A stretch of DNA of 64,000 nucleotides from Blastococcus sp. TML/M2B. GTDB taxonomy: Bacteria; Actinomycetota; Actinomycetes; Mycobacteriales; Geodermatophilaceae. Where the stretch lies: positions 496,001 through 560,000 of the forward strand of contig NZ_JAENZZ010000001.1 in the NCBI RefSeq assembly GCF_016612865.1, in the 5' to 3' direction. This document shows positions 1 through 64,000 of this stretch, piece by piece. How positions within the stretch are numbered: position 1 is the first letter of the stretch; the number at the start of each line of letters is the position of its first letter. Below the pieces are notes generated by a model. It had not been told where the DNA came from, did not search any database, and saw only the letters and a program-made list of their open reading frames with translations. The translations under genes were made by a program, and so were the position numbers.

Positions 1-1
1 G

Positions 2-646
2 TACTGGGCGCGCAGCTTCGTGGGCTGGCGGCAGATGCGCGCGGCCCGGCCCAACGACGGGCACCGGGCGGTGGGCCGGCTGCAGGCGGCCGGCCTGCTC
101 GGCGGGCTGATCACCCAGAACGTCGACGGACTGCACCAGGCCGGCGGCGCCACCGACGTCATCGAGCTGCACGGCGGGCTGGACCGGACGGTCTGCCTCG
201 GCTGCGGGGACGTGGCCGGCCGGGCGGCGCTCGACGAGCGGCTGCGGGCGGCCAACCCCGGCTTCGGCCCGCGCGCCGAGGAGATCAACCCCGACGGCGA
301 CGCCGAGCTGCCCGACGAGGTGCTCGACGACTTCGTCATGGTCGAGTGCCTGGCCTGCGGGGCCGACCTGCTCAAGCCCGACGTCGTCTTCTTCGGCGAG
401 ACGGTCCCCCGCGACCGGGTGGACTCCTGCTTCTCCCTCGTCGACGGCGCCGGCTGCCTGCTGGTGCTGGGCTCGTCGTTGACCGTGATGAGCGGCTACC
501 GGTTCGTGCTGCACGCGGCCAAGATCGGGGTGCCCGTGGCGATCGTGAACGTCGGCCCCACGCGCGGCGACGCGAAGGCCGACCTGCGGGTGGACGCCCC
601 GCTCGGCGAGGTGCTCCCGGCGCTGGCCGCCCGGCTGGCCGGATGA
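2..646 (+). CDS. Sir2-family NAD-dependent protein deacylase (5' end outside window)
   Basis: The reading frame is open from the first bases of the window, so the N-terminal Rossmann part lies upstream. The visible 214 residues contain the sirtuin signatures: TQNVDGLH, the catalytic histidine in ELHGG, and two zinc-ribbon Cys pairs (CLGC and CLAC) about 50 residues apart. These are followed by KPDVVFFGE, GSSLTV and the VNVGPT nucleotide loop. The family removes acyl groups from lysines using NAD+, in the cytosol. The stop codon overlaps the start of the next gene as ATGA, so the two are probably translationally coupled. The subfamily cannot be fixed without the N-terminus. Confidence 0.93.
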   Translation, partial: YWARSFVGWRQMRAARPNDGHRAVGRLQAAGLLGGLITQNVDGLHQAGGATDVIELHGGLDRTVCLGCGDVAGRAALDERLRAANPGFGPRAEEINPDGDAELPDEVLDDFVMVECLACGADLLKPDVVFFGETVPRDRVDSCFSLVDGAGCLLVLGSSLTVMSGYRFVLHAAKIGVPVAIVNVGPTRGDAKADLRVDAPLGEVLPALAARLAG

Positions 647-948
647 GCCGCGAGGTCGAGCGCACCGACGACGGCCGGTACGTCGTGGTCGACGGGCGGC
701 GGTGGCGGACGGCGGACCCGGCGCTGCCCGACGACGTCCGCGAGCGGCTGCTGCACCACCTCGGGGTGGGGCGCTCCGGGGTGCGGGCGGCGACGAAGGC
801 CGGGGACGACGCGGCCGTGGCCGCCGCCCGGGCGACGGTCCAGCTGGCCAAGACCGGCCTGGGGGAGCGCGGCACCGCCTGGTGGGACCAGTCCGACGAC
901 GAGCGGCGGGCCCGCTGGGAGGACGCGCTGCGCTCGCTGGGCGGTTGA
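643..948 (+). CDS. Conserved hypothetical protein, 101 aa
   Basis: This small, charged, soluble protein has no membrane segment or signal peptide. It begins with a short strand-like segment (YVVVDGRRWR) and continues with helical stretches ending in GERGTAWWDQSDDERRARW. Similar short proteins with the GRRWR and WW motifs occur in actinobacteria, as far as I recall, sometimes under the uninformative name 'biopolymer transporter Tol'. I know of no established function. The ATG lies inside the stop region of the sirtuin gene (ATGA), which fixes the start and suggests co-expression. Confidence 0.7.
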   Translation: MSREVERTDDGRYVVVDGRRWRTADPALPDDVRERLLHHLGVGRSGVRAATKAGDDAAVAAARATVQLAKTGLGERGTAWWDQSDDERRARWEDALRSLGG

Positions 949-992
949 CCGGGCGATTGACCGGGCTGGGGAGCGGGCAGGAAGCGCTGCTG

Positions 993-1895
993 ATGCAGAC
1001 CTTCGTCCCGGTCGCCGACTTCACCGAGTCCGCCCGCCTCCTCGACAACCCCCGGCTCGGCAAGCAGCGGGTCGAGTGCCTGCAGGTGCTGCGCGCCCTC
1101 GAGCTGCCGGACTACGGGTGGGCCAACCACCCGGTGGTCACCATGTGGCGCGGGCACACCGCGGGGCTGGTCGTCTACTCCCTGGCGATGGTCCGGGTGT
1201 GGCGCGAACGCGGGTTCGCCGACACCACCGAGGCGCTGATCTCGGAGTTCGCCCCCGACGCCGCGGCCATGACGCAGGCGGAGGCGCAGGCGGCCGGGCT
1301 GCTGCCCTCGTGGGTGGGCGACGAGGAGCTGCACCTGTCGCACCGCTCGAACCTGCTGGCGAAGGACCCGGAGTTCTACCGGCCCCGGTTCCCGGGGGAC
1401 CCCGACGACCTGCCCTACGTGTGGCCGGGCGCCGACGAGGTGCCGCCGGCCCCGGCGCCCGAGGGCGTGCGGGTGTGGGTGGTCCGGCCGCGGGCGCACA
1501 ACGAGCTCGGCGCCTGCCTGGCCGCCGGCGTGATCGGGCTGGGCACCCAGTCGGGCATCGACGTGGATGCCACCGGGCTCGGCCCGGCCGAGCTACGCGA
1601 CCTCTCCAAGGAGATCTCCGGCCGGCGCCCGGCCAAGGACCTGCGCCAGCTGTCGACCTTCCTCGACGAGCTGCGCCCGGGCGATCCGGTGGGGCTGCCG
1701 ATCGAGCACGGCGCCGGGCTGCTGCTCGGCGAGGTCGTCGGGGACTACCTGTTCCAGGGACGCGAGCTGCTGCCGCACCGCCGGGCGGCCCGCTGGGACC
1801 GGGTGGTCCCGCGGTCGGCCGCCCGGCCGCCGGCGACGTTGCAGGACCCGCGCGCGCTGTTCTCCGTCGTGCTGGACCCTGCTGCGCTCGCCTAG
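993..1895 (+). CDS. MSMEG_6728-family protein: PF03013-like domain fused to an EVE/Mrr-N-like domain
   Basis: The 300-aa protein starts with MQTFVPVADFTESARLLDN, then RLGKQRVE, the opening typical of the MSMEG_6728 family, related to pyrimidine-dimer DNA glycosylase/endonuclease V-like proteins. The conserved block runs to about residue 135 (WANHPVV, MWRGH, SHRSNLLAKDPEFYRP). After a proline-rich linker (about 145-165), a second domain (about 166-300) begins VRVWVVRPRAHNE. It resembles the N-terminal domain of some restriction endonucleases: IGLGTQ, RPGDPVGLPI, LLGEVVGDYLF, AARWDRVVPR. The ATG at 993 is chosen because family homology begins exactly there. A role in nucleic-acid repair or modification sensing is inference. 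Confidence 0.78.
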   Translation: MQTFVPVADFTESARLLDNPRLGKQRVECLQVLRALELPDYGWANHPVVTMWRGHTAGLVVYSLAMVRVWRERGFADTTEALISEFAPDAAAMTQAEAQAAGLLPSWVGDEELHLSHRSNLLAKDPEFYRPRFPGDPDDLPYVWPGADEVPPAPAPEGVRVWVVRPRAHNELGACLAAGVIGLGTQSGIDVDATGLGPAELRDLSKEISGRRPAKDLRQLSTFLDELRPGDPVGLPIEHGAGLLLGEVVGDYLFQGRELLPHRRAARWDRVVPRSAARPPATLQDPRALFSVVLDPAALA

Positions 1896-2302
1896 CTGCC
1901 CGGCAGGGGCACGTTCTGCAGGCGTACCCGGCCCTGGGCGACGAGCTTGCCGTCCTCGGCGCGGGTGAGCGCGACCTGCCACAGCTGCTGGGTGCGGCCC
2001 TGCTGGACCGGCTCGGCGACGACGTCGACCCGGCCGGCGGTCATGGACCGGATGAAGTCGGTGCTGTTGTTGACGCCCACCGAGAACTGGCCGTGCTCCT
2101 GCACCGCCCGGCTGGCGCCCACGCTGGCGGCGGTCTCGACGATCGCGCAGTAGACGCCGCCGTGGACGACGCCCCACGGGGTGTGGTGCTCGGGCCCGAG
2201 GTCGGCGCTGCCGGTGACCCGTGTACCGGTGACCTCGGCGGTGGTGAAGCCCATGGCGCCGACGAAGGCGGGCGCCGGGCGGTCCCCGGTCACGCGTCCC
2301 AC
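1892..2302 (-). CDS. PaaI-family hotdog-fold thioesterase
   Basis: The 136-residue single-domain hotdog protein has the family's typical size. The helix-capping segment HTPWGVVHGGVYCAIVE carries the HGG turn, and later VGVNNSTDFIR and the beta strands VDVVAEPVQQGR and WQVALTRAEDGKLVAQGRVRLQN complete the fold. The family hydrolyses acyl-CoA thioesters in the cytosol; the substrate cannot be read from sequence. The assigned start is GTG at 2302, which overlaps the upstream VOC gene by about 13 bases; a GTG three codons further in is an alternative. Its 3' end overlaps the end of the convergent MSMEG_6728-family gene by four bases. Confidence 0.88.
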   Translation of the reverse strand: MGRVTGDRPAPAFVGAMGFTTAEVTGTRVTGSADLGPEHHTPWGVVHGGVYCAIVETAASVGASRAVQEHGQFSVGVNNSTDFIRSMTAGRVDVVAEPVQQGRTQQLWQVALTRAEDGKLVAQGRVRLQNVPLPGS

Positions 2303-2655
2303 ACCAGGCAGAAGGGGTGGCCGACCGGGTCGGCGTAGACGCGGAAGTCGCCGCCCTCGCCGGGCAGCCGGCGCGCGCCGAGCGCCAGCACCGCAGGCTC
2401 GGCCTCGCCGATGTCGGCGACGCGGATGTCGAGGTGGAACTGCTGGGGCCGCTCGGGGTCCGGCCAGTCCGGCGGCCGGAGGTCGGGGGCCTGCTGGAAG
2501 GCGATGCGGTAGCCGGCGCCGGTGACCACGACCCAGTCGTCCCCGGGGGCTCCCTTCACCTCCATCCCGAGCAGCTCGGCGTAGAAGCCGGCGAGGGCGT
2601 GCGCGTCGGGCGCGTCGATCACGACGGAGTGCAGCTGGCCGATCATGGGAGCCAT
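2290..2655 (-). CDS. VOC-superfamily (glyoxalase-like) protein
   Basis: The protein of about 120 residues shows the betaalphabetabetabeta repeats of glyoxalase/bleomycin-resistance proteins: LHSVVIDAPDAHALAGFYAELLGM at the start, then WVVVTGAGYRIAFQQ, FHLDIRVADI, and FRVYADPVGHPFCLVW at the C-terminus. The HxD (FHLDI) and terminal GHPF segments match the usual metal-ligand positions, but the substrate is unknown. Two starts are possible, MAPMIGQ (2655) or MIGQ (2646). The gene overlaps the start of the downstream thioesterase, so the two are likely one transcript. Confidence 0.87.
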   Translation of the reverse strand: MAPMIGQLHSVVIDAPDAHALAGFYAELLGMEVKGAPGDDWVVVTGAGYRIAFQQAPDLRPPDWPDPERPQQFHLDIRVADIGEAEPAVLALGARRLPGEGGDFRVYADPVGHPFCLVWDA

Positions 2656-2712
2656 CCTGGCCCGGATCACCCCCGCGGGCAGCGCCGGGCGTCCCGGGCG
2701 CAGGATCAGGGG

Positions 2713-3415
2713 GTGGCTCCCACCCCGCCCGTCCTGGGCTCCCTGACCTGGCTGCCCGCCGCCGAGCACCCCGAGCTGCTGGGCGCGCCGGTGGCCGACG
2801 CGCTCGCGCAGCTCACCGGGCCGGCCTGGGTGGCCGAGATCGACGACGAGCTCGCCGACACCGCCGCCTTCACCGAGGCGTACGCGGTGCCGGCGGAGGC
2901 CTCGGCCAACTGCGTGGTGGTGGCCGCCCGCCGCGCCGGGCAGACCTCGCTGGCCGCCTGCCTGGTGCTGGCGACCACGCGGAGCCGACGTCAACGGGCT
3001 GGTCCGCCGGCACCTGGGCGCACGCAAGGCGTCGTTCGCCCCGCAGGACGTCGCGGTCGCGGAGAGCGGCATGGCCTACGGGGGCATCACCCCGGTCGGG
3101 CTGCCGTCGTCGTGGCCGGTGCTGGTGGATGCCGCCGTGGCCGCGGCCGACCTCGTCGTCATCGGGTCCGGCACCCGGGGCAGCAAGCTCGCCGTGCCGG
3201 GAGCGGTGCTCGCCGCGCTGGCCTCGGCGGAGGTGCTCGAGGGGCTCGGCCAGCCGTTGCCGGAGGAGCCGGCCGCTCCCGCCCCGGTGCCCGCCGCGCC
3301 GGTGCGGCGGGCACCGGACGACAGCGACGTGGGGTGGGGGGAGCGGCCGGCCGAGCTCTCCGAGAGCGACCGCCGCTACCTGGAGGACCGGCCGCCGCAC
3401 TGGGGCAGCGACTGA
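2713..3415 (+). pseudogene. YbaK/EbsC-family aminoacyl-tRNA deacylase, split by a one-base insertion
   Basis: The family hydrolyses mis-charged aminoacyl-tRNA (Cys-tRNAPro or related) or acts as a stand-alone editing domain. From GTG 2713 (MAPTPPVLGSLTW) the frame encodes VPAEASANCVVVAARR and SLAACLVLATTR, then shifts. The rest of the domain (ADVNGLVRRHLGARKASFA, ESGMAYGGITPVGLP, VVIGSGTRGSKLAVPG) continues in the next frame from about 2984. Removing the single A at 2983 restores a continuous protein of about 234 residues, ending in a variable acidic tail. The two halves join without loss, so this is either a sequencing error or a very recent mutation. It is convergent with mscL, with only two bases between the stops (TGACGTCA). 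Confidence 0.85.
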
Positions 3416-3417
3416 CG

Positions 3418-3864
3418 TCAGAGCTGCCCGGGCAGCACCGTTGTCCCGGGGCCGGACGGGTCGCGGCCCGGGCCCTGGCCCTGCTGCGCGCGGAGCAGGT
3501 CGCGGATCTCCACCAGCAGCTCGACCTGCGTCGGCTCGGCAGGACCGGCCTCCTCGCCGCGCTTGCGCCGCTCGATGATCTTCTTCATCGGCACCACGAC
3601 GACGAAGTAGACGACCGCCGCGGTCAGCACGAACGTGATGACCGCGTTGACGAAGGCCGCCCAGTCGAAGACCTGCCCGTTGACCGTGAACGTGCCACCG
3701 TCGAGCCCGCCGCCGCCGACGAGGGCGATCAGCGGCTCGAGGAACGAGGCGGTGAACTGGCCGACGACGGCGGTGAAGGCGGCGCCGATCACGACCGCGA
3801 CGGCGAGGTCGACGACGTTGCCGCGCAGCAGGAAGTCCTTGAATCCCTTGATCATGGGCGACAT
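3418..3864 (-). CDS. mscL: Large-conductance mechanosensitive channel MscL
   Basis: The 148-aa membrane protein has the MscL layout. It runs an N-terminal amphipathic segment (MIKGFKDFLLRGNVVDLAVAVV), TM1 with the glycine/alanine-rich pore lining (GAAFTAVVGQF), a periplasmic loop (GGTFTVNGQVFDWAAF), TM2 (VITFVLTAAVVYFVVVVPM) and a C-terminal basic-to-helical bundle (KKIIERRKRG...EIRDLLRAQQ). It forms a homopentameric channel in the plasma membrane that opens under extreme turgor to release solutes. The start could be either of two Met codons three residues apart. The Gly/Pro-rich tail after the helix is a variable extension. Confidence 0.96.
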   Translation of the reverse strand: MSPMIKGFKDFLLRGNVVDLAVAVVIGAAFTAVVGQFTASFLEPLIALVGGGGLDGGTFTVNGQVFDWAAFVNAVITFVLTAAVVYFVVVVPMKKIIERRKRGEEAGPAEPTQVELLVEIRDLLRAQQGQGPGRDPSGPGTTVLPGQL

Positions 3865-3897
3865 ACAACCGCGCGAGGGGGCTGCTGGCGAGCGGAC

Positions 3898-4515
3898 TCA
3901 CGGGGGAGGCAGGCTGACCGTCAGCGTGTCGCTGGTCGACGCCGCGGCGAGTCGCGCCGCGGTGGGCGGGTCGACCGCCACCAGCAGCAGGCCGGTAGCC
4001 CGGTCCTCGCCGGAGCCCCCGGCGGCCAGCACGCGCACGCCGGCCGCCAGCACCTCGGCCTCGGCTGCACCCGGCGCGGTGGCCAGCACGTCGACCCGGT
4101 CCCCGGTGCGCACCAGCGCGGCCACGGAGAGGTCGGCGAGCCGGACCGGCGCGGCCACCTGACCGCTCGTCAGCAGCGCGGTGAGGCCGGGGCCGACCAG
4201 GCGGGTATCGGTCAGCGGTTCACCCGCCCGCACGGGGCCGGCGAGCACGCGGCCGACCAGCAGGGCGGGGTCGGCGACCACACCACCCGGCGCGGTGCCG
4301 ACGGCATAGCGGCTCAGGGCCAGGTCGCCGGGGCCCAGCGCGCGCCCGGCGTCGAGCGACCGGGCGGCCACGACGACGGGCACCGGCTCCGGGGCGGCCG
4401 CGCCGGCCGGTGGGCCCGGGCGCAGCGCGAGGACCAGCGCGGTCGCGGTCAGCAGGAGGGCGGCGACCCGGCGGGCGAGTGCGGCGGGGGAGCGGGGACG
4501 GCGGAAGCGCGGCAT
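3898..4515 (-). CDS. SAF-domain protein of the CpaB/RcpC type
   Basis: The 205-residue protein has one N-terminal membrane segment (AALLLTATALVLALRPG, about 12-30). An SAF domain follows (about 40-105: VVVAARSLDAGRALGPGDLALSRYAVG, LVGRVLAGPVRAGEPLTDTRLV). After it comes the RcpC/CpaB-like continuation (LADLSVAALVRTGDRVDVLATAP), ending with a beta-rich segment (DTLTVSLPPP). CpaB proteins belong to Flp/tad pilus assembly, but no other tad gene is visible here, so a pilus role is only suggested by family. The start at MPRFRRPRSP gives a normal signal-anchor; longer upstream frames lack family similarity. Confidence 0.8.
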   Translation of the reverse strand: MPRFRRPRSPAALARRVAALLLTATALVLALRPGPPAGAAAPEPVPVVVAARSLDAGRALGPGDLALSRYAVGTAPGGVVADPALLVGRVLAGPVRAGEPLTDTRLVGPGLTALLTSGQVAAPVRLADLSVAALVRTGDRVDVLATAPGAAEAEVLAAGVRVLAAGGSGEDRATGLLLVAVDPPTAARLAAASTSDTLTVSLPPP

Positions 4516-4600
4516 GCGCCGAGCCTGCCGCCGCCCGGGGCGCGGTGGGCCCGGGTCGGAGCAGTTGTGGACGGGCCCGCCCGCTGTGGACGGGCCGGGG

Positions 4601-4903
4601 TCAGTCGGCGGCCTTGGCCGCGCTGCCCGAGGTCGCGGCGGGCCCGCTCGCCGCGGCGGCCGGCTTGCTGTCCGAGGACGAGCTGCTCGACGTCGAGGCG
4701 GTCTCCGTGGCCGACGACGAGCTGCGGCTATCGGTCCGGTAGAAGCCGGAGCCCTTGAACACGACGCCGACCGAGCCGTAGACCTTGCGCACCGGGGCAC
4801 CGCACTGCGGGCACTCGGCGACCGCGGCGTCGGTGAACGACTGGACGACCTCGAACTCGTGCTTTCCCTCGGGGTTGGTGCAGGCGTACTGGTAGGTGGG
4901 CAC
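4601..4903 (-). CDS. FmdB-family zinc-ribbon protein
   Basis: The 100-aa protein begins MPTYQYACTNPEGKHEFEVVQSF, the canonical FmdB opening. It continues with CPQCGAPVRKVYGSVGVVFKGSGFYRTDSR. The CPQC pair is complete, while the first pair is reduced to a single Cys, as in many actinobacterial members. The second half is a low-complexity Ser/Ala/Thr/Lys tail (about 60-100) and is probably disordered. The family is linked to regulation or stress by annotation only, with no firm biochemistry. The FmdB core matches the family length; the tail is the variable part. Confidence 0.9.
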   Translation of the reverse strand: MPTYQYACTNPEGKHEFEVVQSFTDAAVAECPQCGAPVRKVYGSVGVVFKGSGFYRTDSRSSSSATETASTSSSSSSDSKPAAAASGPAATSGSAAKAAD

Positions 4904-5387
4904 GTGCGTGGGCTCCCTGGTCGAGCGGAGGTGGGGACCGGGCTGGCACTCCTACCCGGCGACTGCCAATGATGCGCCATGACGCGGCCACCCGTCCACG
5001 ACGGTCGGCGAGCGTGGGCCTTGCGCCACGCGGCCGCCCACTCCCGACTCGCCACCCACGACGTCGCCGTGGAATCGAGACGCCCAGCCGCCACGACCGG
5101 CGTGGTACGGCTGGCGGAACAGCGCGGCGCTCGGTGACGCGGCCGCCGAGCAGGCCGTCGGGAGCTGTCGCGGCATCTTCGTCGCGGCAGAAGTCGCAGC
5201 TCAGGCTCCTGTCTTCACCTGCCGGTGCGGTGCGGCCACGACGTCACGGGAGTGGAGACACCGGCGCCACAGCGCAGTCGGCCCGCGTGTCCTGGCGCGA
5301 ACCCGTGCGCGGGTACGGGGGCCCTCCGCCGATCGACGAGTCGCCGGCCCTCCGCGAGGGGGTTGCAGGTGCGCTGCTGACCGGGCA
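4904..5387. other. Intergenic stretch with no convincing gene
   Basis: About 480 bases separate fmdB from the TIGR04222-like gene. I see no frame with family-like composition on either strand; the open frames present are Arg/Pro/Gly-rich shadows caused by GC content. The part nearest fmdB (4904-4960) would hold its promoter and includes an AGGAG-containing stretch on the minus strand. No tRNA fold, riboswitch core or strong repeat was recognised. Confidence 0.5.
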
Positions 5388-6050
5388 TCACCCGTCGCCG
5401 CCGGAGAAGCCACCCTGGGGGCCTCCTGCGCCGCCATAGCCGTAGTGCTCGCGCCCGCCGCGAGGTGAGCTCATCCGGGTGCGGTAGTCCTCCTGACCCA
5501 GGCTGCCGGGGTCGACCGCTCGCGAATTCTGGCGGTCACGGCGCGGCACGGGGACCGCCGCAGCGCGGACGAAGATCTCGTCGTGCAGCCGGCGGTCGGG
5601 CATCGTCTCCCTCCCGTGGAGCGCGACCTGGGCGGCGTTGCTGCCGGCGTCCTGCGTGTGTTCGGCGAACGATCGCAGGGCGCGTCGTCCCGCCGCCGTG
5701 GGGGTGTACGCGCTCGTGTGCCGGACGAGCCGGGACAGGGTGGCGCGGCGGACGAGCCCGGCCGCGGTGAGCCGCTGCAACTCCGGCGCCAGCTTCTGCT
5801 CGCGAACGAGCCGCCCGTGGATCTGGTCCACCGAGCTGTGTCCCCGGCCGGCGACCGCGTCCAGCACGGCGGCCTCGACGGGGTGCCCGGACGACGTCGC
5901 CTCGGCGCGGAACTCCCCGGAGGGTTCGACGCGGACGTGTCCGGCCTCCACCAGGGCCACGAGCGCGGTGTCCACCAGCCGAGGAACCCCGCCGGCGAGA
6001 ACCGCCGCGTCGTACACGTCGAGTGGTTGGCCGTCGCCGGGGAGCGCCAT
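5388..6050 (-). CDS. TIGR04222-like domain protein, copy 1
   Basis: This 220-residue protein is paralogous to the divergently transcribed gene at 6326. The shared core reads PLDVYDAAVLAGG, PRLVDTALVALVE, PSGEF, ATSSGHPVEAAVLDA, then GLVRRA and TAAGRRALR. This resembles the cytoplasmic winged-helix-like part of TIGR04222 membrane proteins of actinobacteria (AGGPxRVVDTALVAL). Unlike full-length members, no transmembrane segments are visible. The C-terminus ends in a Gly/Tyr-rich tail (HYGYGGAGGPQGGFSGGDG), similar in style to the Gly-rich tails of that family. Start is ATG 6050 or GTG 6056. Function unknown. Confidence 0.72.
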   Translation of the reverse strand: MALPGDGQPLDVYDAAVLAGGVPRLVDTALVALVEAGHVRVEPSGEFRAEATSSGHPVEAAVLDAVAGRGHSSVDQIHGRLVREQKLAPELQRLTAAGLVRRATLSRLVRHTSAYTPTAAGRRALRSFAEHTQDAGSNAAQVALHGRETMPDRRLHDEIFVRAAAVPVPRRDRQNSRAVDPGSLGQEDYRTRMSSPRGGREHYGYGGAGGPQGGFSGGDG

Positions 6051-6246
6051 GATCACCCGCCACCTCTCGGGGCCGTGGGAACCGCGGGTCCTGCGCGGGT
6101 GGTCCAGGGTTCCTCCGGAGATGACCGGAGCACAGGGCCGAAGGGACCGCCCAGGGTGTTGTGGAGGCCGCAACACCCCGCCGGCGAGGGTCACGTCCGC
6201 ACCCTTCGTGAGGGTGACCGCGAGCCCGGGGAGGGGGGTTCCCTAG

Positions 6247-6277
6247 GTCCCTGTGCACTCCGGGAGTGCAGCGGGAC
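6247..6277. promoter_or_regulatory. Hairpin/palindrome upstream of the TIGR04222-like copy 2
   Basis: The arms TGCACTC and GAGTGCA surround a CGG loop and are extended by GTCCC/GGGAC across a two-base mismatch. The element lies 49 bases before the ATG at 6326, in the 275-bp divergent intergenic region between the paralogues. It could be an operator or a 5'-UTR hairpin; which one cannot be told from sequence. Confidence 0.4.
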
Positions 6278-6325
6278 GATGCACGTGCGACGACCGGTTC
6301 TCCGCGACCCTGAAGGGCGGCGACC

Positions 6326-7015
6326 ATGACGACTCCCGAGAGCACACGCCCCCTCGACGTGTACGACGTGGCGGTACTGGCCGGTGGCCTGCCGAGGCTG
6401 GTGGACACCGCGGTCGTTGCGTTGGTCGAGTCCGGTCTGGTCCGCGTCGACCCGTCCGGCGAGTTCCACGCCGAGGCGACGTCGTCCGGGCATCCCGTCG
6501 AGGCGGCGGTGCTGGACGCGATCGGCAGCCGGGGGCACCGGTCGGTGGACGTGATCACCTCCCGGTTCCTGCACGACCGTCGGATGGATGAGGAGTTCCG
6601 CCACCTCACCCGGGACGGGCTGGTGCGCCGCGCCATCCCGGCCCGGCTCGTGGGAAAGACGCACGCGCACACGACTGCGGCCGGCCGGCGTGCCCTGCGG
6701 CAGTTCGCGGAGCGGCCGGAGAGCGACGGAGGCAGCGCCGTCCAGGTGGCCTTGCACGGGCGGGATGCGATGTCCGACGACCGCCTGCGCGCCGAGATCT
6801 TCGACCGCGCCCCGGTGGTCCTCCCGCCCCGTAGCGAGCGCCGGAACCCTCGGTCGGTCCACCCCAGCCAGCCCCACCGGCTGAGTTCCGTGATGACCGG
6901 GGAGCTCTACATGGACGGCGACCCCGCAGCCGCCGGCGGTCTCGCGGTGGACCGTGGCGCTGGCCCGTCGGGCGGCGGCGCGGGTTCCAGAGGCGACGTC
7001 GACGGCCGGGGCTGA
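6326..7015 (+). CDS. TIGR04222-like domain protein, copy 2
   Basis: This 229-aa protein is closely similar to the divergent neighbour over the first 150 residues (PLDVYDVAVLAGGLPRLVD, ATSSGHPVEAAVLDAIG, GLVRRAIPARLVGKTHAH, TAAGRRALRQFAE, VALHGRDAMSDDRLRAEIFDRAP). After about residue 165 the two diverge completely; this copy ends with a Gly-rich, low-complexity tail (GAGPSGGGAGSRGDVDGRG). No membrane segments are seen. The pair looks like a local inverted duplication. The start ATG follows a GGCGACC stretch rather than a strong Shine-Dalgarno. No function is assigned. Confidence 0.72.
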   Translation: MTTPESTRPLDVYDVAVLAGGLPRLVDTAVVALVESGLVRVDPSGEFHAEATSSGHPVEAAVLDAIGSRGHRSVDVITSRFLHDRRMDEEFRHLTRDGLVRRAIPARLVGKTHAHTTAAGRRALRQFAERPESDGGSAVQVALHGRDAMSDDRLRAEIFDRAPVVLPPRSERRNPRSVHPSQPHRLSSVMTGELYMDGDPAAAGGLAVDRGAGPSGGGAGSRGDVDGRG

Positions 7016-7136
7016 CCCACGGGATGGTCCGCCGCGCCCACGACGACTGCGGGTGAGCACCACCCGGCGCAGCCCGGTGTCCGAGCGCCTCCTGCCGAGG
7101 GTGGTCGCCCGGCCACGGGACGGGTAAGGGCCTGGC

Positions 7137-7421
7137 ATGGCAGCGGTGGCGGCGACGGGTACGTGGGTCGATCCGGACGACGGCATCCGGTATCCGGCCG
7201 GCGAGGTGCACGGCTGGGAGCGCGGCCGCAACGAGACCGTCTGCGGCCTGTCGCTGCACCGGTCGGGTCTCCGGCGGTTCTCCCACGTCAGCTGGGCCGA
7301 CGTCCAGCCGGAGAGCGGTCGGCACGCCGAGGAGGTCCAGGTGGTGTGCCGCCGGTGCCGCGCCGGGCTCGGCGGCCGCCGCGACGACCGCGGCTGGACG
7401 CGGGTGAACCCCCGGCCCTGA
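7137..7421 (+). CDS. Small conserved hypothetical protein with Cys pair
   Basis: The 94-residue soluble protein contains GIRYPAGEVHGWERGRNETVCGLSLHRSGLRRF, a later VVCRRCRAG (CxxC) and the ending WTRVNPRP. One isolated Cys plus the CxxC suggests a small metal-binding or zinc-ribbon-like fold, but a fourth ligand is not obvious. His residues could substitute. The codon pattern (GC-rich third positions) supports real coding. It is convergent with accDA, with a bidirectional hairpin between them. I do not recognise a function. Confidence 0.65.
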   Translation: MAAVAATGTWVDPDDGIRYPAGEVHGWERGRNETVCGLSLHRSGLRRFSHVSWADVQPESGRHAEEVQVVCRRCRAGLGGRRDDRGWTRVNPRP

Positions 7422-7514
7422 CCGTTCGGCCTATCGCCGGGTGGGTGCGCCGGGAGCACGCCGCCGTGGGCGGCCGCGGGTGGGTGCAGCGGCATCCTCC
7501 CTCACCGCGCAGCG

Positions 7515-7544
7515 TCCTCCCTCACCGCCGACCGTGAGGGAGGA
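7515..7544. terminator. Perfect 11-bp hairpin between convergent genes
   Basis: The arms TCCTCCCTCAC and GTGAGGGAGGA flank an 8-base loop. They sit 93 bases after the small hypothetical gene and 37 bases from the end of accDA on the other strand. A second direct copy of the left arm (TCCTCCCTCACCGC) lies 20 bases upstream. There is no T-run, which is usual for high-GC actinobacteria, so this is best read as a bidirectional terminator or mRNA 3'-end stabiliser. Confidence 0.6.
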
Positions 7545-7580
7545 AGCGCGATGATCAGGTCACCTGATCGTGGCGCGGCT

Positions 7581-9119
7581 TCAGCTGCCGAGGTGGCGGT
7601 AGCGGTGCAGCCGGGTGCGGAAGCGCTCGGTGTCGTCCCGGCCGAGCAGGCCGGCCAGCTCCTCGCCGAGCACGCGGCCCAGGCGCAGGCAGAACTCGGT
7701 CGGCTCGTCGGCGGCGTCCGGCCGCTCCGGGACGACGCGGTCCACGATCCCCGCGCGCCACAGGTCGGTGGCCCGGACCCCCTGCGCCTGCGCCATCTCG
7801 CCGGCGTGGTCGGTGTCGCGGTGCACGATCGCCGAGGCGCCTTCCGGCGGCAGCGGGCCCAGCCAGCCGTTGGCGGCCGCGAGCACCCGGTCGGCCGGCA
7901 CCAGCGCCAGCGCGCCACCGCCGGTGCCCTGGCCCAGCAGCACCGCCAGCGTCGGCGCCTGGAGCATCACCAGGTCCTGCAGGCAGCGCGCGATCTCGCC
8001 GGCCAGCCCGCCCTCCTCGGCCTCGCGCGACAGCGCGGCGCCGGGGGTGTCGATGAGCGTCACCAGCGGCAGTCGCAGCTCCTGCGCCAGGTGCATGCCG
8101 CGGCGCGCTTCGCGCAGCGCCGCCGGCCCCAGCGGCGCCGCCGTCGACTGGCCCCGCCGGTCCTGGCCGAGGACGACGCACGGCGCCCCGCCGAAACGGG
8201 CCAGCGCGAGCAGCAGGCCGGGGTCCTTCTCGCCGGCCCCGGTGCCCGAGAGCCCCACGATGTCGGTGGCCGCGGTGCGCAGCAGCCGGCGCACACCCGG
8301 CCGGTCGGTGCGGCGGGACGCCGTCACCACGTCCCACGCGGTGCGGCCGTCCTCGGGGTCGTCGCCGTCCGCGCCGTCGTCCGGACCCGGCCGGTCGGCC
8401 GAGGCGACGTCGACGTGCCAGGTCTGCCGCGCGGCGAGCACCCGCAGCGCCCGGTCGGCGACCTCGGCGATCTCGTCGTGCGGGACGACGGCGTCGATGA
8501 GCCCGTGCTCGGCCATGTTCTCCGCCGTCTGCACGCCCTCGGGGAAGCGCTCGCCGTAGAGCGACTCGTACACGCGCGGGCCCAGGAAGCCGATCGAGGC
8601 GCCCGGCTCGGCGATCGTCACGTGCCCCAGCGAGCCCCACGACGCCAGCACGCCGCCGAAGGTGGGGTTGCGCAGGTAGACCAGGTAGGGGAGCCCGGCC
8701 TGCTTGTGCCGCGCGATGGCCGCGGTGATGCCGATCATCTGCAGGAAGGCGACCGTGCCCTCCTGCATCCGGGTGCCCCCGGACACCGGCGCGGCCAGCA
8801 GCGGCAGCCCCTCGGCGGTCGCCCGCTCCACCGCGGCGATCAGCCGGTCGGCGGCGGCCACCCCGATCGAGCCCGCCAGGAAGCCGAACTCCCCGGCGAC
8901 GACGGCGACCCGCCGTCCGCGCAGCCGCCCCTCGCCGGTGATGATCGACTCGTCCTGCCGCGTCTTCTCCGCGGCGCGGCGCAGGTCGCGGGCGTAGCCC
9001 TCGTCGACCTCGCGCACCGGGATGGGGGAGTCCCAGGACTCCCACGACCCCGGGTCGAGCACCAGGTCGCGCAGGGCGCGGGCGTCCAGCCGCACGGGCT
9101 TCCCGTCGGGCGTGGTCAC
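7581..9119 (-). CDS. accDA: Acetyl-CoA carboxylase carboxyltransferase, fused beta-alpha subunits
   Basis: The 512-aa protein joins an AccD-like N-half (DEGYARDLRRAAEKTRQDESIITGEGRL, VAVVAGEFGFLAGSIG, PVSGGTRMQEG, PTFGGVLASWGSLGH) to an AccA-like C-half beginning near residue 270. The C-half contains LLRTAATDIVGLSGTGAGEKDP, LIDTPGAALSREAEEGGLAGEIA and GQGTGGGALALVPADRV. It transfers the carboxyl group from carboxybiotin to acetyl-CoA to give malonyl-CoA for fatty-acid synthesis. The N-terminal Cys4 zinc finger of free-standing AccD is absent. The GTG start overlaps the stop of the upstream cyclo-ligase gene (GTGA), which decides the start and indicates coupling. The exact acyl-CoA preference is not readable. 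Confidence 0.93.
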   Translation of the reverse strand: MTTPDGKPVRLDARALRDLVLDPGSWESWDSPIPVREVDEGYARDLRRAAEKTRQDESIITGEGRLRGRRVAVVAGEFGFLAGSIGVAAADRLIAAVERATAEGLPLLAAPVSGGTRMQEGTVAFLQMIGITAAIARHKQAGLPYLVYLRNPTFGGVLASWGSLGHVTIAEPGASIGFLGPRVYESLYGERFPEGVQTAENMAEHGLIDAVVPHDEIAEVADRALRVLAARQTWHVDVASADRPGPDDGADGDDPEDGRTAWDVVTASRRTDRPGVRRLLRTAATDIVGLSGTGAGEKDPGLLLALARFGGAPCVVLGQDRRGQSTAAPLGPAALREARRGMHLAQELRLPLVTLIDTPGAALSREAEEGGLAGEIARCLQDLVMLQAPTLAVLLGQGTGGGALALVPADRVLAAANGWLGPLPPEGASAIVHRDTDHAGEMAQAQGVRATDLWRAGIVDRVVPERPDAADEPTEFCLRLGRVLGEELAGLLGRDDTERFRTRLHRYRHLGS

Positions 9120-9727
9120 GTGGGCTCCGTTCGACGGGGGAGGTGCGGGCGGCTGATGATCTCCCACCCGCCCGTGGGGGTGACCACGGCGGTGACCCTG
9201 CGGTCGTGCGGCTCGGCGGGCAGGTCGTCGAGGAGTTCGCCGTCGAACACGACGGCGACGAGGACGGCGTCCGGCCGGGCGTGCGCCAGCGCGCGGTCGT
9301 AGTAGCCGCCGCCGCGGCCCAGCCGCACCCCGCTGCGGGACACCGCCAGCGCGGGGACGACGACGGCGTCCGCGGACCCGATCGCCTCCGGACCCAGCCG
9401 CGGGCCGACCGGCTCGAGCAGCCCGAACCGGCCCGGGGCCAGCCGGCCGTCGTGCTCGGCCCACGCCAGCTCGCGGCCCCGGACCACGGGCAGCAGCACC
9501 CGGGTGCCGGCTCCGGCGAGCTCGCCCGGCAGCCGCCCGTGCCCGGGCTCGACCGCCTCCGGCACGTGCGCCGCGACCGTGCGCGCCGTCGCGAGCCCCG
9601 TCCGCAGCGCGGCCGCCACGGCGGTCGCCGCCCGCTCGCGCTCGGCCGCAGGCCGGGCCCGGCGCGCGGCGAGCAGCCGGGCCCGCAGCGCGGCCTTGGC
9701 CGGCACCACGTCGTCGGCAGGAGGCAT
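9116..9727 (-). CDS. 5-formyltetrahydrofolate cyclo-ligase
   Basis: The 203-residue protein fits the 5-FCL/MTHFS family: an N-terminal basic helix (KAALRARLLAARRAR), RVLLPVV, and the diagnostic GVRLGRGGGYYDR near residue 140, followed by VFDGELLDDLPAEPHDRRV. It converts 5-formyl-THF to 5,10-methenyl-THF with ATP in the cytosol. It is divergent from galU with only 27 bases between the start codons, so the two promoters must overlap the neighbouring coding regions. Its last bases form the start of accDA. In mycobacteria the 5-FCL gene also lies next to galU. Confidence 0.94.
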   Translation of the reverse strand: MPPADDVVPAKAALRARLLAARRARPAAERERAATAVAAALRTGLATARTVAAHVPEAVEPGHGRLPGELAGAGTRVLLPVVRGRELAWAEHDGRLAPGRFGLLEPVGPRLGPEAIGSADAVVVPALAVSRSGVRLGRGGGYYDRALAHARPDAVLVAVVFDGELLDDLPAEPHDRRVTAVVTPTGGWEIISRPHLPRRTEPT

Positions 9728-9754
9728 CCCGGCAGGCTAGCTAGGCTGCCCGCC

Positions 9755-10687
9755 ATGACCAGCCCGGGCGCCCGACCTGCACGCAAGGCCGTCATCCCCG
9801 TCGCGGGGATGGGCACGCGCTTCCTCCCCGCCACCAAGGCGGTGCCAAAGGAGCTCCTGCCGGTCGTCGACCGCCCGGCGCTGCAGTACATCGTCGAGGA
9901 GGCCGCCCGCGCGGGCCTGCCCGAGGTGCTCATGGTGACCGGCCGCAACAAGGGCGCCATCGAGGACTTCTTCGACAGCACCCCCGAGCTGGAGACGGCG
10001 CTGGAGAAGAAGGGCGACGCGGCCCGGCTGGACGCCGTCCGCTCCTCCACCGACGTCGCGCAGGTGCACTTCGTGCGGCAGGGCGAGGCCCGCGGCCTCG
10101 GGCACGCCGTCCTGCAGGCGGCGGCGTTCGTCGGCGACGAGCCGTTCGCGGTCCTGCTCGGCGACGACCTCATCGACGAGCGCGACCACCTGCTCGAGCA
10201 GATGCTCGCGGTGCAGGCCGAGCACGGCGGCTCGGTCATCGCGCTGCTCGACGTCGGCATGGAGAACATCGACAAGTACGGCGCGGTCGCCGTCGAGCCC
10301 GGCTCGCAGCCGGCCCTCGACGGGGACGAGGTCGTCGCCGTCACCGGGCTGGTCGAGAAGCCGCCGGTCGAGGAGGCGCCGAGCAGCCTGGCGATCATCG
10401 GCCGCTACGTGCTGGCCCCCGAGGTCTTCGCCGTGCTCCGCGAGACCGAGCCCGGCCGCGGCGGGGAGATCCAGCTGACCGACGCGCTGGCCACCCTCGT
10501 GGCCCGCGGCGAGCCGGTCCACGGCGTCGTGTTCAGCGGCCGCCGGTACGACACCGGCGACAAGCTGGACTACCTCAAGGCGGTCGTCCGCCTCGCCGCC
10601 GAGCGCGACGACCTGGGCCCCGCGCTGCGCTCCTGGCTGCGCGAGTTCGTCGGCGAGCTGCCCGCCGAGGGCGCGTCGCCGGCCTGA
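9755..10687 (+). CDS. galU: UTP-glucose-1-phosphate uridylyltransferase GalU
   Basis: The 310-aa nucleotidyltransferase has the GalU signature GMGTRFLPATKAVPKELLP, then RPALQYIVEEA, LGDDLID, LVEKPP and GGEIQLTDAL. It makes UDP-glucose from UTP and glucose-1-phosphate, the donor for many glycans, including probably the exopolysaccharide encoded 24 kb downstream. A TAGGCT (-10-like) hexamer ends seven bases before the ATG, which suggests a leaderless transcript. It precedes glp-rimJ-glpR, an order shared with mycobacteria. Confidence 0.97.
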   Translation: MTSPGARPARKAVIPVAGMGTRFLPATKAVPKELLPVVDRPALQYIVEEAARAGLPEVLMVTGRNKGAIEDFFDSTPELETALEKKGDAARLDAVRSSTDVAQVHFVRQGEARGLGHAVLQAAAFVGDEPFAVLLGDDLIDERDHLLEQMLAVQAEHGGSVIALLDVGMENIDKYGAVAVEPGSQPALDGDEVVAVTGLVEKPPVEEAPSSLAIIGRYVLAPEVFAVLRETEPGRGGEIQLTDALATLVARGEPVHGVVFSGRRYDTGDKLDYLKAVVRLAAERDDLGPALRSWLREFVGELPAEGASPA

Positions 10688-10817
10688 CCGGGGCTCCCAG
10701 GGGGCACCATCGGACGGCGGGGTTCCGCGCCGGCCCCCGATCGGGGCCCGCGGTGCCGCGCGGAGCCGGTGCCGCCGAACGGCGGACGGCACGGCGGAAC
10801 GGGTGGTGAGGGTGGGG

Positions 10818-12225
10818 ATGACCGGCAGGATCGACGGCGCCGAGGGCACGGGCGACGCGTCCCAGGGCTACCGGGACACCCAGTTCGTCGACGGTCCCGT
10901 GCGCCCGCCGGCGGGCGACCTGCCCCCGCTGCCGACGCCGCGCGCCGTCGTCGAGGGCCCGATCCCGCTGCCGCCGGCCGAGTCCGTCCCGCTGTCGGTG
11001 ATCTGCACCGTCGAGCGGCACCTCGACGAGATCCTGGCCAGCGTCCCCCAACCCGACCCCATCGAGCTCGCGGTGCTCGACGCGCAGGGCCTGCTCTGCG
11101 CGGAGGAGGTCATCAGCCAGCGGGCGCTCCCGGCCTTCGACCAGGCCGCGCTCGACGGCTACGCCGTCCGGGCCGAGGACGTCGCCGGCGCCCGCCTGTC
11201 GGCGCCGGTCCCGCTCGCGGTCGTGGGGGAGAGCGTCGCCGGCGCGGGCGTCCCCGCCACCATCGGGCCGGGCCTGGCCTACCGGGTCACCGCCGGCGCG
11301 ATGCTGCCCACCGGTGCCGACGTCGTCGTCCCCGCGGTGTGGACCGACCAGGGCGCGGTGCGCGTCGAGGTGCTCGCGGGCCCGCCGGTGGGGGGCTACG
11401 TGCGCCGCACGGGGGACGACGTCGCCCCGGGCGACCCCGCCGTCCAGGTCGGGACGCCGATCGGCCCCGCCCAGATCAGCCGTGCTCGCCGCCGTCGGCC
11501 GCGAGCGCGTGCTCGTCCGGCCGCGGCCGCGCATCGCCGTCCTGTGCGCCGGGCCGGAGCTCGTGGACATCGGGACGGCGCCGGCCCCGGGCCAGGTCGT
11601 CGACGTCAACAGCTACGCCCTCGCCGCGGCCGCCCGCGACGCCGGCGCCGAGGCCTACCGCTCCGGGATCCTGCCCGCCGACCGGCGCCGGCTGACCGAG
11701 GTGCTGGAGAGCCAGCTGCTGCGCAGCGACCTGGTGCTCATCGCCGGGACGTTCGGACCGGGCGCGTTCGACGTCGTCCAGGAGGTGCTCGCCGAGCTGG
11801 GCGAGATGCAGTTCCGCCAGGTGACGATGCACCCCGGCCCGGTGCAGGGCTTCGGCCGGCTGGGCCGCGACCGCGTCCCGGTCATCTGCGTGCCGGGGGA
11901 GCCGGTGGCCGCCCTGGTCGCCTTCGAGGTGTTCGTGCGCCCGGCGATCCGGCTGATGCTGGGCAAGCGCCAGCTGTTCCGCCGCACCGTGCAGGCCGTG
12001 GCGGGCCAGGCGCTGGTCTCCCCGCTGGGCTACCGGCAGTACCTGCACGGCACGGTCATGCGGCACCCCGACGGCGGGTACGTCGTCGAACCGGTGGGTG
12101 ACGGCACCGACGCGCTGCTGGCCCGCATGGCGCGGGCCAACTGCCTCATCGTGGTCGACGAGGACGTCACCGAGGTCGCCGCGGGCGGCCTGGTCACGGT
12201 CATGCCGCTGCTCCTCGGGGGCTGA
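10818..12225 (+). pseudogene. glp: Gephyrin-like molybdotransferase Glp (MoeA family), split by a one-base insertion
   Basis: The first frame encodes a long N-terminal extension and then the MoeA-like start (CTVERHLDEIL, LPAFDQAALDGYAVRAEDV, GAMLPTGADVVVP, GYVRRTGDDVAPGD). At about 11480 one extra C shifts the frame. The rest (VLAAVGRERVLVRPRPRIAVL, VDVNSYALA, MHPGPVQGFG, VPGEPVAALVAFEVFVRP) continues to 12225. Canonical MoeA loops are altered: CAGPEL replaces STGDEL, IAGTFGPGAFDVV replaces the TGGVSVGDYD loop, and PGEP replaces PGNP. This fits Glp, a division-linked MoeA paralogue of actinobacteria, better than a molybdenum-cofactor enzyme. GTG 10803 is an alternative start. Confidence 0.82.
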
Positions 12226-12226
12226 C

Positions 12227-12844
12227 CTGGACCCCGCGCTGCACCCGGGCTGGCCCGCGCGGCTGGCGTGGGGGCCGGTCGAGCTGGAGCCGCTGCGCCG
12301 CCGCGACGCGGGGGAGTGGAGCCGGCTGCGCTCGGCGAACGAGGACTGGCTGCGGCCCTGGGAACCGACGTCGGCGCAGTCCTGGGGGGTGCGGCACAGC
12401 CCGGCGGCCTACCGCGCGATGCGGGCCGCGCTGGCGCGGCGGGCGCGGGCCGGGATCACCCTGCCGTTCGCCATCCGGGTCGAGGGCCGGCTGGCCGGCC
12501 AGGTGACGGTGGACAACGTCGTCCGGGGCGCGCTGCGCTCGGGCTGGCTCGGCTACTGGATCGACCGGGAGGTGGCCGGCCGCGGCATGGCCTCGCTCGC
12601 CGTCGCCCTGGTGTGCGACCACGCCTTCGGACCGGTCGGATTGCACCGGCTGCAAGCCGACATCCGCCCGGAGAACGGGCCCAGCCAGAGGCTCGTGGAG
12701 CGCCTCGGCTTCACCCGCGAGGGCGTGCTGCGCCGCTACCTGGACATCGACGGGGAGTGGCGGGACCACCTGGCCTACGCGCTGCTCGCCGACGACCTGC
12801 CCGGCGGCGCGCTCGCGCGCTGGCGGGACCGCGCGGGCCGCTGA
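12227..12844 (+). CDS. rimJ: GNAT-family N-acetyltransferase, RimJ/RimL type
   Basis: The protein of about 205 residues has the RimJ layout: PVELEPLRRRDAGEWSRLR, then LPFAIRVEGRLAGQVTVDNV, LGYWIDREVAGRGMASLAVALVCDHAF, LHRLQADIRPENGPSQRLVERLGF and a C-terminal WRDHLAYALLADD. The acetyl-CoA loop is VAGRGMA. The family acetylates N-terminal amino groups (ribosomal protein S5 for RimJ) or small amines. Position between glp and glpR matches the mycobacterial order. No ATG, GTG or TTG precedes the conserved N-terminus without a 127-base overlap into glp, so CTG at 12227 is the best start; this is uncertain. Confidence 0.85.
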   Translation: MDPALHPGWPARLAWGPVELEPLRRRDAGEWSRLRSANEDWLRPWEPTSAQSWGVRHSPAAYRAMRAALARRARAGITLPFAIRVEGRLAGQVTVDNVVRGALRSGWLGYWIDREVAGRGMASLAVALVCDHAFGPVGLHRLQADIRPENGPSQRLVERLGFTREGVLRRYLDIDGEWRDHLAYALLADDLPGGALARWRDRAGR

Positions 12845-13022
12845 GCCCGCGCCGATAGCACGCGGCCGGGACGGTCACCGCCTCTCCCGTGTCGACACGC
12901 CGCGGCGCCGTCACACCAGTCACACGACCGATCAGCGACACGCCGCGCGCCTCCCTCGTTCGGAGGGGGCGTCTGCATAACCTCGCCCTCGCGAGTGACT
13001 CATGTGACAGGTGGTGTTCGAA

Positions 13023-13730
13023 ATGGGATCAGGCGTGCTGCTGGCAGCTCTGGTCGTCCTCTGGTTCGTCGTGCTGGTGCCCATGGTGGTGACCCGCGGC
13101 GACGCGCAGGACGACCGGACCGGGCGTGCCGATTCCGGGCGGACGCTGCAGCGGCGCCGCGCGGCGGACCCGGTGGTGCACGCGGAGACCGAGCGGGTGT
13201 CCATCGACCGCACGGCCCTGCTCACCAGCGGTGAGCTGAAGGTCGACGTGCACGCGCTGCGCCGCCGCACCCTCGGTGGGCTGGTCGCCCTCGCGCTCGT
13301 CGCGCTGGTCGGCGCCGTCGTCTACAGCCCCTGGCTGTGGACCGTGCAGGTCGTCCTCGACCTCGCAGTCGTCGGCTACGTGCTGGTGCTGCGCAAGGTG
13401 GCCCGCCGCGAGCGGCTCGCCGCCCGTCGCGCCGCCCGGGCCGCCGCCCGCGAGGCACTGCGGACCGCGGCCCGCCCCGCACCGGTCGCCGCCCCCGCGC
13501 CGCGCACCGCCCCCGAGGTGCACGAGACGGTCGCCGCCGAGGCGCTGCCGGAGCTGCCGCACCCCAGCGTCCCGCTCGCGCCGGTCGCCCAGTTCCGCGG
13601 CCGCGTGGTCGCCGCCCGCACGCCGGCTCCGGTCGGCTGGCAGAACAGCGCCGTCGTCGGGCTCGACGACGACGACCTCGGTTTCGCCGACATCGACGAG
13701 TACCAGCCGCGCCGGGTGGCCAACCTCTGA
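13023..13730 (+). CDS. glpR: Glp receptor GlpR / SepX-like cell-division membrane protein
   Basis: The 235-aa membrane protein begins with an N-terminal TM segment (GVLLAALVVLWFVVLVPMVV). A charged cytosolic stretch with QRRRAADP follows, then two hydrophobic segments (about residues 83-125: LVALALVALVGAVVYSPWLWTVQVV, LAVVGYVLVL), a basic region (RKVARRERLAARRAARAAAREAL) and a long Ala/Pro-rich tail. The gene order glp-rimJ-glpR and the LVP-type N-terminal anchor identify it with the actinobacterial GlpR/SepX proteins, which tether Glp and division proteins to the membrane. The ATG at 13023 is preferred because AGGTGG lies nine bases upstream; GTG 13011 is possible. Confidence 0.75.
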   Translation: MGSGVLLAALVVLWFVVLVPMVVTRGDAQDDRTGRADSGRTLQRRRAADPVVHAETERVSIDRTALLTSGELKVDVHALRRRTLGGLVALALVALVGAVVYSPWLWTVQVVLDLAVVGYVLVLRKVARRERLAARRAARAAAREALRTAARPAPVAAPAPRTAPEVHETVAAEALPELPHPSVPLAPVAQFRGRVVAARTPAPVGWQNSAVVGLDDDDLGFADIDEYQPRRVANL

Positions 13731-13810
13731 GGCACCCGCCGTCCCCGGCTCGCCGCTGCCGCCCCGGTGGTGGCACCGGCGAGCCGGGGCGGTAAGCTGG
13801 CATCGCGTAA

Positions 13811-13884
13811 GGGGCTGTGGCGCAGTCCGGTAGCGCACCTCGTTCGCATCGAGGGGGTCAGGGGTTCAACTCCCCTCAGCTCCA
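13811..13884 (+). tRNA. tRNA-Ala (anticodon CGC)
   Basis: The full cloverleaf can be drawn. The acceptor GGGGCTG pairs with CAGCTCC (one G-T). The D-stem is GCGC/GCGC, the anticodon stem CCTCG/CGAGG with loop TTCGCAT, and the T-stem AGGGG/CCCCT with loop TTCAACT. The discriminator is A. Anticodon CGC reads GCG alanine codons, abundant in this genome. CCA is not encoded (ACCCA follows). Confidence 0.97.
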
Positions 13885-13898
13885 CCCATTACGCCATG

Positions 13899-13928
13899 AA
13901 CGCCGTCGGGCCTCCGCCCGGCGGCGTT
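13899..13928 (+). terminator. Hairpin after tRNA-Ala
   Basis: The arms AACGCCG and CGGCGTT are extended inward by GGGC/GCCC around a four-base loop (CTCC). It starts 15 bases after the tRNA and lies just before the 3' end of the convergent enoyl-CoA hydratase gene, so it can serve both. No T-run follows beyond TTCG. Confidence 0.6.
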
Positions 13929-13945
13929 CGTGCGTTCCGGCCCGC

Positions 13946-14740
13946 TCAGGTCGCGCTGCGGAAGTCTGCCCGGCGCTTCTCGACGAAGGCCCGCACGCCC
14001 TCGCGGCCCTCCGGGTCGTCGGCGGACTCGGCGATCAGCTGCGCCTCGTCGTCCAGCTGCTCCTCGAGGGTGCGCGTGGCGGCCTTCCGCACCAGCGCCC
14101 GCGTCCGGACCATCGCGCGGATCGGTCCGTTTGCGATCTCCGCGGCCAGCGCCTCGGCCGTCGACCGCAGCTCCTCGTCCTCGACCAGGCGCGCCACCAG
14201 CCCGGTGAGGTGCGCCTCGGCGGCGGTGAGCGAGCCGTTGCTCAGCAGGATGTCCAGTGCCCGCGGGGCGCCGAGCGAGCGGCTGAGCGCCCACGAGGTG
14301 CCGCCGTCCGGGGTGAAGCCGATCGCGCCGTACGCGGGGCGGATCTTCGTCGTCCGCGCGCAGACGACCAGGTCGCAGGCCCCGATCAGCCCGACACCGG
14401 CCCCGGCGACGGCGCCCTGCACCCCGGCGACCACCGGCACGGGGCTGTGGAGGATCGCGCGGATCACCTCGTGCCAGTCGTGCGCCAGCTGCCCCACGAA
14501 CGGTCCCGGGTCGTCGGCTCCGGCGAAGGAGCCGACGTCACCGCCGACGCAGAAGCGCGGCCCGTTGCCCAGCAGCAGGATCACCCGGGTGTCCTCCGGG
14601 CGGGCGGCCAGCGCAGCCAGCAACTCGGCGGCGAGGGCCGGGGTGAGGGCGTTGCCGGTCTCGGGCCGGTCCAGGGTGATCCGCCAGACGTCGCCGTCCA
14701 CGGCGGTCAGCACGGAGGGGCGGTCGGGCGCGTCGGTCAT
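13946..14740 (-). CDS. Enoyl-CoA hydratase/isomerase family protein
   Basis: The 264-aa crotonase-fold protein contains WRITLDRPETGNALTPALAAELLAAL, the oxyanion-hole segment RFCVGGDVGSFA, the conserved GAVAGAGVGLIGACDLVVC, and the later TPDGGTSWALSRSLGAPRALDILLSN. The C-terminal helices (RTLEEQLDDEAQLIAESADDPEGREGVRAFVEKRRADF) are typical. It acts on CoA thioesters in the cytosol, probably hydration or isomerisation in beta-oxidation-like catabolism. The catalytic Glu pattern does not allow a specific substrate to be named. It is transcribed alone, convergent with the tRNA. Confidence 0.93.
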   Translation of the reverse strand: MTDAPDRPSVLTAVDGDVWRITLDRPETGNALTPALAAELLAALAARPEDTRVILLLGNGPRFCVGGDVGSFAGADDPGPFVGQLAHDWHEVIRAILHSPVPVVAGVQGAVAGAGVGLIGACDLVVCARTTKIRPAYGAIGFTPDGGTSWALSRSLGAPRALDILLSNGSLTAAEAHLTGLVARLVEDEELRSTAEALAAEIANGPIRAMVRTRALVRKAATRTLEEQLDDEAQLIAESADDPEGREGVRAFVEKRRADFRSAT

Positions 14741-14799
14741 CGTCGTCCTCTCCCGGGGAGTGGTCACCGCCACGGTAGGGGCGTGCGGCGGCCGTCGCC

Positions 14800-16320
14800 T
14801 CAGAACCAGGACGGGAACCACATGCGCCGCAGCCACTCCGCGTTGCTGAGCGGCTCCCCGGTGAGCACCGGCAGGAAGAAGACGAACGTGGCCGCGACCA
14901 CCGCCACGTAGAGGCAGACGACCGCCAGGCCGACGGTGCGCCGCTGCCCCTGCCGGGGGCCGATGACGTCCTGCAGCAGCAGCGTGATCGCCAGCACGAG
15001 GAAGGGGACGACGGGTGCGAGGTAGAAGATGAACATCGTGCGGTCGGTGTTGACCAGCCAGGTCAGCCAGCCCGCGGCGATCGCCGTCGTCGCCACCCCG
15101 GCGGCCGGGTCGCGCCGGGCCACCACCCGCCAGAGGAGCCAGACCATCGCGGGCACGAAGAGGAACCACAGCGTCGGCGTGCCGACCATGAGCATGTAGC
15201 GCACCACCGGCTCGCCGGCGTCGTCGGTGAGGCCCTGCGGGTTCCACAGCAGGATCGGCCGGCCGTTGACCAGCCACGACCACGGGCCCGACTCCCACGG
15301 GTGCGGCGTCGACAGGCCGTTGTGGAAGCGCAGCCACTCGGCGTGCTGGTGCCACAGCGAGCGCAGCGCGTCGGGGACGAAGGGGAACGCGGTGTCCGGG
15401 TTCTGCTGGGCCCACGCCTTGCCCTGCGAGGACTCGCCGAGGAACCACCCGGTGAAGCTGGCCAGGTAGGTGAGCACCGGGACCGCCGCCAGCGCCCACA
15501 GCCCGCCGGGCAGGCCGTACCGGGCGGCGGCGCGGGTGGGTGTGCGCGAGCCGGCGTCCCGCCAGGCCGCGCGGTCCCAGAACATCGAGAGGACGGCGAA
15601 GAACACCAGGAACCAGATGCCGCTCCACTTGACCGCGCAGGCGCAGCCGAAGAGGAACCCGGCGGCGATCCGCCAGCCGCGCGGGCCGAGGCGGAACCCG
15701 CCGGCCGCCCGCTCGCCCGCGACGCGGATCCGCGCCCGCACCCGGTCGCGGTCGACCACCAGGCAGGCGACCGCCGAGACGACGAAGACCTGCAGGAAGA
15801 TGTCGAGCAGGCCGATCCGGGACAGGCTGAACGAGAAGCCGTCGAGCGCCAGCAGCAGGCCGGCGAGCAGCCCCAGCAGCGTCGAGCCGGTGAGCCGCCG
15901 CGCCAGCCGGACCAGGACGACGACGGCGATCGAGCCGGCGACCGCGCTCGGGAGGCGCCAGCCGAACGAGTCGTTGCCGAACAGCGCCTCGCCGACGGCG
16001 ATCAGCCACTTCCCGAGCGGCGGGTGGACGATGAAGGTGTAGCCGCGGTTGTACTCGTAGCCCCAGCGCAGCAGCTCCGCGGCCTCGGGCGGGTAGTAGG
16101 CCTCGTCGAACAACCGGTCGGCGGGGTAGCGGATGCCGACGAGCCGGCTGCACAGCGTGAGCGCACCCAGCAGGCCGGTGAGCAGCCAGGACAGCCGCGT
16201 GTCCCGGGGCAGGGGCGGGGTGCGGTCGCGGCGCGGGCGCAGCAGCCGGCCGCAGCGGGCGGCGTCCGGGGTGGGCCGGGAGGCCTCGTGCTCCTCCCGC
16301 TCGGGTGCCAGCAGCGCCAT
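14800..16320 (-). CDS. pmt: Dolichyl-phosphate-mannose-protein mannosyltransferase (Pmt)
   Basis: The 506-residue polytopic membrane protein of the GT39 family carries the first-loop acidic motif RLFDEAYYPPEA (about residue 68) and HPPLGKWLIAVGEALFG. It has repeated hydrophobic segments and ends in LSNAEWLRRMWFPSWF. The family transfers mannose from polyprenyl-phosphate-mannose to Ser/Thr of secreted proteins during Sec export, the actinobacterial O-mannosylation system. The Thr/Ser-rich surface proteins encoded in this window are plausible targets (inference). It is divergent from rsmI, as in mycobacteria. A TACCCT box seven bases before the ATG suggests a leaderless transcript. Confidence 0.95.
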   Translation of the reverse strand: MALLAPEREEHEASRPTPDAARCGRLLRPRRDRTPPLPRDTRLSWLLTGLLGALTLCSRLVGIRYPADRLFDEAYYPPEAAELLRWGYEYNRGYTFIVHPPLGKWLIAVGEALFGNDSFGWRLPSAVAGSIAVVVLVRLARRLTGSTLLGLLAGLLLALDGFSFSLSRIGLLDIFLQVFVVSAVACLVVDRDRVRARIRVAGERAAGGFRLGPRGWRIAAGFLFGCACAVKWSGIWFLVFFAVLSMFWDRAAWRDAGSRTPTRAAARYGLPGGLWALAAVPVLTYLASFTGWFLGESSQGKAWAQQNPDTAFPFVPDALRSLWHQHAEWLRFHNGLSTPHPWESGPWSWLVNGRPILLWNPQGLTDDAGEPVVRYMLMVGTPTLWFLFVPAMVWLLWRVVARRDPAAGVATTAIAAGWLTWLVNTDRTMFIFYLAPVVPFLVLAITLLLQDVIGPRQGQRRTVGLAVVCLYVAVVAATFVFFLPVLTGEPLSNAEWLRRMWFPSWF

Positions 16321-16373
16321 GCCGGCCAGGGTAGGTGGGTCGCCGGCTCGGCCCGCCGTGACAGGCTGCCGGG

Positions 16374-17213
16374 GTGACAGGTCGGTTGGTGCTGGGCGGC
16401 GCGCCCCTCGGGCAGCCCGGTGACGTCGGACCGCGGCTGCGCTCGGTGATGGAGACCGCCGACGTGCTCGCCGTCGAGGACACCCGGCGCCTGCACCGGC
16501 TGGCCTCCGACCTCGGCGTCACCTTCACCGGCCGCGTGGTGACCTTCCACGAGTCGGTGGAGCAGCAGCGGCTGCCCGGGCTGATGAGCGCCCTGGCCGA
16601 CGGCGCGACGGTCCTGCTGCTCACCGACGCGGGCATGCCGTCGGTCTCCGACCCCGGGTACACGCTGGTGCGCGCGGCGATCGACGCCGGCATCGCCGTG
16701 ACCTCGGTGCCCGGCCCGTCCGCGGTGACCACCGCGCTGGCCGTCTCCGGGCTGCCGGTCGACCGGTTCTGCTTCGAGGGCTTCCTGCCGCGCAAGGCCG
16801 GTGAGCGCCGGGCGCGCTTCACCGGGCTGGCCGGCGAGCCGCGCACGATGGTCTTCTTCGAGTCGCCGCACCGCCTCGCCGACGCCCTCGCCGACGCCGC
16901 CGCCGTCCTCGGGGAGGACCGTCCTGCCGCGGTGTGCCGGGAGCTCACCAAGACCTACGAGGAGATCCGCCGCGGCACGCTGGCCGAGCTCGCCGCCTGG
17001 GCCGCCGACGGCGTCAAGGGCGAGATCACGCTGGTGGTGGGCGGCGCGCCTCCTCGGGCCGTCACGCTGACGCCGGCCGAGCTCGCGGCGGAGGTCGCCG
17101 CCGAGGAGGCGGCCGGCGCGACCCGCAAGGACGCGATCCGCGCCGTCGTCGAGCGCACCGGCCTGCCCCGCCGGGACGTCTACGACGCCGTCGTCGCCCA
17201 CAAGGGCGCCTGA
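16374..17213 (+). CDS. rsmI: 16S rRNA (cytidine1402-2'-O)-methyltransferase RsmI
   Basis: The 279-aa tetrapyrrole-methylase-fold protein contains LVLGGAPLGQPGDVGPR, LAVEDTRRLHRL, LLTDAGMPSVSDPG (the AdoMet loop), VPGPSAVTTALAVSGLP, GFLPRKAGERR and FFESPHRL. A C-terminal winged extension includes TRKDAIRAVVERTGLPRRDVYD. RsmI 2'-O-methylates C1402 of 16S rRNA in the decoding centre. The GTG start lies six bases after a CAGGCT hexamer, which favours leaderless initiation. The gene is followed by a 60-bp palindromic repeat. Confidence 0.96.
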   Translation: MTGRLVLGGAPLGQPGDVGPRLRSVMETADVLAVEDTRRLHRLASDLGVTFTGRVVTFHESVEQQRLPGLMSALADGATVLLLTDAGMPSVSDPGYTLVRAAIDAGIAVTSVPGPSAVTTALAVSGLPVDRFCFEGFLPRKAGERRARFTGLAGEPRTMVFFESPHRLADALADAAAVLGEDRPAAVCRELTKTYEEIRRGTLAELAAWAADGVKGEITLVVGGAPPRAVTLTPAELAAEVAAEEAAGATRKDAIRAVVERTGLPRRDVYDAVVAHKGA

Positions 17214-17231
17214 CCCGCGCCCCCAGCGCTC

Positions 17232-17291
17232 GAGAGTGCGCTGCGCGGGCCCATCCGCGCCGGATGGCCCCGACAACTGCACGCTCGCGGC
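17232..17291. repeat. 60-bp imperfect palindromic repeat, copy A
   Basis: It begins GAGAGTGCG and ends TGCACGCTCGCGGC, with an inner palindrome around CCATCCGCGCCGGATGG. It aligns over its whole length with the element at 18221 (about four in five bases identical by eye). The two copies bracket the DUF559-type gene exactly, one on each side, in the same orientation. Confidence 0.7.
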
Positions 17292-17343
17292 GGGTTGTGG
17301 ATGACGGGCACGCCCCGGGTGCCGGGCCCGCCAGGGTGTCCCG

Positions 17344-18222
17344 GTGTCCCGGACGCCGTCGCAGCCCCCCGCGCTGCTCACCGCGGAGCCGTTCCTCGGC
17401 TGGTGGGCCGTCGACGAGGGGTTGCTCACCCCCGATCAGCTGCGCAGCAGTGCCTGGCGGGCGGTGTTCCGAGGCGTCTACCTGCACCGTGACGTCACGC
17501 TGACCCACGAGGTGCGGGCCCGCGCCGCGTGCGTCCTCCTGCCCTTCGCCGTCGTGAGCGGGAGGAGCGCGGCGGTGCTCTGGGGCGTGGAGCTCGCCGC
17601 CGCGGACGACGACGTCGAGGTCACGGTCCCGCCGCGGTCGCACCCGGTCCGCAGGCCCGGCCTGAGCGTGCGTCGCGCCGCTCTCCCGCCGGCTGAGCGG
17701 GCCTCGCGTCACGGCATGCCGGTGACCTCGCCAGAGGCGACGGCGGTCCGCCTCGCCGGGTTGCTGTCCGGGGACGCAGCCGTCGTCGCCGTCGACCGGA
17801 TGGTCGACAGCGGTCAGGCGGACCTGGGCCGGGTCCGGGCGCTCGCGGCCGTCGCCCGGGGCCGTGGTGCCGCTCGGGCGCGGACGGCGTGCACGCTGGC
17901 GGACGGGCTGGCCCAGTCTCCTCCGGAGACCCGCGTGCGGCTGCTCCTGCGCCGGAGCGGGCTGCCGGCGCCGATCGCCCAGCACCGCGTCGTCGACGAC
18001 CGGGGGCGCTTCGTGGCGCGCGTCGACTTCGCCTGGCCCGAGCAGCGGATCGCTCTGGAGTACGACGGGCGGTGGCACGGGGAGCCCGGCCAGTTCGCGA
18101 AGGACCGCGCGCGGCTCAACCGGCTGACGGCTGCGGGTTGGCGGGTCGTCTTCGTGACGGCCGAGGACCTGCGCCACCCGGCGCAGCTCATCGCGAGGGT
18201 CGCCGCGGCCCTCGTGGCGTGA
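17344..18222 (+). CDS. DUF559-type protein with AbiEi-like N-terminus (endonuclease-like fold)
   Basis: The 292-residue protein's N-terminal part (about 1-60: LTPDQLRSSAWRAVFRGVYLH) resembles the wHTH start of AbiEi/type IV antitoxin-like proteins. The C-terminal part (about 195-290) has the very-short-patch-repair/DUF559 pattern: ETRVRLLLRRSGLP, a D in ARVDFAWPEQRIALEYDG, then HLN-type continuation RLTAAGWRVVFVTAEDL. The E...D...ExD arrangement suggests a PD-(D/E)XK nuclease fold. The function is unknown; such genes are multicopy in many actinobacteria. It is flanked by two palindromic repeats and starts at GTG. Confidence 0.78.
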   Translation: MSRTPSQPPALLTAEPFLGWWAVDEGLLTPDQLRSSAWRAVFRGVYLHRDVTLTHEVRARAACVLLPFAVVSGRSAAVLWGVELAAADDDVEVTVPPRSHPVRRPGLSVRRAALPPAERASRHGMPVTSPEATAVRLAGLLSGDAAVVAVDRMVDSGQADLGRVRALAAVARGRGAARARTACTLADGLAQSPPETRVRLLLRRSGLPAPIAQHRVVDDRGRFVARVDFAWPEQRIALEYDGRWHGEPGQFAKDRARLNRLTAAGWRVVFVTAEDLRHPAQLIARVAAALVA

Positions 18223-18280
18223 GTGTGCGGAAAGCGGGCTCATCCCCGCGGGATGGGCCCGCGAAATGCACTCTCGCGGC
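18221..18280. repeat. 60-bp imperfect palindromic repeat, copy B
   Basis: It begins GAGTGTGCGG within the stop codon of the DUF559-type gene and ends TGCACTCTCGCGGC. The arms CGGGCTCATCCC and GGGATGGGCCCG form a strong hairpin. It ends five bases before the convergent corA stop and so probably also acts as a bidirectional terminator. Copy A is at 17232. Confidence 0.72.
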
Positions 18281-18284
18281 CGGG

Positions 18285-19427
18285 CTAGAGCCAGCCGTTG
18301 CGCTTGAAGCCGCGGTGCAGCAGCAGGCAGGACACCAGGATCACCAGGAGGACGACGGGGTAGCCGTAGCGGGTGCCGAGCTCGGGCATGTGCTCGAAGT
18401 TCATCCCGTAGATGCCGGCGATCGCGGTCGGGACGGCGATGATGCCGGCCCAGGCGGAGATCTTGCGCATGTCCTCGTTGTCGGCCATCGAGGTGCGCGC
18501 CAGCGACGCCTGGAGGATCGAGGTGAGCAGCTCGTCGAGGCCGGCCACCTGGTCGCGCACCCGGATGGCGTGGTCGAGCACGTCGCGGAAGTAGGAGCGC
18601 ATCGCCTGCGGGACGACATCGATCTCCCGCTCGGCCAGCTTCTGCAGCGGCACCTCCAGCGGGGAGACCGCCCGGCGCAGCGACATCAGCTCCCGCTTGA
18701 GCTGGTACAGCCGGCCGATGTCGTCGGTCCGCGACGGGCTGAAGACCGAGGCCTCGAGCTCGTCGACGTCGTCCTCGACCGCGCCGGCGACGTCGACGAA
18801 CGTGTCCACCACCAGGTCGGCGACGGCGTAGAGGACGGCGGCCGGGCCCAGGCACAGCAGGTCGCGCTGCTCCTCCAGCCGGTGCCGCAGGTCGCCGAGC
18901 TCGCTGTGGTGCCCGTGCCGGACGGTGATCACGTAGCGCGGCCCGAGGAAGACCATGACCTCGCCGGTGTCCACCACCTCGCTGGTCGCGGTCAGCTCCT
19001 CGTGCTCCACGTAGGTCGCCGTCTTCAGCACCATGAACAGCGCCTCGTCGTAGCGCTCCAGCTTGGGCCGCTGGTGGGCGTAGACGGCGTCCTCCACGGC
19101 CAGCGGGTGCAGCGCGTAGCGCCGGGCGATCGCCGCGAGCTCGTCCTCGGTCGGCTCGTAGAGCCCCAGCCACACGAAGCCGCCGGTCCGCTCCGCGACG
19201 TGGAGGGCCTCCTCGGGCTCCACCGCGGCCTGCCGCTCGCCGTCCACGTAGACGGCGCAGTCGACGACGGCCGGGGTGCCGGGGGCGCGGGTCGGCGTCC
19301 GCGGCTCGCGGCCGGCCGGGCGGGGGCGGGGGTTCGGCGGCCCGTCGGTCGTCTCCGGGCCGGCGGCGCGGTCGGGCAGCGGCGGGGTCGACGGCGGGGG
19401 CGGGGGCGGGGTGCCGGCGCTGCTCAT
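18285..19427 (-). CDS. corA: CorA-family magnesium/cobalt transporter
   Basis: The 380-aa protein has a Pro-rich N-terminus (about 1-50) and a cytosolic alpha/beta domain (VDCAVYVDGER, HPLAVEDAV, YDEALFMVLKTA). A long helical stalk follows (LYAVADLVVDTFVDVAGAVEDDVDELEASVF, YQLKRELMSLRRAVSPL). The two C-terminal membrane helices carry the YGMNF selectivity motif (about 341-343) and end in the basic RGFKRNGWL. CorA forms pentameric divalent-cation channels in the plasma membrane. The Pro-rich extension is not usual and is probably disordered. It is divergent from the membrane protein at 19590. Confidence 0.95.
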   Translation of the reverse strand: MSSAGTPPPPPPSTPPLPDRAAGPETTDGPPNPRPRPAGREPRTPTRAPGTPAVVDCAVYVDGERQAAVEPEEALHVAERTGGFVWLGLYEPTEDELAAIARRYALHPLAVEDAVYAHQRPKLERYDEALFMVLKTATYVEHEELTATSEVVDTGEVMVFLGPRYVITVRHGHHSELGDLRHRLEEQRDLLCLGPAAVLYAVADLVVDTFVDVAGAVEDDVDELEASVFSPSRTDDIGRLYQLKRELMSLRRAVSPLEVPLQKLAEREIDVVPQAMRSYFRDVLDHAIRVRDQVAGLDELLTSILQASLARTSMADNEDMRKISAWAGIIAVPTAIAGIYGMNFEHMPELGTRYGYPVVLLVILVSCLLLHRGFKRNGWL

Positions 19428-19589
19428 CGGGCTTTTCCTCGGGACCGGGCGTCCGCAGCGTAGGCGCGCCGCGCGGGGCGAGCGGGCGGCTCACCCGTCG
19501 GGGTGGGGCCCGGCGCTGCGGCCCTCCAGCACGGGCGGGAACGCGACGAGCCCTCCGGGGACAGTTCGGACCGGTCAGGGGAGCTCGGC

Positions 19590-20246
19590 GTGGCGATCGA
19601 CGTGCACGGCATGCGCGGTGCGTTCGCGGGCCCGCGTCTCGCGCTCCCGCTCCGCCCCCTCGGCACCGGCACGGCGCGGCGCCGCCCGCCCGTGACCGCC
19701 CTGCTCACCGGCGCCCTCGCCGTCGTCGAGGCCGTCGCCCTGCTCGCGGTCGCGCTGCACGGGCTGGACGGCCTGCTCGGCGGGCCGTCGCGCCCCGCCG
19801 GCCCGGTCGTCGCCGTCGGCCTGCTCCTGCTGGCGGCGTGGATCGTGCTGGCGGCCGGCAGCGGCGCCGCGGTGGTCGACGGCTCCGGTCGCCGGATGCT
19901 GGTCGGCGTCGCCGTCGGCGAGCTGGCGCTGGTCGCGCTGCTCGGCGTCGCGGCGCTCCTCGTCCCCGTCGCCCTGCCCCTCGCGCTCCCGGGTGCGCTC
20001 CTGCTGGCCGTGTCGGTCCCGGTCGGCAAGCTGCTGCTGGCCGGCTCGCCGTCGGTGGCGGCGTGGCTGGCGGCCGGTCCCCGCGTCGTCGAGCGGCGTC
20101 CCGACCCCGCGGTCGCGCACCGCGGCCTGGCGACGGCGACCCTCGCCGTCATCGGCCTGGCCCTCGGCGCCCTCGCGCTGGTCGGCCCGGTGGACGACCC
20201 GCTGGGCCCGGGCGACATCGCCTCCACGACCGTTACCGCGCACTGA
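19590..20246 (+). CDS. Multi-pass membrane protein of unknown function
   Basis: The protein of about 218 residues has five or six hydrophobic helices (ALLTGALAVVEAVALLAVALHGL, VVAVGLLLLAAWIVLAAGSGAAVV, LVGVAVGELALVALLGVAALLVPVAL, ALLLAVSVPVGKLLLAG, ATLAVIGLALGALALVGPV). The N- and C-termini are short and polar. A GGGGAG Shine-Dalgarno six bases before GTG 19590 decides the start. It is the first gene before metG, with 48 bases between them. I recognise no family; transport or envelope roles are guesses. Confidence 0.7.
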   Translation: MAIDVHGMRGAFAGPRLALPLRPLGTGTARRRPPVTALLTGALAVVEAVALLAVALHGLDGLLGGPSRPAGPVVAVGLLLLAAWIVLAAGSGAAVVDGSGRRMLVGVAVGELALVALLGVAALLVPVALPLALPGALLLAVSVPVGKLLLAGSPSVAAWLAAGPRVVERRPDPAVAHRGLATATLAVIGLALGALALVGPVDDPLGPGDIASTTVTAH

Positions 20247-20294
20247 CCCGACTGCCCGGGCAACCGGGTGGACGGGCCTCCGTACTGTTGTGCC

Positions 20295-22091
20295 GTGAGT
20301 GATCGCCACATCCTGACCGCGGTCGCCTGGCCCTACGCCAACGGCCCGCGGCACATCGGCCACGTCTCCGGGTTCGGAGTCCCCTCCGACGTCTTCAGCC
20401 GCTTCCAGCGGATGAGCGGCAACCGGGTGCTGATGGTGAGCGGCACCGACGAGCACGGCACGCCCATCACCGTGGCCGCCGACGCCGAGGGCGTGACGCC
20501 CCGGCAGATCGCCGACCGCAACAACCGGGTGATCGTCGACGACCTGCAGTCCCTCGGGCTGAGCTACGACCTGTTCACGCGGACGACGACGGCCAACCAC
20601 GCCGCCGTCAGCCAGGAGATCTTCCTGGGCCTGCTGAAGAACGGCTACGTGTTCCCGAAGACGACGCTCGGCGCGATCAGCCCGTCGACCGGGCGCACCC
20701 TGCCCGACCGCTACATCGAGGGCACCTGCCCGATCTGCGGCTACGACGGCGCGCGCGGCGACCAGTGCGACAACTGCGGCAACCAGCTCGACCCGACCGA
20801 CCTGGTCAACCCGGTCAGCAAGATCAACGGTGAGACGCCGAAGTTCGTCGAGAGCGAGCACTACTTCCTCGACCTGCCGGCGTTCACCCGCGCGCTGGGC
20901 GACTGGCTGGCGACGCGGAAGAACTGGCGCTCGAACGTCCTCAACTTCAGCGTCAACCTGCTCGAGGACCTCAAGCCGCGCAGCTACACCCGCGACATCG
21001 ACTGGGGCGTCGCGGTGCCGCTGGACGGCTGGCGCGACCGGCCCGACAAGCGCATCTACGTCTGGTTCGACGCCGTGGTCGGGTACCTGTCGGCGTCGAT
21101 CGAGTGGGCTCGCCGCTCCGGGGACCCGGAGGCCTGGCGCCAGTGGTGGCAGTCGCCGGACGCCGACGCCTACTACTTCATGGGCAAGGACAACATCGTC
21201 TTCCACTCCGAGATCTGGCCGGCCCAGCTGCTCGGTTACAACGGCGAGGGCGACAAGGGCGGGACGCCGGGCTCCTACGGCCGGCTGAACCTGCCGACCG
21301 AGGTGGTCTCCAGCGAGTTCCTCACCATGGAGGGCCGCAAGTTCTCCTCCTCGCGGAACGTCGTCATCTACGTGCGCGACTTCCTCGCCCGGTACGACGC
21401 CGACGCGCTGCGCTACTTCATCGCCGCCGCCGGCCCGGAGAACCAGGACACCGACTTCACCTGGTCGGAGTTCGTCCGCCGCAACAACGACGAGCTGGTC
21501 GCGGGCTGGGGCAACCTGGTCAACCGCACGGTGTCGATGGCGGCGAAGAACGTCGGCGCGATCCCGACGCCGGGCGAGCTGACCGACGCCGACCGCGCGC
21601 TGCTGGCCTCGACGTCGTCGGCGTTCGGGCCGATCGGCGAACTGCTCGGCCGCAACCGGCAGAAGGCCGCGGCGACCGAGGCGATGCGCGTCGTCGGCGA
21701 GGCGAACAAGTACCTGTCGGACCAGGCGCCGTGGAAGCTCAAGGAGGACCCGGCCCGCCGGGACACCGTGCTGCACACGGCCCTCCAGGCGATCAGCGAC
21801 TGCAACGCGCTGCTCACCCCGTTCCTCCCGCACTCGGCGCAGAAGGTGCACGAGCTGCTCGGGGGCGAGGGCGTGTGGTCGCCGGCGCCGCAGATCGTGG
21901 AGACCACGGATCTCGACGACGGCTCTCCCTACCCGATCATCACCGGCGACTACGCGGGCGCCGCGGCGACGTGGGGCTCGCGCCCGCTGCCGTCGGGGAG
22001 CCCGCTGAGCGCTCCGACGCCGATCTTCAAGAAGCTCGACGACTCGGTGGTGGAGGAGGAGCTGGCCCGCCTCGAAGAGGGCTCCGCGTGA
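20295..22091 (+). CDS. metG: Methionyl-tRNA synthetase
   Basis: The 598-aa class I synthetase has HIGH at residues 20-23 and the zinc knuckle [18 protein letters not shown]. It also has [29 protein letters not shown] and the KMSKS-equivalent KFSSS near residue 349. The anticodon-binding helical domain follows, without the C-terminal EMAP/Trbp111 extension. It charges tRNA-Met. A TACTGT hexamer six bases before the GTG suggests a leaderless mRNA. It forms a run with tatD and, further on, rpfB-ksgA-ispE, the usual actinobacterial order. Confidence 0.97.
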
Positions 22092-22092
22092 C

Positions 22093-22114
22093 GGCAGTAA
22101 TGGCCATTTCTGCC
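22093..22114. repeat. 22-bp palindromic repeat (GGCAG...GGCCAT...CTGCC), copy 1
   Basis: The palindrome is centred on ATGGCCAT with arms GGCAG/CTGCC and one mismatch. It starts two bases after the metG stop, within the 37-base metG-tatD gap. The same sequence, with substitutions only in the middle, recurs inside the terminator hairpin after mfd (60113-60134). Confidence 0.65.
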
Positions 22115-22128
22115 CTCGGGGGGCGTGC

Positions 22129-23025
22129 GTGAGCCGGTCGGCCTCGTCGCGGGCCAACCGGCGCGGTGAGCCGCCGCCGTCCCCGGAGCCGCTGCCGGCG
22201 CCGGCGCTGGACAGCCACACGCATCTGGACATCGTGCTGGGGGAGCGGCCGGCGGACGACGAGCACGGCGAGTGGGCGTCCGACGCCGCCGTGGACGCCG
22301 AGATCGCGGCCGCGGCGGCGGTGAACGTGACCCGGCTGGTCCAGGTCGGTGTCGACGTCGCCTCATCGCGCTGGTCGGCGGCCCTGGCCGCGCGGCACCC
22401 GTCGGTGCTGGCCGCCGTGGCGCTGCACCCGAACGAGGCGGGGGCAGGGAAGGCGACCGACGAGGCGCTGGCCGAGATCGACCGGCTGGCCGCGCTGCCG
22501 CGGGTGCGGGCCGTGGGGGAGACCGGCCTGGACCGCTTCCGCACCGGCCCCGAGGGCTGGGCCGCGCAGGAGGCGTCGTTCCGGGCGCACATCCGGATCG
22601 CGAAGGAGCACGGCGTCGCCCTGGTCATCCACGACCGGGACGCCCACGACGAGATCCTCCGCGTGCTGGACGACGAGGGCGCGCCCGAGCACACCGTCTT
22701 CCACTGCTTCTCCGGTGACGCCGCGTTCGCGAAGGCCTGCGTCGCGCGGGGCTTCGTGCTGTCGTTCGCCGGCACCCTGACCTTCGGCAACGCCGGCTAC
22801 CTGCGCGAGGCCGCCGCTCTCACCCCGGCCGAGCAGCTCCTGGTCGAGACCGACTCGCCCTTCCTCACGCCGGTCCCGCACCGCGGCCGCCCGAACGCCT
22901 CCCGCCTGGTGCCGCACACGGTCCGCGCCCTCGCCGAGGTCACCGGCACCGACCTCGAGGAGCTCTGCCACCAGCTCACCCGCAACGCAGAACGCGTCTT
23001 CGGCTCGTGGGAGACCGGCACCTGA
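22129..23025 (+). CDS. tatD: TatD-family hydrolase
   Basis: The 298-residue TIM-barrel metallohydrolase has metal ligands in DSHTHLD (HxH), GETGLD (Glu), VIHDRDAH (His), FHCFSG (His) and ETDSPFLTP (Asp). The closing RPNASRLVPHTVRALAEVTG and NAERVF are typical. TatD proteins are Mg-dependent DNases or RNA/DNA 3'-end processing enzymes in the cytosol. The first 25 residues are a polar, Pro-rich extension. It follows metG by 37 bases, as in most actinobacteria. Confidence 0.94.
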   Translation: MSRSASSRANRRGEPPPSPEPLPAPALDSHTHLDIVLGERPADDEHGEWASDAAVDAEIAAAAAVNVTRLVQVGVDVASSRWSAALAARHPSVLAAVALHPNEAGAGKATDEALAEIDRLAALPRVRAVGETGLDRFRTGPEGWAAQEASFRAHIRIAKEHGVALVIHDRDAHDEILRVLDDEGAPEHTVFHCFSGDAAFAKACVARGFVLSFAGTLTFGNAGYLREAAALTPAEQLLVETDSPFLTPVPHRGRPNASRLVPHTVRALAEVTGTDLEELCHQLTRNAERVFGSWETGT

Positions 23026-23052
23026 GCCGACCTCGCGTCAGCGGGTCGTGAC

Positions 23053-23136
23053 GAGCGGGGGCCCGGAGGGTCCCCCGAGGAACGACGGGGAGCAACCCGC
23101 GGAGCGGTCCCGACGACGGGGGCCCGGAGGGTCCCC
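23053..23136. repeat. Two direct copies of a GC-rich palindromic repeat
   Basis: The core GGGGGCCCGGAGGGTCCCC occurs at 23057-23075 and 23118-23136, each preceded by ACGA(G)C and followed by a GAGG/AGAGG stretch. They fill the 191-bp gap between tatD and the next gene. Inverted copies occur at 31898 and 31984. Confidence 0.65.
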
Positions 23137-23216
23137 AGAGGAGGGACGGGGGCGGCTCAGCGGCGCAGGGGAACGGCACGTGGCCGCGGTGTCGCCCGGA
23201 GGGCGACAATGACAGG

Positions 23217-24056
23217 GTGGGCCGCCTCATCGCCGTCGTGCTGTTCATCGCCCTGCTGGTGCCGGGCGTGCTGCTGTCGCGTGCCTGGGCGCGGGCGGCC
23301 GACCGGCGGGCGGTGGCCGGCGGGTCCGTGGAGCTGGTCGAACCGACGGCCGAGGGCGCGGCGGCGCTGACCCAGCAGGCGCAGCACGGGCGCCGCTGGC
23401 GGCGGCTGGGCCTGCTGCTGGGGATCGCCGGGATCGTGGGCGTCCTCGTGCTGGTGGGGGAGTCGTCGGTCTTCTTGTGGGTGCCGATCCTGGTGCTCGG
23501 GCTGCTGGCCGGCGTCCTGCTGGCGGAGGTGACCCGGCCGCGGCCGCGCTGGGCGGTGGCCCAGCCGCACCGGCGGCCGCGCCGGGCGGAGCTGATCTCG
23601 GCCTGGCTGGTGTGGACGATGCGGCTGGAGGTCGTCGCGGTGATCGCGACGGCGGCCTGGCTGTGGTCGGGCGAGGAGGTCGGCGCGGCGTTCGCGGGGA
23701 CGGCGGTGGCGGTGCCGGGCGTGGCCTGGGTGCTCGCCGAGCTGGCGCTGCTGCGGGCGGTCGTGCGCCCGCTGCCGGCCGCGGGCGCCGACGTGCCGGT
23801 GGACGAGGCGCTGCGCACCTGGACGGCGCACCTGGTCTCGGCGGCGACGGGCGTGCTGGCGCTGCTGCCGCTGGGCGCGCTGCTGCTCACCGCGGGCATC
23901 GACCGCGGCGACCGGGTGACCGAGCACTTCGACCTGCTGCCGGTGGGGCTGGTCGCCGGCGGCTTCTGCACCCTGTCGTCCGGGCTGGCGGTCGCGTTCT
24001 TCCTGGTGACGTGGCTGCGACCGGTGCGTGCCGGGGCCCGGGCGCTGGCGGGCTGA
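23217..24056 (+). CDS. Multi-pass membrane protein of unknown function
   Basis: The 279-aa protein starts with an N-terminal hydrophobic helix (LIAVVLFIALLVPGVLLS) and a short charged loop. Six or so further TM segments follow (LLLGIAGIVGVLVLV, VFLWVPILVLGLLAGVLLAEV, VVAVIATAAWLWSG, GTAVAVPGVAWVLAELALL, ATGVLALLPLGALLLTAGI, GLVAGGFCTLSSGLAVAFFLVTWL). No catalytic motif is visible. GTG 23217 gives the first TM. The GC-rich repeats lie directly upstream. I do not recognise the family. Confidence 0.72.
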   Translation: MGRLIAVVLFIALLVPGVLLSRAWARAADRRAVAGGSVELVEPTAEGAAALTQQAQHGRRWRRLGLLLGIAGIVGVLVLVGESSVFLWVPILVLGLLAGVLLAEVTRPRPRWAVAQPHRRPRRAELISAWLVWTMRLEVVAVIATAAWLWSGEEVGAAFAGTAVAVPGVAWVLAELALLRAVVRPLPAAGADVPVDEALRTWTAHLVSAATGVLALLPLGALLLTAGIDRGDRVTEHFDLLPVGLVAGGFCTLSSGLAVAFFLVTWLRPVRAGARALAG

Positions 24057-24417
24057 CGGGCGGGCGTGTGTGCCCCGAACGGCTGGATCCCACGCTGTGC
24101 GCTTGCTCACCCCGGCAGAGCGACGAGCGACGGTCCCGAGTTCCTGATCCCGGCACGGCTGTCACAGAACGTGTCGGCGCGTCCACATAGCGACATGGCG
24201 ACGGTCTGATTCACTCATCACGCACCGTTGCACCACGCACCGTGCTCGTTATCGTGTCGTGATCAGCCGGGGTGGAGGCCGCCCCGGGCCGAGCGCCCGA
24301 CCGGAACCGCAGGTTCCGGTCGAGCAGCCGACCCGGATGCGGACTGCAGCGGGCGCGCCGTCCACCGGCGGCGTGCCCACGTCCTCCTGCCCGGGTCCCG
24401 GAACCCCTGGATGTGCC
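24057..24417 (+). promoter_or_regulatory. rpfB upstream region with candidate promoter
   Basis: A -35-like TTGCAC (24228-24233) and a -10-like TATCGT (24250-24255) are separated by 16 bases. They would place the start of transcription near 24262, leaving a leader of about 155 bases before GTG 24418. Actinobacterial rpf genes are often preceded by a c-di-AMP (ydaO) riboswitch. I looked for its conserved blocks and did not find them, so any regulation here is of another kind or not visible. Confidence 0.4.
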
Positions 24418-25524
24418 GTGCGCCGCTCGCTCCGACTCAGCCTCTTCGCCCTCGTCCTGCTCGGACTCGTGGGCGGAACGCTGGCCTTCTTCGTCGCCCA
24501 GAAGTCGATCGTCCTCACGGTCGACGGCCAGGCCTCGCGCGTCGGCACCTACGCCGACACGGTGGCCGAGGTGCTGGACGAGGCAGGCCTGGAGCCCGCG
24601 GCCCACGACGTCGTGCTGCCGGCCGTCGACGCGGCCGTCGCGGACGGCGACACGGTCCTGCTCACCCGCGCCCGCCCGCTGAAGCTCACCGTGGACGGCG
24701 TCGAGCAGGAGATCTACGTGACCGCCCTGTCGGTGGACGAGGCGCTCGAGCAGCTCGGCCTGCGCGCCGACGGCCTGGTCCTCTCCGCGAGCCGCAGCGA
24801 GCGGCTGCCGCTGGACGGGATGAGCCTGGAGGTCACCACGCCCAAGGACGTCGTCCTCGCCGTGGACGGCCAGGAGCGCGTCGTCACCACCACCGCCGCC
24901 ACGGCCGGCGACCTGCTCGCCGAGCAGGGCATCGTGCTGAGCGCCACGGACCGCGCCACCGCCGAGGCCACGACGCCGCTGACCGCGGGCATGCGCCTGC
25001 AGGTCTACCGGGTGACCGTCACCGAAGTCACCGAGACCGTCGCCCTGCCGCACGAGACGGTGGAGACGCCGAACCCGGAGGCGACCGTCGGCGAGAAGAA
25101 GGTGACGACGCCGGGCGTCGACGGCCAGCAGACCGTCACCTACCGGATCACCGTGACCGATGGCGTCGAGACCGGCCGCGAGACCGTGAGCACCGTCGTG
25201 GACCGCGCCCCGGTCACCGAGCAGGTCGCCGTCGGCACCAAGCCGCGGCCGACCGCCAGCCCGTCCGCCGACGGGCTCAACTGGGCCGCGCTCGCCGCCT
25301 GCGAGTCCGGCGGCCGCCCCACCGCCGTCAGCAGCACCGGCAAGTACCACGGCCTGTACCAGTTCGGCGTCGGCACCTGGCAGTCCGTCGGCGGCACGGG
25401 GCTGCCCTCGCAGGCCAGCCCCGACGAGCAGACCTACCGCGCGCAGCTGCTGTACCAGCGCTCCGGTGCCGGCCAGTGGCCGGCACTGCGGCCCGCGGCT
25501 GTTCGGCTGATCGGGTCGCCCTGA
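24418..25524 (+). CDS. rpfB: Resuscitation-promoting factor RpfB-like protein
   Basis: The protein of about 368 residues has a signal-anchor ([23 protein letters not shown]). Three DUF348 repeats follow ([39 protein letters not shown]), then a G5 domain ([27 protein letters not shown]...[11 protein letters not shown]) and a C-terminal Rpf lysozyme-like domain. The Rpf domain carries the catalytic Glu in LAACESGG, then [15 protein letters not shown]. It cleaves peptidoglycan outside the cell to support regrowth. The frame is open to GTG 24259, but the candidate promoter overlaps that region, so GTG 24418 is preferred. It overlaps ksgA. Confidence 0.92.
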
Positions 25525-26384
25525 CTCCCCCCGAGCCGCCCGACGGGCTCCTGGGGCCGGCCGCGATCCGCGAGCTGGCCGCGGAGCTCGAGCTGCGCCC
25601 CACCAAGCAGCTGGGCCAGAACTTCCTGCACGACGCCAACACGATCCGGCGCATCGTGCGCACCGCCGGGCTGGCGCCCGACGACGTCGTCCTCGAGGTC
25701 GGGCCGGGCCTCGGCTCGCTCACCCTCGGGCTCCTGCCGGCGTCGGCGGCGGTCACCGCCGTCGAGATCGACCCCCGCCTGGCCGCCCGGCTGCCCCGGA
25801 CGGTCGCCGAGCGCCGGCCCGACCTCGCCGACCGGCTGACCGTCGTCGAGGCCGACGCGCTGCGCATCAGCGAGCTGCCGGGTCCGCCGCCCACCGCGCT
25901 GGTCGCGAACCTGCCCTACAACGTCGCGGTGCCGGTGCTGCTGCACCTGCTCGACCTGCTGCCGACCCTGGAGCGTGCGCTGATCCTGGTGCAGGCCGAG
26001 GTCGCCGAGCGGCTCGCGGCGCCCCCCGGGGGCGGCGCGTACGGCGTGCCGTCGGTCAAGGCCGCCTGGTACGGCGAGGTGCGCCGGGCGGGCAACGTGG
26101 GCCGGCGGGTGTTCTGGCCCGAGCCCAACGTCGACTCCGGGCTGGTCGCCCTCGTCCGGCGCCCCCCGCCCGAGGGCGACCGCCGGGCCACCTTCGCGGC
26201 GGTCGACGCCGCCTTCGGGATGCGCCGCAAGAGCCTGCGCGCGGCCCTGGCGCGCTGGGCCGGCAGCCCCGCCGCCGCGGAGACCCGGCTGCGCGCGGCC
26301 GGCATCGACCCCTCGACCCGCGGCGAGCAGCTCTCGGTGACCGACTTCGCCCGCCTGGCCGCCACCGACGAGGTGCAGCCGTGA
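25521..26384 (+). CDS. ksgA: 16S rRNA dimethyladenosine transferase KsgA/RsmA
   Basis: The 287-residue protein has the KsgA motifs [30 protein letters not shown] (AdoMet loop), [30 protein letters not shown] (NLPYN, catalytic) and [12 protein letters not shown]. The C-terminal part contains [17 protein letters not shown]. It dimethylates A1518 and A1519 of 16S rRNA. No ATG, GTG or TTG lies between the rpfB stop and the conserved LGQNF motif. The frame enters at CTG 25521, which overlaps the rpfB stop as CTGA, so CTG is the likely start. Its stop overlaps ispE (GTGA). Confidence 0.94.
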
Positions 26385-27313
26385 CGGCGTCCGGCGTCGT
26401 CACCGCGCGGGCCCCGGCGAAGATCAACGCGCACCTGGCCGTCGGCCCGCTGCGCCCCGACGGGTTCCACGAGCTGCGCACGGTCTACCTCGCCGTCTCG
26501 CTGTTCGACACCGTCACCGCCCGGCCGGGCGAGGGGCTGAGCCTCGCCGTCAGTGGCGAGGGCTCGGGCGGGGTGACCGGGGCGGACGCCGTCCCGACCG
26601 ACCGGCGCAACCTGGTCTGGCGGGCGGCCGAGCTGCTCGCCGAGCACGCCGGCGTGCCCGCCGACGCGCAGCTCGAGATCGCGAAGGACATCCCGGCGGC
26701 CGCGGGCCTGGCCGGCGGCAGCGCGGACGCCGCCGCCGCGCTGGTCGCGCTGGACGCGCTCTGGAGCACCCGTGCCGACCGCGCCGACCTGCTGGAGCTG
26801 GCCGCGCACCTGGGCAGCGACGTCCCGTTCAGCCTGCTCGGCGGCGTCGCCCTGGGCACCGGGCGCGGGGAGCAGCTGACCCCGGTGCTGGCACGGCCGT
26901 CGTGGCACTGGGTGCTCGGCATCGCCGGCGAGGGGTTGTCGACCCCGTCGGTGTACGGCGAGCTGGACCGGCTCCGGGCCGAGGGCCGGGTGCCCGACGG
27001 CGAGCAGCTGCTGCCCGCCGAGCCGGTGCTGGCCGCGCTGCGCAGCGGGCCGGCGGCGGCGCTGGCGGACGCGCTCGCCAACGACCTGCAGGCGCCGGCG
27101 CTCTCGCTGCGGCCGGAGCTGCGGCGCGCGCTGCAGGCGGCCCGCGGCGCCGGCGCCCTCGGTGCCCTCGTCAGCGGCTCCGGCCCGACCATCGCGGCGC
27201 TCGCGGAGGACCAGCCCGCGGCCGTCCGGCTGGCGGCGACCCTGGCCGGGGAGGGCGTCTTCCGGACCGTCCGCGCGGTCACCGGGCCGGTGCCCGGCGC
27301 CCGGGTGGTCTGA
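26381..27313 (+). CDS. ispE: 4-diphosphocytidyl-2-C-methyl-D-erythritol kinase
   Basis: The 310-aa GHMP kinase contains [14 protein letters not shown], the phosphate loop [20 protein letters not shown] and the C-terminal motif [12 protein letters not shown]. It phosphorylates CDP-ME in the non-mevalonate isoprenoid pathway, feeding quinones and the polyprenyl carriers used for cell-wall and exopolysaccharide synthesis. GTG 26381 overlaps the ksgA stop (GTGA). Its stop and that of the convergent TetR gene lie within one small palindrome, TGAGCGGCGCTCA. Confidence 0.96.
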
Positions 27314-27320
27314 GCGGCGC

Positions 27321-27929
27321 TCAGGGGGCGCCGGGACCGTCCAGCAGGTCGGGGGACGGGTCGAGGTGGGACAGGCCGTTGTAGGCCAGGTTCACCAGGT
27401 GCGCGGCCACCACGCTCTTGTCGGGCGTACGGGTGTCCAGCCACCACTGGCCGACCAGCGCGACCATGCCGACCAGCGCCTGGCTGTAGAGCTCGGCCAG
27501 CCGCGGGTCGTAGCCGCGCGCGTCGAAGTGCCCGCCGAGGATGTGCTCGACCTTGCGGGCCACCTCGCCGATCAGCGAGGAGTAGCCGCCCACGCCGCTG
27601 GTGATCGGGGCGTCACGGGTGAGCACGAGGAAGCCGTCGGTGTCGGACTCGATGTACTCCAGCAGCACCAGCGCGGCGCGCTGCAGCAGCTCCCGGGGGT
27701 GCCCCGGGGCGGAGAGGGCCGTGGTGAAGCGGCCCAGCAGCAGCTGCATCTCGCGGTCGACGACGACGGCGTGGATGCCCTCCTTGCCGCCGAAGTGCTC
27801 GTACACGACGGGCTTGCTCACCTGCGCGTGCGCCGCGATCTCCTCGATCGAGGTGGCGACGAAACCGCGCCGGCCGAACAGCTCGCGGGCGACGTCGAGC
27901 AGCTGTTCCCGGCGCTGCGCGCCGGTCAT
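27321..27929 (-). CDS. TetR-family transcriptional regulator, probably of the adjacent desaturase
   Basis: The 202-residue protein's N-terminal HTH reads RREQLLDVARELFGRRGFVATSIEEIAAHAQVSKPVVYEHFGGKEGI (residues about 5-52). The helical ligand-binding domain has YIESDTDGFLVLTRDAP and GMVALVGQWWLDTR. Members with this C-terminal pattern often sense acyl chains, but that is inference. The gene lies 77 bases after the desaturase gene on the same strand, and a perfect 7-2-7 palindrome sits in the desaturase promoter. Start at ATG 27929; GTG 27935 is an alternative. Confidence 0.9.
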   Translation of the reverse strand: MTGAQRREQLLDVARELFGRRGFVATSIEEIAAHAQVSKPVVYEHFGGKEGIHAVVVDREMQLLLGRFTTALSAPGHPRELLQRAALVLLEYIESDTDGFLVLTRDAPITSGVGGYSSLIGEVARKVEHILGGHFDARGYDPRLAELYSQALVGMVALVGQWWLDTRTPDKSVVAAHLVNLAYNGLSHLDPSPDLLDGPGAP

Positions 27930-28006
27930 GCGCACCCGGACGCGGGTGCCGTGCGCACCCGGGCCGGCCCCGGGCGGGTGCCCGAGGTCGGTGCCGGGGT
28001 CGGTGC

Positions 28007-28990
28007 TCAGGACGCGGCCGGGGCCTCGACGCGGCGCTTGGCGGCCAGGCGCACCGGGTCGGGCCACTTGACGGAGGAGGCCCAGCCGAGCTTCTCGAAC
28101 ACCCAGATGACGCGGGCGCTGATGTCGATCTGGCCGCGCAGCACCCCGTGCCGGGCGCACGTCGGGTCGGCGTGGTGCAGGTTGTGCCAGGACTCGCCGC
28201 CGCTGAGGATCGCCAGCGGCCAGAAGTTCGTCGCCCGGTCGCGGGAGACGAACGGCCGGTTGCCCACCACGTGGCAGACCGAGTTGATCGACCAGGTGAC
28301 GTGGTGCAGCAGGGCCGCGCGCACCAGGCCGGCCCAGAAGAACGCCGACCAGGCACCGGCCCAGCTGCCGGTGATCAGCCCGCCGAGGACGGCGGGCATC
28401 GCCAGGCTGAGGAAGGCCCACACGACGAAGGTGCGGCTGATGAAGACCAGGCCGGCGTCCTTGAGCAGGTCAGGGGCGTAGCGGGCCTGGTTGGTCTTGC
28501 GGCGGTCGAACAGCCAGCCCAGGTGGGCGTGGAACATGCCCTTCAGCAGCGCGCGCAGGTCGGTGCCGTAGCGCCAGGGGGAGTGCGGGTCACCCGCGCG
28601 GTCGGCGAAGGCGTGGTGCCGGCGGTGGTCGGCCACCCACTGGTTGACCGGGCCCTGGATCGCCATCGAGCCGGCGACGGCCAGCCCCAGGCGCAGCGGG
28701 CGGGCGCTCTTGAACGAGGCGTGCGTGAAGTGCCGGTGGTAGCCGACGGTCACGCCGAGCAGCGACAGGTAGTAGAAGCCGACCGCCAGGCCGACGTCCA
28801 GCCAGGAGATGCCCCAGCCCCACACCGCGGGGATGACGGCCGCCAGGGCCACGAAGGGCACGAGCACGATCACGTAGAGCGTGACGATCTCGAGGGTGCT
28901 CTTGCGCCGGCCGATGGCGTTGTCCGGCAACCCGGCGTAGGGCTCGGCGCGGGGCGGGGCCGTCGGTCGGGTGAGGGCGGGAGCTGACAA
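28007..28990 (-). CDS. Fatty-acid (acyl-CoA delta-9 type) desaturase
   Basis: The 327-aa membrane protein has the three histidine boxes of di-iron desaturases: HRHFTH, HRRHH followed by AFADRAGDPHSP, and HNLHHADP. Several TM segments are present (TLYVIVLVPFVALAAVIPAVWGW, VGLAVGFYYLSLLGVTVGY, FLSLAMPAVLGGLI). It introduces a double bond into acyl chains at the membrane, adjusting fluidity. An AGGAG Shine-Dalgarno (ACAGGAGTCCTC) immediately before TTG 28990 fixes the start; the longer frame from 29122 runs over the operator. A TetR gene follows, probably in one operon. Confidence 0.93.
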   Translation of the reverse strand: MSAPALTRPTAPPRAEPYAGLPDNAIGRRKSTLEIVTLYVIVLVPFVALAAVIPAVWGWGISWLDVGLAVGFYYLSLLGVTVGYHRHFTHASFKSARPLRLGLAVAGSMAIQGPVNQWVADHRRHHAFADRAGDPHSPWRYGTDLRALLKGMFHAHLGWLFDRRKTNQARYAPDLLKDAGLVFISRTFVVWAFLSLAMPAVLGGLITGSWAGAWSAFFWAGLVRAALLHHVTWSINSVCHVVGNRPFVSRDRATNFWPLAILSGGESWHNLHHADPTCARHGVLRGQIDISARVIWVFEKLGWASSVKWPDPVRLAAKRRVEAPAAS

Positions 28991-29066
28991 GAGGACTCCT
29001 GTGCTGTGGTGATCCGCCTCGGGCGCGGTGGCAGAACCGGCGAGCTCCGGGCGATGTGCCGGAAAA

Positions 29067-29082
29067 CCTACGGCACCGTAGG
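29067..29082. promoter_or_regulatory. Perfect palindromic operator CCTACGG-CA-CCGTAGG
   Basis: The 16-base inverted repeat has seven-base perfect arms and lies 77 bases upstream of the desaturase start. On the minus strand it falls between a weak -35 (TTCGCG) and a -10-like TAGGTT, the classic position for repression. It is the most likely binding site of the co-encoded TetR regulator. The pairing of regulator and site is inference. Confidence 0.7.
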
Positions 29083-29230
29083 CGGATCCGCGAACCCGCT
29101 GGTCCGGTGGGTCGGGACGCACCGCGCCGCCGCCGCCGGTGCCCCCGCGGGGAGCGCGGCCCTTAGGCTCGCACCCGGGTGCCGGTCCGCTCGGGCACCT
29201 CCGCGACGCCGTCCGCGACGGCGCCGCGGG

Positions 29231-29303
29231 TGGGGGATGGGGTAATCGGCAGCCCGCCGGCCTTTGGAGCCGTGCAGTCTCGGTTCGAGTCCGAGTCCCC
29301 CAG
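29231..29303 (+). tRNA. tRNA-Gln (anticodon TTG)
   Basis: The cloverleaf has acceptor TGGGGGA/TCCCCCA and D-stem GGGT/GCCC. The anticodon stem CCGGC/GCCGT has one terminal C-T mismatch, with loop CTTTGGA. The T-stem is CTCGG/CCGAG with loop TTCGAGT, and the discriminator is G. The anticodon TTG reads CAA and CAG. No CCA is encoded. It lies 30 bases before glmU. Confidence 0.95.
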
Positions 29304-29333
29304 CAGCCGTGCCGTCACCGTTGGAGGAGACCC

Positions 29334-30845
29334 GTGCCCCCGCAGGAAAACCCGCCGTCCGCTCCCGCCGGGACGCCGCGCGTCGCCGCCGTCGTCGTCC
29401 TCGCCGCCGGCCAGGGCACCCGCATGCGGTCCTCGACGCCGAAGGTGCTGCACACCCTGGGTGGCCGCAGCCTGCTCGGGCACGTGCTGGCCGCGGCCGC
29501 GCCGCTGGCGGCGGGCACCACGGTCGTCGTCGTCGGGGCGGGGCGCGAGCAGGTCGCGGCGCACCTGGCCGAGGTCGCGCCCGGCGCCGTCGCCGTCGTG
29601 CAGGAGGAGCAGCTCGGCTCCGGGCACGCCGCCGAGGTCGCCCTCGCCGCGGTGCCCGAGCTCGACGGGTCGGTCCTCGTCGTCAACGGGGACTCGCCGC
29701 TGCTGACCAGCCGCACGCTCGGCGACCTCGTGCAGGCCCACGACGCCGCCGGCAGCGTCTTCACCGTGCTCACCGCCGAGGTCGACGACCCGACCGGCCT
29801 GGGCCGCATCGTCCGGGACGGCCGCGGAGCCCCGCAGGCCATCGTCGAGGAGCGCGACGCCACCCCCGAGCAGCGCGCCATCCGCGAGGTGAACGCCGGC
29901 GTCTACGTCGCCGACGCCGCCACCCTGCGCCGCGTCCTGGCCGGCGTCGGGACGGCGAACTCGCAGGGGGAGCAGTACCTCACCGACGCGCTCGCGCCGC
30001 TGGTCGCCGAGGGCGCCCCGACCGCCGCGGTCCGCGCCGAGGACCCCGACGACGTCCTGGGCTGCAACGACCGCCGCGAGCTGGCCGAGCGGCGGCGCAC
30101 CCTCAACGACCGCGTGCTCGACGACCTGATGCGCGCCGGGGTCACCGTCGTCGACCCGCAGACCACCTGGGTCGACGTCACCGCGACCGCCGCCGCCGAC
30201 GCCGTCCTGCAGCCGGGCACCCAGCTGCTCGGGACGACGACCGTCGCCACCGGCGCCGTCGTCGGCCCGGACACCACGCTGGTCGACTGCACCGTCGAGG
30301 CCGGCGCCAGCGTCGTCCGCTCGCACTGCCTGGGGGCGGAGATCGGGCCGGACGCGACCGTCGGCCCGTTCAGCTACCTGCGCCCGGGCACCCGGCTGGG
30401 CCGCGGCAGCAAGGCCGGCGCCTTCGTCGAGATCAAGAACGTCGAGGTCGGCGAGGAGTCGAAGGTGCCGCACCTCTCCTACGTGGGCGACGCGACCATC
30501 GGCCGCGGCGCCAACATCGGCGCCGCCACCGTCTTCGTCAACTACGACGGCGTGGCCAAGCACCGCACGACCATCGGGGACCACGTCCGGATCGGGTCGG
30601 ACAGCATGCTCGTGGCGCCGGTCACCATCGGCGACGGCGCCTACACCGCGGCCGGGTCGGTCATCACGAACGACGTCCCCCCGGGGGCCATGGGCGTGGC
30701 GCGGGCCACCCAGCGAAATGTGGCAGGGTGGGTCCGACGCCGACGGCCGGGATCCCCGGCCGCGGAGGCCGCCGCAGCCGCGGAAGGGCGAGCGGACGCC
30801 CCCGACCCCGGGGCGCACGACGACGAGGGGCAGCAGACCCGATGA
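29334..30845 (+). CDS. glmU: Bifunctional N-acetylglucosamine-1-phosphate uridyltransferase/glucosamine-1-phosphate acetyltransferase
   Basis: The 503-residue protein has an N-terminal pyrophosphorylase domain ([49 protein letters not shown]). A left-handed beta-helix acetyltransferase domain follows (about 265-460: [59 protein letters not shown]). An Ala/Gly/Asp-rich tail ends the protein. GlmU makes UDP-GlcNAc for peptidoglycan and other glycans. GGAGGAG seven bases before GTG 29334 decides the start. It overlaps prs (ATGA). Confidence 0.97.
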
Positions 30846-31822
30846 GCGCCATCCGGCAGACCACCAACAAGAGCCTGATGCTCTTCTCCGGCCGGGCCTA
30901 CCCCGAGCTGACCGGCGAGATCGCCGGCCACCTCGGCGTGACCCCCACCCCGACCGCCTCCTACGAGTTCGCCAACGGCGAGCTGTTCGTGCGGTTCGAG
31001 GAGTCGGTGCGCGGGTGCGACGCCTTCGTGGTGCAGAGCCACACCGCGCCGATCAACACCTGGCTCATGGAGCAGCTGATCATGGTCGACGCGCTCAAGC
31101 GCGCCTCCGCGAAGCGGATCACCGTGGTCGCCCCGTTCTTCCCCTACGCCCGTCAGGACAAGAAGCACCGCGGCCGCGAGCCCATCTCCGCGCGCCTGGT
31201 CGCCGACATGTTCAAGACCGCCGGCGCCGACCGGCTGATGACCGTCGACCTGCACACCGCGCAGATCCAGGGCTTCTTCGACGGCCCGGTCGACCACCTC
31301 TTCGCCCTCGACCTGCTGATCAACCACGTCAAGGAGCGCTGGGGCGACCGCGACATCACCGTCGTCTCCCCGGACTCCGGCCGCGTCCGCGTCTCCGAGC
31401 GCTGGAGCGACAAGCTCGGCGGGACGCCGCTGGCCTTCATCCACAAGACCCGTGACCCGCTGGTCGCCAACGAGGTCGTCGCCAACCGCGTCGTCGGCGA
31501 GGTCGAGGGCCGCGTCTGCATCCTGGTCGACGACATGATCGACACCGGCGGCACGATCGTGAAGGCCGCCGAGACGCTCTTCGACGCCGGCGCCGCCGAC
31601 GTCATCGTCGCCGCCACGCACGGCGTGCTCTCCGGCCCCGCGGTCGAGCGGCTCTCCAGCAGCAAGGTCAGCGAGGTCATCGTGACCAACACGCTGCCCA
31701 TCGAGGAGCACCGCCGCTTCGACAAGCTGACGGTCCTCTCCATCGCCCCCCTGCTCGCCCGGGCGATCAAGGAGGTCTTCGAGGACGGCTCGGTCACCTC
31801 CTTGTTCGACGGAGCTAGTTGA
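30842..31822 (+). CDS. prs: Ribose-phosphate pyrophosphokinase (PRPP synthetase)
   Basis: The 326-aa protein shows [38 protein letters not shown], the ATP-binding [31 protein letters not shown] and the PRPP loop [11 protein letters not shown]. It makes PRPP from ribose-5-phosphate and ATP for purine, pyrimidine, His and Trp pathways. The ATG overlaps the glmU stop, the arrangement also found in mycobacteria. It is followed by a 340-bp intergenic region containing GC-rich repeats. Confidence 0.98.
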
Positions 31823-32166
31823 TCTGTCGCGCTCCGCGCTCCGACCGCGGCCAGGAGCCGTTCCCCGGCTGAGTTGAGCGCGTACCCGCCGTGGCTCGGG
31901 GACCCTCCGGGCCCCGCTCGCCGCGACGGCCTCGCGGGGCAGCTCCTGTCCCGGCGTCTTCGTCCTGCGGCACGTCCGTCCTCGGGGGCCCTCCGGGCCC
32001 CCGCTCGGACGGACCGCTGCGCGGTGGTCGTCGCCAGTCGCGTACCCTGGCTCGCGTTGCCCGGCGAGGGAACGCCCAGCGTTCCGTTATCGACGTGCTG
32101 TGCTCTCCGGGGTGCTGTGCGTTCGCGCCTGGCCCGCACAGACCCGATACCTAGGAGCACATCACC
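31823..32166. repeat. prs-rplY intergenic region with two GC-rich palindromic repeats
   Basis: There is no gene here that I can support. The stretch holds two inverted-orientation copies of the repeat seen at 23053: GGGGACCCTCCGGGCCCC at 31898-31915 and GGGGGCCCTCCGGGCCCCC at 31984-32002. The second is surrounded by matching CGAGG/CCTCG flanks. The final 60 bases before rplY would carry its promoter; CTAGGAGCAC provides the ribosome-binding site. Confidence 0.6.
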
Positions 32167-32862
32167 GTGGCTGACTTCCGGCTCGACGCCGAGACCCGTA
32201 CCGAGTTCGGCAAGGGCAGCGCGCGTCGCACCCGCCGCGAGGGTCGCATCCCCGCCGTCCTCTACGGGCACGGCCAGGACGTCGTGCACCTGTCGCTGCC
32301 GGCCCGCGAGTTCGCCGCGGCCCTGCGCAACGGCGGCAGCAACGTCCTGCTGACCGTCGTCCTGGAGGGCAAGGAGCAGCTCGCCCTCACCAAGGCCGTG
32401 CAGCGCGACCCGCTGACCCGCCAGCACGAGCACGTCGACCTGCTGCTGGTCCGCCGCGGCGAGAAGACCACCGTCGAGGTGCCGATCGTCATCGTCGGCG
32501 ACCCGGCCCCCGACTCGATCCCGAACCACCAGCTCAACACCGTCTCCATCGAGGCCGACGCCACCAAGCTGCCCGAGGCCATCGAGGTCGACATCACCGG
32601 CCACGCCGCCGGGCAGAACATCACCGCCGGCGAGCTCGTCCTGCCCTCGGGCTCGACGCTGATCACCGACCCCGAGGCGCTGGTCATCGGCTTCCTCGGC
32701 GCCCCGACCGCCGAGGCGCTGGAGGCCGAGCTCGCCGAGGCCGAGGCCGAGGCCGGCATCGAGCGCGAGGAGTCCGACGCCGACGGCGACGTCGTCCCGG
32801 AGCCGCAGGACCAGGGCAGCGGCGAGTCGATGGACTCGGCCGAGAAGTCCGCGGACAACTGA
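32167..32862 (+). CDS. rplY: 50S ribosomal protein L25/general stress protein Ctc
   Basis: The 231-residue protein begins with the L25 domain (about 1-93: [46 protein letters not shown]). The CTC/TL5 C-terminal domain follows (about 100-190: [31 protein letters not shown]) and an acidic Glu/Asp/Ala tail. It binds 5S rRNA in the large ribosomal subunit. The start GTG follows AGGAG by nine bases. It precedes pth, as in mycobacteria and streptomycetes. Confidence 0.97.
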
Positions 32863-32870
32863 GGCCTCCG

Positions 32871-33518
32871 CTGACCGACAGCACGACCCGCGGGGGCGCC
32901 GGCACTGCCGGCGCCCCTGCGGCGTCCGCTCCGAGCGAGGGGCCCTTCCTCGTCGTGGGGCTGGGCAACCCCGGGCCCGGCTACGCCGGCAACCGGCACA
33001 ACGTGGGCGCGATGGTGCTCGACCTGCTGGCCGAGCGCGCCGGCATCCGGCTCTCGCCGGGCAAGGGCGCCCGGTCGCGGGCGGTCAGCGGCGAGGGCCG
33101 GCTGGCCGGCCGCCGCGTCGTCCTCGCCCGCCCGCTCACCTACATGAACGAGTCCGGCGGCCCGGTGCGCGGCCTGCTCGACTACCACAAGCTCCCGGCC
33201 ACCGACCTCGTCGTGGTGCACGACGAGCTCGACATCGACTTCGCCGTCGTGCGGCTCAAGCGGGGCGGCGGCGAGGGCGGCCACAACGGCCTGCGCTCGA
33301 TCACCCGCTCTCTGGGCACCAAGGACTACCTGCGCGTGCGGGTCGGCATCGGCCGCCCCCCGGGCCGCCAGGACCCGGCCGACTACGTGCTCAAGGACTT
33401 CTCCGCGACCGAGCGCAAGGAGCTCGACCTTCTGCTCGTCGACGCGGCCGACGCCGCAGAGTCACTGCTCGCCCGCGGCCTGGAGGCCGCGCAGAACGAG
33501 GTCCACCCCCGCAGCTGA
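32871..33518 (+). CDS. pth: Peptidyl-tRNA hydrolase
   Basis: The family signatures are [24 protein letters not shown] (catalytic His in RHN), [24 protein letters not shown] and [13 protein letters not shown]. It frees tRNA from prematurely released peptidyl-tRNA. GTG 32955 would remove the first beta strand (FLVV), which the fold needs. Upstream in frame only CTG codons occur (32871, or 32859 overlapping the rplY stop as CTGA). I therefore place the start at CTG 32871, giving 215 residues with a Gly/Ala-rich N-terminal extension. That extension is encoded by a strong GC hairpin, which is unusual. Confidence 0.9.
32893..32917 (+). terminator. Perfect 11-bp hairpin between rplY and the Pth core
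   Basis: The arms GGGGCGCCGGC and GCCGGCGCCCC flank the loop ACT. It starts 31 bases after the rplY stop. It looks like a terminator or attenuator for rplY, but it lies inside the reading frame needed for the Pth N-terminus. It may instead be a structured start region of pth. Confidence 0.45.
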
Positions 33519-33720
33519 GCCGCCCAGCTCGCCGATCGGTCACTCTCCGTGCTCCCGAAAGGGTGAAGAGGCCCCGTCCGTGTTGACCCTGCCGGTGACG
33601 GACTGTGAGTGTTGTCCGCGCATCGAGGACTGCACTCGGGGGAGAACGTCCTGTTCGTCGGCCTGACGGCCGCACCCCTCGTGTGTTGACGCAATCACAC
33701 TGCGTAACGGGGGAGCACAC

Positions 33721-35217
33721 GTGTTGGTGGACAAGGAAGCGCTGAGCACCGGGCTGGACCTCATCCCGGCCCCGCGTCGCGAGACGACCGTGACGCCGGC
33801 CCGCCCGCTCACCCGGATCGCCACCGCACCCTGGGTGCGCACCTACGCCCTCGCGCTGGCCGCCTTCGAGGCCCTCGCCGCGGCCGCCATCGGCGCCGGC
33901 GTCGTCCTCACCCGCCCCGAGGGGCTGCCGCCCGAGCCCTCGCTGTTCTGGGCTTCCGTCGCGCTGGTGCCGGCCTGGCCGCTGCTGCTCTGGGCCTGCG
34001 GCGCGCACGCCGAGCGGGTCTTCGGCACCGGCAGCGACGAGTACCGCACCGTCGGCCGCGCCGGCCTGGTCCTGTTGGCCGTCGCCGGCTTCGTCTCCTA
34101 CGCGGCGGGGCTGGACCTCAGCCGCGCGCTGGTCGTCGTCGGCGTCCCCGCGCTGACCCTCACCACCCTCGTGGCGCGCTACGCCGCGCGCACCTACCTC
34201 CGCCGGCTGCGTGCCCGGGGCCGCTGCGGCAAGCGGGTCATCGTCGTCGGCCGCGGCGGCGCGGTCCTGGAGCTCGCCGACCGCGTGCGCCGGGAGAGCT
34301 ACGCCGGCCTCGACGTCGTCGGTCTCTGCGTGACGCCGGCCGACCGCGCCCGCGTCGCCGGCCTGGTGGACGTGCCGGTCGAGGGCCTGGACGACGTCGT
34401 CGCGCTGGCCGCCCGGCTGGGTGCCGACACCATCGCCGTCACCTCGGCCAGCGAGACGGCCGCGCAGTACCTGCGCCAGCTGTCCTGGCAGCTCGAGGGC
34501 AGCGGTGTCGAGCTCCTGGTCGCCCCCGGCCTCATCGAGGTCGCCGGCCCCCGCCTGCACATCCGCCCGTTCGAGGGCCTGCCGCTGCTCTCGGTCGAGC
34601 AGCCCCGCTTCGAGGGCTGGCGGCGCATGGTCAAGGGCGCCGTCGACCGTTGCGCCGCCGGCCTCGCGCTGCTGCTCCTCTCGCCGGTGCTCGTCGGCAT
34701 CGCGCTCGCCGTCCGGCTGACCAGCGCCGGGCCCGCCCTGTACCGCCAGGAGCGCGTCGGCATCAACGGCCAGGCCTTCACGATGCTGAAGTTCCGCAGC
34801 ATGGTCGTCGACGCCGACAAGCGGCTCGAGGACATCCGCGCGGACAACATCTCCGACGGCCTGCTGTTCAAGATGCGGGAGGACCCGCGGGTCACCCCGG
34901 TCGGCCGCTGGCTGCGCCGGCTCTCGCTGGACGAGCTGCCCCAGCTGTTCAACGTGCTGGGCGGCACCATGGCGCTCGTCGGCCCCCGGCCGCCGCTGCC
35001 GGGCGAGGTCGCCCGCTACGACGCGTCGGTCAGCCGCCGGCTGCTGGTGAAGCCGGGCCTCACCGGCCTGTGGCAGATCTCCGGCCGCAGCGACCTGCCG
35101 TGGGAGGAGGCCGTGCGCCTGGACCTGCGGTACGTGGAGAACTGGTCGCTCGCCCTCGACATGCTGATCCTCTGGAAGACGACGCGCGCGGTCCTCAACC
35201 GCTCCGGGGCCTACTGA
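33721..35217 (+). CDS. Exopolysaccharide polyprenyl glycosylphosphotransferase (initiating enzyme)
   Basis: The 498-aa membrane protein of the WbaP/WcaJ type has four N-terminal TM segments (within about 40-150) and a CoA-binding-like/Rossmann middle (GKRVIVVGRGGAVLELADRV). A fifth TM follows (CAAGLALLLLSPVLVGIALAVRLT), then the catalytic bacterial-sugar-transferase domain: YRQERVGINGQAFTMLKFRSM, LSLDELPQLFNVLGG, GPRPPLPGEV, KPGLTGLWQISGRSDL. It transfers a sugar-1-phosphate to undecaprenyl phosphate, the first step of exopolysaccharide assembly. GGGGGAG precedes the GTG start. This gene opens the surface-glycan island. Confidence 0.95.
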   Translation: MLVDKEALSTGLDLIPAPRRETTVTPARPLTRIATAPWVRTYALALAAFEALAAAAIGAGVVLTRPEGLPPEPSLFWASVALVPAWPLLLWACGAHAERVFGTGSDEYRTVGRAGLVLLAVAGFVSYAAGLDLSRALVVVGVPALTLTTLVARYAARTYLRRLRARGRCGKRVIVVGRGGAVLELADRVRRESYAGLDVVGLCVTPADRARVAGLVDVPVEGLDDVVALAARLGADTIAVTSASETAAQYLRQLSWQLEGSGVELLVAPGLIEVAGPRLHIRPFEGLPLLSVEQPRFEGWRRMVKGAVDRCAAGLALLLLSPVLVGIALAVRLTSAGPALYRQERVGINGQAFTMLKFRSMVVDADKRLEDIRADNISDGLLFKMREDPRVTPVGRWLRRLSLDELPQLFNVLGGTMALVGPRPPLPGEVARYDASVSRRLLVKPGLTGLWQISGRSDLPWEEAVRLDLRYVENWSLALDMLILWKTTRAVLNRSGAY

Positions 35218-35370
35218 CCCACCCCGTCCGGGGGTCACCCCGCAGGGTGACGGCGTCCGCCGGAACGACGCGCGCGCGGCTACGGGCCGCGATCCTTGAT
35301 TCGCGGTGCGTGACAGCGCGCCGGAGCGGCCGCATCCACCGGCTGCGGACGAGCGAACGGACGGACCACG

Positions 35371-36631
35371 ATGCGCATCGCCATGCTGGGCACCCGAGGT
35401 GTTCCCGCCCGGTACGGCGGCTTCGAGACCGCCGTCGAGGAGGTCGGCCGCCGGCTGGCCGACCGCGGGCACCGCGTCGTCGTCTACTGCCGGACCGGGC
35501 GGGACGAGACCGAGCGGCCCGACCGCTACCTGGGCATGGAGCTGGTGCACCTGCCGGCCGCGCACAAGCGGGCGCTGGAGACCCTGAGCCACTCGGCCCT
35601 GTCGGTCGGCCACCTGCTGGGGCACCGCACCGATGCCGCGTTCGTCTTCAACGCCGCGAACTCGCCGCTGCTGCCGGCGCTCCGGGCCGCCCGGATCCCG
35701 GTCGCGACGCACGTCGACGGCCTGGAGTGGAAGCGCGCCAAGTGGGGCCCGGTCGGCCAGCGGTACTACCGCGCCGCGGAAGCCCTGGCCGTGCGCTGGT
35801 CCGACGCGCTGATCGCCGACGCCGTCGGCATCGCCGACTACTACCGGCACGAGTTCGGCGCGCCCACCACGCTGCTCACCTACGGCGCCCCGCTGATCCA
35901 GCCCGGGGCCGACCGGCTGGCCGAGCTCGGCCTGACCCCGGGGGAGTACCACCTGGTGGTCGCCCGCTTCGAGCCCGAGAACCCACGTCGACGTGATCGT
36001 CGAGGGCTACGCCCGCAGCGGCGCGACCAAGCCGCTGGTCGTGGTCGGCTCCGCGCCCTACTCCGACGCCTACACCGCGCAGGTGCACGCCGCGGCCGAC
36101 GACCGGGTCCGGTTCCTCGGCGGCGTCTGGGACCAGGAGCAGCTCGACCAGCTCTACGCCAACGCCTACACCTACCTGCACGGCCACTGCGTCGGCGGCA
36201 CGAACCCCTCGCTGCTGCGCGCCATCGGCGCCGGCACCGCCGTGCTGGCGTTCGACTGCGACTTCAACCGCGAGGTCGTCGAGGACGCCGGTCGCTACTT
36301 CACCAGCCCCGCCGACGTCGCCGCCCTGGTCGACGCCGCCGAGGCCGAGCCCCGCCGCATCCGCATCGCCGGGAAGCGGGCCCGCGACCTGGCCGCCGGC
36401 TACGACTGGGACGAGGTCGCGACCGGCTACGAGAAGCTGGCCCTCGCCCTGGCCCGGCGCGACTTCCCGACCCGTCGTCCGAACGGCCGGCGGCTGCCGA
36501 CGGCGGTGCCGGCCCCCCTGCGCATCCCGGAGCCGCGGACCACGACCGCGGTCGTGCCCCCGGTCGTGAACCCGGTCGCGCACCCGGGGACGACGACGCC
36601 GGTCATCCCGATCCGCGGAGCGCAGCAGTGA
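35371..36631 (+). pseudogene. DUF1972-type glycosyltransferase (rhamnosyltransferase-like), split by a one-base insertion
   Basis: The first frame gives MRIAMLGTRGVPARYGGFETAVEEVG, the hallmark of DUF1972 glycosyltransferases, then HVDGLEWKRAKWG and IADAVGIADYY. At 35982-35984 a run CCC appears where CC is expected. After removing one C the protein continues HVDVIVEGYARSGATKPLVVVGSAPY, FLGGVWDQEQLDQLYANA, HGHCVGGTNPSLLRAIGAGTAVLAFD and FNREVVEDAGRYF. The restored product is about 419 residues, a GT4-fold retaining transferase acting on lipid-linked sugars. The C-terminal 50 residues are Pro/Thr-rich. Its stop overlaps the next start as GTGA. Confidence 0.86.
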
Positions 36632-37377
36632 GCACCCTCGCCCCGCCGCGGCCCGAGGAGAGCCTGCGCGAGACGCTCGGCCGGCTGTCCGGTGCCCAGA
36701 AGGGCGCGGCCGGCGCACCCGCGTACTCCCGCTTCGTCAACCGCAAGCTCGGCCGGCTGCTGGCCGCGGTCGCCTTCCACGCGCGGCTCACGCCCAACGC
36801 GGTGACCGGCATCAGCGCCGTCTTCACCGCCACGGCGCTCGTGCTGCTGGCCACCGTCGAGCCGTCGTGGACCCTCGGCCTGGTCCTGACCGCGTGCCTG
36901 GTGCTCGGCTACGCCTTCGACGCCGCCGACGGCCAGCTGGCCCGGCTGCGCGGCGGGGGCTCGCCGGCCGGGGAGTGGCTCGACCACATGGTCGACGCGG
37001 TGAAGTCCTCCGGGCTGCACCTCGCGCTGGTCATCGGCCTCTACCGCTTCGACGTCGTCGACCCGGTGGTCCTGCTGGTGCCGCTGGGCTACTGCCTGGT
37101 CGACGCGGTCACCTACTTCGCCACGATGCTCAACGAGGCGCTGCGCGCGCAGCACGGCGTCGCCACCCGGGCCCAGCCCACCGCGCAGCCGGCCGGCATC
37201 GGCCGGTCGCTGCTCACGCTGCCCACGGACTACGGCCTGCTGGCCTGCCTGTTCGTGCTGTACGGCGCGCCGGGGCTGTTCGTCCCGGCCTACACGCTCC
37301 TGTTCCTCGCGGCGGCGGGCTTCCTCGCCCTCGCCTCGATCAAGTGGTTCACCGAGATGACGAGGCTGCCCCGATGA
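36628..37377 (+). CDS. CDP-alcohol phosphatidyltransferase family protein
   Basis: The 249-aa integral membrane protein carries the signature DAADGQLARLRGGGSPAGEWLDHMVD (DGxxAR...GxxxD...D), followed by several TM segments and WFTEMTRLPR at the end. The family couples a CDP-linked alcohol to a second alcohol with loss of CMP. In this glycan island it might make a phosphodiester-containing lipid or polymer unit. The cytidylyltransferase 14 kb downstream could supply the CDP substrate (inference). GTG start overlaps the upstream stop, and its own stop overlaps the next ATG. Confidence 0.9.
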   Translation: MSTLAPPRPEESLRETLGRLSGAQKGAAGAPAYSRFVNRKLGRLLAAVAFHARLTPNAVTGISAVFTATALVLLATVEPSWTLGLVLTACLVLGYAFDAADGQLARLRGGGSPAGEWLDHMVDAVKSSGLHLALVIGLYRFDVVDPVVLLVPLGYCLVDAVTYFATMLNEALRAQHGVATRAQPTAQPAGIGRSLLTLPTDYGLLACLFVLYGAPGLFVPAYTLLFLAAAGFLALASIKWFTEMTRLPR

Positions 37378-38030
37378 CGCTGCTCTCCCGCATCTCCGGC
37401 GGCGATCGCCGCCGGCGGCTGGTCGTCGCCGGGGCGGCCGCGCTGCTGGTCGCCGTCCTCGTCGCCGTCGGGCTGGCGCTCGCGCCGGGCGACGACGGGA
37501 CGATGAGCGCGTCCGGTCAGGACGCCGACGCGACGGAGGCGCCGCTGACCTCCGGCGCGCCGCCGGAGCTGGCGCCCGCGCCGGTCACCCCCGAGCCCGC
37601 CGGACCGACCGAGGACGCCACCGAGCTCCCGGCGACCCTGGCGCCGGTCGGGTTCGACGAGCAGGCCGCTGCCGGGGACGGGGTCGTCGCCGACGTCGTC
37701 TCCCTGGAGGCGGTCGACGCCACGGGCGTCGGCCCGGGCAACATCTCCGGCCCGGCGCTGCGGGTGACCGTGCGGATCACCAACGGCACCGGCGGCCCGG
37801 TGCCGCTCGACGGCGTGGCGGTCGACCTGGCACACGGCGAGGAGCAGCTGCCCGCCTCGCCGATCAACGACCCGTCGACCGCGCCGTTCTCCGGCGTCCT
37901 GCAGCCGGGGGAGAGCGCCGAGGGCGTGTACGTCTTCACCGTGCCCGCCGGCGACCGCGACCTCGTGACCCTCTCCGTCGGGTACCAGGCCGGCGCGCCG
38001 TTCATGGTGTTCACCGGCTCCGGGGCCTGA
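37374..38030 (+). CDS. Membrane-anchored beta-rich protein (DUF4352-like), copy 1
   Basis: The 218-residue protein has one N-terminal TM helix (LVVAGAAALLVAVLVAVGLAL). A long Pro/Ala/Glu linker follows (about 40-90), then a beta-sandwich-like domain (ALRVTVRITNGTGGPVPLDGVAVDL, LQPGESAEGVYVFTVPAGDRDLVTLSVGY). This resembles DUF4352-type extracellular domains. A paralogue with the same three-part layout follows the second giant secreted protein (55752). The gene is coupled to the CDP-alcohol transferase by an ATGA overlap. Its role is unknown; extracellular, wall-facing placement is inferred from the anchor. Confidence 0.78.
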   Translation: MTLLSRISGGDRRRRLVVAGAAALLVAVLVAVGLALAPGDDGTMSASGQDADATEAPLTSGAPPELAPAPVTPEPAGPTEDATELPATLAPVGFDEQAAAGDGVVADVVSLEAVDATGVGPGNISGPALRVTVRITNGTGGPVPLDGVAVDLAHGEEQLPASPINDPSTAPFSGVLQPGESAEGVYVFTVPAGDRDLVTLSVGYQAGAPFMVFTGSGA

Positions 38031-38032
38031 CC

Positions 38033-39197
38033 GTGGGCCGCCGGCGGGTGCTCGTCGCCCACCCGGGAGCCGAGCTCTACGGCGCCGACCGGGTGCTGCT
38101 GGACTCGGCGTCCTCGCTGGCCACGGCGTTCGACGTGACCGTCGTCCTGCCCGGCCCGGGGCCGCTCGTCCAAGAGCTCGAGGCGCGCGGCCTGCGGGTC
38201 GTGCAGTGCCGGATGCCGGTGCTCCGCAACGCCGCGATGCGGCCGCGCGGCTTCCTGCGGCTGGTGGCCGACGCGGTGCGCGGCGCGCTGCCCGCCGTCC
38301 GGCTGATCCGCCGGCACGGCCGGGACGGCGTCTACGTCAACACCCTCACCCTGCCGTCCTGGCCGCTGCTGGCCCGGTTGGCCGGCAGCCCCTCGCTGTG
38401 CCACGTGCACGAGGCGGAGGCGTCGCAGCCGCGGCTGCTGCGCCGGGGCATGGCGCTCGCGCCGGTCCTGGCCGACCGGGTCATCGCGAACAGCCGGTTC
38501 ACCCTCGACGTGCTCTGCGAGGTCGCGCCGCGGCTGCGGAGGCGCGCCGCCGTCGTCTACAACGCCGTGACGGCGCCCGGCGAGGCGTCTTCCGCGCACG
38601 CGGGCACCGACGGCCCGCTGCGGCTGCTCGTCGTGGGCCGGCTGTCGCCGCGCAAGGGCCCGCAGGTCGCCGTCGCAGTGCTCGAGGAGCTGGTGCGCCG
38701 CGGCGTCGACGCGCGGCTGGACCTCGTCGGCTCGGTCTTCGAGGGCTACGAGTGGTTCGAGGAGGAACTGCACGCGGCCGTCGCGGCCGCGGGCCTGGGC
38801 GACCGGGTGGCTTTTCTCGGCTTCCGCGCCGACGTGTGGGACCACCTCCGGGCTGCCGACGTCGTCCTCGTGCCGTCGATCGCCGAGGAGTCCTTCGGCC
38901 TCACCACCGTGGAGGCAGTCCTGGCCGCCCGCCCGCTGCTGGTCAGCGACTCCAGCGGGCTGCGCGAGGCGGCCGCCGGCTAGCGCCTCGGTGCAGGCGC
39001 TCCCGCCGGGGGACGTCGGCGCGTGGGCCGACGCCGTCGAGCGGGTGGTCGCCGACCGCGCCGGATACGCCCGGGCCGCGCTGGCCGACGCCGACGAGGC
39101 GCGCCGCCGGCACGCCCCCGAGCGCTACCGCGACGAGCTGGTCGGCGAGCTGCGGGCGCTGGTCGGGGACGACCGCGCCGTCGTCGCCGCCCCCTAG
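38033..39197 (+). pseudogene. GT4-family glycosyltransferase, split by a one-base insertion
   Basis: The N-half includes VAHPGAELYGADRVLLDSA, CHVHEAEASQPRL and NAVTAPGE. The GT4 C-half has LLVVGRLSPRKGPQVAVAVLEEL, DRVAFLGFRADVWDHLRAADVVLVPS and the catalytic EESFGLTTVEAVLAA. The frame then hits a TAG at 38981. Deleting the G at 38983 turns TAG into TAC and continues YASVQALPPGDVGAWADAVERVV through to 39197, giving a normal ending for the family (about 387 residues). It transfers a sugar from an NDP donor to the growing repeat unit. GTG 38033 lies two bases after the previous stop. Confidence 0.86.
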
Positions 39198-39219
39198 AGA
39201 CGTCCCAGGAGGGATCCCC

Positions 39220-39993
39220 GTGCCCGGACACGCAGGACCGACGACCGAGGGGCGCGACCGCACGGTCACCCCGCCGGTCTTCATGTACCACTCGATCAGC
39301 CCCTCGACGGCGCCCGATCCGCACGCGCTCCGCGTGCACCCCGACCGGCTGGCCCGCCACCTGAGGCTGCTCTCCCGGCTGGGGCTGCGCGGCGTCCCGC
39401 TCGGCGAGCTGCTCCGCGCGCAGGAGCAGGGCCGCGCCCGCGGGCTGGTCGGGCTGACGTTCGACGACGGCTACACCGACTTCCTCGACCACGCCGTCCC
39501 GCTGCTCGAGCGGTACGGGATGGCCGGCACCCTCTACGTCGTCGCCGGCCGGCTCGGCGGCGTCAACGAGTGGGACGACGGCCCGCGGCTGCCGATCGTG
39601 GACGCCGACCAGGTGCGCGCGGTCGCGGCGGCCGGACACGAGGTGGGCAGCCACACCATGACCCACCCGCGGCTGGCCGGCGCGGAGCCGGGGGCGCTGG
39701 CGGCCGAGGTGGGGGAGAGCCGGCGGGTGCTCGAGGACGTGCTGCAGGCCGAGGTCCCCGGGTTCTGCTACCCCTACGGGAGCTACGACGACGCCGCCGC
39801 CGAGGCCGTGCGCGCCGCCGGGTACGACCACGCCTGCGTCACCGGTGACTACGAGCCCGGCGACCGGTTCACCCTGCCCCGCTGCTACGTCAGCCCGGGG
39901 GACACCACGGTGCACGTCGTCGCGCGCATGGTGCGGCACTCCGTGCGGGTCCGCCGTCCCCTCCCGGGGAGGGCCACCCCCTCGTCCGGGTGA
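39220..39993 (+). CDS. Polysaccharide deacetylase (CE4/NodB family)
   Basis: The 257-aa protein has motif 1 TFDDGYTDF (catalytic Asp and metal Asp), motif 2 SHTMTHP (metal His pair) and motif 3 FCYPYGSYDDAA. The opening PPVFMYHSI is typical of the XadA/ChbG-like deacetylase group. No signal peptide is seen, so it may act on lipid-linked intermediates inside the cell or leave by another route. AGGAGGG five bases before GTG 39220 decides the start. It ends the first transcriptional block of the island, and a strong hairpin follows. Confidence 0.93.
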   Translation: MPGHAGPTTEGRDRTVTPPVFMYHSISPSTAPDPHALRVHPDRLARHLRLLSRLGLRGVPLGELLRAQEQGRARGLVGLTFDDGYTDFLDHAVPLLERYGMAGTLYVVAGRLGGVNEWDDGPRLPIVDADQVRAVAAAGHEVGSHTMTHPRLAGAEPGALAAEVGESRRVLEDVLQAEVPGFCYPYGSYDDAAAEAVRAAGYDHACVTGDYEPGDRFTLPRCYVSPGDTTVHVVARMVRHSVRVRRPLPGRATPSSG

Positions 39994-40005
39994 GCGCGCA
40001 CGTCC

Positions 40006-40051
40006 CGGCGGCCCGCACCCGCCCCCGCACGGGGGCCGGTGCGGGCCGCCG
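40006..40051 (+). terminator. Strong 14-bp hairpin terminator
   Basis: The arms CGGCGGCCCGCACC and GGTGCGGGCCGCCG are perfect and enclose a second small stem (CCCCCG/CGGGGG). CCGTTTCC follows. It lies 13 bases after the deacetylase stop and separates the glycosyltransferase operon from the giant surface-protein gene. Confidence 0.8.
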
Positions 40052-40306
40052 CCGTTTCCGGGCCCGGCGGGCCGGCGCGAGATGACACACCGGGGATCCG
40101 TCGCGGCCCGGGAGCGGACCGTCACGCACGGTGAGAAATGCCGCCGTCCTGCACAGGGCGTGATCGGGCTACGAGCCGCTGACCTGCGCCGATGCACCTG
40201 ATCGGGTGACGGTCGCAACCTGGCGTGAGCGTGATCGTCACGCTTAGTGTCGGCCCGTCCGGGGGGATCATGGGGATTCCCCGCGGCTGAGCCATGGGGG
40301 AAGACG
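40052..40306 (+). promoter_or_regulatory. Upstream region of giant protein 1 with palindrome AGCGTGATCGTCACGCT
   Basis: The 17-base palindrome at 40228-40244 has seven-base perfect arms around TCG and lies 62 bases before the ATG. The right half, GTCACGCT followed two bases later by GT, also appears upstream of the second giant gene (near 51380). No gene is visible in the stretch. The ATG is preceded by GGGGGAAG. A shared regulator of the two giants is possible but unproved. Confidence 0.45.
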
Positions 40307-43300
40307 ATGACGGCACGTGCTCCGGGGACTGCCCGGCGCTCGATCTCGGGTGGAGTGGCGCTCCTCCTGGTCAGCGGGGCCGTCGGCCTCATGGCACCGG
40401 CCGCATCGGCGGACTCCGCGCCGCTGGACCCCGCGAACCCGGCCACGCCGGTGACCGTGACGGCCGACCCGCTGCCCACCGTGCAGATCGACGGCGTCGC
40501 CTGGGACCAGGTCGTCGTCGGCAACACGGTGTACGTGGCCGGCAAGTTCGCGACCGCGCGCCCCGCCGGCGCCCGCGCCGGCACGCAGCAGGTCGTCCGC
40601 AACAACCTGCTCGCCTACGACATCCGCACCGGTGAGCTGATCAGCTCCTTCGCGCCCGACCTCAACGGCCAGGCGCTGGCGATCACCGCCACCCCGGACG
40701 GCCGCCGCATCTTCGTCGGTGGTGACTTCACCCGCGCCAACGGCGAGGTCCGCAACCGGATCGCCGCCTACGACACCGCCACCGGCCAGCTGGCCACCGA
40801 CTTCCGGCCCAGCGTCAGCGGCCAGGTCCGCGCGCTCGCCGCCACCGACTCGGCGGTCTACCTCGGCGGCAGCGTCTCCGCCGTCGGCGGGGCCAGCCGG
40901 ACCAAGCTCGCCGCGGTCTCCGCGTCCACCGGCGCGCTGCTCCCGTGGGCCCCGGTCCCGGGTGCCTCCGCGACCAAGGGCAGCAACGAGGTGCTCGCGC
41001 TCGTCGTGACCAGCGGTGGCGCCCAGGTCGTGGCCGGCGGACGGTTCGCCAGCCTGAACGGCACCGCGGCCACCGGCGTCGGCGCGCTCGACGCGGTCAC
41101 CGGCGCGACGCGGCCGTTCGCCGTCAACAAGCTGATCACCAACCAGGGCTCCAGCTCCGCGATCTGGGGCCTGTCGGCCACCGGCGACACCGTCTTCGGC
41201 AGCGCCTACGACTTCGGCGGCCCGGGCAACCTCGAGGGCACCTTCGCGGCGAACGCCAACGGTGGTGACCTCCGGTTCGCGGCCTACTGCCGTGGCGACA
41301 ACTACGACAACTTCGCCACCAGCCAGGTGCTCTACATCGCCTCGCACATGCACCGCTGCGACTACATCGGCGGCTGGGCGGACTCCGCGCCGTCGCAGGT
41401 CTGGAAGCACGGCAACGCGTTCGGCCTGACCCCGACCCGGACCATCGTCGGCGGCTTCACCAACGCCAACTTCAGCGGCAAGCCCGCGCCGGCGCTGCTG
41501 CACTGGTACCCCTCGTTCTCCCAGGGCAGCGTCACCGGCCAGTACCAGGCCGGCTGGACCGTCGAGGGCAACGAGCAGTACGTCGCCTACGCCGGCGAGT
41601 TCCCGCGGGTGAACGGCACCAACCAGCAGGGCCTGGTCCGCTTCGCGCTGCCGTCGATCGCCCCGAACACGACCGGCCCCGCCGCCACCGGCATGGAGCC
41701 CACGGTCACCGCGGTGGGTGCCGGCGCGGTCCGCGTCGCGTGGAAGACCACCGACGACATGGACAACGAGAACCTGACCTACCGCGTGTACCGGGACGAC
41801 GAGGTCGCCCCGATCCACACGGTGACCCAGGCGTCGAGCTGGTGGAACAAGCCCACCATCGGCGTCGGTGACACCGGCCTGGCGGCCGGCACGCACCGGT
41901 ACCGCGTCACGGCCACCGACCCGTCGGGCAACGTCGCCACCTCCGGCTGGACGACGGCCACCGTCGCCACCGGCGGCGCGGCCCGCCCGTACGCCGACGT
42001 GGTGCGCGCCGACGGCGCCAGCGACCACTGGTCGCTCGGCGAGGCCTCCGGCACGGCCGCCTACAACCTGGGCCGTCCGCTGGACATGACCGCGGGCACC
42101 GGCGTGGGCCGCGGCCAGGCCGGCGCGCTGCGCGGGGACAGCGACACCGCGGTCAGCCTGAACGGCACCTGGTCGGCCTTCGCCTCGACCCGCGCGGCCG
42201 TCCCCGGCCCGCAGACGTTCACCGTCGAGGCCTGGGTCAAGACCACCTCGCGCGCCGGTGGCCGGCTCGTCGGCTTCGGCGACCAGGCCACCACCACCAG
42301 CGGCAGCTACGACCGCCACCTGTACCTCGACACCAACGGCCGGGTGAACTTCGGCGTCTACCCGGGCAGCACCCGGGTCGTCACCAGCCCGACCGCGGTT
42401 AACGACGGCGCCTGGCACCACGTCGCGGGCACGCTCGGCGCGCAGGGCATGGTCCTGTACGTCGACGGCAAGCAGGTGGCCGGGCGCACCGACACCACGT
42501 CGGCGCAGGCCTACAACGGCTACTGGCGGATCGGTGCCGACAACGTGTGGAGCGGGTCGTCGACCTTCTCCGGCTCGATCGACGAGGTCGCGATCTACCC
42601 GACCGCGCTGCCGGCCGACCGGATCGCCGCGCACGAGGCCGTCGGCCGCACCGGGACGGCGGCGAACGTCGCCCCGACGGCCGCCTTCACCTCGACGGCG
42701 TCGTTCCTGGACGCGACCTTCGACGCGACCGGTTCCACCGACACCGACGGCACCATCGCCTCCTACGCCTGGACCTTCGGTGACGGCACCAGCGGGACCG
42801 GCGCGACGCCGGCGCACACCTACCGCGAGGCCGGCACCTACCAGGTGCAGCTCACCGTCACCGACGACCGCGGGGCCACCGACACCCGCACCGGCACGGT
42901 CAGCGTCGTCGCGCCGCCGCCGAACGAGGCCCCCACGGCCGCGTTCAGCATCGCCGGCTCCGGCCGCACCGGGGTCTTCGACGCCGCGGCGTCCACCGAC
43001 ACCGACGGCACCGTCGTCTCCTACGCCTGGGCGTTCGGCGACGGCGCCACCGGCAGCGGCGCGCAGGCCACGCACGAGTACGCCGAGGACGGCACGTACA
43101 CCGTGACCCTCACGGTCACCGACGACGACGGCGCCACCAGCTCCGTCGAGCGCTCGATCACCGTGACCGGCTCGATGCTCGCCACCGACGCCTTCGACCG
43201 GTCGGTGACCGGTGGTCTGGGCACCGCCGACGCCGGTGGTCCCTGGACGGCGTACGCGGGTGCCTCGCGGCAGTCGGTCACCGGCGGCGACGCCGTCCTG

Positions 43301-44803
43301 ACCATGGCCAAGGGCACCAACACCGGCTCCGCGCTGGGCTCGATCGGCCAGACCGACGCCGACGTCCGCACGTCCTTCTCGCTGTCGTCGGTGCCCACCG
43401 GCGGCGGGGCGATGGTCTACGTGGGTGCCCGTCAGGTCGACACGAACACCGCCTACAAGGCGCGGGTCCGCGTCCTGGCCGACGGCAGCGTGCGGGCCGC
43501 CCTGGTGCGGTTCGCCGGCTCGTCCGACGAGACTCTGATCGGTTCCGAGGTGCTCGTGCCCGGGCTGACCTACACGGCCGGTACCCGGCTGAACGTGCGG
43601 GTGCAGGCGTCCGGCACCGGCACGACCGACCTGTCGCTGAGCGTGTGGGCGGCGGGCTCGGCCGAGCCGACCACGCCGACCGCGGTGCGCACCGACTCGA
43701 CGGCGTCCCTCCAGGTGCCCGGGTCGATCAGCCTCGGCGGCTACCTCTCGGGCAGCGCCACCGCCTCGGTGGAGCTCCGGTTCGCCGAGCTGACCGCGTC
43801 GCCGATCGGTGCGCTCCCCGTGACCCCGCCGGTCACCCCGCCGGTCACCCCGCCGGCCAACGTGGCCCCCACGGCGGAGTTCGGCACCGTGGTCACCGGT
43901 CTCTCGGTGGCCGTGGACGCCTCGGCGTCGCGCGACTCCGACGGCACCGTCGCGAGCTACGCCTGGGAGTTCGGTGACGGCAGCACGGGGACCGGCGTCA
44001 CCGCCGGCCACCCGTACGCCGCGGCCGGCACCTACACCGTCCGGCTCACCGTGACCGACGACCGCGGTGCCGTCGGCACCACGACGCGCACGGTCACCGT
44101 CACGGCGCCCGAGCAGCCCGGCACCCCCGAGCAGCCCGGCACCCCGGAGCAGCCCGGCACCCCGGCGCCGGTCGCGGCCGACGCCTTCGAGCGGGCGGTC
44201 ACCGGTGCCCTGGGCACCGCCGACCTGGGCGGCGTCTGGTCGGCGTGGGCCGGCGCGTCCCGCCAGTCCGTGTCCGGCGGTGCCGCCGTCCTCGCCATGG
44301 GCAAGGGCACCAACACCGGGTCGATCCTGCCCATCGGCCGGACGGACGCCGACGTGCGCACCGCCTTCACCATGTCGTCGGTGCCCACCGGCGGCGGGGC
44401 GATGGTCTACGTCGGCGCCCGCCAGCTCGACGCCAACCAGGGCTACAAGGCGCGGGTCCGCGTCCTGGCCGACGGCAGCGTCCGCGTGTCGCTGGTCAAG
44501 CTGACCGGGAGCACCGACGAGGTGCTGATCGGTTCCGAGGCGCTGCTGCCCGGCCTCACCTACACGCCGGGCACCGAGCTCAACGTGCGGGTCGTGGCCT
44601 CGGGCACCGGCACGACGAACCTGTCGCTGACGGTGTGGGCCACCGGAACCCCGGAGCCGACGACGCCGACGGTGGTGCGCACCGACTCCACGGCGGCGCT
44701 CCAGGTCGCCGGTGGGATCACCCTCGGCGGGTACCTCTCGGGCAGCGCGACCGCGCCGGTCGAGGTCCGCTTCACCGAGGTGCGGGTCACCCCCGTCGCC
44801 TGA
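40307..44803 (+). CDS. Giant secreted surface protein 1 (propeller-FN3-LamG-PKD, repeated C-terminal domain)
   Basis: The 1498-residue protein has a signal peptide (RRSISGGVALLLVSGAVGLMAPAASA, cleavage near 40). By residue: a beta-propeller-like region (50-445; VYVGGDFTR-type blades), an FN3-like domain (460-560; DMDNENLTYRVYRD), a LamG/concanavalin-like domain (565-785; FTVEAWVKTTS, GAWHHVAGTLG, GSIDEVAIYP) and two PKD domains (790-955; SYAWTFGDG). A domain of about 200 aa without a name known to me follows (957-1165), then PVTPP repeats, a third PKD, EQPGTP repeats, and a second copy of the unnamed domain (1288-1498). No wall-anchor signal is present. An adhesin or matrix protein is the best guess. 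Pmt glycosylation is plausible. Confidence 0.9.
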   Translation: MTARAPGTARRSISGGVALLLVSGAVGLMAPAASADSAPLDPANPATPVTVTADPLPTVQIDGVAWDQVVVGNTVYVAGKFATARPAGARAGTQQVVRNNLLAYDIRTGELISSFAPDLNGQALAITATPDGRRIFVGGDFTRANGEVRNRIAAYDTATGQLATDFRPSVSGQVRALAATDSAVYLGGSVSAVGGASRTKLAAVSASTGALLPWAPVPGASATKGSNEVLALVVTSGGAQVVAGGRFASLNGTAATGVGALDAVTGATRPFAVNKLITNQGSSSAIWGLSATGDTVFGSAYDFGGPGNLEGTFAANANGGDLRFAAYCRGDNYDNFATSQVLYIASHMHRCDYIGGWADSAPSQVWKHGNAFGLTPTRTIVGGFTNANFSGKPAPALLHWYPSFSQGSVTGQYQAGWTVEGNEQYVAYAGEFPRVNGTNQQGLVRFALPSIAPNTTGPAATGMEPTVTAVGAGAVRVAWKTTDDMDNENLTYRVYRDDEVAPIHTVTQASSWWNKPTIGVGDTGLAAGTHRYRVTATDPSGNVATSGWTTATVATGGAARPYADVVRADGASDHWSLGEASGTAAYNLGRPLDMTAGTGVGRGQAGALRGDSDTAVSLNGTWSAFASTRAAVPGPQTFTVEAWVKTTSRAGGRLVGFGDQATTTSGSYDRHLYLDTNGRVNFGVYPGSTRVVTSPTAVNDGAWHHVAGTLGAQGMVLYVDGKQVAGRTDTTSAQAYNGYWRIGADNVWSGSSTFSGSIDEVAIYPTALPADRIAAHEAVGRTGTAANVAPTAAFTSTASFLDATFDATGSTDTDGTIASYAWTFGDGTSGTGATPAHTYREAGTYQVQLTVTDDRGATDTRTGTVSVVAPPPNEAPTAAFSIAGSGRTGVFDAAASTDTDGTVVSYAWAFGDGATGSGAQATHEYAEDGTYTVTLTVTDDDGATSSVERSITVTGSMLATDAFDRSVTGGLGTADAGGPWTAYAGASRQSVTGGDAVLTMAKGTNTGSALGSIGQTDADVRTSFSLSSVPTGGGAMVYVGARQVDTNTAYKARVRVLADGSVRAALVRFAGSSDETLIGSEVLVPGLTYTAGTRLNVRVQASGTGTTDLSLSVWAAGSAEPTTPTAVRTDSTASLQVPGSISLGGYLSGSATASVELRFAELTASPIGALPVTPPVTPPVTPPANVAPTAEFGTVVTGLSVAVDASASRDSDGTVASYAWEFGDGSTGTGVTAGHPYAAAGTYTVRLTVTDDRGAVGTTTRTVTVTAPEQPGTPEQPGTPEQPGTPAPVAADAFERAVTGALGTADLGGVWSAWAGASRQSVSGGAAVLAMGKGTNTGSILPIGRTDADVRTAFTMSSVPTGGGAMVYVGARQLDANQGYKARVRVLADGSVRVSLVKLTGSTDEVLIGSEALLPGLTYTPGTELNVRVVASGTGTTNLSLTVWATGTPEPTTPTVVRTDSTAALQVAGGITLGGYLSGSATAPVEVRFTEVRVTPVA
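43820..43855 (+). repeat. Three tandem 12-bp units coding VTPP
   Basis: The unit GTCACCCCGCCG (first copy GTGACC...) is repeated three times without spacers. It encodes a Pro/Thr linker before the third PKD domain of giant protein 1. Such tandem coding repeats can change number by slippage, altering linker length. Confidence 0.85.
44111..44164 (+). repeat. Three tandem 18-bp units coding EQPGTP
   Basis: The unit GAGCAGCCCGGCACCCC plus one variable base is repeated three times. It encodes the flexible linker between the third PKD domain and the last copy of the unnamed domain in giant protein 1. Copies differ only at the last base, so the repeat is recent or maintained by conversion. Confidence 0.88.
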
Positions 44804-44816
44804 TCCACCGCACGCA

Positions 44817-44860
44817 CCGACGGCCTCCCGTCCCGGGCATCCGGGGCGGGGGGCCGTCGG
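44817..44860 (+). terminator. Hairpin after giant protein 1
   Basis: The arms CCGACGGCC and GGCCGTCGG lie 13 bases after the stop and enclose a further GC-rich inner stem (CCCGTCCCGG/CCGGGGCGGG). It separates the giant gene from the flippase gene, which has its own GGGAGGA ribosome-binding site. Confidence 0.72.
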
Positions 44861-44937
44861 CGTCCCGGCTGCCCCCTTGGGGTGACCGCCCCGCCCGGAC
44901 CGGCCGATACGGGCCGCCGGACCGGGAGGATGTCCTG

Positions 44938-46194
44938 GTGAGAGGTGTGCTCCGACTGCTGCGTCGTCCCGCGGCGGGCGCGCTGGCCGGGCAGGCCGGT
45001 CAGGCGGTCGCGGGCCTCGCGCTGCAGGTCGTGGCCGCGCGCGAGCTCGGCGCCGCCGGCCTGGCGACCTTCTCGCTGGTCTACGGGGCGATGGTCCTGG
45101 CCACCGCCGTCTGCAGCGGGCTCGTCGGTGACTCGCTGACCGTGCTGGACCGGCACCGGCCCGACCTCCGGGCGGGCCTGCACGTGGGCGCCGTCCTCGT
45201 CCCGGGTGTCGCGGCGCTCGTCGGCGCGGTGCTCGCCGCCGCCACCGACGTCGTCCCCGCCTGGGTCGGGCCGCTGCTCGGGCTGGCCACGGCGGCCTTC
45301 ATCCTCGAGGACACGCTGCGCCGGCTGCTCATGGCGACCGGCCGGTTCTGGTCGCTGACGCTCGTCGACGGCAGCAGCCTCGTGCTCGCGCTCGGCGTCC
45401 TCGTCGCGGCGGCCGCCTCCGGGCCGCTCACCCTGACCTCCTTCGTGCTCGCCGTGCTGGTCGGCCAGGCCGGAGCCGCCGTCGTCGCCTGGCTGCTGCT
45501 GCCGGCGCACGAGCGGCCGCGCGGCCCGTGGCGGCGCCCGGCGCTGCGCGAGGTCGCCTCCTTCGGCGTCTGGCGGGCGCTCGCGCAGACCATCCGGCCG
45601 GCCATGCTCACCCTGCTGCGCATCGTCGTCATCGGCGCCGCGGGTGCGGCCGCCTACGGCCCGCTCGAGGTGGCCCGCGTCTACACCGCGCCCACCCTGG
45701 TGCTGGTCGCCGGCATGGGTTCGTTCCTGCTCCCGCACTTCGTGGCGCTGCGCGTCCAGGGCCCGTCGGCGGGCCTCCGGGCCGCCGACCGCGCCGCGCT
45801 CGGGCTGACCCTCGGCGTGGCCGCGATCGGCGCGGTCGCGCTCGTCGCGCTGCCCTGGCTGGGCCCGCTGCTCACCGGCGGCGGCTACGACGTCCCGCTC
45901 GGCGCGGTCGCCGGCTGGTCGGTGTACGCCGCGGCCAGCGCCACCCTGCTGCCGTACTCGTCGCTGGCCTCGGTGCACGGCCGGCAGCGGCGGGTGCTGG
46001 CGTTCCGGACCCTGGAGTTCGCCTCCCTCCTGGCGGTGGTCGCGCTGCTCGTGGTGATGGGGGACGACGGCGCCGGCTGGACGCCGCTGGCCCTGGCCCT
46101 CGGCCCGCTGCTCACCGCCTTCGCCGTCCGCCGGTCGGTCCTCGCGCCGTGGGAGCGCAGCGCCCCGGCGCTGCCCGAGCCGGTGACCGTCTGA
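44938..46194 (+). CDS. Polysaccharide flippase-like membrane protein (MOP/Wzx type)
   Basis: The 418-aa protein has about 12 hydrophobic segments with the MATE/Wzx pattern: an N-terminal AGQAGQAVAGLALQVVAARELGAAGLATFSLVYG, a middle FGVWRALAQTIRPAMLTLLRIVVIGAAGAAAYG, and LYSxLASVHGRQR-like loops. It probably flips the lipid-linked repeat unit across the membrane. GGGAGGA seven bases before GTG 44938 decides the start. It is coupled to the polymerase/ligase gene by a one-base TGATG overlap. Confidence 0.87.
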   Translation: MRGVLRLLRRPAAGALAGQAGQAVAGLALQVVAARELGAAGLATFSLVYGAMVLATAVCSGLVGDSLTVLDRHRPDLRAGLHVGAVLVPGVAALVGAVLAAATDVVPAWVGPLLGLATAAFILEDTLRRLLMATGRFWSLTLVDGSSLVLALGVLVAAAASGPLTLTSFVLAVLVGQAGAAVVAWLLLPAHERPRGPWRRPALREVASFGVWRALAQTIRPAMLTLLRIVVIGAAGAAAYGPLEVARVYTAPTLVLVAGMGSFLLPHFVALRVQGPSAGLRAADRAALGLTLGVAAIGAVALVALPWLGPLLTGGGYDVPLGAVAGWSVYAAASATLLPYSSLASVHGRQRRVLAFRTLEFASLLAVVALLVVMGDDGAGWTPLALALGPLLTAFAVRRSVLAPWERSAPALPEPVTV

Positions 46195-47471
46195 TGACCG
46201 GCACCCCGGGGTCCCCGGTCCGCGAGCGGCTGGCCGCGGCCTTCGCCGCGTCCGGTCGCCCGGACAGCGCGGTCGCTCCCCGACTCCGGGACGGCGTGGC
46301 CGCGCGGGTGCGGCTCGTCGCGCTGCTCGTCGTCCTGGGGGCGGTGACCTGGCGGCGCGGCGAGTACTTCTCCGGCTCGCTGGACCCCGTCGTCCTCGCC
46401 AAGGCGGCGGTCAGCCTGCTCGCGCTGGGCCTCGCCCTGCTGCTGGCCCAGTCCGGGCCGCGCCGCCCGCTGGGCACGGGCACGCTCTGGTGGGTCGGGC
46501 TGTGGCTGGGGGCCTCGGTGCTCGGCGCGGTGACGGCGGGCAACGCGGTGGCCGGCGGGGTGATCGCCGTGCGGGTGGCCGTGCTCGCGACCACCGTCGT
46601 CCTGCTGCTGCGCGCCGCTCCGGGCGTCCAGGTGCTCACCGCCATCGCCGGCGCCTGCGGGCTCATCGCCGGCGTCGCCGCGCTCAGCGGCCTGCCGAGC
46701 TTCGTCGCCGAGGGACGGCTCGCCGGCGGGGTGCCCGCCATCGATCCCAACGACCTGGCCCTGCTGGCCGGGGTGGCCGTCGTCGTCCTGGCCTGGCGGC
46801 TGGTGCTCGACGCGCTGAGCGGAGCCGGCCTCCTGGCGGTCGTCCTCCTGCTGGGGATCGTGTGGGCGACCGGGTCGCGCACCGGCCTCGCGGTGCTCCT
46901 GCTCGCGCTGGTCGTGATGGCCGCCCACATCCGGCGCCCGCGGGTGGGGCTGGTCCTCTCGGGCCTCGTGTTCGCCGTCGTCGGGGTGGTCGCCGTGGTC
47001 GCCACCGGGGCGGTCGCCGGCTTCGCCGCCCGCGGCGGCGACGGGTCGAGCACGCTGGACTCCCGCTTCATCGCCTGGCGGGCGTCGCTGACCTGGGCCG
47101 ACTCCGCCTGGCAGCAGTACTTCGGCGGCGGCCTGTCGGTGAAGATCATCCGGGTGCGCGGGCAGTACTGGGACACCCAGCCGCTGGACAGCAGCTGGGT
47201 CTCGCTCCTGGTGCAGGCCGGCGTCGTGGGCCTCGCCGTGGCGGCCGTGTGGCTGCTGTGGATCGTGCGCGGCACCCGCCGCGCGCCGCGGTCGCACCGC
47301 ATCCTCTTCCTCGGCCTGCTGATCTTCGTCGTCGGCCGCAGCGTCCTGGAGAGCGGCCTGTTCGACGCGACGCCGGCGCTGCTGGTGCTGCTGGCCGTCT
47401 CCCTGCTCGCCGAGGGCGGCTCCCGCGCCCGGCTGGCGGACGACGAGCGGAACGGCGCCCTGCCCGCCTGA
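46194..47471 (+). CDS. O-antigen ligase/polymerase-like membrane protein
   Basis: The 425-residue protein has about 11 TM helices and the Wzy_C-type extracellular segment STLDSRFIAWRASLTWADSAWQQYFGGGLSVK...YWDTQPLDSSWVSLLVQAGVVGLA, the region that carries the functional Arg/His/Asp positions of O-antigen ligases. GSRTGLAVLLLALVV is also typical. It likely polymerises or transfers the exopolysaccharide repeat unit outside the membrane. The ATG overlaps the flippase stop, and both form the export module of the island. Confidence 0.88.
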   Translation: MTGTPGSPVRERLAAAFAASGRPDSAVAPRLRDGVAARVRLVALLVVLGAVTWRRGEYFSGSLDPVVLAKAAVSLLALGLALLLAQSGPRRPLGTGTLWWVGLWLGASVLGAVTAGNAVAGGVIAVRVAVLATTVVLLLRAAPGVQVLTAIAGACGLIAGVAALSGLPSFVAEGRLAGGVPAIDPNDLALLAGVAVVVLAWRLVLDALSGAGLLAVVLLLGIVWATGSRTGLAVLLLALVVMAAHIRRPRVGLVLSGLVFAVVGVVAVVATGAVAGFAARGGDGSSTLDSRFIAWRASLTWADSAWQQYFGGGLSVKIIRVRGQYWDTQPLDSSWVSLLVQAGVVGLAVAAVWLLWIVRGTRRAPRSHRILFLGLLIFVVGRSVLESGLFDATPALLVLLAVSLLAEGGSRARLADDERNGALPA

Positions 47472-47581
47472 CCTGTTCTCTGCCGACTGCTGGGTCGGTG
47501 CGGCGACACGGCCGGACACGCCGTGGCGGGCGACCGCAACTCCGCCGTCGGCCCGCGGCCGTCGCCGCGCCAGCCGGGCCG

Positions 47582-47806
47582 GTGGCGGAGGACGACGAGG
47601 AGCGGCGGCCGGGACTCACGCTGTTCCCGGAGCACGGTGCGGACCTGCCGGTCTGGCACGGTCCCGGCGGCGAGGGATCCGGCGCTGTCAGCGCGGAGGA
47701 GCTGCTGGCGCTCGGGGTGTGGGTTCGGCTCATCACTGGAGGAGTGGCCGGACTGACCGCCCTCTTCAGCCTGGAGGCGCCGGAGTCACCGGTCCCCAGC
47801 GGGTGA
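47582..47806 (+). CDS. Small hypothetical protein, 74 aa
   Basis: It begins MAEDDEERRPGLTLFPEHGADLPVWHG and ends with a hydrophobic stretch (ALGVWVRLITGGVAGLTALFSL). GC-rich third positions and the overlap with the next gene support coding. The pattern LFPEHGADLPVW followed by helical segments resembles short actinobacterial proteins of unknown function. Its stop overlaps the next gene's start as GTGA. GTG 47582 is the best start, though no strong ribosome-binding site is seen. Confidence 0.6.
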   Translation: MAEDDEERRPGLTLFPEHGADLPVWHGPGGEGSGAVSAEELLALGVWVRLITGGVAGLTALFSLEAPESPVPSG

Positions 47807-48090
47807 CACGAGTGGTGGCGCCCCGGCACGAGGACGACCATCTCCGCGTGGAGCTCCGGGACGCCGACGAGCCGTTCCGGCTGTCCCTCCGCGGCGCGAC
47901 CCTCGTCGCCGTCTCGCTGTACGGGGTCGGTGGCTGGCTCGCCGTCGTGACCGACGCACGACTCTTCCTCGTGCCCGGCCACGTCGCCGTGGTGGCGTGC
48001 GCGGTGGTGTGGGGCACGCGGCAGCACCGGCGGCTGCGCGGACTCGGCGACCGCTACGAGGATCTCCTGCGCCACAGGAACGGGGTGTGA
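47803..48090 (+). CDS. Small membrane protein, 95 aa
   Basis: The protein has a polar N-terminus with VELRDADEPFRLSLRG and two TM helices (GATLVAVSLYGVGGWLAVVT and FLVPGHVAVVACAVVWG). A basic, soluble tail follows (RQHRRLRGLGDRYEDLLRHRNGV). The GTG start is embedded in the stop of the preceding small gene, so the two are coupled. I know of no family. It lies 74 bases before the direct repeat that marks the mobile element. Confidence 0.65.
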   Translation: MTRVVAPRHEDDHLRVELRDADEPFRLSLRGATLVAVSLYGVGGWLAVVTDARLFLVPGHVAVVACAVVWGTRQHRRLRGLGDRYEDLLRHRNGV

Positions 48091-48163
48091 CGAAACCGCG
48101 TTGACGGCGCGGGGACGCCCACCGGGCAGCCGCAGCTCGAGGACACGGGCCGCGGGTGCGCGC

Positions 48164-48177
48164 TCAGCTCTTGGTGA
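48164..48177. repeat. 14-bp direct repeat, left copy (TCAGCTCTTGGTGA)
   Basis: It is identical to 49297-49310 and abuts the left end of the element. The right copy encodes the last codons and stop of the Wzz-like gene (minus strand). The bases on either side of the two copies differ, so the repeat is exactly 14 bases, as expected of a target-site duplication or attachment-site pair. Confidence 0.85.
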
Positions 48178-49296
48178 CCTCGGCAGCAAGTGTTGATCGT
48201 TGGTGCCTAAAGCGCCGCCAGGCCCGGCTGGCCAGCCTGGCCGTGACCGTCCTCGACGCCAACGGCAACCCGGTGCCGAGGCGACCGCACCACCCCGCCA
48301 CGCCGAAACGCCGGCGCCCGCTGCGGTTCGCGCGCACCGGCTGACCCCACGGGCGCTGATGACGTGCGGCCGCACGGGCTCGCGACCCTCAGACCAGTAC
48401 TGGCCCCGCGAACAGCGGATCGTCCAGCAGCCACCGTTGCAGGGCCGCCGGGTCGGGCAGCGCGGGCTCGCCTGCTCCGGAGGAACCCGGCACAACCGCT
48501 GGCCAGTGCTGACCGAACCAGCGCCGTTCCCGGTCGGTGAGACGCGACCAGCGCCGCCGCAGCAGCGACACCACCGCCTCGGCCTGGCCGTCATCCTCAC
48601 CGACGTGCCGCAGCAGGTAGACCACGGCGAGCACGACCGGAGACAGGTCATCGCCAGCCTCGGTCTTGCGCGTACGCCCGAGCGTTGCCGTCAGCCGAGC
48701 GAGCACCGCGTACCAGGCGCGCCCGTCGCCGACGGCGGCCAGACTCATCACCGCGTAGTCACGGACAGCCGCATCGGCGTCGCCCACCGCCTCGGATAGC
48801 TCCGCGCTGGCACTGGCCTTCTCGCGCTTGGCAAGGGCGAGCAGCGCCGCGCAGCGCAGATCGGAGGTGCCGCGACCTCGCGAAGCGATGGCGCGCCGCA
48901 ACACGGCGCCACCGTGAGGGCCATCGACCTCACCGAGCGCAGCCACGACAACCACGGGCCGCCAGCCGCGCAGACCGTCCAGGCCGGCAAGCAGCCTGTC
49001 GCCCTCAGCGCCGAGCTCGACCGCCGCCCGGACCGCCGCCTCGAACGTGGAGGTCCTCGACGACCGAAGTCCCGACGCGATCTCCTCCATCCGCGAGGAA
49101 GTGGCCCCCACGCCGGGTTCGTCTGCCGCAGTCACGCGCTCGATCGTGCCGCCTCGTCCTTCGCGGACCACTCATTCGACACGCCGACCACGCCGTTGCC
49201 CGGCCCCCGCCCGAAGCGAGAGCACGCTGACGCAGAGCCAATCGCCGGCCGGGACGGCCCCGATGTAGGCACCCTGATCAACACTTGCTGCCGAGG
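48178..49296. mobile_element. 1.1-kb element with perfect 21-bp terminal inverted repeats and no transposase
   Basis: The left end (48178-48198, starting CCTCGGCAGCAAGTG) is the exact reverse complement of the right end (49276-49296). The similarity continues inward imperfectly (GGTGCCTA motif) for about 15 further bases. A 14-bp direct repeat flanks the element. The content is one minus-strand HEAT-repeat gene (48389-49135) plus about 190 bases at the left without a clear gene. By eye the GC content is somewhat lower than in the neighbourhood. Without a transposase it looks non-autonomous, mobilised in trans, or a remnant. It landed at the 3' end of the Wzz-like gene without changing its last codons. 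Confidence 0.8.
48389..49135 (-). CDS. HEAT-repeat protein carried by the mobile element
   Basis: The protein of about 248 aa consists of paired helices typical of HEAT/armadillo arrays: AAVRAAVELGAEGDRLLAGLDGLRGWRPVVVVAALGEV, RCAALLALAKREKASASAELSEAVGDADAAVRDYAVMSLAAVGDGRA and VVLAVVYLLRHVGEDDGQAEAVVSLLRRRW. It ends WLLDDPLFAGPVLV. No signal peptide or membrane segment is visible. HEAT arrays bind proteins or nucleic acids; no specific role can be read. GTG 49135 is chosen (cGAGGCGG upstream); GTG 49171 would add 12 residues. It is the only gene within the inverted repeats, so it is cargo or an accessory factor. Confidence 0.72.
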   Translation of the reverse strand: MTAADEPGVGATSSRMEEIASGLRSSRTSTFEAAVRAAVELGAEGDRLLAGLDGLRGWRPVVVVAALGEVDGPHGGAVLRRAIASRGRGTSDLRCAALLALAKREKASASAELSEAVGDADAAVRDYAVMSLAAVGDGRAWYAVLARLTATLGRTRKTEAGDDLSPVVLAVVYLLRHVGEDDGQAEAVVSLLRRRWSRLTDRERRWFGQHWPAVVPGSSGAGEPALPDPAALQRWLLDDPLFAGPVLV

Positions 49297-49310
49297 TCAG
49301 CTCTTGGTGA
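49297..49310. repeat. 14-bp direct repeat, right copy
   Basis: TCAGCTCTTGGTGA matches 48164-48177. On the minus strand it encodes the terminal Leu-Thr-Lys-Ser-stop (from its second base) of the Wzz-like protein, showing that the element sits exactly behind that stop codon. Confidence 0.85.
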
Positions 49311-50494
49311 GCGCGGCCTTCTCGCGGGTGCGGACCAGGTTGGCGCCGGCCGCGGTCTCGGGGGTGGCCGGGATGCCGGACAGGGCGCCGGCCAGGCCGG
49401 TGCGGCGGCGGGGGAGCAGGACCACGGCGAGCGGCAGGGCGCCCGCGGCGGTGAGCAGGGCGCGGATCTCGCTCAGGTCCGGCGGCGTCGACCCGGCCGG
49501 CCGGGGCCACCAGGATCACGCCGTCGTAGCGCTCGCCGATGATCCGCCACTCCGACAGCGGGACGCGGGTGGTCGCCGTCGCCAGCTGCACCTCGAACGG
49601 CTTGGCCGCCTTGGCCGGGCCGCCGACGGGACCGGTCACGTTCGCAGGGACGCCGCCGTCGACCAGCTCGGCCGCGACCTCGTCGGCGAACGAGCGGGCG
49701 ACCTGGTGGTCGTCCTCGGTGTCCACGCCCAGGACGACGGCGCGCACCGGCATGCTGCCGGTCGGAGCGGCGAGCCGCCGCGCGACCAGGGCGGACGGGC
49801 GCCCGGCGAACCGGCGGGACCGGCGCCGCCCGGTGGCGGTGAGGACGACGAGGTCCTCGCCGCCGGGCCCCCAGGCGCCGCGGACGTCGTCCTCGTCGTG
49901 CAGGCGGGTGTCGGTGCGGCTGCGGATCACCGCCACGGCGGCCCCCAGCCCGAGGCCGACGACCAGGCCGAGCCCGAGGAGCAGGGCGGGCTGGGCGGAG
50001 ACCGGGGTGGTCGGGGCGCTGGCCGGGTCGGTGACGGTCAGGCTGACCGGCGAGTCGCCCTCGGCCGGGGTCTCCAGCTGCTCGACCACGCGGCGGAACT
50101 CGTCGGCGACGGCGTTGGCGATCGCCGCCGCGTCGTCCGCGTCTTCGTCGGTCACGGTGATGTCGATCTGCGAGCTCTCCAGCGGGCTGTCCGCCGAGAC
50201 GCGGGCGCGCAGCTGCGCCACCGACGTCGTCAGGTCCATGTCCTGGATGACCGGACCCAGGACCGCCTCGCTGCGCGCCACGTCCGGGTAGCTGGTCACG
50301 CGCTGCTTGATGAACTGCGCGCCGCTCGTGCCGCTCTCCGAGGAGGCGGGAGCCACGAAGACCGACGCCCGGGCCTCGTACGTGGGGGAGCCGCTCAGCA
50401 CCACGACGGCGGCGAGGGCGACGGCCGCGAGGGCCACGCCCGTCCACGTCAGCCAGTACCGGCGCAGGGCCGTCAGGTAGTCCCGGAGTTCCAT
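49297..50494 (-). pseudogene. Wzz-like polysaccharide chain-length protein with degenerate kinase-like domain, split by a one-base insertion
   Basis: The N-terminus MELRDYLTALRRYWLTWTGVALAAVALAAVVVLSGSPTYEARASVFV is the Wzz motif and TM1. A periplasmic helical region follows, then TM2 (PALLLGLGLVVGLGLGAAVAVI) and a cytosolic part (RAVVLGVDTEDDHQVARSFADEVAAEL...YDGVILVAPAGRVDAA). At about 49479 an extra base shifts the frame. When it is removed, DLSEIRALLTAAGALPLAVVLLPRRR...TREKAALTKS-stop follows, about 398 residues in all. The cytosolic part aligns with CpsD-type tyrosine kinases but lacks a Walker A GKS/T, so it is probably inactive. It controls polymer length (family knowledge). Confidence 0.82.
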
Positions 50495-50807
50495 GCCCGT
50501 GCTCCTCGTCCACGCCGGCCGGAAGCCCGGCGGGTCACTCGAGGGCGCGATGGTCCGCGCCGCACGCCCGAGGCTAGGGCGCCGGAGGGCTCCTCCGACC
50601 CGGTCGGCGGGGGTCCCTCACCCCATGGGGCGGGGTCGGGAGGCGGTTCCACCGACGGGTCGCCCGCCGGCGTCCCCAGGGAGGGTGAATCCCCGGCCGA
50701 TCTCACGGGGAGTGACCAGAACTCGCCTATCTTCCGAAGGCACCCGCTGGACGACCGGCATCTCGCGCCGAGACGGTCGCCCAGCGTGACGAATCGGGGG
50801 AAGAAGA

Positions 50808-51297
50808 ATGTCGATGCCGGACCAGCCGCGGGCCACCGCACCCGTCGTGGGGTACGCCCCGGGCGCCTACGACCTGTTCCACGTCGGCCACCTCAACATC
50901 CTCAAGCACGCGGCGGCGCACTGCGACGTCCTCATCGCCGGCGTGGTCTCCGACGAGATGCTGGTCCTGACCAAGGGCCGGGGCGCCGGTCATCCCGCTC
51001 GCGGAGCGCATGGAGATCGTGCGCAGCCTGCGGTTCGTCGACGACGTCCACGCCGAGGTCGTGCCGGACAAGATCGACACCTGGCGCGAGGTCCGCTTCG
51101 ACGTCATCTTCAAGGGCGACGACTGGCGGGGGACCCCCAAGGGCGAGCGCCTGGAGCGGGACTTCGCCGAGGTCGGCGTGACCGTGCAGTACTTCCCGTA
51201 CACGATGCACACCTCCAGCACCCTGCTGCGCAAGGCGCTGGCCGCGATCGAGGCCGAGACGCCCACCGGGCGCGGCGCCCGGGCGCTCAGCTCCTGA
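50808..51297 (+). pseudogene. Cytidylyltransferase-family nucleotidyltransferase, split by a one-base insertion
   Basis: The 5' frame encodes VVGYAPGAYDLFHVGHLNILKHAAAHCDVLIAGVVSDEMLVLTKGR, with the HxGH motif of TagD/PCT-type enzymes. At 50980-50983 a run of four G replaces three. With one removed the protein continues APVIPLAERMEIVRSLRFVDDVHAEVVPDKIDTW, FKGDDWRGTPKGERLERDF and the RTEGISTT-like TMHTSSTLLRKAL. The product is about 162 residues. The family couples CTP to phosphorylated alcohols such as glycerol-3-phosphate. It is divergent from the Wzz-like gene and upstream of giant protein 2. Confidence 0.85.
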
Positions 51298-51495
51298 CCG
51301 ACCGGCTGCCCCGGGCGCTCACGAACGGGTGAGTTCGCGCCCGTAGCGCCCCTCCCAGGTGACACCGCACCTTGACCGGTGGTCACGCTCCGTCATCATC
51401 TGCTCCGGCCGCAAGGCCCGACGCCGGCTCCGCGCCGGCACCCCGGCTCTCCGCTCAGGAGGCCGGTCGTGCACCACCTCATCGGGGAGAAGGAC

Positions 51496-54400
51496 ATGCA
51501 GCGAGGCGTCGTGCGCGGCGGGCAGGGCCGACGGGCCCTCTCCGCCCTGGTGGCCGGAGCGCTCGCCGGCGCCCTCATCGCCCTGGGGCTGGCGGTGCCC
51601 GCACCCGCCTCCGCGGCCGAGCCCGCGCCGGTCCCGCTCCCCGACACGGTCTCCGCGGACGCCCTGCCGACCGTGCAGACCAACGGGGTCGTCTGGTCGA
51701 TGGTCACCGTCGGCACCACCGTCTACGCGACCGGCAGCTTCACCACCGCGACGCCGGCCGGCGGTGGCGCCGGCACCCCGCGGGCCAACCTGCTCGCCTT
51801 CGACATCCGCACCGGCGCGCTGATCCCCGGCTTCGACCACCGGCTCAACGGCCAGGGGCGCATCGTCGTCGCCTCGCCCGACGGGTCGCGCATCTACGTC
51901 GGCGGTGACTTCACCACCGTCGACGGCATCGCCCGCGGGCACATCGCGGCCTTCGACGTCGCCACCGGCGCGCTCGTGCCCGGCTTCGCCCCGACGACCA
52001 ACCAGGCCGTGTACTCGATCGCGGTCACCGGCTCCACGGTCTACGCAGGCGGCAACTTCACCACCGCGGGCGGCCAGTCCCGCACGCGGCTGGCGGCCTT
52101 CGACGCCGCCAACGGCGCCCTGACCAGCTGGGCGCCGACGGCGAACAACACCGTCCGCGGCATCGTCGTCGACCCGACCGGCACCCGGGTCGTGCTCGCG
52201 GGTCAGTTCGGCCAGGTCAACGGCATCACCGCGTACTCGATCGCCTCCGTGGACACCGCCGGCGGCGACGCGAAGTCGCAGCCCTGGGGCATCAACAACA
52301 CCGGCGACCCGGCCGGCGCCTGGAGCCTGAAGATGTACGGCGGCGTGGCCTACGCCAGCGTCTACGCCTTCCAGATCGGCAACGTCGAGGGCGTCGTCGC
52401 GTTCGACCCGACCACGCTGGACCTGGTGTGGATGAGCGACTGCCACGGCGACCCGTACGACACGTGGGCCGACGGCACCGTCCTCTACAACGCCAGCCAC
52501 GCGCACGACTGCGAGACCGCCGGCAGCTTCCCCGACCCGAACCCGCGGACGTGGCAGCGCGCGGTCGCGATGACCGTGGCGGCGACCGGCCTCCTCAAGG
52601 CGACGACCGACCTGCCCCGCTACACCAGCTGGGAGGGTCGCCCGAGCCCGACGATCCTGCACTTCTGGCCGACGCTGAACGCGGGCACCTACACCCAGCA
52701 GTTCCAGGGCCCGTGGTCGGTGACCGGGGCCGGCGACTACGTCGTCTTCGGCGGTGAGTTCACCTCCGTCAACGGCCGCGCCCAGTCCGGCCTGGTCCGC
52801 TTCGCCCGTCCGAACGTGGCCCCCAACGACCGCGGCCCGGAGCTGACCGCCGCGCAGATGCGGCCGCAGGCCACGTCGGTCACCGCCGGCGAGGTCGAGG
52901 TCCGCTACCCGTCGTCGTACGACATGGACGACTCGACGCTGACCTACCAGGTCTTCCGCGACGGCGGCACCACGCCGGTGCACACCGCCACCGTCGAGTC
53001 CGCGTGGTGGAACCGGCCGGTGCAGCAGTTCACCGACACCGCGCCCGCGGGCGCCACGGTGAGCTACCGCGTCGTCGTGACCGACCCGTACGGCAACACG
53101 GTGACCAGCTCGCCGTCCAACGCGGCCCAGGTCGCCACCGCCACGAGCGCCTACGCCCGGGGCGTGCTGGCCGACGGCCCGGTGCAGTACTGGCGGGTGG
53201 GTGAGCCCAGCGGCACCACCTCCTTCGATCACGCCGGCACCACGAACCTGACGACCGGGTCCGGCGTGGGCCGCGGCGCCGAGGGCGCCGTGCCGGGGAA
53301 CACCGCCGTGACCACCGACGGCACGGCCGCCGGCCTGGCCTCCACCGCGGTCGCGGTGACCACGCCCGGCACCGCGTTCTCGGTCGAGGCCTGGGTCCGC
53401 ACCACGTCGACCACCGGCGGCGTCATCGCCCAGTACGGCAGGGACCTGCCGGCCGGCGACATCGCCAACACCGACCGGGCGCTGTACGTCGACGACGGCG
53501 GACGGGTGTCCTTCGGGCTCTCCTCCCGCGCCAGCACCGCTCCGCGGGCGACGACCTACAAGACGGTGCGCAGCACCGAGCCGGTCACCGACGGGCGGTG
53601 GCACCACCTCGTGGCCACGGTCGGCACCGGCGGCACCGTGCTCTACGTCGACGGCGCCCCGGTGGCGAACGACCCGACGATGACGCGGGCCAACACCCGC
53701 GTCGCCTCCGGCTACTGGATGTTCGGCGGCGGCACCGTGGTCTCGGGCGTCCCGAACGCCCCGGCCGGCCCCGCCCTCGCCGGTGCGCTGGACGAGCTCG
53801 CCGTGTACCCGTCGACGCTGACGGCGGAGCAGGTGGCGGCGCACTTCGCGCTGGCCACCGCCCCGGCCCCGAACGCCGCGCCGACGGCGGCGTTCACCTC
53901 GACGGCGACCGACCTGACGGTGGCGGTGGACGCGACCGCGTCGACCGACGCCGATGGCACCGTGGCCTCGTACTCCTGGAACTGGGGCGACGGCAGCGCG
54001 GCCGGCACCGGTGCGACCGCGTCGCACACCTACGCCGCTGCCGGCACCTACGCGGTCACGCTGACGGTCACCGACGACGACGCCGCGACCGGCACGACCA
54101 CCCGGGACGTCACGGTGACGGCACCGCCCGTCGTCGTCCCCCCGGAGGCCGGTGTCGTCGCCGCGGACGCCTTCGGCCGGACCGTCTCCGGTGGTCTCGG
54201 GACCGCCGACACCGGTGGCCCCTGGACCGCCGCGGTCGGTGCTGCGCGCCTGTCGGTGACGCCGGGCGTGGGCGAGCTGGGCCTGCCGGGTGCCGGTAAC
54301 AACACCGGCGCCTACCTGGGCGGGGTTGCGCAGACCTCGGCGGACGTGCGGACGTCGTTCCGGCTCGCCGCGATGCCCACCGGCGCCGCCGGCACCTACG

Positions 54401-55755
54401 TCTACGTCAGCGGCCGCCGCGTGGCGGCCGACAAGGAGTACCGGGTCCGCGTGCGGGTCGCGGCGGACGGCCAGGTCTGGCTCGCCCTGTCGCGGATCTC
54501 GGGCACCGAGTCCTGGCCGGGCGGCGAGATCGTCGTCCCGGGTCTGCGGTACGCCCCGGGCTCCCTGCTCAACGTCCGGGTGCAGGTGACCGGGGCCGGC
54601 AGCACCGACATCCGCGCGACCGTGTGGGCCGACGGCACGGCGGAGCCGACCGCGCCGCAGCTCACCCGGACCGACACCACCGCGGCGCTGCAGGCGCCCG
54701 GCGGCGTGGGCCTGGCCGCCTACCGGCCGACGTCGAACACGGCCGCCTCCGCGGTGCGGTTCACCTCCTTCCGGGTCGCCCCGGTCGGCGCGCCCGCGCC
54801 GGTGGTGAACCAGGACCCGGTCGCGGCGTTCACCGCCACCCCGGCCGGGCTCGGGATCACCGTCGACGGCACCGGTTCCACCGACGCCGACGGCACCGTG
54901 GCCTCCCACAGCTGGAACTGGGGCGACGGCACGCCGGCCGGCTCGGGAGCGACCGCGACGCACACCTACGGCGCCGCGGGCACCTACACGGTGACGCTGA
55001 CGGTGACCGACGACGACGGCGCGACCGCCACCACCACCCGCCCGGTCACCGTGACCGCGCCGGTCGAGGAGCCGCCGGTCGAGGAGCCCCCGGTCGAGGA
55101 GCCGCCGACCGAGCAGCCCCTCGTCGCCGACGAGTTCGACCGGTCGGTGACCGGCGGTCTCGGGACCGCCGACGTCGGTGGCGCCTGGACCGTCGCGGCC
55201 GGTGCCGCCCGGCAGTCGGTGAGCGGCGGCGCGGGTGTCCTCGCCTCGGTCAAGGGCACCAACACCGGCTCGTTCGTGGGCGGGGTGTCCCAGACCCGGA
55301 CGGAGGTGCAGACCCGGCTGTCGCTGGGCTCCGTGCCGACCGGCGGCGGCTCCAGCGTCTACGTGATCGGGCGCCGCGTCGCCGCCAACCAGGAGTACCG
55401 CGCCCGGGTGCGCGTCCTGGCCGACGGCAGCGTGCGCGTGGGCATGGTCCGGCTGTCCGGCACCAGCGACGACGTGCTGATCGGTGCCGAGGTGCTCGTC
55501 CCGGGCCTCACCTACACCGCCGGCACGGAGCTTGATGTGCGCGTCCGGGTCGCCGGCACCGGCACCACGGAGCTCGCGGCGACGGTGTGGAAGGCGGGCA
55601 CGGCCGAGCCGGTCGCGCCGACGCTGACCCGCACCGACACCACCGCGGCGCTGCAGGCGCCCGGCAGCGTGGGCCTGTTCACGTACCTGTCCGGCAGCGC
55701 CACCGCTCCGGTCGAGGTCCGCGTGGCCACGTTCCTCGCCCGGGTGCTCCCGTGA
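51496..55755 (+). CDS. Giant secreted surface protein 2, paralogue of giant protein 1
   Basis: The 1419-residue protein has a signal peptide (RRALSALVAGALAGALIALGLAVPAPASAA). By residue: a beta-propeller-like region (50-440; RIYVGGDFTTVDG, VYAGGNFTTAGG), FN3-like (455-555; YDMDDSTLTYQVFRD, ESAWWNRP), LamG (553-790; FSVEAWVRTTS, GRWHHLVATVG, GALDELAVYP) and PKD 1 (793-875). The unnamed domain follows (882-1095), then PKD 2 (1103-1186), a VEEPP linker and a second copy of the unnamed domain (1208-1419). It has two PKD domains where giant protein 1 has three. GGGGAGAAGG precedes ATG 51496. No sorting signal is seen. It is co-transcribed with the small anchored protein that follows (GTGA overlap). 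Confidence 0.9.
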   Translation: MQRGVVRGGQGRRALSALVAGALAGALIALGLAVPAPASAAEPAPVPLPDTVSADALPTVQTNGVVWSMVTVGTTVYATGSFTTATPAGGGAGTPRANLLAFDIRTGALIPGFDHRLNGQGRIVVASPDGSRIYVGGDFTTVDGIARGHIAAFDVATGALVPGFAPTTNQAVYSIAVTGSTVYAGGNFTTAGGQSRTRLAAFDAANGALTSWAPTANNTVRGIVVDPTGTRVVLAGQFGQVNGITAYSIASVDTAGGDAKSQPWGINNTGDPAGAWSLKMYGGVAYASVYAFQIGNVEGVVAFDPTTLDLVWMSDCHGDPYDTWADGTVLYNASHAHDCETAGSFPDPNPRTWQRAVAMTVAATGLLKATTDLPRYTSWEGRPSPTILHFWPTLNAGTYTQQFQGPWSVTGAGDYVVFGGEFTSVNGRAQSGLVRFARPNVAPNDRGPELTAAQMRPQATSVTAGEVEVRYPSSYDMDDSTLTYQVFRDGGTTPVHTATVESAWWNRPVQQFTDTAPAGATVSYRVVVTDPYGNTVTSSPSNAAQVATATSAYARGVLADGPVQYWRVGEPSGTTSFDHAGTTNLTTGSGVGRGAEGAVPGNTAVTTDGTAAGLASTAVAVTTPGTAFSVEAWVRTTSTTGGVIAQYGRDLPAGDIANTDRALYVDDGGRVSFGLSSRASTAPRATTYKTVRSTEPVTDGRWHHLVATVGTGGTVLYVDGAPVANDPTMTRANTRVASGYWMFGGGTVVSGVPNAPAGPALAGALDELAVYPSTLTAEQVAAHFALATAPAPNAAPTAAFTSTATDLTVAVDATASTDADGTVASYSWNWGDGSAAGTGATASHTYAAAGTYAVTLTVTDDDAATGTTTRDVTVTAPPVVVPPEAGVVAADAFGRTVSGGLGTADTGGPWTAAVGAARLSVTPGVGELGLPGAGNNTGAYLGGVAQTSADVRTSFRLAAMPTGAAGTYVYVSGRRVAADKEYRVRVRVAADGQVWLALSRISGTESWPGGEIVVPGLRYAPGSLLNVRVQVTGAGSTDIRATVWADGTAEPTAPQLTRTDTTAALQAPGGVGLAAYRPTSNTAASAVRFTSFRVAPVGAPAPVVNQDPVAAFTATPAGLGITVDGTGSTDADGTVASHSWNWGDGTPAGSGATATHTYGAAGTYTVTLTVTDDDGATATTTRPVTVTAPVEEPPVEEPPVEEPPTEQPLVADEFDRSVTGGLGTADVGGAWTVAAGAARQSVSGGAGVLASVKGTNTGSFVGGVSQTRTEVQTRLSLGSVPTGGGSSVYVIGRRVAANQEYRARVRVLADGSVRVGMVRLSGTSDDVLIGAEVLVPGLTYTAGTELDVRVRVAGTGTTELAATVWKAGTAEPVAPTLTRTDTTAALQAPGSVGLFTYLSGSATAPVEVRVATFLARVLP
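55063..55107 (+). repeat. Three tandem 15-bp units coding VEEPP
   Basis: The unit GTCGAGGAGCCGCCG is repeated three times (the middle copy differs by one base), with a degenerate fourth copy after it. It encodes the acidic Pro-rich linker between the last PKD domain and the final unnamed domain of giant protein 2, the position where giant protein 1 has EQPGTP repeats. Confidence 0.86.
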
Positions 55756-56435
55756 CCCGCGCCGTGCTGCTCCGCCGGGTGCTCCCGGCCCTGGTCGTGA
55801 TGCTGCTCGCCGCGCTGGTCCTCGTGCTGACGACGACGGACGACGACGACGCGCGGACGGCGGGTGCGCCGGCTGCCCCGGCCCCGGTGACCTCGGCGCC
55901 CGGGACCGAGGAGCCGACGCCGGATCCCGACGCCCTCCCGGCGCCGACGGAGCCGGTCGAGTCGCCGGCGACGGAGGTGGTGGCCGCGGACGTCGTGATC
56001 CGGCAGGGGGTGCCGGAGTCGGCGCGCACGGTCCAGGCGGCGCCGGCCGACTTCGCGCGGCCGGCGCAGTGGTCCGACGGCGCCTCCGTCCGGGTGGTCG
56101 GCGCGACCCAGGGCGTGACCCGGGGCAGCGGCCCGGGCGCCCGGGCCGGTCAGCCGCAGACGGTGTTCACCGTCGAGCTGACCAACGGCAGCGGCGCGCC
56201 GCTGGACCTGAACGCCGTGGTGGTCCAGGCGACCTACGGCCCGGGGACCCAGGCCAGCCCGTTGTACGACGGCGACACCGTCGACCTCGGCGGCGTGCTC
56301 GCGCCGGGGGCCACGGCCACCGGCGTCTACGCCTTCGCCATCCCCGAGGGCGAGCTCGGTGCCGTGAGCCTGTCCGTCGACGTCGACGGCTACCGGTTCC
56401 CGGCCGTGTTCGCCGGGGCGGTTCCCGTCCGCTGA
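55752..56435 (+). CDS. Membrane-anchored beta-rich protein (DUF4352-like), copy 2
   Basis: The 227-aa protein has an N-terminal TM helix (VLPALVVMLLAALVLVLTTT) and an acidic/Pro-rich linker (about 30-80). A beta-sandwich-like domain follows (QTVFTVELTNGSGAPLDLNAVVVQATYGPG, GGVLAPGATATGVYAFAIPEGELGAVSLSVDVDG). It shares this plan with the protein at 37374; in both, the core pattern is TNG(S/T)G-P--L--V-V followed by GVL-PG--A-GVY-F-(I/V)P. The GTG start overlaps the giant protein 2 stop. Co-expression with the giant suggests a partner at the cell surface; function unknown. Confidence 0.78.
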   Translation: MTRAVLLRRVLPALVVMLLAALVLVLTTTDDDDARTAGAPAAPAPVTSAPGTEEPTPDPDALPAPTEPVESPATEVVAADVVIRQGVPESARTVQAAPADFARPAQWSDGASVRVVGATQGVTRGSGPGARAGQPQTVFTVELTNGSGAPLDLNAVVVQATYGPGTQASPLYDGDTVDLGGVLAPGATATGVYAFAIPEGELGAVSLSVDVDGYRFPAVFAGAVPVR

Positions 56436-56554
56436 CCCGGGCGGCCCGCCGCGCCCCGGCGGGTGTCGGCCCCGCCGTCTAACCTGGGAATCGGGCCCCG
56501 CGCCGCACTCGGGCGGCAGCGGTGCGGCCCCGCATCCCAGGAGAGAGATACAGC

Positions 56555-59500
56555 GTGAGTCTGCGCGGCGTGCTCGACGTCGTCCTCAGCGATCCCGGCA
56601 TGGCGCGCGTCGTGGCGGCGGCGGGGAGCGCGGAGCTCGCCGTCACGGCGCCGCCGCCGGTGCAGCCGCTGGTCGCGGCGGCGCTCGCGGCCCGGGAGCC
56701 GGGGGCCGGCGTGCCGGTCCTGCTGGTGACGGCGGGGGAGCGGGACGCCGACGTCACCGCCGACCTGCTGCGCTGCTTCCTCCCCGAGCACCGGGTCGCG
56801 ACCTTCCCGGCCTGGGAGACGCTGCCGCACGAGCGGCTCAGCCCCCGCGCCGACACCGTCGGCCGCCGCCTGGCGGTCCTGCGCGACCTCACCCACCCCG
56901 GCGAGAACGGGACGATCGACGTCCTCGTCGCGCCCGTGCGCAGCGTGCTCCAGCCGCTCGCCCCGGGCCTCGGCGACCTCGTCCCGGTGGAGCTGAAGCC
57001 CGGCGACGCCGCCGACCTCGACGACGTCGCCCGCGCGCTGGCCGACGCCGCCTACACCCGCGTCGAGCTGGTCGAGAAGCGCGGCGAGTTCGCCGTCCGC
57101 GGTGGTCTGCTCGACGTCTTCCCGCCCACCGAGCCGCACCCGGTCCGCGTGGAGTTCTGGGGCGACGAGGTCGACGAGCTGCGCTACTTCTCCGCCGCCG
57201 ACCAGCGCTCCCTCGACGAGCGCCCCGACCGGCTGTGGGCCCCGCCGTGCCGCGAGCTGCTGCTCACCGAGGAGGTGCGGGCCCGCGCCGCGGCGCTGGC
57301 CGTCGAGCACCCCGGTCTCATCGAGGTGCTGGGCAAGCTCGCCGAGGGCATCGCAGTGGAGGGCATGGAGTCGCTGACGCCCGCGCTCATCGGTGACGAG
57401 GCGATGCAGCTGCTCACCGACCTGCTGCCGGCCGGCACGCACGTGCTCGTCGCCGACCCGGAGCGGGTGCGCAGCCGCTCGGCGGACCTGGTGCGCACCG
57501 CCGAGGAGTTCCTGGCCGCGTCGTGGGCCACAGCCGCGGAGGCGGGGGAGGCCCCGCTCGACCTCGGCGCCTCCTCCTTCCGCGACCTGGCCGACGTCGA
57601 GAGCGCTGCCCGCGGGCGCGGCCTGCCGTGGTGGACGACGGGGTCGTTCACGGTCACAGCTGATGACACGGCGGACGACGGCGTGATCAACCTGGACGCG
57701 ACGGTGGTCGACCGGTTCGCCGGCGACGTGCCCAAGGCGGTCGAGACGATGCGCGGCTGGCAGCGCGAGGGCTGGCGGGTCGTCGTCACCTTCGCCGGCC
57801 CCGGGCCCGCCCAGCGCGCCGCCGACCAGTTCGCGGAGGCAGAGCTGGGTGCCGCGCTCGTGCCGGGCATCGAGACCGCGCCCGAGCCGCGGCTGGCCTC
57901 GGTCACCCAGGGCAACCTCGAGGCCGGGTTCGCCTTCCCGGGCGTCGGGCTGGCGCTGCTCACCGAGCACGACCTGACCGGCCAGCGCGGCACGTCGATG
58001 CGCGACGCGGTGAAGATGCCCGCCCGGCGGCGCAACGCCGTCGACCTGGTGCAGCTGCAGCCCGGGGACCTCGTCGTCCACGAGCAGCACGGCATCGGCC
58101 GCTACATCGAGATGATCAGCCGCACGGTCAACGGCGGGCAGCGCGACTACCTCATCGTCGAGTACGCGCCCGGCCGGCGGAACCAGCCGCCGGACCGGCT
58201 GTTCGTGCCGACCGACTCCCTCGACCAGCTCACCCGCTACGTCGGCGGCGAGGCGCCCGCGCTGTCCAAGCTGGGCGGCGCGGACTGGAAGAACACCAAG
58301 AGCAAGGCGCGCAAGGCGGTCAAGCAGATCGCCGGCGAGCTGATCCGGCTCTACTCGGCGCGCATGGCGTCGCAGGGCCACGCCTTCGGCCCCGACACCG
58401 TCTGGCAGCGCGAGCTCGAGGACGCCTTCCCGTTCCAGGAGACGCCCGACCAGCTGGCCGCCATCGACGAGGTGAAGGCCGACATGCAGCAGTCGGTCCC
58501 GATGGACCGGATCATCTGCGGCGACGTCGGCTACGGGAAGACCGAGATCGCCATCCGGGCCGCGTTCAAGGCGGTGCAGGACGGCAAGCAGGTCGCCGTC
58601 CTGGTGCCGACGACGCTGCTGGCCAACCAGCACTTCAAGACCTTCTCCGAGCGGGTCGCCCAGTTCCCGGTCACGGTGAAGGTGCTCTCCCGCTTCCAGT
58701 CGGAGAAGGAGACCACCGAGATCCTGCGGCAGCTGGCGGCCGGCGACATCGACATCCTCGTCGGCACCCACCGGCTGCTGCAGCCCACGACCCGGTGGAA
58801 GGACCTCGGCCTGGTCATCGTCGACGAGGAGCAGCGCTTCGGGGTCGAGCACAAGGAGTACCTGAAGACGATGCGGACGGCGGTCGACGTGCTGTCGATG
58901 TCCGCGACCCCGATCCCGCGCACCCTGGAGATGAGCCTGACCGGCATCCGCGAGATGTCGACGATCCTCACCCCGCCCGAGGAGCGGCACCCGGTGCTCA
59001 CCTACGTGGGCGCGTGGGCGGACAAGCAGATGGCCGCCGCTATCCGCCGCGAGCTGCTGCGCGACGGCCAGGTCTTCGTCATCCACAACCGCGTGCAGTC
59101 GATCGACAAGGCGGCCGCGAAGATCCGCGCCCTGGTGCCGGAGGCCCGCGTCGCCGTCGGCCACGGGCAGATGAAGGAGCACGAGCTCGAGCGGATCATG
59201 GTCGGCTTCTGGGAGAAGGAGTACGACGTCCTGGTCGCGACGACGATCATCGAGTCGGGCCTGGACATCCCCAACGCCAACACCCTGATCGTCGACCGCG
59301 CCGACACCTTCGGCCTCTCCCAGCTGCACCAGATCCGCGGCCGGGTCGGCCGAGGGCGGGAGCGGGCCTACGCCTACTTCACCTACGACCCGACCCGCAC
59401 GCTCACCGAGACCTCGGTCGACCGGCTGACCACGATCGCGAACAACACCGACCTGGGCGCCGGCATGGCGGTCGCCATGAAGGACCTCGAGATCCGCGGC

Positions 59501-60106
59501 TCGGGCAACCTGCTCGGCGGCGAGCAGTCCGGGCACATCGCCGGCGTCGGCTTCGACCTCTACGTCCGGCTGGTCGGCGAGGCGGTCGCCGACTACCGCT
59601 CCCAGGTCACCGGCGAGGAGGCACCGGCCGAGCCGGTCGAGGTCCGCGTGGACCTGCCGATCGACGCCCACCTGCCGCACGACTACGTGCCCGGCGAGCG
59701 GCTGCGCATGGAGGCCTACCGCAAGGTGGCCTCGATCCAGGACGAGGAGCAGGCGCAGGCGGTGCTCGACGAGCTCACCGACCGGTACGGCGCGCCCCCG
59801 GCCCCGGTGCTCAACCTGCTCGCCGTCGCCCGGTTCCGGGTGGCGATGCGGGCGCTGGGCATCACCGAGGTCTCGCTGCAGGGCCGGGCGATCCGGATCA
59901 GCCCGGTGGTGCTGCCCGAGTCCAAGCAGATGCGGCTGGCCCGGCTCGCCGAGGGCGCGTCCTACAAGGCCGCGGTGGAGACGATCGTGCTCAAGATGCC
60001 GGTCGGCCCCGACCGGCGGACGCCGGTGCGCGACGTCGCGCTGCTGGAGAACCTCCGCGCGACGCTCACCGCCGTCCTCGAGCAGCCGGTGGCCGCCGCC
60101 TCCTGA
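56555..60106 (+). CDS. mfd: Transcription-repair coupling factor Mfd
   Basis: The 1183-residue protein has the UvrB-like N-terminal domains (VLLVTAGERDADVTADLL, FPAWETLPHERLSPRADTVGRRL, KRGEFAVRGGLLDVFPP) and the RNA polymerase-interaction domain (about 500-570; GDLVVHEQHGIGRYIEM). The RecG-like translocase has Walker A GDVGYGKTE (about residue 656), VDEEQRFG, SATPIPRTLEMSLTGIR and TTIIESGLDIPNANTLIVDRADTFGL. The C-terminal TRCF domain follows. It removes stalled RNA polymerase and recruits UvrA. CCAGGAGAG upstream supports GTG 56555. Confidence 0.98.
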   Translation: MSLRGVLDVVLSDPGMARVVAAAGSAELAVTAPPPVQPLVAAALAAREPGAGVPVLLVTAGERDADVTADLLRCFLPEHRVATFPAWETLPHERLSPRADTVGRRLAVLRDLTHPGENGTIDVLVAPVRSVLQPLAPGLGDLVPVELKPGDAADLDDVARALADAAYTRVELVEKRGEFAVRGGLLDVFPPTEPHPVRVEFWGDEVDELRYFSAADQRSLDERPDRLWAPPCRELLLTEEVRARAAALAVEHPGLIEVLGKLAEGIAVEGMESLTPALIGDEAMQLLTDLLPAGTHVLVADPERVRSRSADLVRTAEEFLAASWATAAEAGEAPLDLGASSFRDLADVESAARGRGLPWWTTGSFTVTADDTADDGVINLDATVVDRFAGDVPKAVETMRGWQREGWRVVVTFAGPGPAQRAADQFAEAELGAALVPGIETAPEPRLASVTQGNLEAGFAFPGVGLALLTEHDLTGQRGTSMRDAVKMPARRRNAVDLVQLQPGDLVVHEQHGIGRYIEMISRTVNGGQRDYLIVEYAPGRRNQPPDRLFVPTDSLDQLTRYVGGEAPALSKLGGADWKNTKSKARKAVKQIAGELIRLYSARMASQGHAFGPDTVWQRELEDAFPFQETPDQLAAIDEVKADMQQSVPMDRIICGDVGYGKTEIAIRAAFKAVQDGKQVAVLVPTTLLANQHFKTFSERVAQFPVTVKVLSRFQSEKETTEILRQLAAGDIDILVGTHRLLQPTTRWKDLGLVIVDEEQRFGVEHKEYLKTMRTAVDVLSMSATPIPRTLEMSLTGIREMSTILTPPEERHPVLTYVGAWADKQMAAAIRRELLRDGQVFVIHNRVQSIDKAAAKIRALVPEARVAVGHGQMKEHELERIMVGFWEKEYDVLVATTIIESGLDIPNANTLIVDRADTFGLSQLHQIRGRVGRGRERAYAYFTYDPTRTLTETSVDRLTTIANNTDLGAGMAVAMKDLEIRGSGNLLGGEQSGHIAGVGFDLYVRLVGEAVADYRSQVTGEEAPAEPVEVRVDLPIDAHLPHDYVPGERLRMEAYRKVASIQDEEQAQAVLDELTDRYGAPPAPVLNLLAVARFRVAMRALGITEVSLQGRAIRISPVVLPESKQMRLARLAEGASYKAAVETIVLKMPVGPDRRTPVRDVALLENLRATLTAVLEQPVAAAS

Positions 60107-60142
60107 CCCCGGGGCAGAAACGGCCATGTCTGCCCCGGGGTC
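60105..60142 (+). terminator. Perfect 14-bp hairpin after mfd, containing palindromic repeat copy 2
   Basis: The arms GACCCCGGGGCAGA and TCTGCCCCGGGGTC surround a 10-base loop and begin at the mfd stop codon. The central 22 bases (60113-60134) are the same palindromic repeat found after metG. It is likely the mfd terminator, built from a dispersed repeat. Confidence 0.8.
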
Positions 60143-60166
60143 GGGCGGGTGTGGGAGTCTCCCGGC

Positions 60167-61165
60167 GTGCTGATCCCTCGCGCTCCCCGGGTGGCGGCCG
60201 CCGGGCTCGCCCTCGCCCTCGCCCTGCCCGCGCTGGCGGCCTGCCGGACCTCGCCGGACGTCGCCGCCTACGTCGGGGACGCGCGGGTGACCGTCACCGA
60301 GCTCCAGCGCGGGATCGACGAGCGGATCGCCGACGAGGGCGTGGCCGCGTTCGCCGACCGGAGCCGCCCGGACTTCGCCCGCCGGGTGCTCGGCTTCCTC
60401 GTGGAGCGGGAGGTCTACGCCGAGGTCCAGGAGCGCTACGACCTCGCCGTCGGCGACGACGAGGTGCGCGACCGCATCGACGAGCTCATGGGGGACGACG
60501 ACCCCGACCAGGTCTACGCCGAGCTGGCCGCGCAGGGCGTGAGCCGGACCGACGTGACCGAGACGATCCGCCAGCAGCTGGTGCGCGAGCAGGTCGCCGC
60601 CGCCGAGGGCGCCGCCGGCACGGACGACGACGCGCTGCGCGAGCTCTACGGCGAGGCCCGCGAGGAGTTCGCGCAGCTGGAGATCGGCTACGTGACCGTG
60701 CCCGACGAGGCGACGGCGGCCGCGGTGCTCGCCGAGCTCACCGCCGCGCCCGACGGGTACGCCGCCGTGGCCGCCCGGTACCCCGGCGACGCGACCCTGC
60801 CCGCGCTCGCCCGCCGCGCCCCCGAGGACCTGCCGCCGGTGCTCCGCGAGCAGTTCACCGCCGCCGCGCCCGGCACCGGGTTCACGGTGCCGGTGCAGGA
60901 CCTGGGGGTCGTCGTCGGGTTCGTGACCGGCGAGGTGTTCCCGCCGTTCGAGGAGCTGCGCGACGAGCTGCGGGGCCGGGCCGGGCAGGAGGCCGAGGCG
61001 GCCGGCGCGGAGGTGGTCGCCCGCGTGCGCGCCGACCTCGACCTCGCGGTGAACCCGCGCTACGGCGTGCTGGACGACGACGGACGGCTGGTGCGCAACG
61101 AGGGCGGCGTCGTCGAGATCGTGTCGGGGCCGCCCGAGGTGCAGCCGGCGGCTCCCGGAGACTGA
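60167..61165 (+). CDS. SurA-like N-terminal domain lipoprotein (foldase/peptidyl-prolyl isomerase-like)
   Basis: The 332-residue protein has a lipoprotein signal (AAAGLALALALPALAAC, lipobox LAAC). A SurA/PrsA-type N-terminal chaperone domain follows (VAAYVGDARVTVTELQRGIDERI, FLVEREVYAEVQERYDLAVGDDEVRDRIDELMG). The C-terminal part (EIGYVTVPDEATAAAVLAEL...VGFVTGEVFPPFEELRDELRG) occupies the position of the parvulin domain but is weakly conserved, so isomerase activity is uncertain. It should help fold exported proteins at the outer face of the membrane. GTG 60167 gives the signal peptide. It lies five bases before mazG. Confidence 0.85.
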   Translation: MLIPRAPRVAAAGLALALALPALAACRTSPDVAAYVGDARVTVTELQRGIDERIADEGVAAFADRSRPDFARRVLGFLVEREVYAEVQERYDLAVGDDEVRDRIDELMGDDDPDQVYAELAAQGVSRTDVTETIRQQLVREQVAAAEGAAGTDDDALRELYGEAREEFAQLEIGYVTVPDEATAAAVLAELTAAPDGYAAVAARYPGDATLPALARRAPEDLPPVLREQFTAAAPGTGFTVPVQDLGVVVGFVTGEVFPPFEELRDELRGRAGQEAEAAGAEVVARVRADLDLAVNPRYGVLDDDGRLVRNEGGVVEIVSGPPEVQPAAPGD

Positions 61166-61169
61166 CCCG

Positions 61170-62087
61170 GTGCCCGTCGCCCGCGTCGTCGTCGTCAGCC
61201 CCCGTCTGCCCGGTCTGCTCGGACCGGCCGCTTGGGAGACGCTCGCCGACCGGCCACTGGTCGCCGTGCCCGGCGCGGCCGCGACGGCTGCGGTGCTGCG
61301 CGCGGCCGGCCGGCAGGTCGGCGAGGTCCCGGACGCCGCGGCCGCGCAGGCACGGCCCGACGCCGTCGTCCTGCTGACCGACGACCCGGCCGCGCTGCCC
61401 GGCGCTGAGGTGGTCCCCGCCCCGCCCGAGCCGGCCGGCGCCCGGCTGCTCGACGTGGTGCGGGTGATGGACCGGCTCCGCTCGCCCGGCGGCTGCCCCT
61501 GGGACGCCGAGCAGACGCACTCGTCGCTGCGCGGCTACCTGCTGGAGGAGGCGCACGAGGCCTACGACGCGATCGTCGACGACGACCCGGTCGCGATGCG
61601 TGAGGAGCTCGGCGACGTGCTGCTGCAGGTGGTCTTCCACGCCCGGGTGGCGGCGGAGGCGGACCCGGCACGGGCGTTCGACGTGGACGCCGTCGCCGGC
61701 GACCTGGTGGACAAGCTGGTCCGCCGGCACCCGCACGTGTTCGGGGACGCCGGCCCGCGCGACGTGGCGGCGGTCGAGGCCGGGTGGGACGAGATCAAGC
61801 AGCAGGAGAAGCAGCGTCGCTCGCCGACGGAGGGGGTCTCCCGGTCGCAGCCGGCGAGCTCGTGGGGTGCGGCGCTGGTCCGTCGCGCCGGTCGGGCCGG
61901 GCTGCCGACGCCGGAGGTCGCCGACCTCCCCGACCGGAGCCCCGAGGAGCTGGGGGAGCGGCTGCTCGGCGTGGTGACGGCGGCGCAGGCGCGCGGCTGG
62001 GACGTCGAGGACGCGCTGCGCGAGGCGGTGCGCCGGTACGCGGGCGAGCTGGACGCGGCCGCCGAGGAGCGGGGCGCGGGGAGCTGA
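61170..62087 (+). CDS. mazG: Nucleoside triphosphate pyrophosphohydrolase MazG
   Basis: The 305-aa protein has an N-terminal region of about 90 residues, unlike short MazG, rich in Val/Ala. The MazG domain follows: LLDVVRVMDRLRSPGGCPWDAEQTHSSLRGYLLEEAHEAYDAI (ExxE), REELGDVLLQVVFHARVA (ExxD) and KLVRRHPHVFGDA. A C-terminal extension ends the protein. It hydrolyses NTPs and aberrant nucleotides to NMP and pyrophosphate. The extended N-terminus resembles the mycobacterial form. GTG 61170 follows the lipoprotein gene closely, so the two are co-transcribed. Confidence 0.95.
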   Translation: MPVARVVVVSPRLPGLLGPAAWETLADRPLVAVPGAAATAAVLRAAGRQVGEVPDAAAAQARPDAVVLLTDDPAALPGAEVVPAPPEPAGARLLDVVRVMDRLRSPGGCPWDAEQTHSSLRGYLLEEAHEAYDAIVDDDPVAMREELGDVLLQVVFHARVAAEADPARAFDVDAVAGDLVDKLVRRHPHVFGDAGPRDVAAVEAGWDEIKQQEKQRRSPTEGVSRSQPASSWGAALVRRAGRAGLPTPEVADLPDRSPEELGERLLGVVTAAQARGWDVEDALREAVRRYAGELDAAAEERGAGS

Positions 62088-62129
62088 GCGCTCTCCGGCC
62101 CGGACGCGCGGCGTCCGGGCCGGAGGGGA

Positions 62130-62285
62130 TCAGGCCTGAGAACGCGGGACGATCCGCAGGATCGCGGTGCCGACGGCGATCAGCGCGAACGCCGCGAGGG
62201 CGAGCCACAGGCTGTCGAAGCCTGTGTACGCCAGCACGGAGCCCGAGCCACCGGCCGCGAGCGGAGCGGAGGGGTTGTCGTACAT
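62130..62285 (-). CDS. 51-aa LAXTG sorting-signal-like miniprotein
   Basis: The protein ends SGSVLAYTGFDSLWLALAAFALIAVGTAILRIVPRSQA. This is a LAYTG motif, one hydrophobic helix and a basic tail: the three parts of a class E-type sortase sorting signal. It has only about 17 residues before the motif and no Sec signal peptide. An AGGAGG Shine-Dalgarno (GAGGAGGTGG) lies upstream. It starts five bases after the GT2 stop, so it is translated from the same message. Either it is a wall-anchored peptide or the motif is coincidental and the helix is a GT2 membrane partner. Confidence 0.75.
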   Translation of the reverse strand: MYDNPSAPLAAGGSGSVLAYTGFDSLWLALAAFALIAVGTAILRIVPRSQA

Positions 62286-62290
62286 GGTGC

Positions 62291-63622
62291 CTACCACCTC
62301 CTCTCGCGACGCAGCGCCGAGTCCAGGTACGCCTTGGCGTGGACCAGTTGGAGGAAGACGTCGTAGAGCAGCTCGTACATGCTGGCGGCGAGGAGCATGT
62401 GCCGCCAGCCGCGGTCGGCGATCGTGACCACGCGCTCGAGCACGAAGATCCCGGTGACGGCCAGCCAGAACGGCTCGACCCGCACGGAGCCGGACACCGC
62501 CAGCGAGGCCGCCAGCGAGCCCAGGTAGAGCAGCGTCACCAGGACGCCGGCCAGCGTGAGCAGCTGCCGCCCCCAGTACCGCCAGGTGATCGACGTGACG
62601 CCGTACTGGAAGCAGTTCTCCACCGCGCCGCGTTTCCAGCGCAGCCGCTGGTGCCACAGCGCCCGCCAGGTGGGCATCACCTCGGTCGTGAGCGTGCACT
62701 CCTGCGGGCTGAGGACCGTGTAGCCCAGGTGCAGGATCGCGAAGGTCAGCTCGTTGTCCTCGGTGAGCACGGTGGTGTCGTAGATGCCGCCGGCGCCGTC
62801 GCCGCGGGGGAGCTCACCGTTCTGCCGGGCCTCGCTGATCCGGCGCAGGGTGCCGGCCCGGAACATGGCCGCGGTGCCGGTGACCACCAGGCACTTGCCC
62901 TTGAGCCGGCGGACGTCGCGGGCGTAGCGGGCGTACTCGTTGCGCTGGAGGTGGCCGACCAGGCCGCCTCCGGGGTCGCCGCGGAAGGTGCCGCCGACCG
63001 CGCCCATGCGCTCGTCGCGGCGGATGTGCCGCGCCGCGCCGGCGAGGAAGCCACGGTCCAGCGTCGAGTCGGCGTCCTGGACCACGACGAGCGAGTCGTC
63101 GCTGCGGTCGGGGCGCACCGGGCCGGTGTACCGGCGGCGCGCGATCACACCGCGTCGCGCCTGCTGCCGCCGTCCGCCGGACCGCCGGTCGGGGGCGTCG
63201 AGAGGCAGGGCCGACGTGCGGCGGTCGAACCCGCGCCGGTCGGTGCCCCGCCGATCGCCGACCGCGGCCCGCCGGAACCGCAGCGCCCACGCCTGGTTGA
63301 GCGCCCCGGCCTTCTTGTCGCGGTTGCCCACCGTCTCGTAGACCTCGGCGCCGGCCGCCCGGGCGAGGGTGGCGGTGTCGTCGGAGCAGTTGTCGGCGAC
63401 GACGAGGACGCGGTCCGGGCGCAGGGTCTGCTCCCGGAGGCCGGCCAGCGTGGCGAGGATGCGGGCACCCTCGTCGTGGGCCGGCACCAGCACCGTGACG
63501 GTGGGCGCGGGCGGTCCCGCCGGCGCCCGGCGGGCGTGCGGAACGGTCGCGGACGGCCGGACGGAGCCGGCGGTCGGCGTTCCGCGGTGCGGCGCGAGCA
63601 CGGCCGCAGCGGTCGATGGCAT
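62291..63622 (-). CDS. GT2-family membrane glycosyltransferase with Arg-rich insertion
   Basis: The 443-residue protein has the catalytic core TVTVLVPAHDEGARILATLAGLREQ, VADNCSDDTATLARAAG, NRDKKAGALNQAW, VVVQDADSTLDRGFL (DAD), TEDNELTFAILHLGY and the product-binding QRLRWKRGAV (QxxRW). C-terminal TM helices follow (LLTLAGVLVTLLYLGSLAASLAV, EPFWLAVTGIFVLERVVTI). It is a processive-type transferase, making a beta-linked polymer or lipid-linked sugar. Between ALNQAW and DADS there is an insertion of about 65 residues very rich in Arg, absent from standard members. GGGGGAACAGCA precedes ATG 63622. Confidence 0.9.
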   Translation of the reverse strand: MPSTAAAVLAPHRGTPTAGSVRPSATVPHARRAPAGPPAPTVTVLVPAHDEGARILATLAGLREQTLRPDRVLVVADNCSDDTATLARAAGAEVYETVGNRDKKAGALNQAWALRFRRAAVGDRRGTDRRGFDRRTSALPLDAPDRRSGGRRQQARRGVIARRRYTGPVRPDRSDDSLVVVQDADSTLDRGFLAGAARHIRRDERMGAVGGTFRGDPGGGLVGHLQRNEYARYARDVRRLKGKCLVVTGTAAMFRAGTLRRISEARQNGELPRGDGAGGIYDTTVLTEDNELTFAILHLGYTVLSPQECTLTTEVMPTWRALWHQRLRWKRGAVENCFQYGVTSITWRYWGRQLLTLAGVLVTLLYLGSLAASLAVSGSVRVEPFWLAVTGIFVLERVVTIADRGWRHMLLAASMYELLYDVFLQLVHAKAYLDSALRRERRW

Positions 63623-63697
63623 TGCTGTTCCCCCAGTGCCGACGGTCTTCCCCCGAGCCGCCGACGACCAAGGCTGACCGACGCACCGTCGCTGTGA

Positions 63698-64000
<303 letters not shown>

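Follow-up and report, generated by a model that had tools for sequence, protein, structure and literature searches.

A unit with inverted ends at a Wzz-like stop codon

At the end of a gene for a Wzz-like chain-length determinant, the window (the whole stretch of 64,000 nucleotides that was analysed) carries a unit of 1119 bp (48178-49296) that is bounded by perfect 21-bp terminal inverted repeats (TIRs; 21 of 21 positions identical) and flanked by direct repeats that are identical at 14 of 14 positions. Read from the left, the unit consists of a TIR, the remnant of an exonuclease gene on the plus strand, a convergent gene for a HEAT-like protein on the minus strand and the right TIR (Table 1). 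Its two ends are 82% alike over about 55 bp, and in 100 shuffles of the window no TIR match occurred at three or fewer mismatches. The ends are of the [CG][CT]TCGGCAG type and score 36.7 and 36.6 bits with a profile, R1, that includes the window ends themselves, the independent comparison being with the ends of an element in Geodermatophilaceae bacterium URHB0062 (genome G027), where 18 of 21 positions are identical at both ends. Coordinates and shuffles thus bear out the perfect 21-bp TIRs, the 1119-bp unit and the 14-bp flanking repeat of the original prediction.

Table 1. Coordinates of the features at the locus within the window.
Feature	Position	Strand	Remarks
Palindrome around insertion site, left arm CGCGCTCA	48159-48166	.	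uninterrupted arms also in G020
14-bp direct repeat, left copy (TCA-N8-TGA)	48164-48177	.	TCAGCTCTTGGTGA
Left TIR	48178-48198	+	21 bp; profile match runs on to 48216
DEDDh exonuclease gene remnant, 3' end	48216-48344	+	last 40 residues, 70% identical to G027 protein
Cargo gene, 260-aa HEAT-repeat-like protein	48389-49171	-	sole intact gene of the unit
Right TIR	49276-49296	-	21 bp; profile match runs on to 49259
14-bp direct repeat, right copy	49297-49310	.	TCAGCTCTTGGTGA; 49297-49299 is the Wzz-like stop codon
Palindrome, right arm TGAGCGCG	49308-49315	.	pairs with left arm CGCGCTCA
Host gene, Wzz-like chain-length determinant	49297-50494	-	Pfam Wzz 6.1e-8; frameshifted at about 49475-49500

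The Wzz-like protein ends in ..KAALTKS* and the TGA of its gene falls inside the right 14-bp repeat. The change of reading frame in this gene lies upstream of the insertion, so that the gene as assembled is not intact, though the repeat preserves its end. Of the claim that insertion preserves the host product, the sparing of the gene end therefore stands, but the assembled gene is already frameshifted upstream. A neighbouring cytidylyltransferase-like gene (50808-51300, named by eye) is apparently split between two frames near 51000, and the proximity of the two frame breaks hints at assembly errors. The polysaccharide genes of this region are flanked by two very large exported-looking proteins (40247-44803 and 51379-55755), which have similar repeats and, by eye, look like paralogs.

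The cargo protein matches Pfam HEAT_2 weakly (E = 3.9e-4; 21.1 bits, under the curated cutoff of 27.7), and its single-sequence AlphaFold model is mostly helical and of poor quality (mean pLDDT 56.8). It had been described as the only clear gene of the unit; it is the sole intact one, but the exonuclease gene remnant had been missed. The HEAT gene was not found in the 107 other genomes of the bacterial family that were searched, and distant relatives (28-35% identity) occur in four other genomes among 394 searched in the class. No R1-type ends were found within about 1.5 kb on each side of these relatives (five loci in the four genomes), so the HEAT gene family exists outside such units. The protein had no match among plasmids and no relative in viral contigs. 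One of the five loci is located downstream of an RHS-repeat gene and has its orientation (L154 1930-3986) and another adjoins a DUF6980 gene, neighbours that hint at an immunity protein and are too thin for a claim; the HEAT protein would be a passenger, possibly an orphan immunity protein. A defence role was considered and rejected: PADLOC places the exonuclease in the candidate system PDC-S48 (1.2e-25) and with Cas-associated DEDDh nucleases (2.8e-22), which we read as a shared nuclease domain, and its match to the HEAT protein is weak (2.6e-4).

A full-length relative and its wider family

The end sequence was sought with up to three mismatches in 112 genomes of the bacterial family. Single TIR-like matches at three mismatches occurred at chance level (nine real matches versus 16 with a reversed control pattern), so that only inverted pairs count, and one other genome, G027, has such a pair. 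It bounds an element of 4577 bp (L024 5099-9675; L024/L040) that is flanked on both sides by the perfect 14-bp repeat TCAGGTTCTTCTGA, and the host gene stops at the TGA of this repeat. The products of the element are a transposase-like protein of 577 aa, a DEDDh exonuclease of 548 aa (Pfam RNase_T, 3.5e-18), whose gene overlaps with that of the transposase-like protein by start and stop codons, and a TPR protein of 332 aa from a convergent gene; no published name for the element was found in searches of the open-licence literature. The original prediction had proposed to look for a transposase flanked by the same ends, and G027 has a transposase-like gene between nearly the same ends.

In the window, the exonuclease remnant is a stretch of 129 bp on the plus strand that encodes RQARLASLAVTVLDANGNPVPRRPHHPATPKRRRPLRFAR and soon stops. 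It matches the G027 protein over 40 aa (E = 3e-16), its position and orientation relative to the ends are those found in the G027 element, and beyond the last 40 residues nothing of the DEDDh exonuclease remains in the unit. The two elements have in common their ends, a 14-bp repeat of the form TCA-N8-TGA at a stop codon, the exonuclease 3' end and a far-end cargo gene that points inward. They differ in that the G027 element has the transposase-like gene, a full exonuclease and a TPR cargo instead of HEAT; no significant transposase match was obtained inside the window unit. The right side of the G027 element is complex. Directly after it comes a 115-bp unit with TIR-like ends (L024 9676-9818), bordered on each side by a further copy of the 14-bp repeat. 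Beyond the third such copy, which agrees at 13 of 14 positions, about 9.7 kb of other DNA precede the next gene, and this further DNA counts against the main reading given below.

The name transposase is a family call from weak similarity and context, and the protein is regarded here as a putative enzyme. Pfam gave no meaningful match for seven members (best E 0.072). The member from Blastococcus mobilis matched the NCBIfam models IS1249 (1.8e-9) and IS256 (2.5e-5), and the G027 protein matched IS1249 at 0.012, in all cases far below the curated cutoffs; the best scores are 37.3 bits against 300 for IS1249 and 23.4 against 150 for IS256. What links the proteins to IS256/IS1249 transposases is that the Blastococcus mobilis member resembles these distantly in sequence, whereas their length (551-673 aa as called), a Cys/His-rich N-terminus (by eye), the exonuclease partner and the cargo set them apart. 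Residues D268, D354 and E482 are invariant in an alignment of five sequences (A1) and may form a DDE triad; in an alignment of seven (A3), one of them incomplete, only D268 and D354 are invariant. The AlphaFold model built with seven sequences reached a pLDDT of 69.2 and a pTM of 0.61, and no PDB chain matched it at E<=0.001.

Relatives of the transposase were found in four of 298 genomes of the order; in the class, four of 394 genomes gave relatives, all partial matches and one with a stop. One scan of a collection of 84,980 genomes, limited to two peptide patterns, yielded nine loci, G027's own among them, from Geodermatophilus chilensis, Blastococcus mobilis, three Nocardioides and MAGs labelled Micromonosporaceae, Nitriliruptoraceae and Actinomycetes. 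The G027 transposase had no match among plasmids and no relative in viral contigs. The exonuclease comes after the transposase in 10 of the 11 distinct family loci (L024, L036, L037, L038, L039, L041, L043, L044, L045, L046 and L047). At L046 none was found within 1.5 kb after the transposase match, and the distant relatives L121 and L122 have no exonuclease. Frameshifts split the exonuclease of L038 and the transposase of L045.

The cargo, compared for the window, G027, L037, L039, L041, L043, L044 and L045, varies from locus to locus; L036 lies at a contig end. L043 (Nocardioides; 9470-10461) combines an ArsR-type regulator with a cadmium transporter (Pfam Cad, 2.2e-29) and L044 (Nocardioides; 9480-10480) has the same pair by sequence; L045 carries TetR, a zinc dehydrogenase and DUF6326, L041 carries DUF4232, and L037 and L039 carry proteins without an assigned family. 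As read from these genes, the cargo of the family is interchangeable (HEAT, TPR, cadmium transporter, dehydrogenase). At L041, an IS3-like element (5008-6467, by eye) lies between exonuclease and cargo, and the exonuclease end is unlike that of the relatives.

Target sites and flanking repeats

Ten two-ended elements were tabulated for flanking repeats. Exact repeats measure 14 bp at the window and G027, 9, 9, 9 and 10 bp at L038, L043, L047 and L044, and 7 bp at L039; imperfect ones occur at G021 (13/14), L041 (10/14) and L045 (7/14). At the junction of TCGGCAG-type ends the motif TC[AG]-N8-TGA is present in 19 of 29 cases, against 0 of 29 for any of 13 other offsets, where 10 of the 19 ends had formed the motif and two had been recognised by it, the choice of A or G was admitted once part of the ends were known, and the ends of one element, as well as neighbours that share a spacer, are not independent. 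Among the other ends, which had no part in building the motif, 7 of 17 fit, six of them with strict TCA. Both window ends are flanked by the motif, and the 14-bp repeat does mirror a preferred target, in line with the earlier suggestion that it may reflect site-specific insertion.

Four of the five two-ended TCGGCAG-type elements lie directly next to a stop codon that closes an open frame of 72 codons or more, L045 having none. The gene that ends there is backed by relatives for the window and G027 and by the open frame alone for G021 and L041, open frames being weak evidence in GC-rich DNA, and L041 has such a frame on both sides. A second type of end, CCTGTTCGG, marks a sister branch and was found in three Nocardioides elements and in L038 from the window's own family. 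All four are inserted in the loop of a long palindrome (for each, p<=6e-4 versus 20,000 random sites of the same locus), and these palindromes look like terminators and are putative as such. A phylum survey of the CCTGTTCGG end gave matches in 2 of 396 genomes, one each with two mismatches. The window site shows both motif and palindrome, with the arms CGCGCTCA and TGAGCGCG around an 8-base loop (p = 0.012). Targeting of long hairpins as a general rule was rejected, since it holds weakly for the window and fails for G027, G021, L039, L041 and L045 (p = 0.20, 0.60, 0.23, 0.65 and 0.93, respectively).

Whether the whole 14 bp or only part of it is duplicated upon insertion is evenly balanced in our judgement. 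If the true target duplication were the central 8 bp (N8), with inverted ends that begin with TGA, a 14-bp repeat would arise because the target itself is TC[AG]-N8-TGA. In accordance with such a duplication, the left copy at G021 ends in TGA and the right one in CGA with the 8 bp between them identical, TGA stands directly outside 22 of 29 ends, the CCTGTTCGG branch has repeats of 9-10 bp, and IS256-type transposases make duplications of 8-9 bp. However, the repeats of the window and G027 are perfect over 14 bp, as both readings predict, and at L041 and L045, where both ends bear the motif, only five and two of the central 8 bp are shared, which neither reading predicts; decay or recombination between copies, the sole explanations that we can offer, may account for this mismatch.

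Uninterrupted sites were found for the window and for G027. The closest Wzz relative in the genus (genome G020, 65% identity) has a gene end that reads CGCGCTCA-CCGGTCGC-TGAGCGCG without an insert, compared to CGCGCTCA-CCAAGAGC-TGAGCGCG for the joined window site in gene direction. The loop sequences differ, and so this is a homologous site and not the same allele; in the remaining nine Wzz-like loci, which are less closely related (45-60%), that palindrome is lacking by eye. At the G027 site the host gene runs straight to the next gene in all 15 genus relatives, and no end matching the TIR profile was found in the 25 loci, made up of 10 Wzz-like ones and these 15. Where G027 has its TCA, the triplet is missing from all 15, which suits a sequence preference and could also be a later change. 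For the empty-site check that had been proposed, G020 provides a homologous palindrome, and mobility is supported, at the level of sequence comparison, by that uninterrupted Wzz site.

Origin of the window unit and its place among known systems

The window unit is very probably a non-autonomous transposon that derives by internal deletion from a transposase-exonuclease element with HEAT cargo. The exonuclease remnant in matching place and direction argues for a deletion derivative, and the missing transposase gene for a derivative rather than an autonomous member of the family. In the ancestor, genes for a transposase, a DEDDh exonuclease and the cargo would have followed one another, in this order, between two TIRs, and one internal deletion, before or after insertion and of about 3.3 kb as estimated from coordinates, would have removed the transposase and the exonuclease except for its last 40 codons, leaving both ends and the HEAT gene in the cargo slot. 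The unit is seated in the TCA-N8-TGA palindrome over the Wzz-like stop codon. An IS1249-like transposase-like protein would cut at these ends, and a G027-type protein could move the window unit in trans; the exonuclease may process strand ends during transposition, as suggested for KolobokD (PMC9587614).

No transposase of the G027 family was found at E<=1e-8 in the unit's own genome (96.8% complete). The unit would therefore be stranded unless a helper arrives, and mobilisation in trans is something that we infer. The original prediction had offered mobilisation in trans or a new kind of small element; the latter gives way to a deletion derivative, and the former keeps the standing just given. 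As a whole, its picture of a mobile, HEAT-bearing unit that lacks a transposase and lies on the Wzz stop codon agrees with the transposase-bearing relative and the uninterrupted site.

A different view would see in the unit an immobile, decayed relic, left from a transposon deleted long ago, with a HEAT gene retained by selection or drift. The lack of a helper in the own genome agrees with this, and so does the copy number: multiple copies with the same ends had been expected as proof of mobility, but in the own genome and 22 other genomes of the genus no second copy of the whole unit was found, with matches of at most 94 bp besides itself and its own ends, and the copy number thus gives no sign of recent movement. 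The HEAT frame, however, is open, and the TIRs and 14-bp repeats are perfect, suggesting a fairly recent insertion. We therefore hold a relic to be possible, though on the doubtful side.

The preferred deletion origin also has to be weighed against a system of gene cassettes, in which one-gene, transposase-less TIR units would occur as a rule, be mobilised in trans with the help of transposase-exonuclease elements and be stacked in tandem at TC[AG]-N8-TGA sites in an integron-like manner, albeit by transposition. A TIR profile built from ten ends matched all 108 genomes of the bacterial family at E<=1, which is noise, and at E<1e-3 gave 15 places in six genomes, eight of them, in three genomes, outside the model. 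Among the units so far seen is a transposase-less one of 483 bp with an intact DUF4440 gene in Blastococcus mobilis, a second case that would favour cassettes. Short related units measure 110-135 bp. A spacer of exactly 14 bp separates one end from the next at L114 and L117 (TCAGGAGCAGCTGA and CCGTGAGCAGCTGA; TCAGGTCACAGTGA), and this spacing, found also beside the G027 element, indicates that units can stack. On the other hand, only two cargo-bearing transposase-less units were seen, no matching repeat could be seen by eye at the ends of the DUF4440 unit, and the exonuclease scar in the window unit points to a chance deletion; a regular cassette system thus appears unlikely. In Blastococcus mobilis (L025 4834-5441), a 113-bp empty unit adjoins the 483-bp DUF4440 unit. 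More speculative again is a transposon counterpart of the integron, in which transposase-exonuclease elements would help one-gene cassettes that land harmlessly at stop codons or hairpins and stack behind regenerated 14-bp TC[AG]-N8-TGA sites, the exonuclease being needed for precise insertion.

Chance inverted repeats around a chromosomal HEAT gene can practically be dismissed, as nothing but the missing second copy favours them and they are contradicted by the shuffles (0 of 100), the homologous transposon with nearly the same ends in G027, the exonuclease remnant and the uninterrupted sites.

Integron gene cassettes are single-gene units in a row with short spacers, and the stacked units resemble them in these respects; unlike such cassettes, compared here by layout, the units bear perfect TIRs and target repeats. 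Transposase-less units with passengers are also termed PATE, and MITEs by definition have no coding cargo and a length of a few hundred bp and are not known to carry a gene as large as one for 260 aa. The window unit, with a 260-aa open frame in 1119 bp and the scar of a partner exonuclease, differs from MITEs and falls outside that definition. With passenger-carrying transposase-less units and MITEs, as described in the part of PMC10969869 consulted, it shares two ends, the lack of a transposase and the need for an outside enzyme.

According to the consulted part of PMC4923244, IS1272/TnSha1 of the IS1182 family inserts in hairpins and carries a passenger gene, and the insertion of IS1272 is blunt, removes part of the stem-loop and leaves no duplication. 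The CCTGTTCGG branch is like IS1272, so described, in its hairpin insertion; unlike IS1272, the elements studied here show duplications of 7-14 bp. Blunt insertion with stem-loop loss of the IS1182 type is also not what is found in the window, where a 14-bp repeat is present and both palindrome arms are retained. KolobokD is presented in the excerpts of PMC9587614 as a eukaryotic DNA transposon lineage that pairs a DDD/E transposase with a DEDDh (DnaQ) exonuclease, thought by its authors to trim 3' ends during transposition, and a DEDDh nuclease is also reported for P and piggyBac elements in the excerpts of PMC3627910. G027-type elements resemble KolobokD, on that account, in combining a transposase with a DEDDh exonuclease. 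The two differ in that KolobokD elements are animal elements and Kolobok makes TTAA-specific duplications of 4 bp, and the excerpts of PMC9587614 and PMC3627910 mention no bacterial case. A search of excerpts from the open-licence literature found no bacterial element with transposase and DEDDh exonuclease.

Taken from sequence data, these results point to an actinobacterial transposon family that is apparently undescribed in the portions of the open-licence literature covered, and of which the window unit would be a real, deleted member. The transposase-like protein of the family matches no Pfam model and has a DEDDh partner that, within those portions, is otherwise met only in eukaryotic elements. 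Insertion at gene ends spares the end of the host protein and would make the family a natural system for safe-site insertion, and its residues, ends and targets are clear enough for tests. The window unit may illustrate how a one-gene, transposase-less unit can arise.
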